Origin: an uncultured Treponema sp.
Lineage (GTDB): Bacteria > Spirochaetota > Spirochaetia > Treponematales > Treponemataceae
Assembly: GCA_945877425.1 (NCBI GenBank)
Contig: CAMCRZ010000003.1
Span: 62,001-126,000 of the forward strand
Reading direction: 5' to 3'
Length of the DNA: 64,000 bases
The position numbers and the translations under genes are program-made. Under the pieces are notes generated by a model. It saw only the letters and a list, made by a program, of their open reading frames with translations. It had not been told where the DNA came from and made no database searches. Below are positions 1 through 64,000 of the stretch, piece after piece. The stretch's first letter is position 1; each line of letters opens with the position of its first letter.

Positions 1-3000
1 GTTTTTATGCCGCTTTCAGTTTCAATTGTAATTGTTTCAGTGTTGTCCGTTTTTTTGCCGTACTTTGTCTGAATAGAATTGATATTGTTGTCGTACAGAT
101 ATTTGCCGACACAGCGGATTGCATTTCCAGCCATTTTTCCTTCAGTACCATCAAGGTTAAAGAAACGCATTTTTGCATCAGCTGCAGTTGAACTTTCTAT
201 TAAAACAAGCGAGTCTGCACCAATTCCACCGTTGTGTCTGTCACAAAGGCGAACAGCAAGACCTGCAGGATTTGGAATTTCCTGATTAATTCCATTGATA
301 ACAATAAAGTCGTTTCCTGTTGAATCCATTTTGCAGAAGCTGATTTTCTGTTTTGTATCAGAAAGCTGGTTTATGTCAACAAGACCAACGTTTTCTGCTG
401 AATACTTTGACTTAAGGCAGTTAGCTATTGCGTTTGCTGTATCAATTGCAGTTAAACAAGGAATGTCTCTTTCTACAGCGTGACGGCGCATTTTAACAGA
501 GTCGGCTCTAGGATCTCTGCCTTTTGCTGAAGTTGAAATTACGTAATCAATTTTTCCTGAATCAAGAAGAGTTAAAAGGTTGTCGTTTGGATTTTCGTGG
601 ATTTTATTTACAACTTCTACTTCCATTCCAAAGTCACGTAAAGTTTCAGCGTTACCTTCTGTGGCGTAAAGCTTAAAGCCCATATCGTAGAATTTTCGTG
701 CTAAGTCCGGAAGTTCAAATCTGTCTGTTTTACGAACACTGAAAAGTACTCCGCCAGAACGCTTCATATTGTAGCCAGCACCAATCAGTCCTTTAAAAAC
801 AGCTTCTTCCATTGTAGATGCAATTCCAAGAACTTCACCAGTTGATTTCATTTCCGGTCCAAGATGCGTATCAACGTCCATAAGCTTTTCGAAACTGAAC
901 ACCGGAACTTTTACTGCAAAATATGGCGGCAAACGGTAAAGTCCTGTACCAAAGCCAAAACTGCTTAACTTTTCACCAAGCATTGCCCTGACTGCAAGTT
1001 CAACCATTGGAACGCCTGTAACTTTGCTGATGTAAGGAACAGTTCGGCTTGAGCGAGGATTTACTTCAATAATGTACAAATCATTGTTGTAAATAAGATA
1101 CTGAATGTTTACGAGACCTTTTGTTCCCAAAGCAAGTGCAAGTTCACGAGACTGATTTATAATCTTTTCGCGAAGAATATCGTTTAAGTTCCAGCTTGGG
1201 TAAACTGCAATAGAGTCGCCTGAATGAATACCTGTTCTTTCAACGTGCTCCATAATGCCTGGAATAAGAATGTCTTTTCCGTCACAAATTGCATCAACTT
1301 CAAGTTCAGTTCCCATCATATACTGATCTATAAGAACCGGATTTTTTATTCCTTGTGCCAGAATTATTTTCATATACTCTTTAACATCATCATCGTTAAA
1401 GGCAATAATCATATTCTGTCCGCCAAGAACGTAACTTGGTCTAAGCAAAACCGGATATCCAAGTATTTTTGTTGCTTCAAGAGCTTCTTTTTCTGTAAAA
1501 ATAGTAAGACCTTTTGGCCTGTTAATGTGCAGACGTTCGCAAAGTTCTTCAAAACGCTCTCTGTCTTCGGCAAGGTCAATTGCATCAGCGCTTGTTCCAA
1601 GAATAGGAATTCCCTGTTCGTCAAGGAAATTTGCAAGTTTAATGGCTGTCTGTCCGCCAAATGCAACTACAACACCAAGAGGCTTTTCTGTGTTAATAAC
1701 GCTCATTACATCTTCAGGCGTAAGAGGTTCAAAGTAAAGTCTGTCTGAAGTGTCAAAGTCTGTGGAAACTGTTTCCGGATTGTTGTTGATTGTAACTACA
1801 TCATAACCAAGCTTTTTAAGTGACCATACGCACTGAACGCTTGCATAATCAAATTCAATTCCCTGACCAATTCTGATTGGACCTGAACCAAGAACAATGA
1901 TTGTTCCTTTTGACGACTTTTTGCCTTTTTTGTTTCTAAGCTCAAGGAATTCTTCTGCTTCATTTGCCTGATTGTATCCGCCGTAGAAATAAGGAGTTTC
2001 TGCGTTAAATTCACCGGCACAAGTATCAACCATTTTGTAAGTAGACGGAATATGAGCAAGTTTTCCCTGCTTAACAAGTTTTGCTGCCTGTTTTGCATCT
2101 TTTATGATTCCGCCTGAACCTGGAATTTTTACACCAGAAAGCTGTTCAATTACTTTGTCTGGATAGCCGTAATTTTTTGCTGCCTTATACAATTCTGGAG
2201 TAAGCTGAATTTTTCCTTCAGACTGTTTTATTTCAGCAAGCTGCTTTTCCATATCAGCAAGGTTTTTCAAATGAGCAAGGAACCATACGTCAATTTTTGT
2301 AACATCATGAATTTCTTCTATAGTCATAATGCTGCGTTTAATTGCCTGGAAAATTGCAAACAATCTCTGGTCTGTACATTCTCCTACACGGCGCTTAATA
2401 TTTTCGTCACTTTCTTCTTCAAAAACAGGAAGATTTAAACTGCTTACACCAATTTCTGCACCACGAGCGGCTTTCATAATAGCCATTTCAAAATTTTCAC
2501 CGATAGCCATTACTTCGCCAGTTGCTTTCATTTGAGTGCCAAGTTTTCTTGCTGCATAAACGAATTTGTCAAACGGAAATTTCGGCATTTTTACTACAAC
2601 GTAATCAAGAACAGGCTCAAAGCAAGCTGCAGTCTTTTTTGTAACAGCGTTAGGAATTTCATCAAGTGTATAACCAATGGCAATTAAAGTTGCAACTTTT
2701 GCAATAGGATAACCTGTTGCTTTTGAAGCTAATGCTGAAGAACGGCTTACACGCGGATTTACTTCAATAACAGCATACTCAAAAGAATCAGGGTTAAGCG
2801 CAAACTGACAGTTACATCCGCCTTCCATTCCTAAAGATGAAATTATATTAAGTGATGCTGTACGAAGCATCTGATATTCTTTGTCACTTAAAGTAACTGC
2901 CGGAGCTATAACGATAGAATCGCCTGTATGAACACCAACTGGATCAAAGTTTTCCATTGAACAGACAGTTATAACGTTTCCCGCACTGTCACGAACTACT

Positions 3001-3659
3001 TCAAACTCTATTTCTTTCCAGCCTGAAATGCATTTTTCTACAAGGATTTGATGTATTGGAGAACGATGCAAACCGTTATGTGCTATTTCGTCAAATTCAG
3101 CTTCGTTGTAAGCAATGCCGCCGCCAGTTCCGCCTAAAGTAAATGCAGGACGAATGATTGCAGGAAATCCGATTTTATTCTTTACGAAATCAAGTGCATC
3201 TTCGTAATCAGTTACAACTTTTGAAGGAATACACGGTTCGCCTATAGATTCCATTGTATCTTTGAACATCTGACGGTCTTCAGCTTTGTCGATTGTTTCA
3301 GGTTTTGCTCCAAGAAGACGGACATTGTGTTCTTTCAAAAATCCGCTCTTTTCAAGTTCCATGCAAAGTGTTAAGCCAGTTTGTCCGCCTAATGATGATA
3401 AAATTGAATCCGGCTTTTCTTTTTCAATAATGCGCTGAATTGTTTCCGGAATAAGCGGTTCTATGTAAATATGGTCTGCCATTGCATGATCTGTCATTAA
3501 AGTTGCAGGATTTGAGTTAACAAGAACAACTTCAAGTCCCTGCTCTTTTAACGCTTTGCAAGCCTGTGAACCAGCATAGTCAAACTCTGCAGCCTGACCA
3601 ATAATGATAGGACCAGAACCAATCACCATAACCTTATGAATTTCCGGATTTAAAGGCAT
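1..3659 (-). CDS. carB: Carbamoyl-phosphate synthase large subunit fused in frame to a C-terminal diaminopimelate-epimerase-like domain (partial, runs off left edge)
   Basis: Minus-strand ATG at 3657-3659 gives MPLNPEIHKVMVIGSGPIIIGQAAEFDYAGSQACKALKEQGLEVVLVNSNPATLMTDHAMADHIYIEPL (CarB N-terminus). The same frame at ~540-347 reads ISTSAKGRDPRADSVKMRRHAVERDIPCLTAIDTANAIANCLKSK (CarB MGS-like C-terminus) and continues without a stop into KISFCKMDSTGNDFIVINGINQEIPNPAGLAVRLCDRHNGGIGADSLVLIE...MRFFNLDGTEGKMAGNAIRCVGKYLYD (DapF). ATG codons at 491 and 134 were checked to be in frame with the start at 3659. The ORF track omits it because no stop lies in the window. Confidence 0.93.
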   Translation of the reverse strand, partial: MPLNPEIHKVMVIGSGPIIIGQAAEFDYAGSQACKALKEQGLEVVLVNSNPATLMTDHAMADHIYIEPLIPETIQRIIEKEKPDSILSSLGGQTGLTLCMELEKSGFLKEHNVRLLGAKPETIDKAEDRQMFKDTMESIGEPCIPSKVVTDYEDALDFVKNKIGFPAIIRPAFTLGGTGGGIAYNEAEFDEIAHNGLHRSPIHQILVEKCISGWKEIEFEVVRDSAGNVITVCSMENFDPVGVHTGDSIVIAPAVTLSDKEYQMLRTASLNIISSLGMEGGCNCQFALNPDSFEYAVIEVNPRVSRSSALASKATGYPIAKVATLIAIGYTLDEIPNAVTKKTAACFEPVLDYVVVKMPKFPFDKFVYAARKLGTQMKATGEVMAIGENFEMAIMKAARGAEIGVSSLNLPVFEEESDENIKRRVGECTDQRLFAIFQAIKRSIMTIEEIHDVTKIDVWFLAHLKNLADMEKQLAEIKQSEGKIQLTPELYKAAKNYGYPDKVIEQLSGVKIPGSGGIIKDAKQAAKLVKQGKLAHIPSTYKMVDTCAGEFNAETPYFYGGYNQANEAEEFLELRNKKGKKSSKGTIIVLGSGPIRIGQGIEFDYASVQCVWSLKKLGYDVVTINNNPETVSTDFDTSDRLYFEPLTPEDVMSVINTEKPLGVVVAFGGQTAIKLANFLDEQGIPILGTSADAIDLAEDRERFEELCERLHINRPKGLTIFTEKEALEATKILGYPVLLRPSYVLGGQNMIIAFNDDDVKEYMKIILAQGIKNPVLIDQYMMGTELEVDAICDGKDILIPGIMEHVERTGIHSGDSIAVYPSWNLNDILREKIINQSRELALALGTKGLVNIQYLIYNNDLYIIEVNPRSSRTVPYISKVTGVPMVELAVRAMLGEKLSSFGFGTGLYRLPPYFAVKVPVFSFEKLMDVDTHLGPEMKSTGEVLGIASTMEEAVFKGLIGAGYNMKRSGGVLFSVRKTDRFELPDLARKFYDMGFKLYATEGNAETLRDFGMEVEVVNKIHENPNDNLLTLLDSGKIDYVISTSAKGRDPRADSVKMRRHAVERDIPCLTAIDTANAIANCLKSKYSAENVGLVDINQLSDTKQKISFCKMDSTGNDFIVINGINQEIPNPAGLAVRLCDRHNGGIGADSLVLIESSTAADAKMRFFNLDGTEGKMAGNAIRCVGKYLYDNNINSIQTKYGKKTDNTETITIETESGIK

Positions 3660-3977
3660 AATATTTCTCCCGAATTTTTATAACGTTTTAATTTATTTTG
3701 CAAAAAAAAACTGAACCCGCAAAAACGAATTCAGTCAACATTTCCACAAAAAAAACAATAGCACCACCATTAGAGCAAAGAATATGTTTAATCAAATTGC
3801 AATTAGTTACGTGCTTCATATTGAAAATAAAGTATATAGTAAAAAAACACTTTATACAATGCTTTTTTCAAACAAGATGCGGTTTTCCGCAAGTACAAGT
3901 GCCATTCCTGTAAGCAAAACCGTACTACCACAAAAGCAAATATTCCGTTAAAATATCCCACTAACAAAGGGGGAAAA

Positions 3978-5552
3978 ATGAAAACTGTAAAAGGCCAGGA
4001 CTTAACAATAGAAGACGTATGTGATGTTGCTTATAAAAACGAAGAAGTAACTTTGCCGGAAGATAAATCTTTTTGGGAAACACTTGAAAAATCACGGAAA
4101 TTTCTTGAAGACTACATTGCCACAGGAGTTCCAACTTACGGCGTTACAACAGATTTCGGAGACAGCTGCCACAATCAGATTAGCGTAGACAAAGCAGGTG
4201 AACTTCAGCGAGATATATGCACATACCACGGAATTGGTTTAGGCCCGAAGTTTGATCACGAAACAGGAAGAGCAGTTATACTTGCAAGATTAAACGGAAA
4301 CGTAAAAGGCGGACATTCAGCAATAAGACCGGAACTTGCCAAAATGATGGTTACGCTTTTAAACAAAGACATTATTCCTGTAATACCGCAGCTTGGTTCA
4401 GTAGGAGCTTCCGGAGATTTAACACCACTTTCTTATTTAGCAGCCGTAATTATGGGCGAAAGAAATGTTTACTACAAAGGAAAAATATGTCCGGCAAAAG
4501 AAGCATTTGAAGCAGAAAACATCAAACCCTTGCCAATAGAAGCAAAAGAAGGTCTTGCCTTAATGAACGGCACAAGCGTTATGACAGCAGTTGCAGCACT
4601 TGCCTGGAAAAAGGCAGAACGTCTTGCAAAAATTTCAGACTTCCTTACAGCAGTAACTTCAGAAATTACACGTGGAAAAGATACGCCTTTTGTAGCAAAA
4701 GTAAGTGAAATAAAAAACCACAAAGGTCAATGCGAAAGTGCATCTTACATTTACAACATTATAAAAGATTCAAAACGTGTCTTTAAGTACGAAGATTTTT
4801 TGAAAACGCAGATTGAAAGTTTAAACGGAAAAAGTTTTATTGCCCAGCAGAATAAAATCCAGGACAGATATTCCATTCGCTGTGCACCTCAAATCAACGG
4901 CGTTTACAGAGACACTTTGCGTTTTGCCAGAGATTTGATTACAGAAGAACTTAATTCAGCAAACGACAATCCTCTTGTAGACATTGAAGCTCAAAGGCTT
5001 TACAACACAGGCAATTTTTACGGCGGACACATTTGCGCTGCCTGTGATTATATGAGAACTGCACTTGCAAACATTTCTGATTTATCCGACAAACAGGCTG
5101 AAGTAATTATTGACGGAAAATTCAACGGATTAACAGAAAACTTAATTCCATTTACTCCATCAGATCATCCAAGAGCAGGTTTACGGTTAGGATTTAAAGC
5201 TGCACAGATTACAATAAGTGCAATTCGTGGAGAAGTAATGAGTTACTGTTTCCCAATTTCACTTACAAGCCAGCCAACAGAAGCATTAAATCAGGACAAA
5301 GTTTCTATGGGAACAATCAGCGCAAGAAAATGGGCTGAACAAATAGACTTAGTGTTCCTGCAGTTTGCCACACATCTTTTAGCAGCAATGCAGGCCGTAG
5401 ATTTAGCAGGAAAAAATGATTTTTCTCCGTTTACAAAAAAAGTTCATGATGAAGTAAGGAAACTTTCTGCTTTTGTAGAAGACGACCGTGAACTTGACGC
5501 CGAAGCAACATCAACAGCACAATGGCTAAAGACAACAGAATTGTTTGCATAA
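3978..5552 (+). CDS. hutH: Aromatic amino acid lyase (histidine/phenylalanine ammonia-lyase family, MIO type)
   Basis: GSVGASGDLTPLS (MIO-forming ASG), YGVTTDFG, NDNPLVD; 524 aa; strong RBS (aaaggggga) upstream. Symbol is family-level only. Confidence 0.8.
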   Translation: MKTVKGQDLTIEDVCDVAYKNEEVTLPEDKSFWETLEKSRKFLEDYIATGVPTYGVTTDFGDSCHNQISVDKAGELQRDICTYHGIGLGPKFDHETGRAVILARLNGNVKGGHSAIRPELAKMMVTLLNKDIIPVIPQLGSVGASGDLTPLSYLAAVIMGERNVYYKGKICPAKEAFEAENIKPLPIEAKEGLALMNGTSVMTAVAALAWKKAERLAKISDFLTAVTSEITRGKDTPFVAKVSEIKNHKGQCESASYIYNIIKDSKRVFKYEDFLKTQIESLNGKSFIAQQNKIQDRYSIRCAPQINGVYRDTLRFARDLITEELNSANDNPLVDIEAQRLYNTGNFYGGHICAACDYMRTALANISDLSDKQAEVIIDGKFNGLTENLIPFTPSDHPRAGLRLGFKAAQITISAIRGEVMSYCFPISLTSQPTEALNQDKVSMGTISARKWAEQIDLVFLQFATHLLAAMQAVDLAGKNDFSPFTKKVHDEVRKLSAFVEDDRELDAEATSTAQWLKTTELFA

Positions 5553-5594
5553 CAAAATCAATATGACACTATAAAACTGACAGGAAAGCATAAA

Positions 5595-5774
5595 ATGGAC
5601 GACCAGGAATATTACACTAAAATGAGAGAGCACAATCTGAACAAGAATTACAGCTGGCTTCCCAAGAAAAAATCACCTGCAGAAAACTACAGTAAGTGGA
5701 AAATCCAGCAGGGAACAGAAGACGCTGAAATGCTTGTAGAAAAGAATTCTCCGGAAGACTCTTCGGAAAACTGA
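5595..5774 (+). CDS. Small hypothetical protein (59 aa)
   Basis: ATG...TGA reading MDDQEYYTKMREHNLNKNYSWLPKKKSPAENYSKWKIQQGTEDAEMLVEKNSPEDSSEN; below the ORF-track length cutoff; lies between two same-strand genes. Confidence 0.5.
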   Translation: MDDQEYYTKMREHNLNKNYSWLPKKKSPAENYSKWKIQQGTEDAEMLVEKNSPEDSSEN

Positions 5775-5826
5775 TGAAGAAAACACGGCACTTCTAAAAA
5801 TCAAGTAACAGTGGTGGTATACAAAA

Positions 5827-6471
5827 ATGAATATTTACTTTATGCGTCATGGTGAAACTGAATGGAACAAAGAGCAGCGTATTCAGGGTTCAACAGACAT
5901 TCCTTTAAATCAAAACGGCATAGACCTTGCGCAAAAAACATCAGATTTGCTTTATCAGAATAACATTTCATTTGATTTAATTTACACAAGTCCGCTTATA
6001 CGTGCTGCTAAAACTGCTGAAATAATGAACTGCCATTCCAGCGCCAGAATCATTCACGAAGAGCGCATAAAAGAATTTGTATTTGGAGAAGCAGAAGGAA
6101 TAACTTACACTGAACTCAGGACAAATCCAAAATTCTGCAACTTAAAAAACTGGTTTCTAAATCCAATTGAATACAAAGACGAACTTGGAGCAGAAAGCTT
6201 TAATCATTTTTTTTCAAGAATTGAATCTTTTCTCGAAAGTTTAAAGGAACTTGAAAAAGAACAGCAAAGTATTGCTCAGGAAAATCAAATAAAAAATATT
6301 CTGATTGTCTGTCACGGCGGAGTTGTTCGAGGACTTTTAAAAGTTATGACAAACTGTTCCGTACAGGAATTTGCAAAAACAAAAATTCCAAACTGCGGAA
6401 TAAATCTTGCAACTCTTAACAACGGAAAATTTAAAATTGAATATACAGCTAGAATTTTCAGCGAAATTTAA
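5827..6471 (+). CDS. Histidine phosphatase family protein (phosphoglycerate mutase-like)
   Basis: MNIYFMRHGETEWNKEQRIQGSTDIPLNQNG; RHGE motif and CHGGVVRGLL. Confidence 0.88.
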   Translation: MNIYFMRHGETEWNKEQRIQGSTDIPLNQNGIDLAQKTSDLLYQNNISFDLIYTSPLIRAAKTAEIMNCHSSARIIHEERIKEFVFGEAEGITYTELRTNPKFCNLKNWFLNPIEYKDELGAESFNHFFSRIESFLESLKELEKEQQSIAQENQIKNILIVCHGGVVRGLLKVMTNCSVQEFAKTKIPNCGINLATLNNGKFKIEYTARIFSEI

Positions 6472-6488
6472 CAAACAATGGAGTCTTT

Positions 6489-8135
6489 ATGAAAAAAATT
6501 AAAGCACTACTTTTTATAATTTCTGTTTCATTAGTTTTAGGAATTTCAGCATCATGTTCAACAGATTCATCTTCTTCGGAAAGTTCTGATTTAGATTATT
6601 CGTTAGTTACAAAACCTTCTCTTTTAGAAGAAACAACCGGCGGATTTTCTCAAGTAAGGCTTTACTCACAGTCAAAAGATGATTTGTCAAAATACAATTT
6701 CCAAAGCACTAAAATAGTTTCGCCTTACCACACAGCAATAGAAAACCTTGATTATTTCAGAACATTGCTTTCTGAAAGCGATGCATCAAATTTATACGGA
6801 TTTTATCTGGAAGGTATTACTCAAAAAGATTCCATTGTAAACGCTTTTTATTCAAGAAACAAAGTAACGCTTAAATTTAAACTGTCTGCAGAAGACTCTG
6901 AAGAAAATACAAATCAGGTTTTTGAAGGATATTACGGACGCACTTTTTTACAATCAGAATTTAAACTTCATCAGCCTGAAAACACAGATGAACAGAATTT
7001 CATTGGCTGGGTTGAAGAGTCAGATTACAATTCCGGCTCTTTTGATGACAAAATAAAAACTAATTCCCAAGTTTCTTCAATTTTCCCTGCAGAAGACAAA
7101 ACATACATTGCATATTACCGCAACAAGACACACACAATCACTTACCAAATCGACGCTGAATATTCATCATCAACAGTCAGCTCAAAAACTGTAAGCGACG
7201 AAACTCCACTTTCTGCAGAACAACTTCCTGTAATTTACGCTGATGTAAACGACACTTACTACTTTGGAGGATGGTCTCTTAACCAGAACAGTGAAGTTTT
7301 AACAGTTGCAGATAATTTTAAAGTAACAGACAACTTGACTTTAACAGCAAATTGGATTGCAAAATCAACAGTTACAACTAAAACTACCGCTGAAACAGGC
7401 GACATTGTTCTTGAAGACGGTTCGTACGTTTCTCCGGAAAATTTCATTAAAGGGCTTACGGCTGTTGCAATTATTTTCCGCACTGCTGATGAAGACAACT
7501 CAACCGCACCGCTTGGTCTGGGAACGGTTCAAGGTTCTTCATTAAACTGGGCTTCTGCAGATACATTCGGCTGCAGCAACGAAACCGAAAGTTTAAACTG
7601 CAAAATTGAAGGCGTAGACGAAAACAGCATCTACACATTATCAGGAACAACAGACGGAAGCACATCATGGTCATCTTTAATAACTGATTACGAAACTTCC
7701 GGCTCATCATTAACATCACCGAAAGTAGCTTCAGAAAAGGAAAAATATCAGGCATTTAATTTCTGCCTTTCTTATGGAGAAAAATACAATTTAGCTGACT
7801 CAATTAAAGAAAACTGGTACCTTCCAACTCTAAGTGAATTCTACTGCATTTACGAAAATCTTGATGCAATAAATTCAAGTCTTAAAAAAGCTGGTGCAGA
7901 ACAAATTTCAAGTTCAAACTTCTACTGGACAAGTTCAACTTTCGGCGGAATTAATGCAGGCTTAGACTCAGACACAATTTCTGAAATTCAAGAAGCCCTT
8001 ACTAATTCCGACTGCGACTTTGCTTCTTTAAGCACAAAACTTTATGCTTACTCTTATTGTGTTCCTTTAAATTCAGTAAAACTTAACAAAAGAACAAACA
8101 ACACAAACAAAACCTGCACAATAAGAAAGTTTTAA
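6489..8135 (+). CDS. Lipoprotein with InlB-type (Listeria-Bacteroides) repeats and Lcl/DUF1566-like C-terminal domain
   Basis: Signal peptide with lipobox LGISASCS; repeat units YYGRTF...GWVEES and YQIDAEY...FGGWSLNQNSEVLTV...LTLTANW; C-term WYLPTLSEFYCIY...NFYWTSS. Confidence 0.7.
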   Translation: MKKIKALLFIISVSLVLGISASCSTDSSSSESSDLDYSLVTKPSLLEETTGGFSQVRLYSQSKDDLSKYNFQSTKIVSPYHTAIENLDYFRTLLSESDASNLYGFYLEGITQKDSIVNAFYSRNKVTLKFKLSAEDSEENTNQVFEGYYGRTFLQSEFKLHQPENTDEQNFIGWVEESDYNSGSFDDKIKTNSQVSSIFPAEDKTYIAYYRNKTHTITYQIDAEYSSSTVSSKTVSDETPLSAEQLPVIYADVNDTYYFGGWSLNQNSEVLTVADNFKVTDNLTLTANWIAKSTVTTKTTAETGDIVLEDGSYVSPENFIKGLTAVAIIFRTADEDNSTAPLGLGTVQGSSLNWASADTFGCSNETESLNCKIEGVDENSIYTLSGTTDGSTSWSSLITDYETSGSSLTSPKVASEKEKYQAFNFCLSYGEKYNLADSIKENWYLPTLSEFYCIYENLDAINSSLKKAGAEQISSSNFYWTSSTFGGINAGLDSDTISEIQEALTNSDCDFASLSTKLYAYSYCVPLNSVKLNKRTNNTNKTCTIRKF

Positions 8136-8136
8136 T

Positions 8137-9453
8137 TTACTTTACTTTACGTTTTGCTGAAGTCTTTTTGATAGTAGATGCAAAAAATTTAATTGCGTCT
8201 ACTCTTTCAAAAGATGCAGTAAAATCCTTAAAGTATTCGTGGTTATTTATAAGCTTTACGAATTCATCAAATAAGAAACTTGTGTCTAAAGGACCAGAAC
8301 AAGCTTCCGGATGAAACTGAACGCTAAAGCCAGGAAATTTTGTGTAAGTAATGCCTTCGCAAGTTCCATCGTTTGTGTTTACAAAGCTAAGCACAGCACC
8401 TTTTGGCAAAGATTCATTTTTTACGGCATAACCATGATTTTGTGAAGAAATGTAAACCCTTCCGTTAGCCAGATATTTTACAGGCTGATTTGCACCACGA
8501 TGTCCGTACTTTAATTTTGTAGTTTCAGCACCGTTTGCAAGCGCCAGAAGCTGATGTCCAAGACAAATGCCAAAAATCGGCACTTTAGATTTAATCAGTT
8601 TTTTGATTTCAGAAATGATTTCAACATTTTCAGCAGGATCGCCTGGTCCGTTGCTAAGCATAATTCCATCAGGATTTAATGCAAGAATCTCCTTTGCTGT
8701 TGTAGTTGATGAAACTGTAACAACATCAAGTCCACGCTTTAAAAGTTCACGGCGAATATTTGCCTTTGCACCAAAATCCCACAGTACAACTTTTTTGCCT
8801 TTACCGTCACGCATTGCAGCATCTGGATCGTTAACTTTTGTACCGTCTGCTTTTACAGGGACAAATCTATACTTTGCACTTTCCGTAAACACAACATCAG
8901 CACTTTCTTCAACTGCACTTGCACTTCCTGTAACAGAAACAACTGCATTAACTATTTTAAATGCCTTTATTTTTTTAAGAAGCTTAGCTTTTTTTTCTTC
9001 ATTTTTAAGGGCAGCATAAATCTCTTTAGCATCATCACTGTTGCCGCTTACAATCATGCCGTTCATTACACCAACTTCACGCAGAACTTTTGTCAAAGCC
9101 CTTGTGTCAATGTCGTAAAGCCCTATAATATTCTGTGCTTTTAAGTAAGAATCTAAATCGCCTTCACTGCGGAAATTAGACGGAGCTTCACACCAGGAAC
9201 GTACAATGTAACCTTTTAAATTACACTTGCCGCTTTCATAATCTTTAGGAATAGTTCCGTAGTTTCCAATAAGAGGAAAAGTCTGGGTTACAATCTGACC
9301 GTAATAACTTGGATCAGTTAAAGTTTCCAAATAACCATTCATTCCGGTTGTAAATACTGCTTCTCCAACAACAACTCCAGAAGCACCAAAACTTTTACCT
9401 TCAAAAACAAGCCCATTAGCGAGGACTAAAAGCGCTTTAGTAGAATTTTCCAT
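8137..9453 (-). CDS. carA: Carbamoyl-phosphate synthase small subunit
   Basis: LVLANGLVFEGKSFGASGVVVGEAVFTTGMNGYLETLTDPSYYGQIVTQTFPLIGNYG; GATase motif PIFGICLGHQLLALA. Confidence 0.95.
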   Translation of the reverse strand: MENSTKALLVLANGLVFEGKSFGASGVVVGEAVFTTGMNGYLETLTDPSYYGQIVTQTFPLIGNYGTIPKDYESGKCNLKGYIVRSWCEAPSNFRSEGDLDSYLKAQNIIGLYDIDTRALTKVLREVGVMNGMIVSGNSDDAKEIYAALKNEEKKAKLLKKIKAFKIVNAVVSVTGSASAVEESADVVFTESAKYRFVPVKADGTKVNDPDAAMRDGKGKKVVLWDFGAKANIRRELLKRGLDVVTVSSTTTAKEILALNPDGIMLSNGPGDPAENVEIISEIKKLIKSKVPIFGICLGHQLLALANGAETTKLKYGHRGANQPVKYLANGRVYISSQNHGYAVKNESLPKGAVLSFVNTNDGTCEGITYTKFPGFSVQFHPEACSGPLDTSFLFDEFVKLINNHEYFKDFTASFERVDAIKFFASTIKKTSAKRKVK

Positions 9454-9505
9454 ACTGAAACCGCATTATACTGGATTTGTAAAATATTGTACATATTGCA
9501 GAACA

Positions 9506-10867
9506 TTAAGTAACATTATGAAGCCACTTTCCTGACTTTAACCTTAAAACACCTGCAAAGAATTTTAAAATCTGCTCAATCTGAATTGCAATATAAATAA
9601 CCCAAGCCGGCTGTTTAAAATAAAATGCTGCCAGACAACCAAGTGGAATTCCAATGCACCACATCCAAATCAAATCGTTTACAGCAGAATAAACTGTATC
9701 GCCGCCAGCACGACAAATTCCAACAATGTAGCACATATTAAAAGCCATAAACGGATAAAGACAAATCAGAATGTAAAGCATATATTTTGCCTGCTGAATT
9801 GTAGAAGGCTTTACGTTAAACAAATAAGGCAAAAGGAATGACAAAGGAATTAAAAGCTGAGCAATAATAACTGCACAAACCGGCATAAACCATGCAAACC
9901 TGAATGCATATTTTCTTGCAAGAGAATCATTTCCTTCTCCAATTTTCTGTCCGATGATAATTCCAGCTGCATTTCCAACTCCAATAAAGAAAACCCACGT
10001 TAACTGAGAAACTGTGCCTGTAATGTTAAAAGTTGCAATAACATCCTGACCTGCATGAGCAAAAATAGAGTTTTGAGTTGTAATGCCAAAGCCCCAAAGT
10101 GATTCATTTAAAATAACCGGCAATGCAATTTTTAAATAACGCCCAACTGAATCTTTAGAAAAACTGAATAATTCACGAAGTTTTCCGCAAGATTCAAATC
10201 TTTTGAAGTAAGAATATCCAATTACAATGATGAACTCTACAATTCTGGCAACAACAGTAGCAAGAGCAGCGCCTTTAATTCCAAAAGCCGGAATGTTTAA
10301 ATCAAAAAACGGCAGGCTGATGTGAAATCCAAAAATAAAAAGGTAATTAAAAACAGCATTTACTGAAAAAGCTGCTGCTGTACTTACTGTAGGAAGAACA
10401 ACATGACCCGTTGCCCTGAACGCAATCTGATAAGCAAAACTTATTGCCATAAGCGGATAACTGAAACCTGCTACACGCAAATACTCTTCTCCTAAAGCAA
10501 TAATGTCTTTCTCTTTAGAATAGAAGCTCATTAAAAAGCCAGGACAAATTTGTGTGCCTAAAGTAAACAGCAGCGATAAAACTAATGAAAAAGAAAGCGT
10601 TATGCCAAGAGTTTTCCTGATGCCGTTAATATCTTTCTTTCCCCACAACTGAGCAAAAAATATTGAGCCTCCGCTGGAAATTCCAAAAAGCATCATATTC
10701 AGTAAAAAGAACACCTGGTTTCCAAGACCTACAGCTGCAATCTTTGCTTCTCCAAGCTGACCAATCATTACTGTATCAAGAATATTTACAAACGTTTGCA
10801 ATAAATTCTGCAGAATAATCGGTACTGCAATTTTAAAAAGCGTACTGTAAAAATTTTTCAGTTTCAT
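9506..10867 (-). CDS. MATE family efflux transporter
   Basis: Multi-TM protein starting LKNFYSTLFKIAVPIILQNLLQTFVNILDTVMIGQLGEAKIAAVGLGNQ. Confidence 0.88.
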   Translation of the reverse strand: MKLKNFYSTLFKIAVPIILQNLLQTFVNILDTVMIGQLGEAKIAAVGLGNQVFFLLNMMLFGISSGGSIFFAQLWGKKDINGIRKTLGITLSFSLVLSLLFTLGTQICPGFLMSFYSKEKDIIALGEEYLRVAGFSYPLMAISFAYQIAFRATGHVVLPTVSTAAAFSVNAVFNYLFIFGFHISLPFFDLNIPAFGIKGAALATVVARIVEFIIVIGYSYFKRFESCGKLRELFSFSKDSVGRYLKIALPVILNESLWGFGITTQNSIFAHAGQDVIATFNITGTVSQLTWVFFIGVGNAAGIIIGQKIGEGNDSLARKYAFRFAWFMPVCAVIIAQLLIPLSFLLPYLFNVKPSTIQQAKYMLYILICLYPFMAFNMCYIVGICRAGGDTVYSAVNDLIWMWCIGIPLGCLAAFYFKQPAWVIYIAIQIEQILKFFAGVLRLKSGKWLHNVT

Positions 10868-10902
10868 AAAAAATTAACTCTCCATAAGATAAATAAAAAA
10901 AA

Positions 10903-10918
10903 ACTAACAATCGTTAGT
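10903..10918. promoter_or_regulatory. Palindromic operator-like site (TetR-type spacing)
   Basis: ACTAACAATCGTTAGT in the region just upstream of the minus-strand MATE gene. Confidence 0.45.
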
Positions 10919-10984
10919 CTGTTTAATTTAGAATTACAACCAGCCGGAAGTTTAAACTTATTACCGTTCGTTAGCCTACACTGA

Positions 10985-11464
10985 TTATAAATCCAGCACT
11001 TTATTGTCTAAAACAGCCTTTTCCAGCTTTTTATTCTTATACACAAGTTTAAGGGAAAAAAATGGCTGCAGCGGATTTTGCAAAAGCTTTAAAAATATAA
11101 CGTCACCTTCCCAATGTTCCAGAGAAAGAAAATCTTCTTTTTTAATCCATTCTAAAGTGCCTTCGTCGCAAGTTTTTATAGTTCCTGAAAAAGAATCAGA
11201 AGTATAAAGGCACATATATTCAGCAGGATCATCATCAGAAAGAAACGTTACAATTCCCCTAAACTTATAAGAATTCAGCGTAAGACCTGTTTCTTCAAAA
11301 ACTTCACGCAACAAACATTCATCAGGACTTTCACCGGCTTCAAAATGACCGCCAACACCAATCCACTTATTTTCGTTTATATCATTCTTTTTCTTTACTC
11401 TATGAAGAAGCAGATACTTGTCGTCCTGCTCTATATAGCAAAGTGTAGTCAACTGCGATTTCAT
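10985..11464 (-). CDS. NUDIX hydrolase (8-oxo-dGTP diphosphatase-like)
   Basis: Nudix box GGHFEAGESPDECLLREVFEETGL. Confidence 0.88.
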   Translation of the reverse strand: MKSQLTTLCYIEQDDKYLLLHRVKKKNDINENKWIGVGGHFEAGESPDECLLREVFEETGLTLNSYKFRGIVTFLSDDDPAEYMCLYTSDSFSGTIKTCDEGTLEWIKKEDFLSLEHWEGDVIFLKLLQNPLQPFFSLKLVYKNKKLEKAVLDNKVLDL

Positions 11465-11473
11465 ATAACGTCC

Positions 11474-12370
11474 TTATTTTCCAAAAGCAAACTGCCTTAA
11501 TTCAAGAACTGCATCTACAACTCTTGGTCCAGGCCTGTTAAAAACGTTTCCATCTACTTGAAGAATTCTTTTGTTTTTAACGGCATTAATATTCTGCCAG
11601 CTTTTTCTTCTATATATATTGTCTAAACTGTACCCATTATCATTCGGTAAAATTATAATGTCAGGGTTTCTTTCCAGAATAGATTCTTCGCTAACTTCAG
11701 GATAACCTTCCTTTATGTCAGAAAAAATATTGTAACAGCCGGATTTTTCTATAATGTCATTTATAAACGAAGAATTTCCCACGCTAATAAACGGTTCATT
11801 CCAAAGTTCATAAAACACTTTAACTTTTTTATCAGCTGTATCCTTTATATCTGTATCCATTTCAATGGAACGCTTCATTTCACCTATAAAAATCTGTGCC
11901 CTTTTAGAACAATCTGTAACCTTTCCTATATACTCAATTTCTTCATAAAGACTGTCTAAACTGCTGCAATCAGAAAGAAACACTTTTATGCCGTAAGAAC
12001 TTAAACTTTCACTTAACATTTCGTGAGCACCGGAACTTCCGTAAACAAAATCAGGCTTAAAAGAAAGAATTGCTTCCAAACTGATTGTCTCTCCAGAAAA
12101 GCCGCCAACGCTGGGAAACTTGTTCATTACGCTTGGAAAGTCGCAAAAATCAGTTCGTGCAACAATTTTATCTTCGCCGCCAACAGCACAAATTATTTCT
12201 CCGCTGCTCGGACTTAAGCAAACAATTCTTTTTGCAACATCAATATCTGTATCCTTCTTTTTACAGCCAGAAAAAACTGTAACCATAAAAACTGTACCCA
12301 AAAGCAAACTGTTTACGAGTACAGATTTTACATTACTGAAAAAAAGAAAGTGTTTTTCTTTACAAATCAA
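11474..12370 (-). CDS. Periplasmic substrate-binding lipoprotein of a cobalamin/iron-type ABC transporter (BtuF-like)
   Basis: Lipobox VFSGCKKK; RIVCLSPSSGEIICAVGGEDKIVARTDFCDFP; PDIIILPNDN. Confidence 0.8.
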   Translation of the reverse strand: MICKEKHFLFFSNVKSVLVNSLLLGTVFMVTVFSGCKKKDTDIDVAKRIVCLSPSSGEIICAVGGEDKIVARTDFCDFPSVMNKFPSVGGFSGETISLEAILSFKPDFVYGSSGAHEMLSESLSSYGIKVFLSDCSSLDSLYEEIEYIGKVTDCSKRAQIFIGEMKRSIEMDTDIKDTADKKVKVFYELWNEPFISVGNSSFINDIIEKSGCYNIFSDIKEGYPEVSEESILERNPDIIILPNDNGYSLDNIYRRKSWQNINAVKNKRILQVDGNVFNRPGPRVVDAVLELRQFAFGK

Positions 12371-13057
12371 TTATTTACAACCCCATTCTTCGTAATAAGA
12401 ATCAATCTGCTTTTTCAAATCATCTGTTATAACGCCATCTTTTCCAGGAACATACAAAGCATCAACAACTTCTTTCATAGAAACAATGGCTTTTGCAGGA
12501 AAACCGTACTTTTCGCTAATAACGTCAAGTGCAGATTTGTCACTGTCAGCAGCTTTTTCCATACGATTTAAACTAACTATTTCACCAACAATTTTAATTC
12601 CGCCGGCAACTGTTTCCTGAGCTTTAATTTTTGGGTAAGTTTCTTCAATAGATTTTCCGGAAGTAGTTACATCTTCAATAATAACAACTCTGTCACCATC
12701 TTTTAAACTGTACCCTAAAAGTGTACCCTTATCTGCACCGTGATCTTTAGTTTCCTTTCTATCAGCGCAATATTTAATTTCTTTTCCATATAATTTTGAA
12801 TAAGCAATGCAAGTTGCAACACTTAAAGGAATGCCTTTATAAGCTGGTCCAAAAAGAACATCAAAATCATCACCAAAATTCTCATGAATAGCGTGTGCGT
12901 AAAATTCTCCAAGTTTAGCCAGCTGACTTCCAGTTACATAAGAACCAGCATTCATAAAAAACGGAGACTTTCTTCCGCTTTTCAAAGTAAAATCACCAAA
13001 CTTTAAAACCTTACATTCAACCATAAAATCAATAAAATCTTTCTTATACTGTTCCAT
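12371..13057 (-). CDS. pyrE: Orotate phosphoribosyltransferase
   Basis: FTLKSGRKSPFFMNAG; PRPP motif VVIIEDVTTSGKSIEET. Confidence 0.93.
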   Translation of the reverse strand: MEQYKKDFIDFMVECKVLKFGDFTLKSGRKSPFFMNAGSYVTGSQLAKLGEFYAHAIHENFGDDFDVLFGPAYKGIPLSVATCIAYSKLYGKEIKYCADRKETKDHGADKGTLLGYSLKDGDRVVIIEDVTTSGKSIEETYPKIKAQETVAGGIKIVGEIVSLNRMEKAADSDKSALDVISEKYGFPAKAIVSMKEVVDALYVPGKDGVITDDLKKQIDSYYEEWGCK

Positions 13058-13146
13058 AATATTTCATTTTACTGAATTTGAAGCATACTCTCAATTAGAA
13101 AATCATTAAACTTGCATAAACAAAAAATCAGCCTTACAATCAACTC

Positions 13147-14145
13147 ATGAACAATTATCTTGCAAACCCAAACCGTTATGAAGGAACAATGGAATATCAG
13201 CGTTGTGGAAATAGCGGACTTAAACTGCCAAGAATTTCACTTGGTTTATGGCACAATTTCGGCTCAATCGATGACTTTGAAAATCAGAAAAAAATGATAT
13301 TTAAAGCATTTGATTTAGGAATTACTCACTTTGATTTGGCAAACAATTACGGTCCTGAACCTGGAAGTGCTGAAGAAAATTTCGGACGGATTATCAGTCA
13401 GGAATTAAAATCTTACAGAGATGAACTTATCATTTCAACTAAAGCCGGTTACAAAATGTGGGAAGGTCCATACGGTGACAACGGTTCAAGAAAGTATTTA
13501 ATTGCCAGTTTAAATCAAAGTTTAAAGCGAATGAAACTTGATTACGTTGATATTTTTTATCACCATCGTCCTGATTCACAAACGCCTTTAGAAGAATCAA
13601 TGTCTGCACTTTCCGATTCCATTAAATCAGGAAAAGCTTTATACGCCGGTATTTCAAATTACAATGCAGAGTCTTCTTTAAAAGCAGCAGCAATATTGAA
13701 AGCAAACAATACGCCTCTTTTGATAAATCAATTCCGTTACAATATGTTTGACCGATGGAGCGAAGACGACAAACTTCTTGATGCACTTGAAAACGCCGGT
13801 GCCGGTTCAATTACATTTAGTCCGCTTGCACAAGGAATACTTTCTACAAAATACTTTAACGGTATTCCGGAAAATTCCAGAGCAACAAGAGGTGTTTTCT
13901 TAAAGAAAGAATTTATTACAAAAGAAAAAATTTCAAAAGCAAAAAAGCTGAACGAAATTGCTGAGTCAAGAAATCAAACTCTTTCACAAATGGCTCTTTG
14001 CTGGAACTTAAGGAAAAATCGTGTTACTTCAGTTTTAATTGGTGCACATACGCCTGAACAAATTGAAGAAAACGTAAAAATAATTCAGCATTTAGACTTT
14101 ACTGAAGATGAATTAAATGCAATTGAATCTATTCTTTCTGATTAA
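13147..14145 (+). CDS. Aldo/keto reductase (YghZ/MgrA-like)
   Basis: MEYQRCGNSGLKLPRISLGLWHNFG; THFDLANNYGPEPGSAEENFG; YVDIFYHHRPD. Confidence 0.9.
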   Translation: MNNYLANPNRYEGTMEYQRCGNSGLKLPRISLGLWHNFGSIDDFENQKKMIFKAFDLGITHFDLANNYGPEPGSAEENFGRIISQELKSYRDELIISTKAGYKMWEGPYGDNGSRKYLIASLNQSLKRMKLDYVDIFYHHRPDSQTPLEESMSALSDSIKSGKALYAGISNYNAESSLKAAAILKANNTPLLINQFRYNMFDRWSEDDKLLDALENAGAGSITFSPLAQGILSTKYFNGIPENSRATRGVFLKKEFITKEKISKAKKLNEIAESRNQTLSQMALCWNLRKNRVTSVLIGAHTPEQIEENVKIIQHLDFTEDELNAIESILSD

Positions 14146-14178
14146 AGTTTGATTGAAAATTTTACTAAAACAAGAATA

Positions 14179-14208
14179 AGCTGCAGTGTTTAATTGCAGC
14201 TTTTTTTT
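14179..14208 (+). terminator. Rho-independent terminator downstream of aldo/keto reductase gene
   Basis: AGCTGCA-loop-TGCAGCT followed by a T run. Confidence 0.75.
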
Positions 14209-14279
14209 ATTCAGTTCATTTCAAAAATTAAAACTAAACAAAACTTGACACATCTTTTTTACTTCGTAATACTTTCATT

Positions 14280-15629
14280 ATGGCAGACAGTATTGTTTCA
14301 GAAAAAGCAGAACGTATTCGCGACGTAATCCGTTACATTGAAAGATTTAAAGATGCACTGGTTGTTATCTATATTGATGAAGAATTATTAGACTCAAATA
14401 TTTTTCTCAGCCACATAAAAGACATTTGCCTTATTCATGAAGTTGGCTTAAAAGTGATTGTTGTTCCTGGAGCAAGTAAAAGAATTGATCAAGTTCTTAC
14501 AGATGCAAATCTAAAATGGACTATTCACAACAACAGTCGCATTACGTCTCCGGAAGCAATGCCTCTTATAAAAATGGCTGCATTTGATGTTTCAAATCAA
14601 ATTATGACAGCACTTGCAGGTGAAAAGAAAACTGCCGTTATTGGTAACTGGGTTAGAGCAAGAAGCAAAGGTATTATAGACGGATTTGATTATGGCACAA
14701 GCGGAGAAATTGATAAACTCCAGACTGATTCCATAAAAACTGTTTTGGATAATGGTTTCATTCCGATTTTTCCATGCATTGGATGGAGTCTTACAGGAAA
14801 ACCTTACAACATATCTTCAATAGAACTTTCTAAGCAAATTGCCGTTCACTTAAAAGCTGACAAATTGTTTTTCCTTGTTCCTAATGCAAAAATAACAACC
14901 GATAGTTTTATTATTCCAGAAACAATCGGTCGTTCTTTAGAAAATACTATTCCTGCAATGAATCTTGAAGAAGTTGATGACTTCCTGAAAGAAAACAAAT
15001 CAATTATAGAAAACGTAAACTACCGTTCGTTAGTTTACAAAATTATTTCTCTTCTTAATCTTGCAAAAGATGCCTGCAAAGAAGGTGTTACTCGTGTTCA
15101 CATTTTGAATGGTTCTGTAAATGGAAGTGTTCCATGTGAAATATTCAGCGACTTTGGTTCAGGCACAATGATCTACAGTAATAACTATGGAAAAATACGT
15201 CCTATGACTTACGACGATATTGGAACAGTCATTAGTTTAATGCAGCCTTTTGTTGACAAAGGAATTCTTCTTCCAAGAACAAAAGAAAGTTTCAGTTCTC
15301 AATATCAGCATTATATTGTATACGAATTAGACGGCGCCATAAGAGCTTGTGCATCTTTAATTCCTTATGAAGACAATCAGATGGAAATAGCCGGCGTTAC
15401 TGTTGACAAGAATTATTCTCACATTGGAATTGGTCCAAAACTAATTCAATGCCTTATTGATAAAGCTGTTTCACGTGAAGCAAAAAGTGTATTTCTTCTT
15501 ACAACTCAAACTTCTGACTGGTTTGAAAAATTTGGTTTTACAGAAGATGATATTTCTACAATTCCTGCTAAACGAAGAGAATTATGGACTTCACAAAGAG
15601 GTTCAAAAGTTATGAGAAAATATCTTTAA
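14280..15629 (+). CDS. argA: Amino-acid N-acetyltransferase (N-acetylglutamate synthase, AAK + GNAT domains)
   Basis: AAK-like N-terminal half (VPGASKRIDQVL) and C-terminal GNAT domain (GVTVDKNYSHIGIGPKLIQCLIDKA); 449 aa. Confidence 0.85.
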   Translation: MADSIVSEKAERIRDVIRYIERFKDALVVIYIDEELLDSNIFLSHIKDICLIHEVGLKVIVVPGASKRIDQVLTDANLKWTIHNNSRITSPEAMPLIKMAAFDVSNQIMTALAGEKKTAVIGNWVRARSKGIIDGFDYGTSGEIDKLQTDSIKTVLDNGFIPIFPCIGWSLTGKPYNISSIELSKQIAVHLKADKLFFLVPNAKITTDSFIIPETIGRSLENTIPAMNLEEVDDFLKENKSIIENVNYRSLVYKIISLLNLAKDACKEGVTRVHILNGSVNGSVPCEIFSDFGSGTMIYSNNYGKIRPMTYDDIGTVISLMQPFVDKGILLPRTKESFSSQYQHYIVYELDGAIRACASLIPYEDNQMEIAGVTVDKNYSHIGIGPKLIQCLIDKAVSREAKSVFLLTTQTSDWFEKFGFTEDDISTIPAKRRELWTSQRGSKVMRKYL

Positions 15630-15825
15630 CTGTCTTTCCATAAGTGCAAATGTAACACAAAATTTCAGCACCAAAATGCACTTTTTGGAAACATTACCGG
15701 CACACTCTTATTTTCAAATCAAAAATCTAATCTTTAGTTAATCCTTACAACACAAAAGTTTCATGAAAAATTGTTTAGTTTTATAACTAAAACTTTTCTC
15801 GAAAACAAAAATAACGTCTTAAAAA

Positions 15826-15841
15826 TGTTTCATGTGGAACA
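15826..15841. promoter_or_regulatory. parS-like site 1
   Basis: TGTTTCATGTGGAACA, close to the ParB consensus TGTTTCACGTGAAACA. Confidence 0.6.
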
Positions 15842-16022
15842 ATTTACTCTTTATGAGAAAACTATTTTTCTTTCCACAGCATAGTTTTCTGCCGAATTTA
15901 AATAACAGTTTAGAAAATATTTAACGCATGATACTTCCTTCTGCAGCAGATTTATCTATAAAACTTAAATGATAAATAGAAAGGTGCATCTAACATAATA
16001 TTCTTAAAAAAAAATTATATAA

Positions 16023-16038
16023 TGTTTTACGTGAAACA
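16023..16038. promoter_or_regulatory. parS-like site 2
   Basis: TGTTTTACGTGAAACA, 1 mismatch to the parS consensus. Confidence 0.75.
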
Positions 16039-16300
16039 ATAATTCTATAAACAGCTTTTAAAACATGCTGCTTTAGCAAAAAGTTCATCCTAGAAAACGT
16101 TTAATGCTGAACATTTCAATTTTAAGAGAAAAATCATTTTGATTTCTGAAGTATAGTTTTTTGCCAATTTTAATTAACATTTTAGAAAATATTTAATGAG
16201 GAACATTTACTTCTTTCTGCAGCAGATTTTTCTGTAAAACTTAAACGTTAACTTGGAAAGCTCATCTCAAACAATATTCCTTATGAAAAGAATTATATAA

Positions 16301-16316
16301 TGTTTTACGTGAAACA
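16301..16316. promoter_or_regulatory. parS-like site 3
   Basis: TGTTTTACGTGAAACA, identical to site 2. Confidence 0.75.
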
Positions 16317-16461
16317 AATTCGTTTTACAATCACCTTTTCTTTAGGAGATTTAAACATTCTTAAAGCAAGCCACACAGATTAGAAATGATTCATACTAAA
16401 ACAGAAAACTCTTTTCAATTTCCAGCTTCAAAAAATCAACTTTAAGAAATGTTCTTACAAC

Positions 16462-16477
16462 TGTTTCACATGAAACA
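16462..16477. promoter_or_regulatory. parS-like site 4
   Basis: TGTTTCACATGAAACA, 1 mismatch to the parS consensus. Confidence 0.75.
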
Positions 16478-16545
16478 ATTTGAAACAGTTAATTTTTTTT
16501 CATTGAAATAAAACTGCATTCAAAAAAAAATATTTCAAAGCTGTA

Positions 16546-16561
16546 TGTTTCACATGAAACA
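16546..16561. promoter_or_regulatory. parS-like site 5
   Basis: TGTTTCACATGAAACA, identical to site 4. Confidence 0.75.
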
Positions 16562-16742
16562 CAAACAGAACGTTGTTACTAAAATTCAAAGAGAGTTGAG
16601 AAAACATTCTGTGTTAAAAACTAAAACATTTATGAAAATATAAATACTTCACATTTCAGGCAGAAAAACCGCAGACAGAAATACTAAACTGATTACAAAA
16701 ACTGCAGATTTTATAAAATTGACTTATCATTTACTTATAAAG

Positions 16743-17028
16743 TTATCCACAAGATTTAAACATAAGGGAAAAAATCATAAACAATTTATTGTGTAATGTA
16801 ATTCTTTGTATTATAAGGAATTACGTTAATTTTATTTTTCCAGATGTTTTTTTTGTAAAAGTTATCCATAAGTTATCCACAGGATGATTGGTTTTAAAGT
16901 TACTATCCTGTGGATAACTTCACTATAAAAAAATTTAGGTTTTACTGATAATTCTATATATTATAAGGAATTAAATTAAAAATTTGCTTTAAGGAAGTAA
17001 AAACTAAACATAATACAACTGTGGATAA
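16743..17028. other. Cluster of DnaA boxes (candidate oriC or DnaA-binding region)
   Basis: TTATCCACA at 16743-16751 and 16873-16881, TTATCCATA at 16862-16870, reverse TGTGGATAA at 16909-16917 and 17020-17028, in AT-rich ORF-free DNA next to gyrA. Confidence 0.7.
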
Positions 17029-17056
17029 CTTACAGGTCAAAATCAAATTTAAATAA

Positions 17057-17111
17057 AAAAAAGACTGTCAAAAAGTTCCGTTATTATAAACTTAACTTAT
17101 TGAACAGTCTC
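17057..17111 (-). terminator. Terminator hairpin downstream of gyrA
   Basis: On minus strand AGACTGTTCAATAAGTTAAG...TTTTTGACAGTCTTTTTTTT. Confidence 0.6.
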
Positions 17112-17118
17112 TTAAAGA

Positions 17119-19593
17119 TTATTCGTTTTCTTTATTGCTGGCTATTCGGTCAATTCCTATTACATAATCTGGAGCTTGAATATCAACAACTCTAACGCCT
17201 GAACTTCCCCTACCCTGCTTTGAAATATCTTTCAGTTCAACTCGTAAAGACGTTCCCTGACTTGTTATGCACATAATGCTATCATCTTCTTTAACAGTAA
17301 GTGCACCAATAATTTCGCCTTTACTATCAACGTTTCCGAAAATACGCTGACCGGAAGTTCCTCTTCCATGAGCAGAGAATTCATCAAAATCAACTCGCTT
17401 ACCAAAACCGCTTTCTGTAATAACAAGAATTTCTGTATCTGGAATAACTGGAGTTGCTGCACAAAGTTCATCACCTTCAGAAAGTTTCATTCCGTTTACG
17501 CCACGACTGCTTCTTCCCATTGGACGAACATCTTCTTCTTTTATTCTAAGAGCCTGACCTCTTCGGCTTATAAGCATAATTTCAAAATTACCTGTTGAAA
17601 GAACTGTACTTACAAGTCTGTCACCTTCATCAAGGCGAATTGCCTGCATACCTCTTGACTTAGCATTACGGAAATCACTTGTAGGAGTTTTCTTAACAAT
17701 ACCGTTTGCAGTTGCCATAAACAAATATTCAACATCACTAAAATCACGGATTCTTTCTGTAATAGTAATTTCTTCATTAGCAGAAACCTGCAGCAGACTC
17801 TTTATATGAGAACCACGGCTTGTTTTACTTGCTTCCGGAATTTCGTGAACTTTAACCCAATAAGCTTTTCCCAAATTCGTTATAAACATCAAATGATCAT
17901 GAGTAGAAGCAACAAACATCTGGTTAATATAATCTTCTTCAACAAGTTTTGCTGAAATTGAACCTTTGCCTCCTCTACCCTGACTTTTATACAAACTTAC
18001 AGGAACACGTTTGATATAACCAAGTTTAGAAATCAGAATAACCATATCTTCTTCCTTAATCATATCTTCAACGTTTATGCTTTCAACTTCACTTGCAACA
18101 ATATCAGTTTTTCTGTCGTCACCGTATTTTTCTACAAGTTCGTTTGTATCATTTTTAATAATTTCAAGAATTTTTTCGTGATGTTCAAGTAAATCCCTGC
18201 AATAAGCAATCAACGCCTTACAGTCAGCCATTTCCTGCCTAAGATCATCAATACGCATATTTGTAAGACGACCAAGACGCATATCAACAATTGACTGAGC
18301 CTGAATATCATCAAAATTAAATTCCTTCATCAAATCGGCTTTAGCAGAATCTTCATTTCTACTTCCACGAATGATTTTTATAACTTTATCGATATTATCA
18401 ACTGCAATAATAAGCGCTTCAAGAATATGTTCATGTGCAAGTTCTTTGGAAAGAGTATAATTTGTTCTCCGGGTTATTACTTCATCACGATGATCTACGA
18501 AATGCTGAATTAACTGCTTAAGAGTTAAAATCTGCGGATGAAGCTTGTAATCATCATTTTTATCAGGAACAAGAGCAAGGTTTATAATTCCAAAACTTGA
18601 CTGTAAATCAGTTTTAGCAAAAAGCTGGTTAAGAATGATTTTTGTAACTGCACCTTTTTTAAGATCAACTACAAGACGCATGCCGACATTATCAGAAGTT
18701 TCATCGTTTGCTTCAACAATTCCTTCAATTGCTTTTTCTTCTGCAAGCTGATTTATTTTCTTAATGATTTTAGAAGTATCAACTCCATAAGGAACTTCAG
18801 TAAATACAATTGACTCTTTTCCAGTTTTAGATGTTTCTATAGTAAACTTTGAACGGATAATTATTTTTCCCCGACCAGTTGAATATGCTTTTTTAATACC
18901 TTCTGTTCCGTAGATAATTCCGCCTGTAGGGAAATCCGGACCTTTAACATACTGCATTAATTCTTCTACAGAAATATTCTGATTGTCAATGTAAGCACTT
19001 ATTGCAGCCGCTATTTCCTTAAGGTTATGAGTTGGCATTTTAGAAGACATACCAACAGCAATTCCGTCAGTTCCATTACAAAGAAGAAACGGAAACTTTG
19101 CAGGAAGAACAGAAGGTTCAGTTGTGGACTGATCAAAGTTAGAAATCATATTGACAGTGTCTTTTTCAATATCAATAACCATTTCTTCTGACATTTTAGA
19201 CATTTTGGCTTCAGTGTAACGATATGCAGCCGCCGGATCTCCTGCAGGTGTACCGAAATTACCTTTTGGAGTAATCATTGTATAGCGCTGAGAAAAATCC
19301 TGTCCTAAACGAACAAGTGCATCGTAAACAGAAGCATCACCGTGTGGATGGTAATGACCTAAAACTTCACCGACAATCTGTGCACATTTACGAGTAGGAC
19401 CGCTATTTGCAAGATGAAGCTTATGCATTGCATAAATAATTCTTCTGTGAACAGGTTTAAGTCCGTCACGAACATCAGGTAAAGCACGCTGAACAATAAC
19501 TGACATTGAATAATCAATATAAGCCTGCCTTACTTCATCTTCGATTGGAATATCAATTAAAGAGCCGCCCTCTTCTGTTTTTATTTCATCCAT
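17119..19593 (-). CDS. gyrA: DNA gyrase subunit A
   Basis: SLIDIPIEDEVRQAYIDYSMSVIVQRALPDVRDGLKPVHRRIIYAM; 824 aa. Confidence 0.97.
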   Translation of the reverse strand: MDEIKTEEGGSLIDIPIEDEVRQAYIDYSMSVIVQRALPDVRDGLKPVHRRIIYAMHKLHLANSGPTRKCAQIVGEVLGHYHPHGDASVYDALVRLGQDFSQRYTMITPKGNFGTPAGDPAAAYRYTEAKMSKMSEEMVIDIEKDTVNMISNFDQSTTEPSVLPAKFPFLLCNGTDGIAVGMSSKMPTHNLKEIAAAISAYIDNQNISVEELMQYVKGPDFPTGGIIYGTEGIKKAYSTGRGKIIIRSKFTIETSKTGKESIVFTEVPYGVDTSKIIKKINQLAEEKAIEGIVEANDETSDNVGMRLVVDLKKGAVTKIILNQLFAKTDLQSSFGIINLALVPDKNDDYKLHPQILTLKQLIQHFVDHRDEVITRRTNYTLSKELAHEHILEALIIAVDNIDKVIKIIRGSRNEDSAKADLMKEFNFDDIQAQSIVDMRLGRLTNMRIDDLRQEMADCKALIAYCRDLLEHHEKILEIIKNDTNELVEKYGDDRKTDIVASEVESINVEDMIKEEDMVILISKLGYIKRVPVSLYKSQGRGGKGSISAKLVEEDYINQMFVASTHDHLMFITNLGKAYWVKVHEIPEASKTSRGSHIKSLLQVSANEEITITERIRDFSDVEYLFMATANGIVKKTPTSDFRNAKSRGMQAIRLDEGDRLVSTVLSTGNFEIMLISRRGQALRIKEEDVRPMGRSSRGVNGMKLSEGDELCAATPVIPDTEILVITESGFGKRVDFDEFSAHGRGTSGQRIFGNVDSKGEIIGALTVKEDDSIMCITSQGTSLRVELKDISKQGRGSSGVRVVDIQAPDYVIGIDRIASNKENE

Positions 19594-19639
19594 TTTTGTT
19601 TCCTATAGTTTGATATTTTCGTATTTATTTGAACTTATT

Positions 19640-21613
19640 TTAGAAATCAAGGTTTGCCGAAGCAGCATTTTCTTCAATGAATTTACGTCTAGGTTCAACT
19701 TCTTCTCCCATACAAACACTGAAAATTCTGTCTGCAGCAATTGCATCTGGAACAGTTACTCTCTTCATTTTTCTGTTTTTAGGATCCATTGTAGTTGTCC
19801 AGAGTTCAACACCGTCCATTTCACCAAGACCTTTAAAACGCTGAACTGTTGCTTTTGAAGCCTGATCTCCAAGACTTTCCATTACAACACGACGTTCTTC
19901 ATCTGTGTAAACGTAAGTAACTTTTTTTCCAACCTTAATTCCATAAAGCGGAGGCATTGCAAGATAAATATGACCGTTTTCAATAAGAGCCGGCATATAT
20001 CGGAAAAAGAATGTAAGAAGCAATGTTCTGATATGGCTTCCGTCAACATCAGCATCAGCCATAATGATGATTTTATGATACCTTAACTTTGATATGTCAA
20101 AATCTTTGCCGAAACCAGTTCCTAAAGTTGCAATAACAGGATTAAGCTTTTCGTTGTCCATTACTTTGTCAGCACGAACTTTTTCTACATTAAGCATTTT
20201 TCCCCAAAGCGGAAGAATTGCCTGTGTTTTAGAATCACGTCCTTTTTTAGCTGAACCGCCTGCAGAATCTCCTTCGACAATATAAACTTCACATTGTGAA
20301 GGATCATTTTTAATAGAACAATCAGCAAGTTTTTCCGGCTTTCCAAATCCGCCTGTAAACTTTTTACGCATATTGTCTTTAGCTTTTCTTGCAGCAATTC
20401 TGGCAGCAGCTTCATTAACTGCTTTTTCAAGAATAGCATCTACAACTTGAGGATTTTGTTCACAGAAAAGAGTAAATTTATCTTTTACAAGAGAATCAAC
20501 ATAACCTCGAACTTCAGAATTTCCAAGCTTAGTTTTTGTCTGACCTTCAAACTGAGGTTCAGGAACTTTAACAGAAAGAACTGCCGTTAAACCAGAACGT
20601 ACATCGTCGCCGGTTAATTTTTCATAAGCTTCTTTTTCATCTTTTTTATCAGACTTTTTCTTGTCGTAGTCTTTATTTAATTTTTTTATAAGCTTTTCAC
20701 GTTTTTCAAACTCTTTGTTTAAAACTAAAGTTAAGGCTGTTTTAAATCCGTCTAAATGAGTTCCGCCTTCACGTGTGTTAATATCGTTTACATAAGAATG
20801 AACTGCTTCTGCAAAACCATCGTTCCACTGCATTGAAACTTCAATAGAAATATCGTTAATTTCTCCGCTAATGTAAATTGGTTCTTCAGGAAATACCTGC
20901 TTGCCTTCATTCAAGTAAGACGTATAATGCTTAATTCCGCCTTCAAAAATATAAGTAACTTCTTTAGGATTTTCCAGACGCTCATCACGAAAAATAATAG
21001 TTACTCCAGGATTTAAAAATGCAAGTTCACGAAGTCGGGCTGCAAGTACATCAAAATTGTATGTTGTAGTTTCAGTAAAAATTGAACCGTCAGCTTTCCA
21101 GCGAATTGTAGTTCCGTGCAAAGAAGATTCTTCCAAACACTTTACGTCATAAACAGGAATGCCTTTTTCATACTTCTGCTCATAATGGTGACCGTCACGA
21201 TAAACATCAGCTGTCATCCACACAGACAAAGCGTTAACACAAGAAACACCAACTCCATGCAAACCGCCGGAAACTTTATAAGTTGATTTATCAAATTTTC
21301 CGCCTGCATGAAGTCTTGTCAGAACAAGCTCAAGTGCACTTACTTTTTCAGTAGGATGCATTGCAACAGGAATTCCGCGACCATTATCTTCAACACGACA
21401 AATATCATCTTTTTCAAGAGCAACAACAATTCTATCACAATGATGAGCCATTGCTTCGTCAATACTGTTATCTACAACTTCATAAACAAGATGATGCAAC
21501 CCGTTTGGTCCTGTAGAACCTATATACATACCAGGTCTTTTTCTAACCGCTTCAAGTCCGTGTAAAACTTGAATACTATCAGCACCATAACTTTTGGATT
21601 TTTCGTCAGACAT
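19640..21613 (-). CDS. gyrB: DNA gyrase subunit B
   Basis: YGADSIQVLHGLEAVRKRPGMYIGSTGPNGLHHLVYEVVDNSIDEA; EGDSAGGSAKKGRD. Confidence 0.97.
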   Translation of the reverse strand: MSDEKSKSYGADSIQVLHGLEAVRKRPGMYIGSTGPNGLHHLVYEVVDNSIDEAMAHHCDRIVVALEKDDICRVEDNGRGIPVAMHPTEKVSALELVLTRLHAGGKFDKSTYKVSGGLHGVGVSCVNALSVWMTADVYRDGHHYEQKYEKGIPVYDVKCLEESSLHGTTIRWKADGSIFTETTTYNFDVLAARLRELAFLNPGVTIIFRDERLENPKEVTYIFEGGIKHYTSYLNEGKQVFPEEPIYISGEINDISIEVSMQWNDGFAEAVHSYVNDINTREGGTHLDGFKTALTLVLNKEFEKREKLIKKLNKDYDKKKSDKKDEKEAYEKLTGDDVRSGLTAVLSVKVPEPQFEGQTKTKLGNSEVRGYVDSLVKDKFTLFCEQNPQVVDAILEKAVNEAAARIAARKAKDNMRKKFTGGFGKPEKLADCSIKNDPSQCEVYIVEGDSAGGSAKKGRDSKTQAILPLWGKMLNVEKVRADKVMDNEKLNPVIATLGTGFGKDFDISKLRYHKIIIMADADVDGSHIRTLLLTFFFRYMPALIENGHIYLAMPPLYGIKVGKKVTYVYTDEERRVVMESLGDQASKATVQRFKGLGEMDGVELWTTTMDPKNRKMKRVTVPDAIAADRIFSVCMGEEVEPRRKFIEENAASANLDF

Positions 21614-21801
21614 TTTAAACCCCGAAAAAGCAATAATTTTCTTAAATAATTTACTTATATATTGGAATAAAATTATACTTTTTAAAGGTAAAAAAGTAAA
21701 GTTATAGCTAAAGAAGTTAAATGCAGCTGAATGTGCTTAACAAAAACGACTGCAAAAAAGCTTTGAAATAAAAATAAAACTAACAAATACATTTGTATAT
21801 A

Positions 21802-21810
21802 TGTGGATAA
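21802..21810 (-). promoter_or_regulatory. DnaA box between gyrB and dnaA
   Basis: TGTGGATAA in the AT-rich divergent intergenic region. Confidence 0.6.
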
Positions 21811-21840
21811 CCCTGTGAAAATTTAATATAATACGCAGCT

Positions 21841-23349
21841 ATGAGTGAACATAATTATCAGGCTTTCTGGGAAGAAGCTTTAAATCAAATCCATCAGGAA
21901 TATGCAGCAAAAGGTGAAGAAAACGAATTTCAAATCTGGTTCAATATGGAATATGTTGAAGATACGCTGAATGAAATTACTGTTTCTGTTGCTTCAGATT
22001 TTATGTGGTTTAAGATGAACGATATGCATTATGTTTCTTCCATTGAAGCAAAGCTTTGTGAACTTACGGGAAGAAATTTAAAAATAAAACCTTTAATCCG
22101 CAAAAATTCTATAAAGAAGCGTGAAGAAATAATTGAAGATTTAAAAAAATCATCTGTAAGCAAAAACACTGATACACAAAATGCAACTTCTTACGTTAAG
22201 CCAGAAAGAAGTGAATTTATTCAGTCACAAAACAATGAACCTCAAAACGAAAAAGTTTCATCTCCTTTAAATATTTCTACACCTAAAGAGTTTAAAATTC
22301 ATCCGCAGTTGAATTCAAACTATACATTTGAAAATTTCGTAATTGGTGATAAAAACGAATTTGCTTACAGTGCATCTCTGGCTGTTGCAAAAAATCCAGG
22401 CAAAGCTTACAACCCTATTCTTATTTACGGCGGCGTTGGTTTAGGAAAGACTCACCTTATGCACTCAATAGGAAACTACATTTACAATCAGCGCGGCGAA
22501 AATCTTAAAATGACTTATCTTACGGCAGAAAATTTTACAAACGAGTTTTTATTTTCTTTGCGTAACAAAACTACAGAACAGTTTAAAAATAAATACAGAA
22601 AGCTGGACGTTCTTTTACTTGATGATATTCATTTCATTACGGACAAGGAAGTTGTTCAGGAAGAACTTTTCCATACATTTGAAGCACTTTATCAAAAAAA
22701 GGCTCAGATGGTTTTTACCTGCGACCGTCCTATTAACGAACTTAAAAATATTGAAGACAGACTTAAAAACAGATTTACACGAGGAATGTCCGTAAACCTT
22801 CAACTTGAAAGTTATGAAGTTAGAGTTGCAATTCTTCAGAAAAAAATAATTGATATGGGCAAACGCATTCCGGAAGATTTTCCTAATGATGTAATTGATT
22901 TTGTTGCTAAAAACGTTCAGACAAATATACGCGACCTTGAAGGAATTCTTACAAATCTTGTAGGCTACATTGATTTAATAAAGAAGCCTCTTACTTTAGA
23001 GTTTGCACAGAATACAATAAGAAACACTCTCAATCAAATTCAGACAGCTTCAATTTCCATAGAGACAATACAAAAAGTTGTAGCTGATCATTACAACATT
23101 TCACTTAGCGATATAAAAGGCAAAAAGAAAACAAAAAAATTTATCGGTCCAAGGCAGATTGCAATTTATATAGCAAGGCAGATGGGAGGATATTCTTATC
23201 CTCAGCTGGGAGATGAATTTGGCGGAAAAGATCACACTACAATGATGCACAGTTTTAATCTTATAAACGACAGAATAAAAATCGATTCAAACCTTGATCA
23301 GATAATAAAAGTCCTTATGAGAGAAATTCAGGATTACAAAAAGCAGTAA
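21841..23349 (+). CDS. dnaA: Chromosomal replication initiator protein DnaA
   Basis: NPILIYGGVGLGKTHLMHSIGN; DVLLLDDIHFI; GGKDHTTMMHSFNLI. Confidence 0.98.
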   Translation: MSEHNYQAFWEEALNQIHQEYAAKGEENEFQIWFNMEYVEDTLNEITVSVASDFMWFKMNDMHYVSSIEAKLCELTGRNLKIKPLIRKNSIKKREEIIEDLKKSSVSKNTDTQNATSYVKPERSEFIQSQNNEPQNEKVSSPLNISTPKEFKIHPQLNSNYTFENFVIGDKNEFAYSASLAVAKNPGKAYNPILIYGGVGLGKTHLMHSIGNYIYNQRGENLKMTYLTAENFTNEFLFSLRNKTTEQFKNKYRKLDVLLLDDIHFITDKEVVQEELFHTFEALYQKKAQMVFTCDRPINELKNIEDRLKNRFTRGMSVNLQLESYEVRVAILQKKIIDMGKRIPEDFPNDVIDFVAKNVQTNIRDLEGILTNLVGYIDLIKKPLTLEFAQNTIRNTLNQIQTASISIETIQKVVADHYNISLSDIKGKKKTKKFIGPRQIAIYIARQMGGYSYPQLGDEFGGKDHTTMMHSFNLINDRIKIDSNLDQIIKVLMREIQDYKKQ

Positions 23350-23457
23350 ATAAGTTGTGGAAAACCGGTGAATTTTATGATACAATTCTGTAGAATTCTG
23401 CTGGAAATTTGAGCTTCCTGTGAATTTGTTAATTTAAAGTGAATTCAAAACACTGAG

Positions 23458-23494
23458 TTATCCACTTTAAAACTTTATATATTATAAGGAATTA
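23458..23494. promoter_or_regulatory. DnaA-box-like site plus TATTATAAGGAATTA element upstream of dnaN
   Basis: TTATCCACT at 23458-23466 (1 mismatch) and TATTATAAGGAATTA at 23480-23494. Confidence 0.5.
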
Positions 23495-23595
23495 AGTGAG
23501 TTATTAAGAAATTCACAAGCCCTACTACTAATACTACTAAAATTTATAAATTTAGTAAATTTAGGAACAGTTAATTATTTTTATGGAGATATACA

Positions 23596-24717
23596 ATGAA
23601 ATTTACTTTTGACAAAGATGCAATGATAAAAGAAATAGCTATTGCACAGGAAATTATTGATACAAAAAACGTAGGATCCATTTTATCAAATGTTTTGCTG
23701 AATGCTTCAAACAACACTTTAACAATAAAGGCAACAAATATAAAAGTAAATTTTGAAACTCAAATTCCAGTTCAAGTTATAGAAGAAGGATGTACAACTA
23801 TTTATTGTGATAAATTCCTTGGTTACCTTTCACTGCTTCCAGAAGGAGAAGTTGAATTTACTCAGGAAATGAATGGAGAAGAACAGTCTGTAACGGCAAT
23901 TATAAAATCACTTGCAATAAACAGTAAATCTCAAATAAAAAGTAAGTCTCAGGATAAATTCCCTGATTTTGCTACTGCTGAAGATGTACCTTATTTTGAA
24001 ATTCCCTCAAAAGATATAAAAGAAATGATTGCCCAGACATCATTTGCTGTAAGTGAAGATGAAACACGTTACTTTATGAATGGCGTATTTTTTGAAAAGA
24101 AAGAAGATAATTTAAATCTCGTTGCAACAGACGGAAGACGTTTAAGTTTTGCTTCTAAAAATATTCTTTCAGGAGTAAATGATTTTCCTTCAGCCATTGT
24201 TCATCCAAAGATTTTAAACATCATTCTTAAACATGCTCCGGAAGAAGGAAATATTTCCATTGCTATCGTTGATAAAATGATTTTCTTTAAGTTTGGAAAT
24301 TATAAGTTTGGTTCTGTACTTCTTGAAGGTCAGTTTCCAAATTACGTAAGAGTTATTCCGGAACAGCAGTCACATAAGTTTTTTGTAGAAAAGAATGAAC
24401 TTCTTGGTTCATTAAGACGTGTTGCCCAAATGGTTGATAAAAAAGCTGGAAGAATTTTCTTTAACCTTAGCAGTGGAGTTTTGAAAATCACATCTCAGCA
24501 GTTAGATTTAGGAAGTTCAGAAGAAAGCATTCCATGCGAGTACGACGGTGAATCTTATTCTATTGCACTTAATTATCGTTACATTGATGAACCTTTGCGT
24601 GTAATTGAGTCAGACAGAATTTGTTTTGAGTTTACAGAAGAAATGAAAGCTGTAACTATGAAGTCAGAACCTGCCGCTGATTTTTTCCACATTATTATGC
24701 CAATGCAGAAGGAATAA
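23596..24717 (+). CDS. dnaN: DNA polymerase III subunit beta
   Basis: MKFTFDKDAMIKEIAIAQEIIDTKNVGSILSNVLLNA; C-term EPAADFFHIIMPMQ; position after dnaA. Confidence 0.95.
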   Translation: MKFTFDKDAMIKEIAIAQEIIDTKNVGSILSNVLLNASNNTLTIKATNIKVNFETQIPVQVIEEGCTTIYCDKFLGYLSLLPEGEVEFTQEMNGEEQSVTAIIKSLAINSKSQIKSKSQDKFPDFATAEDVPYFEIPSKDIKEMIAQTSFAVSEDETRYFMNGVFFEKKEDNLNLVATDGRRLSFASKNILSGVNDFPSAIVHPKILNIILKHAPEEGNISIAIVDKMIFFKFGNYKFGSVLLEGQFPNYVRVIPEQQSHKFFVEKNELLGSLRRVAQMVDKKAGRIFFNLSSGVLKITSQQLDLGSSEESIPCEYDGESYSIALNYRYIDEPLRVIESDRICFEFTEEMKAVTMKSEPAADFFHIIMPMQKE

Positions 24718-25812
24718 TTGCCGTTTCTTAAAATCTCTCCTGTAAATTTTAGAAATCTCAATAATGAGACTATTGATTTGTCTGCAAAAGAAGTTTTTTT
24801 TACCGGAGAAAATGGTCAGGGAAAAAGCAATCTTCTTGAAGCATTGTATTATTCTTCTTACGGCTCTTCTTTTAGAACTCATAATGACAATGAGCTTATA
24901 AAAAACGGCGAAAATTCTATGAGTGTAAGATCAATGTTCAGGGAAGAATCTGGCTCAACTCATATGACTGCAATTGTAATTTCCAATAAAACTAAAAAAA
25001 TTGAAAAAGACGGAAAGACGCTTTACGACAGAAAAGATTTAATCAATACAATGCCATGCGTTTTGTATAATCATGATGATTTGGACTTTGTAATCGGTTC
25101 TCCTGAAAGAAAACGCTTTTTCATTGATCAGACACTTAGCATGCACGACGTTATGTACATAGATACAACCCGCAGATACAAGCGTGTGCTTAAAAACAGA
25201 AATATTTCACTTAAAGAAAAAAAATACAGTTTGCTTGAATCTTATGACATTCAGCTTGTTCAGTACGGACTTGAAATTCAGCAGAAACGCAAGACTTCAA
25301 TTTTTCAGTTTAATGAAATATTCGGAAAGCTATATGAAAACGTAACAGGAATAGACGGCGTTAAAATAAATTACGTACCTTCCTGGCAAAGTGAAAATTC
25401 CAATATTCCTTCTGTAAATGAAGTATTGGATGAAATCCTTAAAAAAAGAGAAGCTGAAAAAATAATGTGTACAACTATGTCTGGACCGCATAGAGACAGA
25501 ATTAATTTTATTAGAAAAGGTGTGCCTTTTGTTCCTAAAGCTTCAACTGGACAGAGAAGGCTTATTGCTTTAATTTTACGTACAGCACAAGCGATTTTTT
25601 ATCATCAGGTAACAAATAAAAAGCCGGTTCTTCTTATGGATGATGTTTTACTTGAACTTGATCCTGACAAAAGGCAAAAAGTTACGTCTCTTTTACCTGA
25701 ATATGATCAGCTTTTCTGTACATTTTTAAACGGCGAACCTTACGAACGATATAAGAAAAGTTCAACTAAAGTATACAAAATTGAAAAAGGCGGATGGACA
25801 TTAACTCAATGA
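24718..25812 (+). CDS. recF: DNA replication/repair protein RecF (TTG start)
   Basis: FTGENGQGKSNLLEALYYSSYGSSFR; PVLLMDDVLLELD; TTG at 24718-24720 directly follows the dnaN stop. Confidence 0.93.
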   Translation: MPFLKISPVNFRNLNNETIDLSAKEVFFTGENGQGKSNLLEALYYSSYGSSFRTHNDNELIKNGENSMSVRSMFREESGSTHMTAIVISNKTKKIEKDGKTLYDRKDLINTMPCVLYNHDDLDFVIGSPERKRFFIDQTLSMHDVMYIDTTRRYKRVLKNRNISLKEKKYSLLESYDIQLVQYGLEIQQKRKTSIFQFNEIFGKLYENVTGIDGVKINYVPSWQSENSNIPSVNEVLDEILKKREAEKIMCTTMSGPHRDRINFIRKGVPFVPKASTGQRRLIALILRTAQAIFYHQVTNKKPVLLMDDVLLELDPDKRQKVTSLLPEYDQLFCTFLNGEPYERYKKSSTKVYKIEKGGWTLTQ

Positions 25813-26357
25813 ATGATGAAGTAAGAGATTTTTCTCAAATAGTTAATAATGTTTTTAAAAATATAAAAGTTTCCGATGTTCAGAATTCTGTAAAAACAAT
25901 TGATGTGTGGCAGAAAATTTTGCTTAGGATAAAATCAGCAGACAATCCAAATGAAGGCGAAAATCTTGCTATTCACAGCCGGGTAATTGATTTTAAAAAC
26001 GGAGTACTTTTTGTAGAAGCAGATCATCCTGGCTGGATAGAACTATTGCAGCTTCATAAAAAATATATTCTTAAAGGATTAAAAATAGAAAATCCTGGTT
26101 TAAAAGTTGAAACAATTGCATTTGTACTTAAAGGCAAAAAGGCTGACGTAATTGATTTTGAAAAGACAAAGTCAACGAATGAAAACTTAAAAAATACAAT
26201 GCAGAAACAGTATGATGAAGCAGAAAAAAATCTTGAAAAAGCCGGATTTGCTTCTTTCCAGAATGAAACTGCTGAAAAGAAAAAACTTCCCGAAAAATTA
26301 GCTTCTTTGTTTGATGATTTAAAACAAACTATGTTGACCAATTCTGAAAATAAATGA
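25794..26357 (+). CDS. DUF721 domain protein (DciA-like), overlaps recF end
   Basis: N-term DFSQIVNNVFKNIKV...VWQKILLRI; LFVEADHPGWIELLQLHKKYILKGL; position downstream of recF. Confidence 0.7.
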   Translation: MDINSMNDEVRDFSQIVNNVFKNIKVSDVQNSVKTIDVWQKILLRIKSADNPNEGENLAIHSRVIDFKNGVLFVEADHPGWIELLQLHKKYILKGLKIENPGLKVETIAFVLKGKKADVIDFEKTKSTNENLKNTMQKQYDEAEKNLEKAGFASFQNETAEKKKLPEKLASLFDDLKQTMLTNSENK

Positions 26358-26403
26358 TAATATCTATCACCACTATCGTATATTTTTTTAGGAGTTGTTA
26401 ATT

Positions 26404-26559
26404 ATGTTACGTACATATCAACCAAGTAAAGTAAAGCGCAATAGAAAATTTGGTTTCCGTGCCCGCATGGCCACAAAAGGTGGACGTAAAGTTCTTGCAA
26501 GAAGAAGAGCAAAGGGTCGTCATAAGCTTTCTGTAGCAGACGAAAAGAAGCCTTACTGA
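26404..26559 (+). CDS. rpmH: 50S ribosomal protein L34
   Basis: [51 protein letters not shown] (51 aa; absent from the ORF track because short). Confidence 0.97.
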
Positions 26560-26575
26560 TTTTCTAGTTAAAGGG

Positions 26576-26938
26576 ATGGATACGGACTTGTTAAAAACAG
26601 GACGTTTTTCTAAAAAAGAGCATTTAAAGCGTCCTGCCGACATCCAGAAAATTTTTAAAAAAGGAAAGAGATTCAGTGTAAAAGGTGCAAAACTTTTTTA
26701 TTTACTGAATGATTGCCAATTTAACAGAATTGGTTTTCCTCTTCCTCGTGGTTATGGTAATGCTGTAGAAAGAAATACTTCTAAGCGTTATAGCCGTGAA
26801 ATTTATCGCTTATTCAAAACACACCTGAACACCGGATATGATATCCTTCTTTTAGTTTATCCCGGAAATGACTCGTTCCTCTCGCGGTGTGAACAATTTA
26901 AGACCTTATGCCAAAAAGCTGGATTATTAAAAGATTAA
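26576..26938 (+). CDS. rnpA: Ribonuclease P protein component
   Basis: [20 protein letters not shown] signature; location after rpmH. Confidence 0.9.
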
Positions 26939-27213
26939 ACTGTTTAATTTCCAAATTTTTTATTCTGCTGATTAGGTTTTATCAAGTTTGTATCTCTCCA
27001 TTATTTCCTCCATGTTGTAGATTTGAACCTACGTGTTCAGTTTATGGAATGGAAGCTATTCAAAAATTTGGTCCTTTTAAAGGGCTTTTTCTTACAATAA
27101 AAAGAATTTTAAAGTGCAATCCTTTTGTTAAAGGTGGAATTGATAAGGTTCCTGAAGAATGGCACTTTAGAAATATAAAAAAAGGAAAAAATCTATGGAA
27201 AAAAATACAATAA
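26908..27213 (+). CDS. yidD: Membrane protein insertion efficiency factor YidD
   Basis: [36 protein letters not shown]. Confidence 0.92.
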
Positions 27214-29000
27214 TTGCTATTGTTCTCAGTACATTAGTAATATTTGTTTCAATGTTTATTCAGTACAATTATTACAGTCCTAAACAGCAGACAGCTGATG
27301 AAAATACAACTGAACAGACAATTTCAGAAACTGGCGAAAATCAGGCAGAAGAATCAGATGTTTTAGAAAATGATGTTTTAGCAGAAAATTCAGATGCTGA
27401 AAAAGAACCTGTTGTTGAAGAAAAAGAAGAAACTTACGTAATAAAAACTTCAAAAGCAGAAGTTACATTTTCAAATCGTGGCGGCGATATAGTAAGCTAC
27501 AAAATTTTCCAGACTAAATCAAATGGCGAAATTGAAACTATTGAAATGTCAGACAATATTTCTGATACAAACAGATCTTTTGGTGTTGCCTTTGGAAGTC
27601 AGGATCAGCCTATAAGAAACGAAATATTTTCAGTTATGACTAGCGAAACAAATCCAAATCTTAAGCCTTTGCAGATTGGTTTTGTTAAAGACATTAATTA
27701 TAACGGTTCAAAAGTTAAGCTTGCAAAACTTTATACTTTTAAAGATGACGAAGAAGTTTTTAATCTTGAAATCAGTGTAGAAAGTGAAAACGGACTTACA
27801 AGCGGTGATTACGGTTACACAATCTGTACTCCGCCACAAATCGGTCCTGAATATGATAAATCAAATCGTTATGAAATAAGACAGTATATTGCTTTTAACG
27901 GCTCAAAAGGCTTTAAGAAAACAATGGGCGACAAAACTTACGACAAAGAATGGGTTTGGGCTGGAGCTGCAGGAAAATATTTTACTGTTCTTGTTAAACC
28001 TGCTGATTCTACAAAAATGATTTCACAAGTTAAGACTTCAACTTCTAATGATAATTCACAAGTGTTTCTTTCAAGAAAAGCCTTTTCTGATAAATTGATA
28101 TCTGATTCTTACTACATTTATATTGGACCAAGAAGTGAAGCTGCTTTAAACAAATACAATTCTTCTGAAAAAAACAGCTGGAAACTTAACGATACAAAGT
28201 TCAACATTGCTTTGCAGACAAGCGGAATGTTCTCGTGGATAGAAATTGCTCTTCGCTGGGGACTTAAAATGCTTTACAAAGTTGTTAAAAACTATGGTGT
28301 AGCAATTATTATCCTTACGCTTATTCTTAAGCTTATACTCTTCCCTCTTAACAAAAAAACTGCAATGGGTTCAGTTAAGATGCAGGAACTTCAGCCTAAA
28401 ATGGCAGAACTTCAGGAAAAGTATAAAAATGATCAGCAGAAGCTTGGGCTTGAAATGCAGAAACTGTACAAGCAAATCGGCTACAATCCAATGTCAGGCT
28501 GTTTGCCTATGATTATACAGATGATTATTCTTTGGTCAGTTTACAGCGTTTTCAACAATACATTTGAATTCAGAAACGAAGGATTCATTGCCGGCTGGAT
28601 AGATGATTTAACTGTTGGAGATAAAATTTTCACTTGGGAAAGAAAAATTCCTTTAATTTCAGGATTTACATCTAACTGTTTAAGACTTTTGCCTTTCATT
28701 TACACTGGTTCACAGTTGTTAAGTGGCATTATTACTCAGTATGGCGGAAGTGCAGCTGGTCAGTCTAACGGTCAGATGAAGTTTATGATGTACGGACTTC
28801 CGATAATTTTCTTCTTTATGTTCTATAACGTTCCAAGCGGACTTTTGCTTTACTGGACAACAAGCAATATTCTCCAGATTGGTCAGCAAATTCTTATAAA
28901 CAATATGATGAAGAAAAAGAAACTTGAGATTTCTAAAAATCAGCCTAAAATAAATCAAAATGAACTGAAATTTAAAGGCGGAAAAAAGAAAACCCGTTAG
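27195..29000 (+). CDS. yidC: Membrane protein insertase YidC
   Basis: [73 protein letters not shown]. Confidence 0.96.
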
Positions 29001-29035
29001 TTTAGAGTTGATTTAGAAAAATAAGGAGAAAATAT

Positions 29036-29752
29036 ATGGTTTACGAGTTTGAAGGAAAAACTGAAAAAGACGCTATTGAAAAAGCAGCACAGGAACTTGG
29101 TCTTGAAAAAGATCAGTTTGATGTAGAAATTCTTGAATCTCAGAAGAAGAGTTTGTTTAAAAACGGTTATGTTAAAATCCGTGTTCATACAGTAGACACA
29201 CAGAATCATGTTCAGCCTGATTTTGAAGGAAAAATTCCAAATGCTACAGTTAGAGCTGCAAATCCTTCAATAGTTTCAAATCCTCTTCCAAAAGATGAAT
29301 TTGAACAGAAGCTTATTGATTTTGTTACAGAGATGATTCAGAAAATGGGATACAATGTAGCAGTTGAAGTTATGTTCCGTGAAGATAAAAAAATCGGCAT
29401 TAAGCTTACTTCAGAAAGTTCTTCTATTTTGATTGGACGCAAAGGTAAAAACCTTGATGCATTGCAGCTTCTTACAAATGTTTACGCCGGTCATCTTGGA
29501 AGAGAAGATGTGCGCATTATTCTTGACACTGAAAATTATAGAATCCGCCGTGAAGAAAGTTTAGTTCGTCTTGCTTACAACACAGCAGATAAAGTAAGGC
29601 AGAACAAAACATCGTTCTTGCTTGAACCAATGAATCCTTTTGAAAGAAGGCTTATTCATACAACATTAAATGATATTCCTGATATTGAAACTAAATCAGA
29701 AGGTGATGGTTTATATAAGCAGGTGCGTGTTATTTATAAAGGCGTACGCTGA
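29036..29752 (+). CDS. jag: Jag/KhpB RNA-binding protein (Jag-N, KH, R3H)
   Basis: MVYEFEGKTEKDAIEKAAQELGLEKDQFDVEILE; ILIGRKGKNLDALQ; position after yidC. Confidence 0.92.
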   Translation: MVYEFEGKTEKDAIEKAAQELGLEKDQFDVEILESQKKSLFKNGYVKIRVHTVDTQNHVQPDFEGKIPNATVRAANPSIVSNPLPKDEFEQKLIDFVTEMIQKMGYNVAVEVMFREDKKIGIKLTSESSSILIGRKGKNLDALQLLTNVYAGHLGREDVRIILDTENYRIRREESLVRLAYNTADKVRQNKTSFLLEPMNPFERRLIHTTLNDIPDIETKSEGDGLYKQVRVIYKGVR

Positions 29753-29790
29753 TTTTAAATGGTGCTTTTGATTTAACTGAGGAGGAAAAA

Positions 29791-30579
29791 GTGTCACATT
29801 CATTTAGAAAAGGATTTATTAAAATGTTTTTAGGTTTTACTGTTCTTTTTAGTGGATTTGCTTTTTCTCCTTTGGACGTTACGACTGAATCAAACTATGA
29901 AAAGTTAAAGTCTTCCGGAAGTTTGCAGTCTCAGCAATTTGATTGTTCTGATGTAAAACTTTCCCTGTTGCCGAAATCACCTTTTGCACAAGGATTCAAA
30001 TATATTTGGCCTTCAAAAAATAAAAATCCGGCTCTTATTGGTGAAAATCTTTATCTTATTCCAAAGTCTAAACTTAATTCTGATACATCAAAAGTAACAA
30101 TCGAAAAAGCGTCTCAAATTATTCGTTCAATAAGTAAAATGCAGGGAATGCAGTATTATTCTAACGGGGAAAAAAGATGGACTACTTTGTATAAAGATGC
30201 GTATTGCATAAAAGGCCCGAAAGATAAAACTAGAGTTTCTGATAATACTTTAGGAAATGCAAACGGACAAGTTCAGTATTGTCTTTTAAACGATAATTCT
30301 TTGGGAAAGACAAATTATAAACTTAGTTACAGGCAGTCAGACGAAGAAGTTTCAGTGGAATTTGAAAACGTTACTTCTGTAAGCATTGGTCCTATAACAG
30401 GAGTTTCAGCCGGAAATTTGCGTATTGGTCTTGATGTAATTGATTGTGGTGATGATTTTTTAGTTTATACAGTTGTAATTGCAAAATATCCGTCAATAGG
30501 ACTTATAGAAAATAAGTTGAAAAATTCTTTTAGTGCCAGATTAAGTGCAATTTATAATTGGTTTATAAATCAGTTTTAA
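29791..30579 (+). CDS. Hypothetical exported protein (GTG start)
   Basis: 262 aa with N-terminal hydrophobic signal-like segment; gaggagg RBS upstream. Confidence 0.55.
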   Translation: MSHSFRKGFIKMFLGFTVLFSGFAFSPLDVTTESNYEKLKSSGSLQSQQFDCSDVKLSLLPKSPFAQGFKYIWPSKNKNPALIGENLYLIPKSKLNSDTSKVTIEKASQIIRSISKMQGMQYYSNGEKRWTTLYKDAYCIKGPKDKTRVSDNTLGNANGQVQYCLLNDNSLGKTNYKLSYRQSDEEVSVEFENVTSVSIGPITGVSAGNLRIGLDVIDCGDDFLVYTVVIAKYPSIGLIENKLKNSFSARLSAIYNWFINQF

Positions 30580-30606
30580 TATAAATAATTATAATTGGAG
30601 TAAAAA

Positions 30607-31659
30607 ATGAAAAAATCTTTGCTTGCACTTCTTTTTGGATGTGCATTACTTTCAACAGGAGGATGTAAACCTATGGAAAAAACTAATGTAAAAGCTCTTC
30701 AGGGAAAAGAAGGACTTTTTGCTGTTATTAACACTACAAGAGGCGATATTGTACTTGAACTTTATTACAAGCAGACACCTCTTACAGTAACAAATTTTGT
30801 TGGTCTTGCAGAAGGTACACTTGATGCTGCAAACGGTAAGCCTTTTTACGACGGACTTAAGTTTCATCGTGTAATTGCTGATTTTATGATTCAAGGCGGC
30901 GATCCAAAAGGCAACGGAACAGGTGGTCCTGGTTATAAATTTCCTGATGAAATTGTTGATACTTTGAAATTTGATAATCCAGGCGTACTTGCAATGGCAA
31001 ATGCTGGTCCTGGAACTAATGGAAGTCAGTTTTTTATTACTCATGTTAATACAGACTGGTTAAACGGCAAGCACACAATTTTCGGTCATGTTGTTGATAC
31101 AGAAAGTCAAGGCGTTGTAAATGCAGTTCAGCAGAACGATGTAATTAATTCAATTAAGATTTACCGTCTTGGTTCAGAAGCTGAAAAGTTTACAGCTAAA
31201 CAGGAAGATTTTGATAAGCTTAATGCTGAATGTACAGAAAAAATCAAAGCTGCAAAACAGAAAATTCTTAAGGATAAAATTGCAGAAGTAGAAAAGAAAT
31301 ATCCTGATTTTAAGAAAGATGAAAACGGCATTTACTTCAAAATTACAAAAGAAGGTTCTGGAAATAAAGTTGGCTCTAGAAAAAATGTTACTACAGAATA
31401 CAAAGGATATCTTGTAGACGGTCAGGTTTTTGACGGTTCTTCTAAAATGGTTAAAGGCGGACATGAAGCTCTTTCTTTTACAACAGGTGCTGGACAAATG
31501 ATTCCTGGATTTGATCTTATGGTTCAGGATATGAAAGTTGGTGAACAAAGATCATTTATGCTTCCACCTGATTTAGCTTATGGAGAAAATGGTTATCCTG
31601 GAGTAATTCCTGGAAATTCTTACATTGGATTTGATGTTCAGGTTGTTTCTGCCAGATAA
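30607..31659 (+). CDS. Dual-family peptidyl-prolyl isomerase lipoprotein (cyclophilin + FKBP)
   Basis: Lipobox LSTGGCK; cyclophilin [33 protein letters not shown] and [32 protein letters not shown] and [23 protein letters not shown]. Confidence 0.92.
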
Positions 31660-31694
31660 TCTATTTCAAGCAGATAAATTCAATTAACAAATAA

Positions 31695-31738
31695 AGTGTA
31701 CTCTATGAATCTAAAAAATTCTGGAGCTACACTTTTTT
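31695..31738 (+). terminator. Terminator-like hairpin
   Basis: AGTGTACTC...GAGCTACACTTTTTT. Confidence 0.6.
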
Positions 31739-31756
31739 ATTTTAGTTTCACTTATT

Positions 31757-34141
31757 ATGTTTAAGTTTCCGCAAGAAATTGAAGATTTACCGATTTACTC
31801 TTCTCTAAACTCAATTTGCGAAAAAATATTGCACTCACCTTCACGCTTTTTAATTCTAACAGCTGAAACTGGTGCCGGAAAATCAACTGCATTACCGATT
31901 GCCTTGCTGAATAATTTTAGCGGTAACATTGTTATGGTTGAGCCAAGACGCATTGCAGCAGTTAATATTGCCGAAAGAGTTTCGTATCTTATTGGTGAAA
32001 AAACAGGTGAAACTTGCGGTTATGCAATACATTTGGAAAATAAAACTTCTGAAAAAACACGCTTTACTGCAGTAACTGATGCTGTTCTTACAAAAAAACT
32101 TCAGGCAAATCCTTTACTTGATGATATAAATGTTATTGTCATAGATGAATTTCACGAAAGATCAGCTTATAATGATTTAAATATGGCTTTTCTGATGGAA
32201 ACAATGTCTTTAAGGGAAGATTTGTTTGTTGTTATTATGTCTGCAACTATAAACACAATTAAGCTGAAATCTTATCTTGAAAAAACTATGGGCACAGATT
32301 CTGTACCTGTTATCAGCATTTCTGGCAAACTGTATCCCGTAAAAATAGATTATAATGGTTACAGTTCAATAAAATCTGTTGTATTAAATGAAATAAACTG
32401 TTTAAATAACGGAAGCGTGTTGATATTTTTGCCTGGAATCAGTGAAATCAGGAAACTTAAGAATGAACTTTCACAGGATACAGATTGTGACATACTTGTT
32501 CTTCATAGTTCTGTACCCATTGAAGAGCAAAAGCAAATTCTTAGCAAATCTAAAACCAAGCGGATAATTTTAAGCAGTGCAATTGCAGAAACTTCCCTTA
32601 CTGTTCCAGACGTTAAAGTTGTAATCGACAGCGGTGAAAGCAGATATAATTTGTTTAATTCAAATTTAGGAATGAACACGCTTATTACACGCAGAATTTC
32701 AGAATTTAATGCAAAACAGCGGACTGGTCGTGCCGGAAGAACTTCTTCGGGAAAATGCATCCGCTTATGGAATGAAAATGAGCTGCTTCTTGAAGAAATT
32801 CCGCCTGAAATTTTACGTGCAGACTTAACTGATATAGTTTTAGAATGTGCTGAATGGGGAAATCTTGAGCTGGACAAAATCAATTTCCTTGATAAACCGA
32901 ATATTTCTAACTGGAAAAATGCAGTATTGCTTTTGGAAGAGTTAAACTGCCTTAAAAACAATAAGATAACAAATCTTGGTCAGCTTTGTCTTGAATTAGG
33001 ATTAGGCGTAAGGCTTGGTTGTGTTGTTTTAAGCGGTTTATCCACAGGTAATATTGAGTTATCCACAGGTTGTGCATTAAATTTTATACACAACAGCGGC
33101 TCTTCTTTGAACAGTACGGAAAAATGGGCTTCTAAAGTGAATTTAAGGGTACAGAAAATTGCTAAAAGGGCACAGAATTTACAGCTTTTTCCTGCAGAAT
33201 TCACACACTTTTCCACAGGTTGTGCACTTCTTTGTGGATTTCCTGACCGATTTGCACAGAGAGTTTCTGAAAATAAAAATGAATATCAGTTTCCGTCTGG
33301 AAGAATTGCTCAAATTGCAAAAGAATTAAGCTCTTATCCTTTATACATAGTTTGCCCCAACGTTTTAAGCGGTGAACGGATTGGTAAAATATTTGAATAT
33401 GAAGTTTTGACTGCAGAAGAAGCAGCTGAGTTTCTAAAAAATAAGGCCGAAACTTATGTAAAAGTCTTTTTTCTGGAACATTCTGATAAAAGTTCAATTC
33501 AAAAAGTTGAATATAAAGCTTACGGAAAAATTATACTTAGCCAGAAAAAACTGAAATGTTCTTATGCTGATTATATAAAGGCTGTTTGTTCTGCTGTATC
33601 TGAAAAAGGCTTAAACTTTCTGCCTTTATCTAAAAAAAGTGAAAATTTTCTGTTAAGGGTACAGTTTTACATTGAAAATATGGGTACAGATTTAGAAGAT
33701 CTTTCCGATAAGTTCAAAAATCTTGCCCAAAATGCAGAAGAATGGTTAATCCCTTTTTTGCCGGAAGGAAATCATTTGAACGAAGAAAGTGTTTTTCAAG
33801 GATTGTTCTGGTATTTAGATGGCGAAAATGTTATAAAAAAAGTTCCTGCTGAAATTGTTCTGGAAAACGGGAAAAAGCGTAAACTTATTTACGAAAAAGT
33901 AAACGGAACAATAACACCTGTTTTGGAAATAATTATTCAGCATATTTTCGGCTGCTTTACTACTCCAGAAGTTTGCGGAAAAAAGGTGCTGTTAAAACTG
34001 CTTTCTCCAGCAAGGTGTCCTCTTCAAATTACAGATGATTTAGAAAGTTTTTGGAAAACTACCTGGAATGATATTTGTAAAGAAATGAAAGGCCGCTATC
34101 CAAAACATAACTGGAATTATAAAATAGTTACAGATGAATAA
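31757..34141 (+). CDS. hrpB: ATP-dependent helicase HrpB
   Basis: LTAETGAGKSTALPIALL; DEFHERS; QRTGRAGRTSSGKCIRLW; C-terminal HrpB-type region. Confidence 0.88.
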   Translation: MFKFPQEIEDLPIYSSLNSICEKILHSPSRFLILTAETGAGKSTALPIALLNNFSGNIVMVEPRRIAAVNIAERVSYLIGEKTGETCGYAIHLENKTSEKTRFTAVTDAVLTKKLQANPLLDDINVIVIDEFHERSAYNDLNMAFLMETMSLREDLFVVIMSATINTIKLKSYLEKTMGTDSVPVISISGKLYPVKIDYNGYSSIKSVVLNEINCLNNGSVLIFLPGISEIRKLKNELSQDTDCDILVLHSSVPIEEQKQILSKSKTKRIILSSAIAETSLTVPDVKVVIDSGESRYNLFNSNLGMNTLITRRISEFNAKQRTGRAGRTSSGKCIRLWNENELLLEEIPPEILRADLTDIVLECAEWGNLELDKINFLDKPNISNWKNAVLLLEELNCLKNNKITNLGQLCLELGLGVRLGCVVLSGLSTGNIELSTGCALNFIHNSGSSLNSTEKWASKVNLRVQKIAKRAQNLQLFPAEFTHFSTGCALLCGFPDRFAQRVSENKNEYQFPSGRIAQIAKELSSYPLYIVCPNVLSGERIGKIFEYEVLTAEEAAEFLKNKAETYVKVFFLEHSDKSSIQKVEYKAYGKIILSQKKLKCSYADYIKAVCSAVSEKGLNFLPLSKKSENFLLRVQFYIENMGTDLEDLSDKFKNLAQNAEEWLIPFLPEGNHLNEESVFQGLFWYLDGENVIKKVPAEIVLENGKKRKLIYEKVNGTITPVLEIIIQHIFGCFTTPEVCGKKVLLKLLSPARCPLQITDDLESFWKTTWNDICKEMKGRYPKHNWNYKIVTDE
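33038..33217 (+). other. DnaA-box-like cluster inside hrpB coding sequence
   Basis: TTATCCACAGG at 33038 and 33059, TTTTCCACAGG at 33209. Confidence 0.4.
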
Positions 34142-34156
34142 AAAGAGGTACAGATT

Positions 34157-34693
34157 ATGGGTACAGATGCTTTAAATATGAAAATCAGGAATGCTGTAAT
34201 TGAAGATATTGATGAAATTATGAGACTTGAGCAGGAAGCCTTTATTGAAGAAATTCAGGAAGAAAGAAAAGTATTTCTTGAACGAATAAAGGTTTTTCCG
34301 GAAGGCTTTTTTATTTTAGAAGATGAAACCGGCAATATAAGTGGATATTTTTCTTCAGAACTGTGGAATTCTTATCCAGAATCCGAAGAAAGTTTTAAAC
34401 TTGGACATTCTGCATCCAGCAGTCATAAAAAAACGGGTACAGTTTTATACATTAGTTCTATTGCACTGGGAAATTCTTTAAGAGGCAAAGGAATGGGCAC
34501 AGTTTTCTTTGAAAAGTGTGTAGAAAAAATAAAAGAAACAAATAATCAGCTTAAGGGTACAGTTTTAATTGTTAATGAAAAATGGGAAAAGGCACGTCAT
34601 ATTTACAAAAAGTTCGGTTATTCTGAATATAAAACTCTGGAAATGTTTTTTCCTGATGGAAACGGAATTTTAATGAAAAAAATGTTTGAATAA
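34157..34693 (+). CDS. GNAT family N-acetyltransferase
   Basis: IRNAVIEDIDEIMRLEQEAF; LYISSIALGNSLRGKGMGTVFFEKCV. Confidence 0.85.
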   Translation: MGTDALNMKIRNAVIEDIDEIMRLEQEAFIEEIQEERKVFLERIKVFPEGFFILEDETGNISGYFSSELWNSYPESEESFKLGHSASSSHKKTGTVLYISSIALGNSLRGKGMGTVFFEKCVEKIKETNNQLKGTVLIVNEKWEKARHIYKKFGYSEYKTLEMFFPDGNGILMKKMFE

Positions 34694-34738
34694 TATAGTT
34701 TTGTTTTATTAAAATGGTATAATTGGCTGGGTAATAAG

Positions 34739-35509
34739 ATGACAAAAAAACAATTTGAAGCATTTGAAAAGTTTCGGTCTGAATATAAAAAACTGTGCAT
34801 GCAGTGGAATGTTTGCAAAGAAGAATTGCAGGTTTTACAGAAAAAAGCTGCTGAAAAAGACACTCCGGAATATTCTCTGGAAAATGCAGTAGTTTACAAT
34901 GTTGATTACGATAAAATCACTGAAAAAGACGAAATTCATCTTATTGTTATAGGCGATAATCCTGGCAAAGAAGAACAGTTTAATAAAAATCAGAGGTTTC
35001 TTGTTGGTCAAAGTGGACGAATAGCAGAAGGATTTTTTGCACGAAATCCAGAGTTAAAGACTGATTTTAGGAAAAACGTTATTATAATGAATAAAACGCC
35101 TGTTCATACAGCTAAAACTGCACATTTGAAATATCTTTTAAAAAATGGATCTAAAGAAATTCAAGACTTAATAAAAGAAAGTCAGATTAAAATGGCTGTA
35201 ATGGCAGCAGAGTTTCATCAGGTTTTAGTGGAAAATGCAGACGAAAACGCAATGCTTCCGGAATTATGGCTGGTTGGTTATAGTGAACTTAAAAAGAAAG
35301 GAATATTTGAACTTTACAGAGAAGAGTTTAAAAATGCATATAAAGATAAAACTAACGAATGGTCGTATGTTTTTGTATACCAGCATTTTTCTATGAACAG
35401 GTTTATTGCAGATTTAAATAGTTATAGAGCAGAAAATCAATCTGAAAGCCTTAAATCTGCACTGAAAAAAATAGGATTAAAGCATAAAAAAGAAATATTT
35501 GAACAATAA
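34739..35509 (+). CDS. Hypothetical protein, uracil-DNA-glycosylase-superfamily-like
   Basis: IVIGDNPGKEEQFNKNQRFLVGQSGRIAEGFF resembles UDG family 4/5 motif 1 (GxxPGxxE...FVGxxGxxL); later VYQHFSMNRF could be motif 2. Confidence 0.5.
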   Translation: MTKKQFEAFEKFRSEYKKLCMQWNVCKEELQVLQKKAAEKDTPEYSLENAVVYNVDYDKITEKDEIHLIVIGDNPGKEEQFNKNQRFLVGQSGRIAEGFFARNPELKTDFRKNVIIMNKTPVHTAKTAHLKYLLKNGSKEIQDLIKESQIKMAVMAAEFHQVLVENADENAMLPELWLVGYSELKKKGIFELYREEFKNAYKDKTNEWSYVFVYQHFSMNRFIADLNSYRAENQSESLKSALKKIGLKHKKEIFEQ

Positions 35510-35551
35510 ATTATGACTAGCGCTCGGTCGTTAGTTAGTGTGAGGTGTTTT

Positions 35552-36463
35552 ATGAATGTTAGAGTTTTTGAAGTACCGCTTGATTATGGTGGAAGACGTC
35601 ATGGAAGTGATATGGGACCTTCTGCAATTCGTCTTGCTGGCTTGAGGAATAAAATAGAAAGTCTTGGCCATAACGTTTCTGCCTGTTCAAATTCATTTCA
35701 TATTTTGCCTCAGGAATATGTAGAGTCAGGTGATAATCCTAAAGCAAAGTATTTACAACCGATTGTTAGTTCTTGTACAGAACTGGCTTCAGAAGTAGAA
35801 AAATCAATCAATGCAGGAGAATTTCCTTTAGTTTTAGGTGGTGACCATTCGATAGTTTTAGGAACGATTGCCGGTTTAAGTGCAAATTATAAGAAAACTA
35901 ACGAACGTTTGGGTGTTTTATACGTTGATGCTCATGGCGATTTTAATACAGCTGAAACTTCTCCAACAGGAAATATTCATGGAGAATGTCTTGCTGCAAG
36001 TGCCGGCTTTGGTTTAGATGAACTTGTAAACCTTTACTTTGACGGACAGAAAGTTGATCCTAAAAACATTTGCTATTTTGGTGTACGTGATTTAGATGCT
36101 GGCGAAAGAGAACTGATGCATAAAGCAGGTGTTACAGTGTTTACAGTTAGCGACATTGACAGGCTTGGTTTGGCAGACGTTGTAAAGAAAGTTAAGCTGT
36201 TCTTTAAAACCCATTGCGATGTTGTTCACATAAGCTTTGATATGGACAGTTTGGATCCAAGTGTTGCTCCGGGAACAGGTGTTCCAGTGCCGGGCGGATT
36301 AACTTACAGAGAAGCACTTCTCTTAATGGAAGAAATGAATAATCTTGGAATAGTAAAGTCCATGGAAGTTGTTGAAGTAAATCCAATTCTTGACATTAGA
36401 AATGCAACTGCAACAATGGCTGTAAACTTAATAGGAAGAATTCTGGGAGAAAAGATTTTCTAA
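35552..36463 (+). CDS. Arginase/agmatinase/formimidoylglutamase family protein
   Basis: LGGDHSIVLG, YVDAHGDFN, SFDMDSLDPSVAPGTGVPVPGGLT. Track starts at 35513; ATG at 35552 (MNVRVFEVPLDYGGRRHGSDMGP) with aggtg upstream is the likely start. Confidence 0.9.
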   Translation: MNVRVFEVPLDYGGRRHGSDMGPSAIRLAGLRNKIESLGHNVSACSNSFHILPQEYVESGDNPKAKYLQPIVSSCTELASEVEKSINAGEFPLVLGGDHSIVLGTIAGLSANYKKTNERLGVLYVDAHGDFNTAETSPTGNIHGECLAASAGFGLDELVNLYFDGQKVDPKNICYFGVRDLDAGERELMHKAGVTVFTVSDIDRLGLADVVKKVKLFFKTHCDVVHISFDMDSLDPSVAPGTGVPVPGGLTYREALLLMEEMNNLGIVKSMEVVEVNPILDIRNATATMAVNLIGRILGEKIF

Positions 36464-36467
36464 AAGT

Positions 36468-37805
36468 TTAAATGTTTTCTATATTGGTCAAATAGTTTAA
36501 GAGTTTACCCTTCAGAATAAAATCGGTAAGCGCAATTTGCTCAATATAGGAAATAGACGATTCAACAAAATCAAATTTCTGGTGAAATTCCTCTGAAAGC
36601 GGTTTTGGCAGAACCATAAATGCTGTACTTAAACCTTTGCAAAGTAAATCCTTAAAAGAACAGATGTAAATAATCTTTTCAGTTTTGTCTTTGCTTTTTA
36701 AAGTCGGACTGGCATCTAAATTAGTTTGAGTGTCTTGCTCTATTATATAATGATAATCTACAGCATTTACCCAATCCATTAACTCTTTATCATGCTCTTC
36801 AATGTCACAAAGCGGATTGTCTGTGTAAAAATAATCTTGAGTAGTTTTGTACAAAATATTTGCGCCAGAAGTAGACAGATAATTTATGTTTATGCCGGAA
36901 TCATCTTCTGGAACTTCCTTAACACAAGCGTTCAGCATCTGGAAAAGCTTTTTCTCGTAAGAATATGAATCTTCTTTTATAGCGATAGTTGGTTTGGAAG
37001 AAAAACTGCCTGTTTCCGAAGCCCGTTCTGCAAGGTGAAGCAGCCCTTTTCCTTCAGTTTGTTTAGGAATACTCAGCTTACTTAAATGCAGCAGGTAATA
37101 AAAAATGATTTCTATGTTTGAAGCAACAATTATTTGCGAAGGATTTATGTCGATTTTGCGGAACTTAAAAAGAAAAGCTGAAAGTGCAACACGAAGATTT
37201 TCATCTCCAAAGTTACCGTTTTTTGAATACAGTTTTACATTGTTTTCGTTAATGGCGTATTTGTAAGATTCAAGCAAATCAGGATAAAAGCAGGGAGTTT
37301 TAGAATTTGATTCTTTGGAAGAGTCTATATAAACATCACCTGAATTCGTAATGATTTTATTTTCCTTCTTTAAGCCTGATTTAAAATCGTCAATATGAGG
37401 AATGTGAAAGTAGCCTTTTCTCTCGATTGTTGACGTAAAGGGTACAGATTGAATGGTATCAGTTTTTAAATCTGTATCCTTGTTTTGTTTAATGATGCTT
37501 TCAACTGTGGGAATTATTTCTTCATCTTTTTGAGTAACCGGCTGAATTTCCGGAATTTCTTCATTGGGATTCTTTACGAAAAATCCGCTTTTTGGAAGAG
37601 AATATATATAACCGCTTTTTTCAAGCTCTTCGTAAGTCTTTTTTATAGTGTTTTTACTGATTTTAAGTCTGTTAGATAAATCTCTTATGGAAGGAAGCTT
37701 AGTTCCAGTGGGTACAGAATTATTTTTAATGGATACAGTTATCTGATTGTAGAGCTGCTTGTATAATTTGACTTTACTGTTAAAATCTAAATTGAATTGT
37801 TCCAT
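36468..37805 (-). CDS. GntR-family (MocR/PdxR-like) transcriptional regulator with degenerate aminotransferase-like domain
   Basis: wHTH YKQLYNQITVSIKNNSVPTGTKLPSIRDLSNRLKISKNTIKKTYEELEKSGYIY; C-terminal FKDLLCKGLSTAFMVLP aligns with the MocR SFSKxLxPGLRxGYMVLP region. Confidence 0.75.
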   Translation of the reverse strand: MEQFNLDFNSKVKLYKQLYNQITVSIKNNSVPTGTKLPSIRDLSNRLKISKNTIKKTYEELEKSGYIYSLPKSGFFVKNPNEEIPEIQPVTQKDEEIIPTVESIIKQNKDTDLKTDTIQSVPFTSTIERKGYFHIPHIDDFKSGLKKENKIITNSGDVYIDSSKESNSKTPCFYPDLLESYKYAINENNVKLYSKNGNFGDENLRVALSAFLFKFRKIDINPSQIIVASNIEIIFYYLLHLSKLSIPKQTEGKGLLHLAERASETGSFSSKPTIAIKEDSYSYEKKLFQMLNACVKEVPEDDSGININYLSTSGANILYKTTQDYFYTDNPLCDIEEHDKELMDWVNAVDYHYIIEQDTQTNLDASPTLKSKDKTEKIIYICSFKDLLCKGLSTAFMVLPKPLSEEFHQKFDFVESSISYIEQIALTDFILKGKLLNYLTNIENI

Positions 37806-37889
37806 TTAAAAATACTCCAATGGGTACAGATTTTATATAATTATAAGTGTATCTTTTAAAAAAATCAAATTTTCTTTAAGCAATTGCAT

Positions 37890-38684
37890 TTATTTAGTTA
37901 AATCTGCCGGATAATCTACAGGCGTAATTCCAAGAGAAAGTGCAAAATCTTTTGCCTGAAGTTTGTTTTTTATAACATCAGCTGGGTTGTGAGCGTCGCT
38001 GTTACAGATGATTTTTACATTTTCATCTGCAGCCATTTGCCAGAATTCCAGGTATGGATACTGAAAACGCTCGCCTTTAGAGGTTAAAAGCTTATTCCGA
38101 TGCATTCCAAGTCCGTTTATTTCAAGGGGAATATCAAAAGTTTTAGCTGCCTGAATTATTGCTTTAGCCATAGATTTTGACTGAGAGTCCCATTCTTTAT
38201 AACCTGCCATAAATAAATCAGGGTGTGCTACGAAAGAAAAAATGCCACTTTCCATTCCTTGAATAAGCTGGTCTGTGTAAGCGTTTAAAAGCGAAGTTTC
38301 CTTTACGTTCAAAATATAAATATGCTGATTGTTTACTGTAACCCAATGAGGTCCTAAAGCTAAATATTGCGCTCCGTGTTTTTCCTTTAATTCAACGTAC
38401 CATTCTTTTATGCTGTAATCCCATTCACATTCATAACCAGTGTAAACCGGGAAGTTTGCAATTTGTTTTGCCTGAGAAATCCATTCTAGATAAACTGGAA
38501 TTTCTTCTTTAGACATTCTGATATCCTGCCAGTAATCGTAAAAGTTTTCCGGATAAGGACAATGATCGCTGAAACCAAGACAAGTGCAGTTTTGCGAATT
38601 TGCAATCTTTACATAATCGTAAGGTGAACCGAAAGCGTGTTTGCAAAGTTGAGTGTGTGTATGAAAATTAGTAAGTTCTTGCAT
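37890..38684 (-). CDS. PHP-domain phosphoesterase (histidinol-phosphatase-like)
   Basis: NFHTHTQLCKHAFG; GFSDHCPYPE; GYECEWDYS; ICNSDAHNPADV. Confidence 0.85.
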   Translation of the reverse strand: MQELTNFHTHTQLCKHAFGSPYDYVKIANSQNCTCLGFSDHCPYPENFYDYWQDIRMSKEEIPVYLEWISQAKQIANFPVYTGYECEWDYSIKEWYVELKEKHGAQYLALGPHWVTVNNQHIYILNVKETSLLNAYTDQLIQGMESGIFSFVAHPDLFMAGYKEWDSQSKSMAKAIIQAAKTFDIPLEINGLGMHRNKLLTSKGERFQYPYLEFWQMAADENVKIICNSDAHNPADVIKNKLQAKDFALSLGITPVDYPADLTK

Positions 38685-38724
38685 AATTAAATTTTAAGTC
38701 AGGCTGTTTCAAGTTAGAAAAAAA

Positions 38725-38750
38725 ATCCCTCCGAATTTCTTCAGAGGGAT
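38725..38750 (-). terminator. Terminator downstream of ppdK
   Basis: Minus strand ATCCCTCT...GGAGGGATTTTTTTT. Confidence 0.75.
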
Positions 38751-38775
38751 TAAACTTAAGAGAAAGAAACTTTAA

Positions 38776-41607
38776 TTATTTCTTTGTTGTTTTCTTTGCA
38801 GCTGGTTTTTTAGCTGGAGCTTTTTTTGCTGTAGAAGCAGATGCCTTTTTAGCAGGAGTTTTCTTAGCAGCAGCTTTTTCTGCAGCAGCCTTAGCAGCAG
38901 CGGCTTCAGCTTTAGCCTTTGCGTTTGCTTTAATTACAGCCTGTGCACCTGCAAGACGAGCAGCTGGTACACGGAATGGAGAACAAGAAACGTAGTTAAG
39001 ACCAAGCTTGTAGCAAAGAGCGATAGATTCTGGATCACCACCATGTTCACCACAAATTCCAAGGTGAAGGTTAGCTTTAACAGAACGACCTTTTTCTTCT
39101 GCAAGACCAATCATTGCTCCAACACCGTCTTCATCAAGTGTCTTGAATGGATCTGACATAAGAACTTTCTGGTCAATGTATGATTCAATGAACTTACCAT
39201 AGTCATCACGGCTGAAACCGAGAGTTGTCTGTGTAAGGTCGTTTGTACCAAATGAGAAGAAGTCTGCATATTCAGCAATCTGATTAGCTGTAGCTGCAGC
39301 ACGTGGGAATTCAATCATAGAACCAATCTGGAACTTAAGTTCTGTTCCCTTTTCTTCATTTACTTTAGCAATAATAGCTTCTGCCTGAGCACGAATCTGC
39401 TTTAATTCACCAACTGTTGTAACGTTAGGAATCATGATGCGAACATCGTGTGGAATGCCTTTCTTTTCAGCTTCAGCAGTTGCAAGAGCAATAGCTTCAA
39501 CCTGCATTTCGTAAATTTCAGGATATGTGATGGCAAGACGGCAACCACGGTGACCAAGCATTGGGTTGTGTTCGTCAAGTTCAGCAAATTTAGCCTTGAT
39601 TGTTTCAACTTTTACGCCAAGTTTTGAAGCAAGAGCCTGAGCTTCTGCATCTGTTTTAGCCTGGATAAATTCGTTGAGTGGTGGATCAAGAAGACGGATT
39701 GTAACTGATTTTCCTTCCATTGTCTTGATAATTTCAAAGAAGTCTTTCTGCTGAAGTGGAAGAATCTTAGCAAGATTTGCCTTACGTGATTCTGTATCTT
39801 CAGAAATAATCATCTTCTGGAATGAAGTAAGTTTTGGTTCATCAAAGAACATATGTTCTGTACGGCAAAGACCGATACCTGCTGCACCAAAGCGGAATGC
39901 CTGTGGAGCTTCGTTCTGTTCAGCATTAGCCATAACACCGAATCCCTTAACTTTCTTTCCTGATGGAGTTGTACGAACTGACTTTTCACGAACTTCATCT
40001 GCCCAACTAAGGAATGTTTCAAGATCTCCAGAAACTTTAGCTGGTTCTACAGGAATAAGACCTGCATATACTTTACCAGTTGAACCGTCAATAGAAATAT
40101 TGTCGCCCTTCTTGAATACTTTTCCACCGATTGTAACTTCATCTTTTCCAGTGAATACAACGTCTGCACAACCACAAACACAAGGTGTTCCCATACCACG
40201 AGCAACAACAGCTGCGTGAGATGTACGTCCACCAGTTGATGTAAGGATACCTTCAGCAACATACATACCTGCAATGTCATCTGGAGATGTTTCTTTACGA
40301 ACGAGCATTACTTTCTTGCCAGCTTTGTGCCATTCAACAGCTTCATCTGCTGTAAATACAATCTGACCTGCACCAGCTCCTGGAGAAGCGTTAAGTGCTG
40401 AAGCCAATGGAGAAGCTGATTTAAGAGCCTTTGCTTCAAACTGTGGGTGGAGAAGCTGATCAAGCTGATCTGGTTTAACACGGAGAAGAGCCTGTTCTTT
40501 AGTAATCATTTTTTCTGCAACCATGTCTACAGCCATTTTAACTGCTGCCGGACCTGTACGTTTACCGTTACGACACTGGAGCATATAAAGAGTTCCTTCC
40601 TGAACTGTGAACTCCATATCCTGCATATCGCGGTAATGTTTTTCAAGACGATTACGGATTTTTGTAATTTCAGCAAATACTTTTGGCTGCTGCTGTTCAA
40701 GAGCAGAAATATCCATTGGAGTACGGATACCTGCAACAACGTCTTCACCCTGAGCGTTTATAAGGTATTCTGCCATGAATTTGTTTTCACCAGTTGATGG
40801 GTCACGAGAGAATGCAACACCAGTTCCTGATGTATCGCCCATGTTACCGAATACCATAGCCATAACTGTAACAGCTGTACCTTTGATTACTCTTTCATCA
40901 ATATTGTTGAGCTTGCGGTAAATAATAGCACGTTCATTCATCCATGAACCGAATACTGCACTGATAGCGCCCCACATCTGCTGCTGTGGATCCTGAGGGA
41001 AATCTTCACCCTTTTCTTTTTTGTACATTGCCTTGTACTTAGTTACGATTTCCTGGAGTTCTTCTGTTGTAAGATCTGTATCTTGTGAAATACCGCGATG
41101 TGATTTAACTTCATCGATAATTGCTTCGAATTTGTCATGTTCAACACCCATTGCTACGTTACCGAACATCTGGATAAAGCGGCGGTATGCATCCCATGCG
41201 AAACGTGGATTGTTTGTTTTGTTGGCAAGTCCAAGAACTGATTTGTCGTTAAGACCAAGGTTGAGGATTGTGTCCATCATACCAGGCATAGATTCAGCTG
41301 CACCAGAGCGAACTGAAACAAGAAGCGGATCCTTTTCATCACCAAGTTTTTTGCCGAATGATTTTTCGAGTTTTGCAAGGTTCTTTGCAACTTCTGCTGC
41401 GAGAGCTTCAGGATACTTTCTTCCAAGCTTGTAGTATTCCTGACAAACGTCAATTGAAATTGTGAATCCAGGTGGAACAGGGAGACTTAAAGGAGCCTTT
41501 GCCATCTGAGCAAGGTTAGCACCTTTACCACCAAGAATAAGACGCATTGATTCATCGCCTTCTGCGTCGCCATTACCAAAGAAATAAACATATTTGGTCT
41601 TAGCCAT
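38776..41607 (-). CDS. ppdK: Pyruvate, phosphate dikinase with Lys/Ala/Pro-rich C-terminal tail
   Basis: VYFFGNGDAEGDESMRLILGGKGANLAQMAK; GGRTSHAAVVARGMGTPCVCGC; SFGTNDLTQTTLGFSRDD; tail AKAKAEAAAAKAAAEKAAAKKTPAKKASASTAKKAPAKKPAAKKTTKK. Confidence 0.96.
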   Translation of the reverse strand: MAKTKYVYFFGNGDAEGDESMRLILGGKGANLAQMAKAPLSLPVPPGFTISIDVCQEYYKLGRKYPEALAAEVAKNLAKLEKSFGKKLGDEKDPLLVSVRSGAAESMPGMMDTILNLGLNDKSVLGLANKTNNPRFAWDAYRRFIQMFGNVAMGVEHDKFEAIIDEVKSHRGISQDTDLTTEELQEIVTKYKAMYKKEKGEDFPQDPQQQMWGAISAVFGSWMNERAIIYRKLNNIDERVIKGTAVTVMAMVFGNMGDTSGTGVAFSRDPSTGENKFMAEYLINAQGEDVVAGIRTPMDISALEQQQPKVFAEITKIRNRLEKHYRDMQDMEFTVQEGTLYMLQCRNGKRTGPAAVKMAVDMVAEKMITKEQALLRVKPDQLDQLLHPQFEAKALKSASPLASALNASPGAGAGQIVFTADEAVEWHKAGKKVMLVRKETSPDDIAGMYVAEGILTSTGGRTSHAAVVARGMGTPCVCGCADVVFTGKDEVTIGGKVFKKGDNISIDGSTGKVYAGLIPVEPAKVSGDLETFLSWADEVREKSVRTTPSGKKVKGFGVMANAEQNEAPQAFRFGAAGIGLCRTEHMFFDEPKLTSFQKMIISEDTESRKANLAKILPLQQKDFFEIIKTMEGKSVTIRLLDPPLNEFIQAKTDAEAQALASKLGVKVETIKAKFAELDEHNPMLGHRGCRLAITYPEIYEMQVEAIALATAEAEKKGIPHDVRIMIPNVTTVGELKQIRAQAEAIIAKVNEEKGTELKFQIGSMIEFPRAAATANQIAEYADFFSFGTNDLTQTTLGFSRDDYGKFIESYIDQKVLMSDPFKTLDEDGVGAMIGLAEEKGRSVKANLHLGICGEHGGDPESIALCYKLGLNYVSCSPFRVPAARLAGAQAVIKANAKAKAEAAAAKAAAEKAAAKKTPAKKASASTAKKAPAKKPAAKKTTKK

Positions 41608-41784
41608 TAATGTCCTCCGTAAAATAAGTAGAATTCAGTATATTGCTAAATAAATTCTTCGTCAATGAATATGTACATTCTATCGATATTTAGGGCATTT
41701 GCAGGCTTTTTTTTCCGAAATTTTTCAGCCATATCTGAACTTTGTTAACTTTCTTTGTGAAAATCGGGCTGTATAATTTTAACT

Positions 41785-43131
41785 ATGAAGATAAATATTT
41801 TAAACGTAAAAAAATCAGTCATCCTTGCTGCATTTTCAATTTTTGCAGTAAGCGCTTTTGGACTTCCTTCTAAAAGAGGAATTTGCTACAACTCACTTAA
41901 TCCTGCAGAACTTTCTTCACTTAAAGGCGGTGCAACCTGGGGTTACAACTGGGCTGGAGCAGACGAATCAGAAGGAATAGGAACAGCGGACTTTGCATTT
42001 TGTCCGATGATTTGGGGCGGCGGCAAAGATTTTGAAGATATGTTTCAAAACGCTGAAGCTTATCTTGCAGCACATCCTGAAACAGAATACCTTTTGGGTT
42101 TCAACGAACCTATGATGAAAAATGCATACGGCGGATGTGACATGACTCCTTCCGAAGCAGCAGAACTTTGGATAAGGCTTGAAGATCTTGCAAAAAAGTA
42201 CGGCGTAAAGCTTGCCTCACCTGCTCTAACATGGGGCTTTGAAACTCTTACTGGCGATGGAAAAGTTTACGGTGCTCCTGAAGAATGGATGAATGCGTGG
42301 ATTGAAGAGTTTAAAAAGCTTCATGGAAGAGAGCCTTACTTTGATTGTGTTGCACTTCACAGCTACATGGATTACGCAGCTGCAGTTGTATGGTTTTGCG
42401 AATATTATTCTGATTATTTCAAAAAACCTGTGCTTCTTACGGAATTCTGTGCATGGTCTAACGAGGAAAATCAAACTCCACATAAAAGTCTTGCAGGACA
42501 AATTGATTCCATGACACAAAAACTCGAAGCCCTTGATGTAAACGAAAAAGTTCTTGGTTACGCCTGGTTTATGAGTCATGCAGAAACGAAAAAAGTTCCG
42601 TACAATTCAATTTTTACTGAAAAAGGCGGCAAAGGAAAGCTTACAGAACTTGGCACTATTTATGTAAATATGAGCAGCAGCGACAAATCTGTCTGGTTTA
42701 AAACAGGTGAATTAATTCCTGCATACAAATATGTTTCTTCAAGCAACTATAACGAAGAAGCTGGTGAAAAGCCTGACGATGCTTCAAGATTTGCAACACC
42801 GATTTCTATCCGGATAAATTCTGACAAAAAGACAGCAAAAGAAATTCCTCTTGAAGTAGGCGGATTTACAAACGAAAGATATGCAGACTATCAGGTTGAA
42901 GTAACAGAAAGCAGAAACTACACGTTAAAGTTGCGCTACAAGTCTGATGCAGAACAGTATTTCCACGTAAATGCTAACGGCACTGAAGTTTTGAATGACG
43001 TTCTGAAAAAATCATCAAAGTGGAAGGAAGTAAGTTTTGTCATTCCTCTTGAAAGCGGAAAACAGATTATCAGGTTAAAGTCACTTGGTTTTGCAAAAGA
43101 TTTGAAAATCAGTGCATTTGAGTTGCAGTAA
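41785..43131 (+). CDS. Secreted glycoside hydrolase (GH128/Asl1-like) with C-terminal CBM6-like module
   Basis: RGICYNSLNPAELSSLKGGATWGYNWAG; EYLLGFNEPMMKN; VLLTEFCAW; C-terminal ADYQVEVTESRNYTLKLRYKS...KQIIRLKSLGFAKDLKISAFELQ. Confidence 0.75.
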   Translation: MKINILNVKKSVILAAFSIFAVSAFGLPSKRGICYNSLNPAELSSLKGGATWGYNWAGADESEGIGTADFAFCPMIWGGGKDFEDMFQNAEAYLAAHPETEYLLGFNEPMMKNAYGGCDMTPSEAAELWIRLEDLAKKYGVKLASPALTWGFETLTGDGKVYGAPEEWMNAWIEEFKKLHGREPYFDCVALHSYMDYAAAVVWFCEYYSDYFKKPVLLTEFCAWSNEENQTPHKSLAGQIDSMTQKLEALDVNEKVLGYAWFMSHAETKKVPYNSIFTEKGGKGKLTELGTIYVNMSSSDKSVWFKTGELIPAYKYVSSSNYNEEAGEKPDDASRFATPISIRINSDKKTAKEIPLEVGGFTNERYADYQVEVTESRNYTLKLRYKSDAEQYFHVNANGTEVLNDVLKKSSKWKEVSFVIPLESGKQIIRLKSLGFAKDLKISAFELQ

Positions 43132-43161
43132 AAAATAACAGTTAATTTTACGGAGGAATTT

Positions 43162-43731
43162 ATGAAACGTATTTTAAAGGCAGCAGTATTTTTATGTGTT
43201 GCATTAAGCTGTGTGGCAGTTTTTGCTAAGCCAAAGAAAATTGTAAGCAAGTGGTCAGAGCCTGGTGTTGAAAACGACGGACTTTTTAAAACATTCGGCG
43301 GATGCGGAGTTCAGATCTGGCAGGATGAATGGAACAGTCACGATGCAACTTTTTCAATTGATTATGCAGAAGGAAAAATTACAGTTGGAAAAGTTGGCTG
43401 GTGGGGCGGTTCATTCGGTGCTTATCAGGACGGAGTTCCAAACGGCGGGACATTTAATCTTTCTAAAGTAGCAAAAATTGAGTTTGATGCAAAAGCTTCA
43501 ACTTACGGAACAATTTACTTTAACATTGATGATTCAAACAAAAACGAAATTGATATTCCTACTGACTTTAAGCATTACGAAATTCCTGTAAAAAAAGCAA
43601 AAGCTAAAGCAGAAAGTCTTTTTGCAATAGGCGGCGTTCGTGACTTAAACAAAGAAGGATGCGAAATCTTTATAAAGAACATTGCTTTTTATGATGCAAA
43701 AGGAAATGAAATAGTTCCTGAATACAACTAA
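43162..43731 (+). CDS. Secreted hypothetical protein, possible carbohydrate-binding jelly-roll
   Basis: N-terminal signal peptide ILKAAVFLCVALSCVAVFAK; aromatic-rich beta-type sequence; lies between two GH128-like genes. Confidence 0.5.
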   Translation: MKRILKAAVFLCVALSCVAVFAKPKKIVSKWSEPGVENDGLFKTFGGCGVQIWQDEWNSHDATFSIDYAEGKITVGKVGWWGGSFGAYQDGVPNGGTFNLSKVAKIEFDAKASTYGTIYFNIDDSNKNEIDIPTDFKHYEIPVKKAKAKAESLFAIGGVRDLNKEGCEIFIKNIAFYDAKGNEIVPEYN

Positions 43732-43746
43732 ATTTTGCCTTCCTGA

Positions 43747-43800
43747 AGGTGCTGTTCAAAAAGTTAAGTTCAGAAAAAGCTCTTAACGGACAGCATCTTT
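43747..43800. repeat. Intergenic hairpin repeat (GGCTGTTCAAAAAGTTAA family)
   Basis: AGGTGCTGTTCAAAAAGTTAAG...CTCTTAACGGACAGCATCTTT inverted repeat. Confidence 0.6.
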
Positions 43801-43837
43801 CTGGCAAAATACATTATCTGCTGATTATGGAGAAAAA

Positions 43838-44824
43838 ATGAAAAAACTGTTTCTAATTTTAGCCAGCACTTTTTTAGCCTGCTGTTCACTTTATGTGCCA
43901 GGCGAAACTACTTATCAGAATGGAACAGGCGGAAGTTCGGGAAATGGAAGTGGAAGTGGAACTGAAACAGAAAAAGTCCACGGTGTTCTTAATGATGATA
44001 TTACGGAGCAGGAAGAACTTGGGCGTGGTCTTTGCTACAATAATTTAAATGCTGATGAAATTGCAAAACTTAAAGACTCAAAGGTTAAGTGGGTGTACAA
44101 CTGGGCAATTTCACCTGGTGAAGACGAGCTTTTAAAAGCAGCTGGAATTATGTTTGTTCCGCAGCAATGGGGATTGTCAACAGAAACTACAAGGGAAAAT
44201 CTTCGCACTTATTATAAAAATCACACTGAATGCAAATATCTAATGGGCTACAATGAACCGAATTTAGGCGGCAGTGTAGGCGGTTCAAGCATTACTCCAA
44301 AACAGGCCGCAGCTGATTGGGAAAATCTGGAAGCAATAGCAGAAGAGTTTGGACTTGCACTTATAGGTCCGGCACTTCAGTATTCTGGAGAAACACTTTC
44401 TGACGGCAAATGTTACGGCTCACCAGAAAAATGGATGGATGCGTTTATTGCTGAATACCAAGCACTTCACGACGGAAAATCTCCTAAAGTTGATTACTTT
44501 AACTTGCACTGCTATATGAATTGGCCTAGTGCATTAGAGTGGTATGTGGAAAATTACTACAAAATGTACGGAAGAAAAATTTACCTTACTGAATTTTGTG
44601 CATGGGAATACAACAATGGCGGACAGAACGAAAGTATGGAAAATCAGACATCCAGTATGAAAGAAAAAGTTGCCTTTATGGACAGTTACAGCGGTTGCGC
44701 AGGATATGCATGGTTTATGAGTCACGGTCAGACAAGTAATATTCCGTTTAATTCAATTTACGAAGCGAAAGGTGCAGACGGAACGCTTACTTCTCTTGGA
44801 AAAGCTTATCTAGGAAAAGAATAG
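43838..44824 (+). CDS. Lipoprotein glycoside hydrolase (GH128/Asl1-like), paralogue of 41785..43131
   Basis: Lipobox-like TFLACCSLY; RGLCYNNLNADEIAKLKDSKVKWVYNWA; YLMGYNEPNLGG; IYLTEFCAWEYN; GYAWFMSHGQTSNIPFNSIY. Confidence 0.75.
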   Translation: MKKLFLILASTFLACCSLYVPGETTYQNGTGGSSGNGSGSGTETEKVHGVLNDDITEQEELGRGLCYNNLNADEIAKLKDSKVKWVYNWAISPGEDELLKAAGIMFVPQQWGLSTETTRENLRTYYKNHTECKYLMGYNEPNLGGSVGGSSITPKQAAADWENLEAIAEEFGLALIGPALQYSGETLSDGKCYGSPEKWMDAFIAEYQALHDGKSPKVDYFNLHCYMNWPSALEWYVENYYKMYGRKIYLTEFCAWEYNNGGQNESMENQTSSMKEKVAFMDSYSGCAGYAWFMSHGQTSNIPFNSIYEAKGADGTLTSLGKAYLGKE

Positions 44825-44848
44825 CTTTATTGACGAGATTTCCACTTT

Positions 44849-44912
44849 TTATCCACAGGTTTTATAAAGAAATTCACACAAAAAAGTACAAGTAATCCAC
44901 AAGTTATGCACA
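44849..44912. other. DnaA-box-like cluster upstream of pheT
   Basis: TTATCCACA 44849-44857, TAATCCACA 44893-44901, TTATGCACA 44904-44912. Confidence 0.45.
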
Positions 44913-44991
44913 GTTGTGGAAAAATGCAATCATAGACAATTGAAAAAGATTTTAGTAAAATAGACGGACTTATTTGTAGAAAGAGGACATT

Positions 44992-47340
44992 ATGCCAAAG
45001 ATTGAAGTAAACGAAAAATTATTCTGGAACTTACTTGGAAATAAATATGATTGGGATACTTTTGAAAAGAAACTTACTTTTGCTAAAGCCGAACTTGACG
45101 AAAAGCCTGATGAATCGGAAGCAGAAGATAAACGTGTAATAAAAATCGAACTTAATGATACAAACCGTCCTGATTTATGGTCAACTGGTGGCGTTACAAG
45201 ATGTCTTCGTGAACATGAAGGTGCAGCTCATTCAGATTACAGTAAATTTCTTTCTTCAAAGGGAAACTTAAAGGATACGGGAAATCGTGAAGCTTTTGTT
45301 GATGGCGCTCTTAAAAACATTCGTCCGTTTATGGTTTCCTTTGTTATTACAGGAAAAGCAATTGATGAACCTATGTTGATTGATATTATGCAGACACAGG
45401 AAAAGCTGTGCTGGAACTTTGGACGTAAGCGTAAAACTATTTCCATGGGCGTTTACCGTGCTGCTAATGTTAAGTGGCCTCTTCGTTTAAATGCAGTAAA
45501 TCCTGATGAGTTAAGTTTTCAGCCTTTGCAGGGAGAAAGCGTTCAGACTTGTCGTGAAATCGTAAAAAATCATCCAAAGGGAAAAGAGTACGGCTGGATT
45601 CTTGAAAATTTTGACAAATATCCTGTTTTGCAAGATGACAGCGGCGAAGTGTTAAGTCTTCCTCCTATTATAAACAGTGCAACTCTTGGTCAGGTTGAAG
45701 TTGGCGACAAAGAGCTTGTTGTTGAACTTACTGGTGACAATATGGAAAATCTTATGCTTGCTGCAAATATTGTTGCCTGTGATTTTTATGATGCCGGATA
45801 TGAAATTCTTCCTGTTAAAGTTCACCACGAATATGAAACTGGTTTTGGAAAAGATGTTGTTGCGCCGTATTATTATCAGCCTGTAACAAATGCAAGACTT
45901 TCTGCTGTAAATAAAAAACTTGGCGTTAAACTTTCAAAAGATGAAGTGTTAAAAGCCTTGAATCTTATGGGAAATTCAGTTGACGTTAAGGAAGAAAATG
46001 GTGACGTTACTTTTACAGTAAAACCTGCTCCTTACAGAAATGATTTTCTCCACGAAGTTGATGTTATTGAAGACGTTATGATTGGTCATGGTCTTGATAA
46101 TTTTGAACCGAAAGCTCCTTCTGATTTTACTATTGGCCGCCTTTTGCCGATTACGCTTTATTCTAGAAAAGTTAAGAATATTATGGCAGGACTTGGATAT
46201 CAGGAAATGATTTTCAACTATCTTGGTTCAAAAAAGACTTATATTGACAATATGGGAATTGATTCAAAGGATGTAATTGAAATTGCAAATCCTATGAGTG
46301 AAAATTATCAGTTTATAAGACCTTCCATTATTGCATCACTTTTTGAAGCTGAAGCTCAAAGTGGAAATGCTGTTTATCCGCACAAAGTTTTTGAAGTTGG
46401 AAAAGTTGCATTTATAGAGCCAAGCGAAAATACTGGAACTAAAACAATTCAGTCTTTGGGATTTTTAACTGCTTCAAATAATGCAAACTTTAACGATGCT
46501 GCTGCTGAAGTAAGTACGCTTCTCTATTACCTTGATCATGAATATAAAGTTGTAGAAACTAATGACCCTCGTTTTATTCCTGGTCGTCAGGCTGGAATTA
46601 TGATTAACGGAAAACAGGCTGGTATTTTTGGCGAAATTCATCCTCAAGTGCTGGAAAACTGGCAGGTAACTGTTCCTTGTGCTGCAGGTGAAATTGATCT
46701 TGAATATTTAATGGCTTGTGAACCAAAAGAACATTCCGATTTAACTGGAACTTCTGCTCCTAAATCTGATGATGGAAAAAAGGATGCTGCACCAAAGGCT
46801 GAACCTAAAAAAGAAGAGCCGAAAGTTCTTGAAGGAAATGATGCTGTTGAGCATTTTAACAAGTACATTGAGCTTCGTGTTGCAAAAATTTTAAGCGTTG
46901 AATGTAATCCTCAGGGCGACAAGCTTTATATTGAGCATTTGGATGATGGTTCTGGAACTGAAAGAATTATTCAGTCTGGATTGCGTCCTTATCTTAAAGA
47001 AGAAGAGCTTCTTGGAAAGCATGTAATTATTGCTGCAAATCTTGCTCCTCGTAAGATGAAAGGTGTTGAAAGTCACGGTATGCTTCTTGCTGCTGATTAT
47101 GAAGAAAACGGTGTTGAAAAAGTTGAACTGCTGACTGCTCCTTGGGCTGCTCCAGGAACTCTTGTTACTCTTGAAGGTAATGAAAACGCTGTAGAAAAGC
47201 CTGCAAAGATTGACATTGATCGTTTCTGCAAAATTGATTACAGGATTGTAGAAAAGCACGCTACTGCTGCCGGTAAAAATCTTGTTGCTGCCGGTAAATG
47301 CATTGAAACTGTTAAAACAATTAATGGTGAAATTTCATAA
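44992..47340 (+). CDS. pheT: Phenylalanine-tRNA ligase beta subunit (archaeal/eukaryotic-like) with C-terminal EMAPII/Arc1p-type tRNA-binding domain
   Basis: N-term MPKIEVNEKLFWNLLGNKYDWDTFEKKLTFAKAELDE...IELNDTNRPDLWSTGGVTRCLRE; Lys/Pro linker PKSDDGKKDAAPKAEPKKEEPK; C-term YIELRVAKILSVECNPQGDKLYIEHLDDG...RIIQSGLRPYLKEEELLGKHVIIAANLAPRKMKGVESHGMLLAA. Confidence 0.9.
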   Translation: MPKIEVNEKLFWNLLGNKYDWDTFEKKLTFAKAELDEKPDESEAEDKRVIKIELNDTNRPDLWSTGGVTRCLREHEGAAHSDYSKFLSSKGNLKDTGNREAFVDGALKNIRPFMVSFVITGKAIDEPMLIDIMQTQEKLCWNFGRKRKTISMGVYRAANVKWPLRLNAVNPDELSFQPLQGESVQTCREIVKNHPKGKEYGWILENFDKYPVLQDDSGEVLSLPPIINSATLGQVEVGDKELVVELTGDNMENLMLAANIVACDFYDAGYEILPVKVHHEYETGFGKDVVAPYYYQPVTNARLSAVNKKLGVKLSKDEVLKALNLMGNSVDVKEENGDVTFTVKPAPYRNDFLHEVDVIEDVMIGHGLDNFEPKAPSDFTIGRLLPITLYSRKVKNIMAGLGYQEMIFNYLGSKKTYIDNMGIDSKDVIEIANPMSENYQFIRPSIIASLFEAEAQSGNAVYPHKVFEVGKVAFIEPSENTGTKTIQSLGFLTASNNANFNDAAAEVSTLLYYLDHEYKVVETNDPRFIPGRQAGIMINGKQAGIFGEIHPQVLENWQVTVPCAAGEIDLEYLMACEPKEHSDLTGTSAPKSDDGKKDAAPKAEPKKEEPKVLEGNDAVEHFNKYIELRVAKILSVECNPQGDKLYIEHLDDGSGTERIIQSGLRPYLKEEELLGKHVIIAANLAPRKMKGVESHGMLLAADYEENGVEKVELLTAPWAAPGTLVTLEGNENAVEKPAKIDIDRFCKIDYRIVEKHATAAGKNLVAAGKCIETVKTINGEIS

Positions 47341-47382
47341 TTAGATTTTCAGTTTTGTGAGCAAATTTATATAGCAAACGAG

Positions 47383-47444
47383 AGGGCTGTTTAAATAAGT
47401 AAACTTGTTTTTGAATAAGTTCAGCTTATTGGACAGCCTTTTTT
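47383..47444 (+). terminator. Terminator hairpin of the GGCTGT family downstream of pheT
   Basis: AGGGCTGTTTAAATAAGT...AATAAGTTCAGCTTATTGGACAGCCTTTTTT. Confidence 0.65.
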
Positions 47445-47456
47445 ATTGAGGTTAAT

Positions 47457-48638
47457 ATGAAAAAAAGAAGTGTAATATTTTTTGCCGGAATTCTTGCGGC
47501 TATAGTTTTATTTGTTTTAACAGGCGGATTTTTAAATAAATCTGATGCAGGCAAGAGCAATGTTTCTTACAAAGAGTTTTATGAATTTGTTGAAAAAGGT
47601 TACGTTAAGTCTGTTGTTATAAAATCAGATGAACTGGAGTTTGCTTTTAACGAAAAAGATTTTCCTGAAAAAGAAAAGTTTGCCGGGAAAAATCAAAGTG
47701 TAAGAAATCCACACTCGCCTGTTCTGGAAGAATATCTGCTTTTAAATAACGTAGACGTACAGACAGAAAAAGACAGCGGAGAAATCATTACAGGAATTCT
47801 AGACGCAGTTTTTTACATAATATTTTTCGGAATAATAATCATTGCATTCAGAAAATTCATTTCGCCAAACACGTTTAAAGTCGTTCATAATACTGGAAAA
47901 AAATTCAGTGATGTTGTTGGAATGGAATCTCTAAAAAAAGATATGCTTCAAATTATGGACATGATGAAAAATCCTGCTGAATACAAAAAGGCTGGAATAA
48001 GAATGCCAAAAGGAATACTTCTTGAAGGAAATCCTGGAAACGGCAAAACATTATTTGCAAAAGCACTTGCCGGAGAAGCAAAAGTTAATTTTATTCCTGC
48101 AAAAGCCACAGACTTTGAAAGTATGTTTATGGCAATTGGTCCTATGAAAGTTAAGCTGTTATTTAGAAAAGCAAGACGCCGTGCACCATGCATTGTTTTT
48201 ATAGACGAATTTGACGGCATAGGAACAAAGCGCAACTATTCTGGAAGTGCAATTGAAACAGAAAACACAAGAATTGTTACAGCCTTACTTAATGAACTTG
48301 ACGGATTTGAACCAAACAAAGGCATACTTGTTTTAGCCGCAACAAACAGCGTTTCAGCATTAGATGAAGCTTTGATTCGTCCTGGTAGATTTGATTCTAT
48401 AGTAAAAGTGCCTTATCCTGATGAACGTTCGTTAGTTTCGCTTATAAATATGTATTTAGGAACACAAAAGCTGGAAAGTAATATAACTACCGAATGGTTG
48501 GCAGCTAAATTCAAAGGATTTTCCTGTGCAAAAGTTGAAAGCGTAATAAACAAATCACTTTTAATAGCAAAAGAAAAAGGCAGACTAACGGTCGGTAAGG
48601 AAGATTTTGAATTGGCAGTAAAAAGCGTAAACGGCTGA
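47457..48638 (+). CDS. FtsH-like membrane AAA+ ATPase lacking the M41 peptidase domain
   Basis: N-terminal TM, extracytoplasmic segment SYKEFYEFVEKGYVKSVVI, second TM; Walker A LEGNPGNGKT, Walker B CIVFIDEFDGIG, SRH AATNSVSALDEALIRPGRFD; ORF ends after the AAA lid with no HExxH domain. Confidence 0.88.
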   Translation: MKKRSVIFFAGILAAIVLFVLTGGFLNKSDAGKSNVSYKEFYEFVEKGYVKSVVIKSDELEFAFNEKDFPEKEKFAGKNQSVRNPHSPVLEEYLLLNNVDVQTEKDSGEIITGILDAVFYIIFFGIIIIAFRKFISPNTFKVVHNTGKKFSDVVGMESLKKDMLQIMDMMKNPAEYKKAGIRMPKGILLEGNPGNGKTLFAKALAGEAKVNFIPAKATDFESMFMAIGPMKVKLLFRKARRRAPCIVFIDEFDGIGTKRNYSGSAIETENTRIVTALLNELDGFEPNKGILVLAATNSVSALDEALIRPGRFDSIVKVPYPDERSLVSLINMYLGTQKLESNITTEWLAAKFKGFSCAKVESVINKSLLIAKEKGRLTVGKEDFELAVKSVNG

Positions 48639-48764
48639 TTTAATTTATCAGTACTACAGAGCGCTGGGGCTTAACTTGTTGGACAACATCATCTGTGCTA
48701 TTATAGTGAATGTATTCCTGAACAAGTTGCACGGAATAAGAGTAAAAAGACTATTGGAGTAAAA

Positions 48765-49862
48765 ATGAAAAATCAATACGAAATCGGTGAAATGATTGAA
48801 ACAAAAATTGTTGCTGTAAGCGGCGACACTATTTTTCTGGATCTTGGATTAAAAAGCGAAGGCATTCTTGATAAAGCTGAACTTGTTGACGAAAATAATA
48901 ATCTTTCCGTAAAAGAAGGCGACTTAATAAAAGTTTATTTTGTTGGAAATCAGCACGACGAACTTCATTTTACAACTAAGCTAAGCGGACAGAAAGCAGA
49001 CAAATCTGTTTTGGAAAATGCATTTAAAAGCGGAGTTCCTGTAGAAGGTCATGTTACTCAGGAAATAAAAGGCGGCTTTGAAGTTATGATTGGAACAACA
49101 AGAGCATTTTGTCCTTATTCGCAAATGGGATTCCGTCAGAAAAAAGAGCCTGCTGAATACATCGGTTCACACTTAACATTTAAAATCACAGAGTATAAAA
49201 ATGAAGGCCGCAATATCATTGTAAGCAACAGAATTATTCTTGAAGAACAGTCAAACGCTGAATTGGGAAAACTTGCACAGACACTTCAGGTTGGAGCAGT
49301 TGTAAAAGGAAAAGTTAAATCTATTGAAAGTTACGGTGCTTTTGTTGATTTAAACGGATTTCAGGCACTTCTTCCTATAAGTGAAATTTCTCATGTCCGC
49401 GTAACTGATGTGAATTCTGTTTTAAAAGTAGGACAAGAAGTTGAAGCTAAAATCATTAAAGCTGATTGGGAACACAAAAGAGTGAGCCTTAGCATGAAAG
49501 AGCTTGAAAAAGATCCTTGGGACAACATTGCACAAAAGTTTCCTGCCGGTATGGAAATTGAAGGCGTAATAAGCAGAGTTGCTGATTTTGGCGTATTTGT
49601 AAATCTTGCGCCTGCAGTTGACGGTCTTGTTCATATTTCAAAACTTAATGTTGAACGTAATACTAACTTGAAGAAAGTTTACAAAGCCGGAGATAAATTA
49701 AGCGTTGTAGTTGATTCAGTTGATGCACAGGAAAAGCGAATTTCCTTAAGTCCGGTTATTTCAAATCAGGAACAGGATGATGCAAAAGAGTATTTAGATT
49801 CTCATAAAGATGAAGATGACGGCCTTACTTACAATCCTTTTGCTGCACTTTTGAAAAAATAG
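48765..49862 (+). CDS. S1 RNA-binding domain protein (ribosomal protein S1-like)
   Basis: Repeated S1 units: GAVVKGKVKSIESYGAFVDLNGFQALLPISEIS; GMEIEGVISRVADFGVFVNLAPAVDGLVHISKL. Confidence 0.85.
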   Translation: MKNQYEIGEMIETKIVAVSGDTIFLDLGLKSEGILDKAELVDENNNLSVKEGDLIKVYFVGNQHDELHFTTKLSGQKADKSVLENAFKSGVPVEGHVTQEIKGGFEVMIGTTRAFCPYSQMGFRQKKEPAEYIGSHLTFKITEYKNEGRNIIVSNRIILEEQSNAELGKLAQTLQVGAVVKGKVKSIESYGAFVDLNGFQALLPISEISHVRVTDVNSVLKVGQEVEAKIIKADWEHKRVSLSMKELEKDPWDNIAQKFPAGMEIEGVISRVADFGVFVNLAPAVDGLVHISKLNVERNTNLKKVYKAGDKLSVVVDSVDAQEKRISLSPVISNQEQDDAKEYLDSHKDEDDGLTYNPFAALLKK

Positions 49863-49891
49863 ACAAATCAATTTTCAAAGTTACTGTAAAA

Positions 49892-50848
49892 ATGGTTAAA
49901 CTTAAGCGAATAAATTTTCTGATTTTAAGTGTAATAACGGTTGCCTGTATTTTTGCGTCTTTGATGGCAGGTTCAGTTAAAATTGATTTAATTGATTTAA
50001 TGACTGACGGCGAAAACTTAAGTAAAACTGTATTTTACAACTTGCGTTTGCCAAGAACAATTTTATGTGTTGAAGCTGCAGTTTTACTTTCTTTAAGCGG
50101 AACAATTTTTCAGCTCTATTTCAGAAATCCTTTAGCTGAGCCAGGCATAATGGGCATAAGTGCCGGTTCAACTTTAGGTGCAGTTTTATCATTTTACTTT
50201 GGTGCTTCGGTTTCTTTAGGTGCAGTTTCAGGTGCTTTACTTTCAGGCATTCTCGTTACAGTTTTAAGTGTTAAACTAAATAGGCTTTCTGCATCAGCTT
50301 TATTGCTTTGTGGAACGGCAGCAGGAACATTTTATTCTTCCCTGACATCAATTATTTTAACAACTGACTCAAAAAAGCTTGGCGTAATGTACCTTTGGAT
50401 GATTGGGAGTTTTAACGGAAGAGACTGGCAGCAAGTTGCAATGGTTACAGTTATGGGTACAGTTTCCGTGTTTATAGCAATAATCTGTGCCCGAAAGCTG
50501 GAGTTGCTTAACGGCGGTGAAGAAACAGCTTTTTCTTTAGGATTAAACGTAAAGCTTCTTAGAGCAGCGGTAATTACAAGCGGCAGTTTAGGTACGGCAG
50601 CAGCAGTTTGTGCAGGCGGAACTATAGGCTTTGTCGGTTTAATTGCACCGCATATTGCAAGAAAAATCTTTGGAGAAAAATCCGGAGTAATAATGGTTAC
50701 AGGCGCATTTACGGGTACAGTTTTACTTACTTTAAGCGACATTCTCTGCAGAACAGTAATTGCTCCTTCAGAAATGCCTGTTGGAATGGTTACAGCAGTT
50801 TTAGGCGTACCATTTTTTATTTCAATATTAGCGGCTAAAAATCGATGA
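49892..50848 (+). CDS. FecCD/BtuC-type ABC transporter permease
   Basis: YNLRLPRTILCVEAAVLLSLSGTIFQLYFRNPLAEPGIMGISAGSTLGAV; GTIGFVGLIAPHIAR. Confidence 0.92.
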   Translation: MVKLKRINFLILSVITVACIFASLMAGSVKIDLIDLMTDGENLSKTVFYNLRLPRTILCVEAAVLLSLSGTIFQLYFRNPLAEPGIMGISAGSTLGAVLSFYFGASVSLGAVSGALLSGILVTVLSVKLNRLSASALLLCGTAAGTFYSSLTSIILTTDSKKLGVMYLWMIGSFNGRDWQQVAMVTVMGTVSVFIAIICARKLELLNGGEETAFSLGLNVKLLRAAVITSGSLGTAAAVCAGGTIGFVGLIAPHIARKIFGEKSGVIMVTGAFTGTVLLTLSDILCRTVIAPSEMPVGMVTAVLGVPFFISILAAKNR

Positions 50849-51630
50849 GTAAAATTCTTGAAGTAAAAAATTTAACTGCAAAGTATGGTAACAGATTTAT
50901 TCTTAATGGTTACAGTTTTGATTTACAGGAAGGCGAATTTGTCTGTCTTGTAGGTCCAAACGGTTGTGGAAAATCTACGCTTCTAAAGACACTTTTAGGA
51001 ATTAAGGGTACAGACTTGTCTGTTTCAGGTACAGTTTTATGTAAGCAAGTGGATGTTTTACGATGCAGTAAGCGAAAAACCGTTGCGAGAAACATTTCTT
51101 ACTTAAGCCAGAATGAAACTTTTGCCTGGAATTTAAAGGCAAGAGATGTTGTTCTGCAAGGACGCTACTGTTACAGCGGAAATATTTTTGCTTATACAAA
51201 AGAAGATTATGCTGAATGTGAAAAAGCGTTTGCCTTTCTGGAAATAGATGATCTAAAAGAGCGTAATATTGCAGGTTTAAGCGGCGGCGAATTTCAGAAA
51301 GTAAGGATTGCCCGATGCATTGCACAGAATAGTTCCTGCATTTTACTTGATGAACCGCTTGGCTGCCTTGATTTTGGCTACGAAACAGATTTAATTACTA
51401 AACTGAAAGAATATTGCCGCAAAGAAAAAGCCGGAATTATAATGAGCGTTCACAATTTAAATCTTGCCTTTAGATTTGCAGATAAAATCCTTACTGTTGA
51501 TAAAAACGGCAGCTGTATAATGGGTACAGTTGAAGAAATTATGGATACAGATATTCTGGATGAAGTTTATAAGGTAAAGTTCAAAAAGTATTACAATCCG
51601 GAAGTGAAGGCAATGCAGCTGTACGTTTAA
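50845..51630 (+). CDS. ABC transporter ATP-binding protein (BtuD/FepC-like)
   Basis: Walker A GPNGCGKSTLLKTLLG; signature LSGGEFQKVRIAR; Walker B CILLDEPLG; 4-bp overlap with permease. Confidence 0.93.
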   Translation: MSKILEVKNLTAKYGNRFILNGYSFDLQEGEFVCLVGPNGCGKSTLLKTLLGIKGTDLSVSGTVLCKQVDVLRCSKRKTVARNISYLSQNETFAWNLKARDVVLQGRYCYSGNIFAYTKEDYAECEKAFAFLEIDDLKERNIAGLSGGEFQKVRIARCIAQNSSCILLDEPLGCLDFGYETDLITKLKEYCRKEKAGIIMSVHNLNLAFRFADKILTVDKNGSCIMGTVEEIMDTDILDEVYKVKFKKYYNPEVKAMQLYV

Positions 51631-51714
51631 AATATACTTTCTGCTAAAAACTGCCATAAAAATCAGATGAACACTAGACAAAATATTTTTAATTTGATAT
51701 AGTATCAAACGTTC

Positions 51715-51788
51715 GGGCAGTTAGCTCAGTTGGTACGAGCGTCTGGTTTACACCCAGAATGTCGGGAGTTCGACCCTCTCACTGCCCA
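51715..51788 (+). tRNA. tRNA-Val (anticodon TAC)
   Basis: GGGCAGT...ACTGCCC acceptor stem, D arm GCTC-AGTTGGTAC-GAGC, anticodon arm TCTGG-TTTACAC-CCAGA, T arm with GTTCGAC. Confidence 0.93.
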
Positions 51789-51792
51789 CTTT

Positions 51793-51823
51793 AGCTTCAG
51801 GATTATATCTTGAAGCTTTTTTT
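51793..51823 (+). terminator. Terminator downstream of tRNA-Val (possibly bidirectional, also serves the MATE gene)
   Basis: AGCTTCA-loop-TGAAGCTTTTTTT. Confidence 0.7.
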
Positions 51824-53152
51824 ATTGCGTTTCATAAAAACAATGTAACTTATTACCATTGCAGCAGAACAAACGCCCCAGCCTATTGGATACGCTAATG
51901 CAATCGGCAGGAATGAGTCTGTTAGTTTAGTTGCTGTAAAAAGATATGTCTGCCTGAACACAACGAATGAGCCTAAGAGAACGCACATTGGAACAGTTGC
52001 ATTTCCAAATCCTCTTAATGCACCGGAGTATATTTGATTAAGGCATCTTATTACGTAAAAAAATGCGGAAACTTTAAGAAAATATTCTGCATAATAGATT
52101 ATTTTTTCGTTTCGGTTAAAAATGCACACAAGTTCATGGGAAAAAATCAGCATTGGAATCATCACTAAAGCGGAAATAGTCATTATTAAAACTGTGGAAA
52201 CTAAAACGCCCTTCTTTGCCCGTTCAATTTGATTTGCGCCGTAATTCTGACTTACAAAAGTTGTAACGCTTAAAGAAACTGATTGCATCGGTAATAAACA
52301 GAAACTGTCTACTTTATTAAATGCAGTCCAGCCGGCAATACATTCGTAACCGAAAAAGTTTATGTATTTTTGTACAAAAGTGTTTGAAAGAAACGTAATG
52401 CTTAATTGAAAAGCTCCAGGAATTCCGAACTTTAAAATCCTTTTTAAAATCTCAAAATCTATGTGCAAAGATTTTAAACTTATTCCGTAACATTCTTTTG
52501 TTTTTAAGAGAACAATTACAACTAAAACTGCGGAAATTCCCTGTGAAATTACTGTGGCTAAAGCAACGCCTGCAATTCCCATTTTGCATATCAGTACAAA
52601 GAAAAAATCCAAAGCTACATTTGTTAAAGATGAAATTATTAAAAAATAAAACGGTCTTTTTGAATCGCCTACAGCCCTTAAAATTCCGGAAGCCATATTG
52701 TAAAGCATTAAGAAAATTACGCCTGAAAAGTAGAAAATAAGATATGTCTTTGCGTCATGAAAAACTTCATCTGGAGTTGATACGGCATAAAGCAGTTTTG
52801 GTGTAAGAATTATTCCAAGAAACGTAAATGCAATTCCTAAAATTACTGTGCCCGAAATTAAAGTTGCTGATGATTTCCTTACCTGCTCTTCTTGCCTGGC
52901 ACCAAAAAACTGACCTATTACAATAGTTCCGCCTGTGCTTAATCCTGTGAAAAATCCAATCATTGTGTTGATAATCATTGTTGTAGAACCGATTGCTCCC
53001 AAAGCTTGTCCGGAAACGAAATTTCCCACGATAATTGTGTCTACTGTGTTGTAAAGCTGCTGGAATAAATTTCCTGCAAGAAGCGGAAGTGCAAAGTTTA
53101 TTATGAGTTTAGGAATGTTTCCCTTTGTCATGTCAGTAGAATGATTTTTCAT
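51803..53152 (-). CDS. MATE family efflux transporter
   Basis: MTKGNIPKLIINFALPLLAGNLFQQLYNTVDTIIVGNFVSGQALGAIGSTTMI. Confidence 0.92.
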   Translation of the reverse strand: MKNHSTDMTKGNIPKLIINFALPLLAGNLFQQLYNTVDTIIVGNFVSGQALGAIGSTTMIINTMIGFFTGLSTGGTIVIGQFFGARQEEQVRKSSATLISGTVILGIAFTFLGIILTPKLLYAVSTPDEVFHDAKTYLIFYFSGVIFLMLYNMASGILRAVGDSKRPFYFLIISSLTNVALDFFFVLICKMGIAGVALATVISQGISAVLVVIVLLKTKECYGISLKSLHIDFEILKRILKFGIPGAFQLSITFLSNTFVQKYINFFGYECIAGWTAFNKVDSFCLLPMQSVSLSVTTFVSQNYGANQIERAKKGVLVSTVLIMTISALVMIPMLIFSHELVCIFNRNEKIIYYAEYFLKVSAFFYVIRCLNQIYSGALRGFGNATVPMCVLLGSFVVFRQTYLFTATKLTDSFLPIALAYPIGWGVCSAAMVISYIVFMKRNKKSFKI

Positions 53153-53245
53153 AGTTACAGTTAAATATTATTTATTTTAATTGTCAACAAAAGACATTTC
53201 AGTACAGTTTTTTCAGCCTGTGGAAAAGTGGAAAACTTACGCCTG

Positions 53246-53427
53246 GCCTGTGGATAACTTGTGTACAATTTTAAACTAACAAATGGTTGGTAGTTTAGTA
53301 AATTTCGTAAATTATTATATTATAAGGAATTAACTGAATTTTGAAATTTGAAAATAAATTTCAGCAGTTAAAAAGCCTGTGGATAACTTGTGTGTAATTT
53401 TAAACTAATGAACGGTTGGGTGTTAGT
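53246..53427. repeat. Direct repeat (~50 bp units, 129 bp offset) each carrying a DnaA box, flanking a TATTATAAGGAATTA element
   Basis: GCCTGTGGATAACTTGTGTACAATTTTAAACTAACAAATGGTTGG (from 53246) versus GCCTGTGGATAACTTGTGTGTAATTTTAAACTAATGAACGGTTGG (from 53375); TATTATAAGGAATTA at 53318-53332. Confidence 0.75.
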
Positions 53428-54238
53428 ATTTTGTTCCTATAGAACAGCCTATGTTTACTTTAAACTCTTTGCCGCCAGCTGTATTTTCTAAAACTTCAGG
53501 CAAAAGCTTTATCTTGTTTTTTTCAAACAAAAGAACAATTGTTGAGCCGTGGAGATCAAAGTAGCCTTTTTCATCGCCTTTTTTTACGTCACAGTTTTCA
53601 TGATGATTTTTAATTCCGCCGACACTGAATGCGCCAACTTCAATTTGAGCAACTGTTCCGAAATTTTCTGTATTCAGAATATTCCATGAGCGGCGGTTTT
53701 TTGTGTAGACACGATATTTTTCGCAAGGAAGCGGCTGAACGCTGTAAAGCTTTCCCGGAATAAAATGGTTTTCTTCAACATGACAATTGTCTATGTAACA
53801 ATAGCGGTGATAATCAGATGCACATAAACGGAAAACAAGACAAACGCCTTCAGCAAATTTTTGTTCAAGTTTAGTGTTTTGCAAGAAATCGCTTATAGTG
53901 TAATCTGAACCTTTTATAAAAAAAGTGCTGTCTTCTTTAATTGGATAAACGCTTAAAAAACTGTCTGCCGGGCTTATAAGGCTGGAAGGCTCACTGTGAA
54001 AAGAAATGTCTTTTTTTCTTGTAAAAAAATCATTGAAAGAGCGGAACTTAACGTCTTTCCAGGGAGTTATATCAATATTGTTTTTCTTAACAAATTTTTT
54101 TATGTAGAACTTAGAAAAAGGGCTTCTTAAAAATACGCCAAGAAGTGCAGGAACTTTTACGGCAAGAGCAACAGAAAGAATCGCCCTGCCAAATTTTGTT
54201 CCGTAAAGAAATTGAACTGATTTGTCATTCTGCGGCAT
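53423..54238 (-). CDS. psd: Phosphatidylserine decarboxylase
   Basis: FRSFNDFFTRKKD; CASDYHRYCYIDNC; GYFDLHGSTIVLLF cleavage-site motif. Confidence 0.88.
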   Translation of the reverse strand: MPQNDKSVQFLYGTKFGRAILSVALAVKVPALLGVFLRSPFSKFYIKKFVKKNNIDITPWKDVKFRSFNDFFTRKKDISFHSEPSSLISPADSFLSVYPIKEDSTFFIKGSDYTISDFLQNTKLEQKFAEGVCLVFRLCASDYHRYCYIDNCHVEENHFIPGKLYSVQPLPCEKYRVYTKNRRSWNILNTENFGTVAQIEVGAFSVGGIKNHHENCDVKKGDEKGYFDLHGSTIVLLFEKNKIKLLPEVLENTAGGKEFKVNIGCSIGTKY

Positions 54239-54249
54239 AAAAGTTCACC

Positions 54250-54909
54250 TTACATTAAAACAAAAAATACTAATTCTGCTACACCGAAAATTATAAGAAC
54301 GCATTTTCCAAAAGCGTGCGGCTTTGTAATCTTAAAAGGTGAAATAAATGCAAGACCCATTACTGCTAAAAGAAGTGAAGCCCAAATTCCCGTAATCTGA
54401 TTTATGCGGCTTAAAACAATGTAAAGTGCAGGAAGAATAATTGCAGCGCTTGTAACAGGAAGCCCTTTATATTCATGACGACATTCAGTTGTATTAGACT
54501 GACGCTGAGCTTCATCAACATTAAAATACGAAAGACGGATAAGTGCGCATAAAACGTAAAGTCCGCAAATTCCTACAACAGCTATTTTTGTAATAGTAGA
54601 AGTTGTTTCTTTATCTACAGAAAAATGCATTACGATAAGGGCAGCAAGTACGCCGTAACAAATCAAGTCTGCAAGAGAGTCAATTTGAATGCCGAACATT
54701 TTTTCAAAGTCAGTTCTGTTCTTCTTAGTTGAAGCAACTTTTCCATCAAACATATCCATAACGCCGGAAATCATCAGGCACAGTAAAGCAGCTTTTAAAT
54801 TACCGTTAAAAACAAAATTCATTCCCAGAAAAGAACTGAACATTCCTAAATAAGTCAGTATAACTGTATAATTATAAACTCCAAGCATTTCCAACCTCTC
54901 GATTATCAT
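54250..54909 (-). CDS. pssA: CDP-alcohol phosphatidyltransferase (phosphatidylserine synthase-like)
   Basis: SGVMDMFDGKVAS...FGIQIDSLADLICYG (CDP-OH-P motif); adjacent to psd. Confidence 0.85.
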   Translation of the reverse strand: MIIERLEMLGVYNYTVILTYLGMFSSFLGMNFVFNGNLKAALLCLMISGVMDMFDGKVASTKKNRTDFEKMFGIQIDSLADLICYGVLAALIVMHFSVDKETTSTITKIAVVGICGLYVLCALIRLSYFNVDEAQRQSNTTECRHEYKGLPVTSAAIILPALYIVLSRINQITGIWASLLLAVMGLAFISPFKITKPHAFGKCVLIIFGVAELVFFVLM

Positions 54910-55526
54910 ATAACATTGCCGAAAATAAGACTATATCCCAGGATAGTCCAGATTTTTGCAGTTAAAAGGATGATAACAAATTTCTTAAAAGACATTGTCG
55001 TAAGTCCTGTAAAGTAACATAAAAAATCATCTGGCGAAATAGGAAGGCAAATTGCAATCCATAAAAATACAGGATAACTTTTGTGCCACTTTTCCATCCA
55101 CCTGATGCAGCTGTTGTATCGTTTTTCCTTAAACATTTTCTTTATGATTGAAACGCCGAATCTTCTTGAAAGTAAAAATGCAAAAATTGAACCTGCGCAA
55201 ATTCCAATATAACTGCAGATAAACCCCTTTACTGTTCCAAAAAGACCTGCGCCTACAATGCATCCAATTGCACCAGGAATAATTCCGTAAATAACCTTGA
55301 TGCATTGAAAAAATGTAAGAAAAGCTGGTCCAAAAAATCCGAATGAATCTACAAATTCACGTAATGAATCAACATCATTGAATTTTCCATTAACGTATTC
55401 CACAACAAAAAAAACTGTAACTGCAACAATGAGGATTACAAACAATATTGTTACAATTGCTTTTGAAGGTGAATGTTGTTCCAATTTATCAAGAATCTTC
55501 GGTTTTTCAGTATTTTCATCAGGCAT
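54906..55526 (-). CDS. TVP38/TMEM64 (VTT-domain) family membrane protein
   Basis: GAIGCIVGAGLFGTVKGFICSYIGICAGSIFAFLLSRRFG; LPISPDDFLCYFTGLT. Confidence 0.82.
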   Translation of the reverse strand: MPDENTEKPKILDKLEQHSPSKAIVTILFVILIVAVTVFFVVEYVNGKFNDVDSLREFVDSFGFFGPAFLTFFQCIKVIYGIIPGAIGCIVGAGLFGTVKGFICSYIGICAGSIFAFLLSRRFGVSIIKKMFKEKRYNSCIRWMEKWHKSYPVFLWIAICLPISPDDFLCYFTGLTTMSFKKFVIILLTAKIWTILGYSLIFGNVI

Positions 55527-55604
55527 TTTTATGTTCCACAGTCTTTAATATTATAATTTAATGTTATTTTAGTTAATCTATATATTATTATAGTTATTTT
55601 TTTT

Positions 55605-56579
55605 CTATCTCAAAAAGTGAATTATTTGTGGAAGAACTTTGCACGTAACTTTGGAAACTTCTGTAAAACATTCCCCGTCTGTATGCAGAATAAAATTTTT
55701 TGTAGAAGAAATGGTTACAAAAGATGTGTCTTTTGTGTAAAAATTTTTAGCTTTATTGTGACGTCCTAAAAGTAAAGTTATAAGCTTTGCCGGAATTTTG
55801 TAAAAGGGAATGTCGTAAGCTGCAACAAGAGAAATTTTTCCGTCACTGTGATTTGCCCAAGGTGCCATTTTTAATCCGCCGCCTTCAGCCTTGTAATTCA
55901 TAAGTGAAATGAGAATTGTCTTGCTTATGCTGATTTGATTTTTACTTTCTGCTGAATTGCTGTCTGTGTCCTCAAACTGAATGGAAAAAGTCTGTTCAGG
56001 AAGATGAGTGAAATATTGCACGGCATTTGCAATGTAACTTAAACTTCCAAGATGAATTTTGTTAAAGAAAAATTTTATTTTAGAAGAAACGTTTTTTAAA
56101 CAGGCAATTGCATCCAGACCAATTCCTGCACTTATTGCAAAAATTCTTGTGAAAGTTTTTTGTGCATCATTTTCAGTTTTTGTAATTTCAATTTGTCCTG
56201 CATCAGTTATAAAATTTCCCTGGGAATTTAAAATCAGGCTAAGGGCTTTTTTTCTGTTGTGAATGGGAATTTTTAATTCTCTGGCAATATCGTTTCCTGA
56301 ACCTGAAGGAATTATTCCTATTTTTGCAGTGTTAAAATCTTTAATGCCATTTAGAACGCCGTTAATTGTTCCGTCGCCGCCAACTATAATAAGCTTGATT
56401 TCTTTGTTTTTTGAAGTAAGTTCTGCTGCAAGAACTTCTGCGTGAGATTCGTATTCTGTAAAAAAAACTTCGTAGGAAATATTTTTCTTTTTTAGTAAAG
56501 CCTCAAGTTGTTTCCAAATGTGAATTGTCCTGCCTTTTCCGCCGCATCTGTTTACTATAAAAAAATATTTCTGTGACAT
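55605..56579 (-). CDS. Diacylglycerol kinase family lipid kinase
   Basis: FFIVNRCGGKGRTIHIWKQLE; LIIVGGDGTINGVLNG; IGIIPSGSGNDIARELKIP. Confidence 0.88.
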   Translation of the reverse strand: MSQKYFFIVNRCGGKGRTIHIWKQLEALLKKKNISYEVFFTEYESHAEVLAAELTSKNKEIKLIIVGGDGTINGVLNGIKDFNTAKIGIIPSGSGNDIARELKIPIHNRKKALSLILNSQGNFITDAGQIEITKTENDAQKTFTRIFAISAGIGLDAIACLKNVSSKIKFFFNKIHLGSLSYIANAVQYFTHLPEQTFSIQFEDTDSNSAESKNQISISKTILISLMNYKAEGGGLKMAPWANHSDGKISLVAAYDIPFYKIPAKLITLLLGRHNKAKNFYTKDTSFVTISSTKNFILHTDGECFTEVSKVTCKVLPQIIHFLR

Positions 56580-56713
56580 TTGTTTTCCTTAAGCAAAGAT
56601 TAAAACTTGTTATAATGCTTAATTATACCATCAAACTGAAGAAAAAACTTTTACATAGACTAATTTTTTTTTGTAATTTATACTTTTTTCAATGCATAAA
56701 CCAGGAAATTAAA

Positions 56714-59407
56714 ATGGAAGAGAAGGATTTAGAAAACGTTAATTTGAATGAAAACGAAAAGGCTGTAACTGAGGAAAACAAAAAAACTGCATCTGATGAA
56801 ATCGAAAAGTGCCGTAAAAAAAAGAAAAATATTTTTGTAAGGATTTTAACCGGACTGTTGATTTTTATTCTTGTGCTGATTGTTCTGCTTGCTGGATTCA
56901 TTACGTTTTCTGCCTTAAACAGAAAAAATGTGCTGGAAGTTTTGCCGCAAGATTTTTGCATTTACGTTCACACAGATAATGTCTGGAATACAGTTGAGCC
57001 GCTTTTTGATTTGGAAGCTGCTGATTTGCTTTTGTCAGAGCCGGAATTTGTGGATTTGCGTGGAATTTTTATGGAATTGCGTGCTTCTTCTATCAGAAAA
57101 AGTAAACTTCTTTCTTTTGCCGGTAACAAAAAAGTGGACATTGCAATTTACAAAAATGAACTTGTAGAAAACAGTTTTGATTTTCTTGCCTGCGTAAATC
57201 TTGGAGAACTTTCTTTTGCTACAAGAATTGCTAAAGTGATTTTACCTTACGTAAATGTTCCGGGCGTAAGTTTAAACGAAAAAAACGGAATTATAAAATA
57301 TCAGTCACTTGAAGATGAAACTCAGGGTGTAACTTATTTCAGAATAGAAAAAAATCTTGTACTTGTAAGCGGAAATGAAACTCTTCTGGAAAAAACTTTT
57401 GCCAGCAACAACAATTATTCTGAAAAAGACAAATCATTGCTTACGGAAAAATGCACTGAATCTATAAAAGTTTTTGTTAATGCGAAAAGTCTTGCACAAA
57501 ACGTAACGCAGGGCGATGAAATGTTGACCAATATAATTTCAGTTGTTCCGGATAATTCTTTAAGCACTATTTCATTTGACGTAAACAAGGAAAGCCTGAA
57601 CTTAAAGGCAAAAATTCCGTTTAAAAGTGAGAAAAATTCAAAGCTTAACGTGCTGCTTACAAAACCTTCTTCAACGCCTTCACTTCTTTCACGATTGTCT
57701 GGAAATGTTCAGTATTACACTTTAATAAATGCCGGAAGTTTAAAGGAACTGAAAGATGCAGCTTTTGAATGTTTAAGCGATAAACAGAATGCCGAAGATT
57801 TGTGGAGCACTGGAAATAAACTTTCCAAGACATTGTTTTCCGTATCACTTGATGATTTGATTTTTTCGTGGACAGGAAATGAATTTGCTGTATTGGGAAT
57901 AGAAAATCTAAACGATCCTGTTTTTGCAATTCAAATAAAAGATGAAAGTCAGCGTCAGAAAGTATTTGATAAATTTATTTCTTCTATAATAATCCGTGAT
58001 GATTCAAGTTTAATTCTTGACGGAATCCGCCTGCCAAAGATTATGCTTCCTGATTTCATTCAAAGCATTTTAAGTTTGTTTAAGGTTTCACTTCCTGCAC
58101 CGTACTATATGGTAAGAGACGGCTTTATCTATTTTTCAGAAAATCCCGAAACACTGTCAGCACTTTACACGACAACACGAGACGGCGACACATTGCTTTT
58201 AAACGAAAACTATATGAGCGTTTGTTCGGCAGCCAGTTCAGGTTCAACTGTAAAACTTTACTATAATCTTGAAAGAAGCCTTCCGTTCTTTTTACGAAGC
58301 AATGTAAATATGTCGCAGGTGCTTAAGCTTTATTCTCTTGGAACATTTGACGTTACTCTTGACGGAAATTTTGCAAACATAAGCTTAACAGGTGTTTCAA
58401 ACAAAAATTTAAATTCCAGAATAATTCCAGGTTTCCCTAAAACACTTGAAGGCAAAACTGATGGAAAAATAGTTCAGCAGGAAAAAGAAATTTTCTGGGT
58501 GGAAGATAAAACTGTAATTAAGGCAATGGAAATTCCAAGCACAAAAATCTATTCTTACAAAGCAAAAGATAATGCGTTTATTGCTGCAACAGCTGGACAA
58601 AATGAAGGCAAGCTTTGGGCAGTTACAACTTTCGGCGAAGTTTATCTTCTGGACAATCAGCTGAATGTTTTAGAAGGCTGGCCTGTTCTTATCGGACAAA
58701 AAACCGGAGCAGACATTTCATCTTTTGCAGACAGCGTTATTATTCCTGGAGAAAATGGCACGGTTTGCATTGTAAAAACAGACGGTTCTGTTAAACTTGA
58801 GAATTTAAATCTTAACGGTTCAATAAAATCTCCGGCAGCAGTTTTAGGAAATACAGCGGCTCTTTATGACAAAAGTTTTATGGGAAGAATTCTTTATTTT
58901 GAAGACGGAAATCTTAAAGACAATGTTTCAGTTTTCAGCGGAATTGGATTTGGAACACCGTCACTTATGGAAAAAAACAGCGTAATTTATTCAGCATTTA
59001 TAACGCAGAACGGAACTGTTTACGTGTGGAACAACAGCGAACTTGCGGAAAATTTCCCTGTTAAACTTGAAGGCGTTTATTATACAAATCTTGTAAATGA
59101 CGGAAAAAATTTCTATGCACTTTCTGAAAATGCAGAACTTACACGAATTGGATTAGACGGAAAAACTCTTTCTGTAAAAATTCCATACGCAACTGCAAAA
59201 GAAGGTGTTTTGTTTGCCAAAGACAAAGTTTACGTTTGCCCTGACGGAAATACACTTTACGCATTCAATAGCTCAATGGAACTTGTAAAGAATTATCCGC
59301 TTATAGGATTTGGAAATCCGGCTTTTGCAGATGTAAACGGCGACAACAAAAAAGATTGTTTTACTCTTTCAATTGACAGTAGACTTTACGCCTGGAATAT
59401 GAGATAA
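56714..59407 (+). CDS. Membrane-anchored hypothetical protein with C-terminal beta-propeller-like repeats
   Basis: Track start 56573; ATG at 56714 (MEEKDLENVNLNENEKAV) is more plausible. One N-terminal TM; C-term GKLWAVTTFGEVYLLD...NGTVYVWNNSELAENFP...GNTLYAFNSSMELVKNYPLIGFGNPAFADVNGDNKKD. Confidence 0.6.
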   Translation: MEEKDLENVNLNENEKAVTEENKKTASDEIEKCRKKKKNIFVRILTGLLIFILVLIVLLAGFITFSALNRKNVLEVLPQDFCIYVHTDNVWNTVEPLFDLEAADLLLSEPEFVDLRGIFMELRASSIRKSKLLSFAGNKKVDIAIYKNELVENSFDFLACVNLGELSFATRIAKVILPYVNVPGVSLNEKNGIIKYQSLEDETQGVTYFRIEKNLVLVSGNETLLEKTFASNNNYSEKDKSLLTEKCTESIKVFVNAKSLAQNVTQGDEMLTNIISVVPDNSLSTISFDVNKESLNLKAKIPFKSEKNSKLNVLLTKPSSTPSLLSRLSGNVQYYTLINAGSLKELKDAAFECLSDKQNAEDLWSTGNKLSKTLFSVSLDDLIFSWTGNEFAVLGIENLNDPVFAIQIKDESQRQKVFDKFISSIIIRDDSSLILDGIRLPKIMLPDFIQSILSLFKVSLPAPYYMVRDGFIYFSENPETLSALYTTTRDGDTLLLNENYMSVCSAASSGSTVKLYYNLERSLPFFLRSNVNMSQVLKLYSLGTFDVTLDGNFANISLTGVSNKNLNSRIIPGFPKTLEGKTDGKIVQQEKEIFWVEDKTVIKAMEIPSTKIYSYKAKDNAFIAATAGQNEGKLWAVTTFGEVYLLDNQLNVLEGWPVLIGQKTGADISSFADSVIIPGENGTVCIVKTDGSVKLENLNLNGSIKSPAAVLGNTAALYDKSFMGRILYFEDGNLKDNVSVFSGIGFGTPSLMEKNSVIYSAFITQNGTVYVWNNSELAENFPVKLEGVYYTNLVNDGKNFYALSENAELTRIGLDGKTLSVKIPYATAKEGVLFAKDKVYVCPDGNTLYAFNSSMELVKNYPLIGFGNPAFADVNGDNKKDCFTLSIDSRLYAWNMR

Positions 59408-59435
59408 ATTTGAAATCTCTGGAGAAAAGAATTGT

Positions 59436-60563
59436 ATGAAAAGCAGGAATTCAAAATTAGCAGGAAAAATTTTTTGTAGTTTAGTTTTCAGCTTTATAAG
59501 TTTAATTTATTTTTCGTGTATGTCTTTTCAGCAGGATATTGTTATGTCCACAGATTCACAGGTTCAGCTGGAAGATATTCTGCGTATTGAAGAAAAGCTT
59601 GCTGTAGTTGACGGCGCAAACATTTGCAATGAACTTACAAAAGATGAATTGAATTTAAAGTGCAGCGAAATCCTTACTGATATAGAAGAGTCAATTCAGC
59701 GCTTGGGAATGAACAAGGCAGTTCTGGCAAGGCTTTATGCTCTTGAAGGAAGAGTGTATTTAATTAATGGAAGTAAATCTAAAGCGAAAAAAAATTACAG
59801 GCAGTCACTTGAGTCTTGCAAAGGCGATTCACAGACAATCATTCTTGGCAGCAGGCTTGGCATTATAAAAGATTTAAACGATGAAACTTTAGTTGCAGGA
59901 AGTAACGAAAATGCACTGCTTATTTTAGAGCGCTCGCTGAACTATTACAATGAAAATGAATTCAAAAAGTGTGTTGCAGAAATAGAAAGTGCGTTTTTGC
60001 TTTTGCCTGATTTTTACAAGACAGCTTATCTTAACGTAAGAAATTGTGCATGGCAGTTTAGGAATATTGCAGAGTTTACTGATGATAAAAAAATAATTGA
60101 ACTTATAAAAAATTCAAAACTGACTGTGGGACAAATGCTTTTAATTACGCAAGCCACAACAAATTTACTTGACGATTATACTAACGGAAAAACTTTAAGC
60201 GAGAAAAAACTTTTTGCAAAACTAAAAGATTTTAAAATTTTAAATTCAGCTTCAAACGAAGAACAGACAAAAATTATTCTTTCAAAAGACGAAATGCTTA
60301 CACGTGCAGTTTGCGCAAGAATTGAGTGGAACATTTACGCTGAAAAAAAAGGCTTGCAGAAAAAAAAGTATTCTGACTTTTACAGAGGAAATTCTTTAAA
60401 CTCACCGGTTGAAGATGTTGATGTTTTTGACGAAGATTTTGATGCAGTTTTAGGTTGTGTTGAAACTGAAATAATTAATCTTATTGACGGAAATATTTTC
60501 CAGCCGAATTCACAGCCACAGGGAATTGAAGTTTTAAACTGGATTCAAAACGCACGGAAATAA
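59436..60563 (+). CDS. Hypothetical lipoprotein, possibly TPR-like
   Basis: Signal/lipobox IYFSCMSF; helical middle part with YALEGRVYLINGSKSKAKKNYRQSLE. Confidence 0.55.
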   Translation: MKSRNSKLAGKIFCSLVFSFISLIYFSCMSFQQDIVMSTDSQVQLEDILRIEEKLAVVDGANICNELTKDELNLKCSEILTDIEESIQRLGMNKAVLARLYALEGRVYLINGSKSKAKKNYRQSLESCKGDSQTIILGSRLGIIKDLNDETLVAGSNENALLILERSLNYYNENEFKKCVAEIESAFLLLPDFYKTAYLNVRNCAWQFRNIAEFTDDKKIIELIKNSKLTVGQMLLITQATTNLLDDYTNGKTLSEKKLFAKLKDFKILNSASNEEQTKIILSKDEMLTRAVCARIEWNIYAEKKGLQKKKYSDFYRGNSLNSPVEDVDVFDEDFDAVLGCVETEIINLIDGNIFQPNSQPQGIEVLNWIQNARK

Positions 60564-60585
60564 GACGCACGGTTAAGGAGATTTT

Positions 60586-62940
60586 ATGATTCAGACAGAA
60601 AATAATGTTTTTGTACTTTCTACTAAAAATACAACTTACGCTTTTAGAAAAAATGAAACAGGCCATTTGGAACATCTTTATTACGGAAGAAAAATCACTG
60701 TAAAAAACTGTGAAGCTATTCGTGAAAAATATGCTTTTGCTCCGGCAAACTCAACAATGTATTCAACTGAATATCCGAACTTTACGCTGGAAAATGTGTG
60801 TCTGGAATTTTCATCTTACGGCAAAGGCGATTACTGGGAACCTTTTGTTGAAATTCTTCATGAGGACGGAAATGTTACAAACGATTTTCTGTTTGAGTCT
60901 TTTAAAGTGTCTGACATAAAGGAAGAGTTTAAAACTTTGCCAGGCTCTTATTCAGAAAACGGAAAAGCTGAACATTTGTGCATTTTTGTAAAAGATAAAA
61001 ATTATAATTTAACGCTGGAACTTCATTATTACGTTTACGAAGAATGTGATGTAATTTGCCGAAGCTCAAAACTTGTAAACGAAAGTTCAGACCCTGTTTA
61101 TTTAAAAAGACTTATGAGTGCGCAGCTTGATTTTAACGCAACGGATTTTGTCTTTACTAGTTTTCACGGTGCATGGGCAAGAGAAATGTTCCGTCATGAT
61201 TTGAAGCTTGCTGGTGGAAAAGTTGTATGCGAAAGTAAAACAGGAACAACAAGCAGTCGGGGAAACAGTTTTGTAATGTTAAGCAAATGTGATGCAACAG
61301 AAAATTTCGGCGAAGTTTATGGAATGAATCTTATTTACAGCGGAAATCATTACGAAGCGGCAGAAGTTACAGGCTACGGTAAAACAAGATTTGTAAACGG
61401 AATAAATCCTGCAACGTTCAGTTATGTTGTAAATCCTGGAGAAGAATTTGAAGCACCTGAAGCAGTCCTTACTTTTTCTCATTTAGGTTTTAACGCAATG
61501 AGTCAGAATATGCATCACTTTGTAAAGGAACACATTGTTCGGGGTGAATGGAAAAACAAAGAGCGTCCTGTTTTGTTGAACAGTTGGGAAGCAGCATACT
61601 TTGACATTAACGAATCAAAATTAGTTAAACTTGCAAAGGCTGGCAAAGAAGCTGGCATTGAACTTTTTGTAATGGACGACGGATGGTTTGGCGAAAGAAA
61701 TGACGATCATCGTTCTTTAGGTGACTGGACTGTAAACAGGAAAAAACTGCCAAATGGTCTGGATGGTTTGTGCAAAAAAATAAATTCTCTTGGCTTAGAT
61801 TTTGGCATTTGGGTTGAACCTGAAATGGTAAATGTTGACAGTGAACTTTATCGTGCTCATCCTGACTGGACAATTGAAGTGCCTGGAAAAAATCACACAG
61901 AAGGAAGAAATCAGCGTATTCTTGATTTAACTCAGAAAGAAGTTCAGGATTACTTAATTGACTCAATGACATCAGTTTTTTCAAGCGCAAATATTGCTTA
62001 CGTTAAGTGGGATATGAACCGTGTGTTTACTGATTATTATTCCCAGAAGCTTGATGCAAAAAATCAGGGTGAAGTAAGCCACCGTTATGTTTTAGGTTTG
62101 TACCGATGCATGAAAGCTCTAACAGAAAAGTTTCCGCACATTTTGTTTGAAGGATGCAGTGCCGGCGGTAACAGGTTTGATCTTGGCATTTTAAGTTTCT
62201 TTCCGCAAATTTGGGCAAGTGATGATACTGATGCAGTTGTCCGTGCTGAAATTCAGACAGGTTACAGTTACGGATATCCGATGAATACGGTAAGCGCTCA
62301 CGTTTCAGTTTGTCCTAATCATCAGACTTTAAGAAACACTCCGATTGAAACTAGATTTAACGTTGCAGCTTTTGGTGTTGCCGGTTACGAATGTAATTTG
62401 TGCGATATGAAAAAAGATGAAGTTGCTGCAGTAAAGGCTCAAATTGAACTTTATAAAAAGTGGCGCTCTGTTTTGCAGACAGGCGATTTCTATCGTGGAA
62501 GAAGTTTTTACTCAGGCAATATAACTGAATGGACTTGCGTAAGTAAAGATAAAACTAAAGCCGTTGGAATGTTGATGCAAAAGCTTGTTTCTCCAAACAA
62601 ACAGTTTGAATATTACAAAGCCTGCGGTCTTGATGCTGAAAAAGAATATCATTTTTACAACAGAGTGATGAAGTATAACATTAAAAATTTCGGCTCTCTT
62701 GTAAATACAGTAAGCCCTGTTCACATAAAGCAAAATTCCCTGCTGGAAGACATTGTGGCTTATTTTGTAAAACTTGACGGCGAAACTGAAGACTGCAATG
62801 TTTACGGCGACACGCTTATGTACAGCGGCATTAAACTAAAGCAAGCCTTTGGTGCAACAGGATTTAACGAAGAAACACGTTACTTCCCTGACTTTGGTTC
62901 GAGACTGTATTTTATGGAAGCACTTGAGCAAAGTGAGTAA
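60586..62940 (+). CDS. Alpha-galactosidase (GH36)
   Basis: ELFVMDDGWFGERNDDHRSLGDWTVNRKKLPNGL; FGIWVEPEMVN; YVKWDMNR; LFEGCSAGGNRFDLGILSFFPQIWASDDTDA. Confidence 0.95.
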   Translation: MIQTENNVFVLSTKNTTYAFRKNETGHLEHLYYGRKITVKNCEAIREKYAFAPANSTMYSTEYPNFTLENVCLEFSSYGKGDYWEPFVEILHEDGNVTNDFLFESFKVSDIKEEFKTLPGSYSENGKAEHLCIFVKDKNYNLTLELHYYVYEECDVICRSSKLVNESSDPVYLKRLMSAQLDFNATDFVFTSFHGAWAREMFRHDLKLAGGKVVCESKTGTTSSRGNSFVMLSKCDATENFGEVYGMNLIYSGNHYEAAEVTGYGKTRFVNGINPATFSYVVNPGEEFEAPEAVLTFSHLGFNAMSQNMHHFVKEHIVRGEWKNKERPVLLNSWEAAYFDINESKLVKLAKAGKEAGIELFVMDDGWFGERNDDHRSLGDWTVNRKKLPNGLDGLCKKINSLGLDFGIWVEPEMVNVDSELYRAHPDWTIEVPGKNHTEGRNQRILDLTQKEVQDYLIDSMTSVFSSANIAYVKWDMNRVFTDYYSQKLDAKNQGEVSHRYVLGLYRCMKALTEKFPHILFEGCSAGGNRFDLGILSFFPQIWASDDTDAVVRAEIQTGYSYGYPMNTVSAHVSVCPNHQTLRNTPIETRFNVAAFGVAGYECNLCDMKKDEVAAVKAQIELYKKWRSVLQTGDFYRGRSFYSGNITEWTCVSKDKTKAVGMLMQKLVSPNKQFEYYKACGLDAEKEYHFYNRVMKYNIKNFGSLVNTVSPVHIKQNSLLEDIVAYFVKLDGETEDCNVYGDTLMYSGIKLKQAFGATGFNEETRYFPDFGSRLYFMEALEQSE

Positions 62941-62947
62941 AGAAAGA

Positions 62948-63373
62948 TTACATATCTTCTTTAGTAAAACTCATTGATAAAAGTTCATCTAAAGTTTTTA
63001 CAATGTATTCTTCCGGAGATTTTGCAAGGATAATAGGAAAATCTTTGCTGCAGAATTCTGTCATTACCTGACGGCAGATTCCGCATGGAGGACAAAAGTC
63101 TTTTATTTTGCCATTTGGTCCGCCTACGATTGCAATTGCTTTAAAAGATTTTTTTCCTTCACTTACTGCTTTAAAGATTGCTGTACGTTCTGCACAGTTA
63201 GTTGCTCCAAACGAAGAATTTTCAATATTGCAGCCAGTGTAAATTTCATCTTCTGAAGTTAAAAGTGCAGCTCCAACATGAAAATTAGAATATGGAACGT
63301 AAGAAAAATCCAGCATTTTAATTGCTTCTTCAATAAGCTTTTTGTAAATATCGTTATTTTTAATGTTTGTCAT
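62948..63373 (-). CDS. cdd: Cytidine deaminase
   Basis: YSNFHVGAALLTSEDEIYTGCNIENSSFGATNCAERTAIFKA; PCGICRQVMTEF. Confidence 0.95.
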   Translation of the reverse strand: MTNIKNNDIYKKLIEEAIKMLDFSYVPYSNFHVGAALLTSEDEIYTGCNIENSSFGATNCAERTAIFKAVSEGKKSFKAIAIVGGPNGKIKDFCPPCGICRQVMTEFCSKDFPIILAKSPEEYIVKTLDELLSMSFTKEDM

Positions 63374-63392
63374 AATAAGTTCTTTGCAAAAA

Positions 63393-63614
63393 TTAATATC
63401 CTGGTTTGATGAAAACAGTTTTATTGTTTGGGTCTGTTACTTTGCTGTAAACTTTATCAGTCCATTCTTCCTGCGGAACATCTTCAATGCTTACAGAAAA
63501 ATGTTCTGGTCCACGGTTTAATTCCTCAGATGCAGTTTTTAAGATTGCCTGTGCGAGACGCATTTTAGTTTCGTCATCTCTTCCCGGATACATTTGAATT
63601 GTTATGTGCGGCAT
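63393..63614 (-). CDS. 4-oxalocrotonate tautomerase family protein
   Basis: MPHITIQMYPGRDDETKMRLAQAILKTASEELNRGPEHFSVSIEDVPQEEW; catalytic Pro1; RBS CGGAGG before ATG at 63612-63614 (track start 63794 is too far upstream). Confidence 0.85.
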   Translation of the reverse strand: MPHITIQMYPGRDDETKMRLAQAILKTASEELNRGPEHFSVSIEDVPQEEWTDKVYSKVTDPNNKTVFIKPGY

Positions 63615-63741
63615 GAAACCTCCGTTAAAAGCGCATTTAAAAAAAGTGTCGGCTTTATTATTAGAATACATCGTTACAGATATTTTGTAAATTCCGACAG
63701 CGATTTGTATTTTCTCCTGCCATGAAGCGCAGTAACACTGA

Positions 63742-64000
63742 TTATTTCTGACTGTTAAAACTTTCCGGTAATTCAGACTGAATTTTTGCAGCAAGCTTTT
63801 TTAAACTTTCACGCTTAAGTTTTTCTTCACTATAGGCAATAGTTTTTTCCAGAACAACTGTATTGAATTCAAATACAACTTCACCGTTATAAGTTATCAA
63901 AATTTCTGCAGAAGGCATTGCTGTTTTTGGAGAATCGTCTTCATCAGTTTCAGAGCTTTTGTTCAGCTGAACTTTTACATCAACAACGTAACTGGCAGCA
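63742..64000 (-). CDS. Hypothetical protein (partial, runs off right edge)
   Basis: Open frame from the window end: AASYVVDVKVQLNKSSETDEDDSPKTAMPSAEILITYNGEVVFEFNTVVLEKTIAYSEEKLKRESLKKLAAKIQSELPESFNSQK*. Confidence 0.6.
   Translation of the reverse strand, partial: AASYVVDVKVQLNKSSETDEDDSPKTAMPSAEILITYNGEVVFEFNTVVLEKTIAYSEEKLKRESLKKLAAKIQSELPESFNSQK

Follow-up and report, generated by a model that had tools for sequence, protein, structure and literature searches.

In bacteria, the extraction of membrane proteins and their destruction are usually thought to be coupled in one machine, FtsH, in which the protease ring contributes to hexamerization. The linker between its membrane part and its AAA domain is flexible and permits the ring to tilt for substrate entry (PMC7949044, PMC10850787); deletion of ~20 linker residues from Aquifex FtsH abolishes proteolysis (PMC7949044), and in Pseudomonas FtsH2 the glycine content of the linker tunes the substrate range (PMC10850787). 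Membrane-extracting AAA proteins, Yme1 and AFG3L2 among them, carry aromatic residues in both pore loops (PMC7018516). Proteolysis-dead relatives of FtsH are already known, namely the plant FtsHi proteins: FtsHi1, 2, 4 and 5 retain a mutated M41 domain, and in FtsHi3 an inactive one has been relocated (PMC9020784, PMC11266112). In the open full-text literature, a scope outside which most subscription journals fall, we found no description of a bacterial FtsH-like family from which M41 is absent. Here we analyze such a family, starting from one gene in a 64,000-nucleotide stretch of DNA from an uncultured Treponema sp. ("the window").

Architecture of a short FtsH relative and its surroundings

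An open reading frame on the + strand, with ATG at 47457 and a stop codon ending at 48638, encodes a product of 393 aa. These coordinates and the FtsH-like topology assigned in the preliminary description of the locus are confirmed by matches of the window protein to the Pfam families FtsH_ext (residues 11-104, 40.1 bits), AAA (residues 187-320, 119.3 bits) and, weakly, AAA_lid_3 (residues 345-385), as well as by two hydrophobic segments. Pfam, hydropathy and an AlphaFold2 model (mean pLDDT 90, 54-row alignment) together recover the N-terminal TM-FtsH_ext-TM-AAA architecture of FtsH, and the complete domain order is TM helix, periplasmic FtsH_ext, TM helix, AAA+ ATPase and lid. In a Foldseek comparison with the PDB, an E. 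coli FtsH model ranks first, followed by Ycf2-FtsHi motor chains from plants and algae and, further down, by AFG3L2 and bacterial FtsH ATPase domains. The features are as follows:

47457..48638, + strand: protease-less FtsH-like AAA+ ATPase, 393 aa (ORF; Pfam FtsH_ext and AAA; at least 80 homologous Treponema loci)
47472..47531, + strand: TM helix 1, ~residues 6-25 (Kyte-Doolittle peak 2.6; helix 2-21 in the AlphaFold2 model)
47532..47777, + strand: periplasmic FtsH_ext domain, ~residues 26-107 (Pfam PF06480, 40.1 bits; conservation)
Inside the FtsH_ext domain, + strand: family motif NPxSPxLxE, residues 84-92 (conservation)
47793..47849, + strand: TM helix 2, ~residues 113-131 (Kyte-Doolittle peak 2.56; AlphaFold2 helix 107-135)
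47850..47903, + strand: short rigid linker RKFISPNTFKVVHNTGKK, residues 132-149, 18 residues with ~1 Gly (145 short proteins vs 108 FtsHs)
48024..48050, + strand: Walker A EGNPGNGKT, residues 190-198 (K197 in 145/145)
48114..48155, + strand: pore loop 1 region FESMFMAIGPMKVK, residues 220-233 (F224 kept, G226 replaced by A)
48201..48218, + strand: Walker B IDEFDG, residues 249-254 (D250 and E251 invariant)
48231..48278, + strand: presumed pore loop 2 and next helix RNYSGSAIETENTRIV, residues 259-274 (Y261; type-II differences)
48378..48395, + strand: arginine-finger motif RPGRFD, residues 308-313 (R308 and R311 in 145/145)
48423..48635, + strand: AAA lid, residues 323-393, the last domain and the family end (column conservation; distance from D383)

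The protein had been described as ending at the AAA lid without the M41 HExxH domain, and this is a property of the whole family. Pfam finds no Peptidase_M41 in any of 54 aligned sequences, that of the window protein included, HExxH occurs in none of 144 relatives, as compared with HExGH in 108 of 108 full-length FtsHs, and all 145 aligned short-form sequences stop at the lid. Open frames of the family are as a rule ~380-430 aa long, and the median member has ~9 residues between D383 (in the lid) and its C-terminus, which indicates that the M41 domain was lost at a clean boundary. A frameshifted peptidase domain immediately downstream, the possibility raised at the outset against a true loss, was sought in all forward frames of the 126 bp upstream of the S1 gene (48765), and no M41 remnant was found there. 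The NCBIfam FtsH_fam model aligns to residues 16-391 with 273.5 bits, below its equivalog cut-off of 600 bits, as expected for a protein that misses the last third of FtsH. Among 35 genomes with both proteins, column conservation of the lid is 0.65 vs 0.89 in FtsH, and that of the AAA large domain 0.89 vs 0.94; weaker conservation of this kind would be expected of a lid that has no protease ring left to support.

An intact ftsH, whose existence elsewhere in the genome remained to be established from the window, is present. Searched with the short protein, the source genome (2.40 Mb, 42 contigs, 92% complete) yields a single other close relative, a 714-aa FtsH on contig C19 that carries FtsH_ext, AAA, lid and M41 (HETGH) and is ~41% identical to the short protein across the AAA region. 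It accounts for the only M41 domain of the genome and for one of its two FtsH_ext domains. The same genome also encodes a ClpX-type protein adjoining a ClpP-type one.

Genomic neighborhood analysis of 131 loci revealed no conserved operon or partner gene. The commonest flanking clusters, named by eye from sequence (MetQ-like lipoprotein, ZIP-like transporter, ABC-F-like protein), are each adjacent in at most ~11 loci, and the window neighbors recur seldom (pheT in 11 loci, S1 in 7). In 10 genomes from few clades the short gene lies 6-22 kb from ftsH; the intervening genes look unrelated in the single case read (L190).

The neighbors in the window have features of their own. PheT (44992-47340, + strand, 782 aa) comprises an N-terminal B1 domain, B5 and catalytic-like domains, and its EMAP/Trbp111-type tRNA_bind domain is C-terminal, after the core (residues 628-716); the usual place of this domain in bacterial PheT is the N-terminus. 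The gene at 48765-49862 (+ strand), found near the short gene in ~7 loci, has a product of 365 aa that is smaller than ribosomal S1 and contains at least three S1 RNA-binding repeats. Directly downstream of it, at 49892-51630 (+ strand), are genes for a FecCD-type permease and an ABC ATPase, which seem to encode an uptake system for iron or cobalamin.

ATPase residues, pore loops and the membrane-AAA linker

K197, D250, E251, the sensor-1 residue N297, R308 and R311 are the same in all 145 family members. The Walker A and B motifs, sensor 1 and arginine fingers expected of an active AAA+ ATPase are thus in place, and the short protein is probably one. Competence of the Walker and arginine-finger motifs had been proposed from the single sequence and gains the support of the whole alignment. 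The broader proposal of a protease-less FtsH paralog with a probably active ATPase stands as well, on family conservation, invariant catalytic residues, purifying selection (see below) and the presence of a separate intact FtsH.

The "altered pore loop" of the preliminary description needs to be qualified. The sequences it quoted are exact (FESMFMAIGPMKVK in the short protein vs FVEMFVGVGASRVR in FtsH of the same genome), but the substrate-gripping Phe is unchanged: F224 is found in 141 of the 145 short proteins, with Leu in the remaining four. Position 226, on the other hand, is Ala in 144/145 short proteins and Gly in 108/108 FtsHs. As read from the alignment, the loop is altered less than the earlier title implies, FVG having become FMA with changed flanks. 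In presumed pore loop 2, where Y261 is placed by homology, Tyr occurs in 145/145 short proteins, and Phe, Leu or Tyr across FtsHs. The FtsH stretch DEREQTLNQ is replaced by ETENTRIVTALLNE in the short family, and a type-II comparison of the two groups gives ~39 positions that are fixed differently.

A further change, on which the preliminary description was silent, concerns the linker between TM helix 2 and the AAA domain. It comprises 18 aa with ~1 Gly in essentially all of the 145 short proteins, vs a median of 32 aa and 8 Gly in 108 FtsHs. The flexible Gly-rich linker of ~20-30 aa, typical though not strictly defining of FtsH, is thus absent from the short family.

Distribution, selection and descent

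The truncated form is not peculiar to the window, and its conservation in relatives, suggested earlier as a check, is family-wide. At least 80 loci in species-representative genomes encode homologs with 56-68% identity to the window protein, all from entries titled Treponema, Treponemataceae, Spirochaetales or Spirochaetaceae. Of 200 genomes of the genus, 125 have the short form (counted by hand, taking matches with E < 1e-80), and it also occurs in four more genera of Treponemataceae (g110, g114, g119 and, with one occurrence, g106). Outside Treponemataceae, a sample of 198 genomes from the phylum contained no strong match, the other genomes giving only FtsH-type matches with ~32-43% identity. 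A degenerate DNA pattern for TDFESMFMA, which misses members with variant motifs, was detected within the class in 8 genomes out of 297, all of them Treponemataceae. In the genus of the window, one full-length FtsH is as a rule seen per genome; several sister genera (genomes G388, G391, G407, G422, G438 and others of Treponemataceae) have two, with HETGH and HEAGH-like motifs.

Searches of IMG/VR with the conserved patterns gave 0 matches that would point to a viral origin. A plasmid origin was rejected, as all plasmid matches are below 60% identity and those listed are annotated as FtsH-type genes; one named merely "AAA family ATPase" is ~600 aa long. We also rejected an assignment to the anti-phage IetA/IetS system: the PADLOC IetA model covers the AAA part only (113.8 bits), the NCBIfam score for IetA is 103.8 bits vs a cut-off of 510, and there is no conserved neighbor such as an IetS protease.

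The family is under purifying selection, with dN/dS of 0.06-0.23 in 25 listed pairs, each sequence being used once (a few of the loci represent the same organism in two collections). In a few relatives (G253, G250, G384, G303) an in-frame TAA lies inside the matched region; these stops may reflect recent decay or assembly errors, and they agree with the patchy presence of the gene.

A phylogeny built from the AAA region groups the short proteins in a single clade (SH-aLRT 100), which has a very long stem and is distinct from the two FtsH clades of spirochaetes. With ~4 changes per column to either side of the midpoint root, the stem is so long that long-branch attraction is possible and the parent FtsH clade is not readable. 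Mapped onto a tree of full-length FtsH from 81 genomes, presence and absence require 13 changes, of which well-supported branches force at least 10, and their direction (gain or loss) is not readable from this count; shuffled labels require ~27 on average, and the distribution is therefore clustered but patchy. Distances among the short proteins correlate with those of FtsH (Mantel r 0.60 in 35 genomes, 0 of 2000 permutations as high), which indicates largely vertical inheritance with exceptions.

Possible functions and relationship to known systems

As far as can be read from the sequences, the short protein is an intact, selected TM-periplasmic-TM-AAA-lid protein with the residues of ATP hydrolysis, a threading-type pore, a short fixed linker and no protease. 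Of the functions proposed in the preliminary description, "membrane unfoldase" is the best supported. We consider it an even bet that the protein is a membrane-anchored AAA+ unfoldase or dislocase, derived from FtsH or sharing its origin, that has shed M41. It would form a ring by itself in the inner membrane, and the short linker would keep the AAA ring near the bilayer; F224 and Y261 would grip membrane or membrane-proximal proteins and draw them through the pore, so that they are extracted from the membrane or unfolded. Instead of being cut on the spot, the product would be let go into the cytosol, where it could refold, be re-targeted or be degraded by another protease. Such an action would be like that of Msp1/ATAD1, on an FtsH scaffold. 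The more specific proposal of a stand-alone, homo-oligomeric inner-membrane dislocase, evolved from FtsH in Treponemataceae, with a stiff short linker and extraction without degradation as a counterpart of Msp1/ATAD1 or Ycf2-FtsHi, is held more tentatively, at somewhat below even chances. Several points speak against the dislocase reading. As the protease ring aids hexamerization of FtsH, a ring without it needs other stabilization; the short linker could give less access to folded substrates; no conserved neighbor among the 131 loci points to a substrate; and the proximity to ftsH in 10 genomes might reflect some connection with FtsH.

That connection also bears on the alternative that survives best, although we regard it as unlikely: a non-proteolytic subunit in mixed FtsH hexamers, or an FtsH regulator, so that protease-less subunits tune degradation. 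Plastid FtsH paralogs form hetero-hexamers (PMC3339871), the short protein retains the periplasmic FtsH_ext domain and shares its genome with one full FtsH, and in 10 genomes with the short gene this gene lies 6-22 kb from ftsH; the Mantel correlation fits too, though vertical descent alone gives the same. Set against this are a linker ~14 residues shorter than that of FtsH in essentially every member, many group-specific substitutions within core AAA motifs, the gaps that missing protease domains would open in the protease ring, and the lack of the gene in many near-complete genomes whose FtsH is the same. Together with the relaxed lid and the complete set of ATPase trans residues of its own, these observations somewhat disfavor the hetero-hexamer regulator of the preliminary description.

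Less probable still is a dedicated translocation motor on a membrane complex, like Ycf2-FtsHi, serving one client, with a role in biogenesis and not in quality control. After E. coli FtsH, the fold is matched best by Ycf2-FtsHi chains, and plastid non-proteolytic FtsH relatives drive import (PMC8042743, PMC11266112). The pore-lining motifs of the short family are nearly invariant and its periplasmic domain is variable, as would fit one client or partner, but the pore motifs of FtsH are likewise very conserved and this therefore gives no pointer to a single client; moreover, no conserved partner gene is found near the 131 loci, and patchy presence fits poorly with an essential machine. We judge it improbable, too, that the protein is an extraction partner in trans, passing dislocated substrates to FtsH, Lon or ClpXP: the anatomy is compatible and the genome encodes FtsH and the ClpX-type and ClpP-type pair, but this differs from the dislocase reading in the fate of the substrate only. 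That the gene is a non-functional ftsH copy, truncated or in decay, as the missing M41 and the in-frame stops of four relatives might suggest, is refuted for the family by the low dN/dS of the listed pairs; invariant catalytic residues, monophyly and occurrence in well over a hundred genomes at species level leave this reading hardly any probability.

The short protein resembles bacterial FtsH in the TM-FtsH_ext-TM-AAA-lid order, the ATPase motifs and the pore Phe; it differs in the absence of M41, the linker (18 vs 32 aa), the change of FVG to FMA, the replaced DEREQTLNQ stretch and its separate long-stemmed clade. With plant and algal FtsHi and the Ycf2-FtsHi motor it has in common an FtsH-derived membrane AAA+ module without proteolysis and a close fold. 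The likeness to plant FtsHi drawn in the preliminary description thus applies to the action, as Ycf2-FtsHi ranks high among the fold matches, and does not extend to the anatomy: the hallmark of FtsHi pseudo-proteases is an inactivated M41 that is still present, whereas in the short protein the domain is wholly absent, and Ycf2-FtsHi is a eukaryotic hetero-complex whereas the host here is a bacterium. Msp1/ATAD1 likewise forms a membrane-anchored AAA ring without protease (in the short protein the ring is predicted), with a short TM-AAA link and aromatic pore-loop residues; however, Msp1 has one TM helix, no FtsH_ext and a pore loop 2 that resembles katanin/spastin (PMC7018516), and we claim no orthology. 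Pseudomonas FtsH2 shares a glycine-poor, stiffer membrane-AAA linker (PMC10850787), but it has kept the protease and its linker is longer.

Many gut-dwelling Treponema possess, besides a normal FtsH, a short sister that may pull proteins from the membrane without itself degrading them. Such a bacterial relative of FtsH, conserved, with its motor intact but its protease gone, would split extraction from destruction; the family offers a natural test of the roles of the FtsH linker and protease ring in assembly and substrate entry, and a likely bacterial parallel to the plastid FtsHi motors and Msp1.
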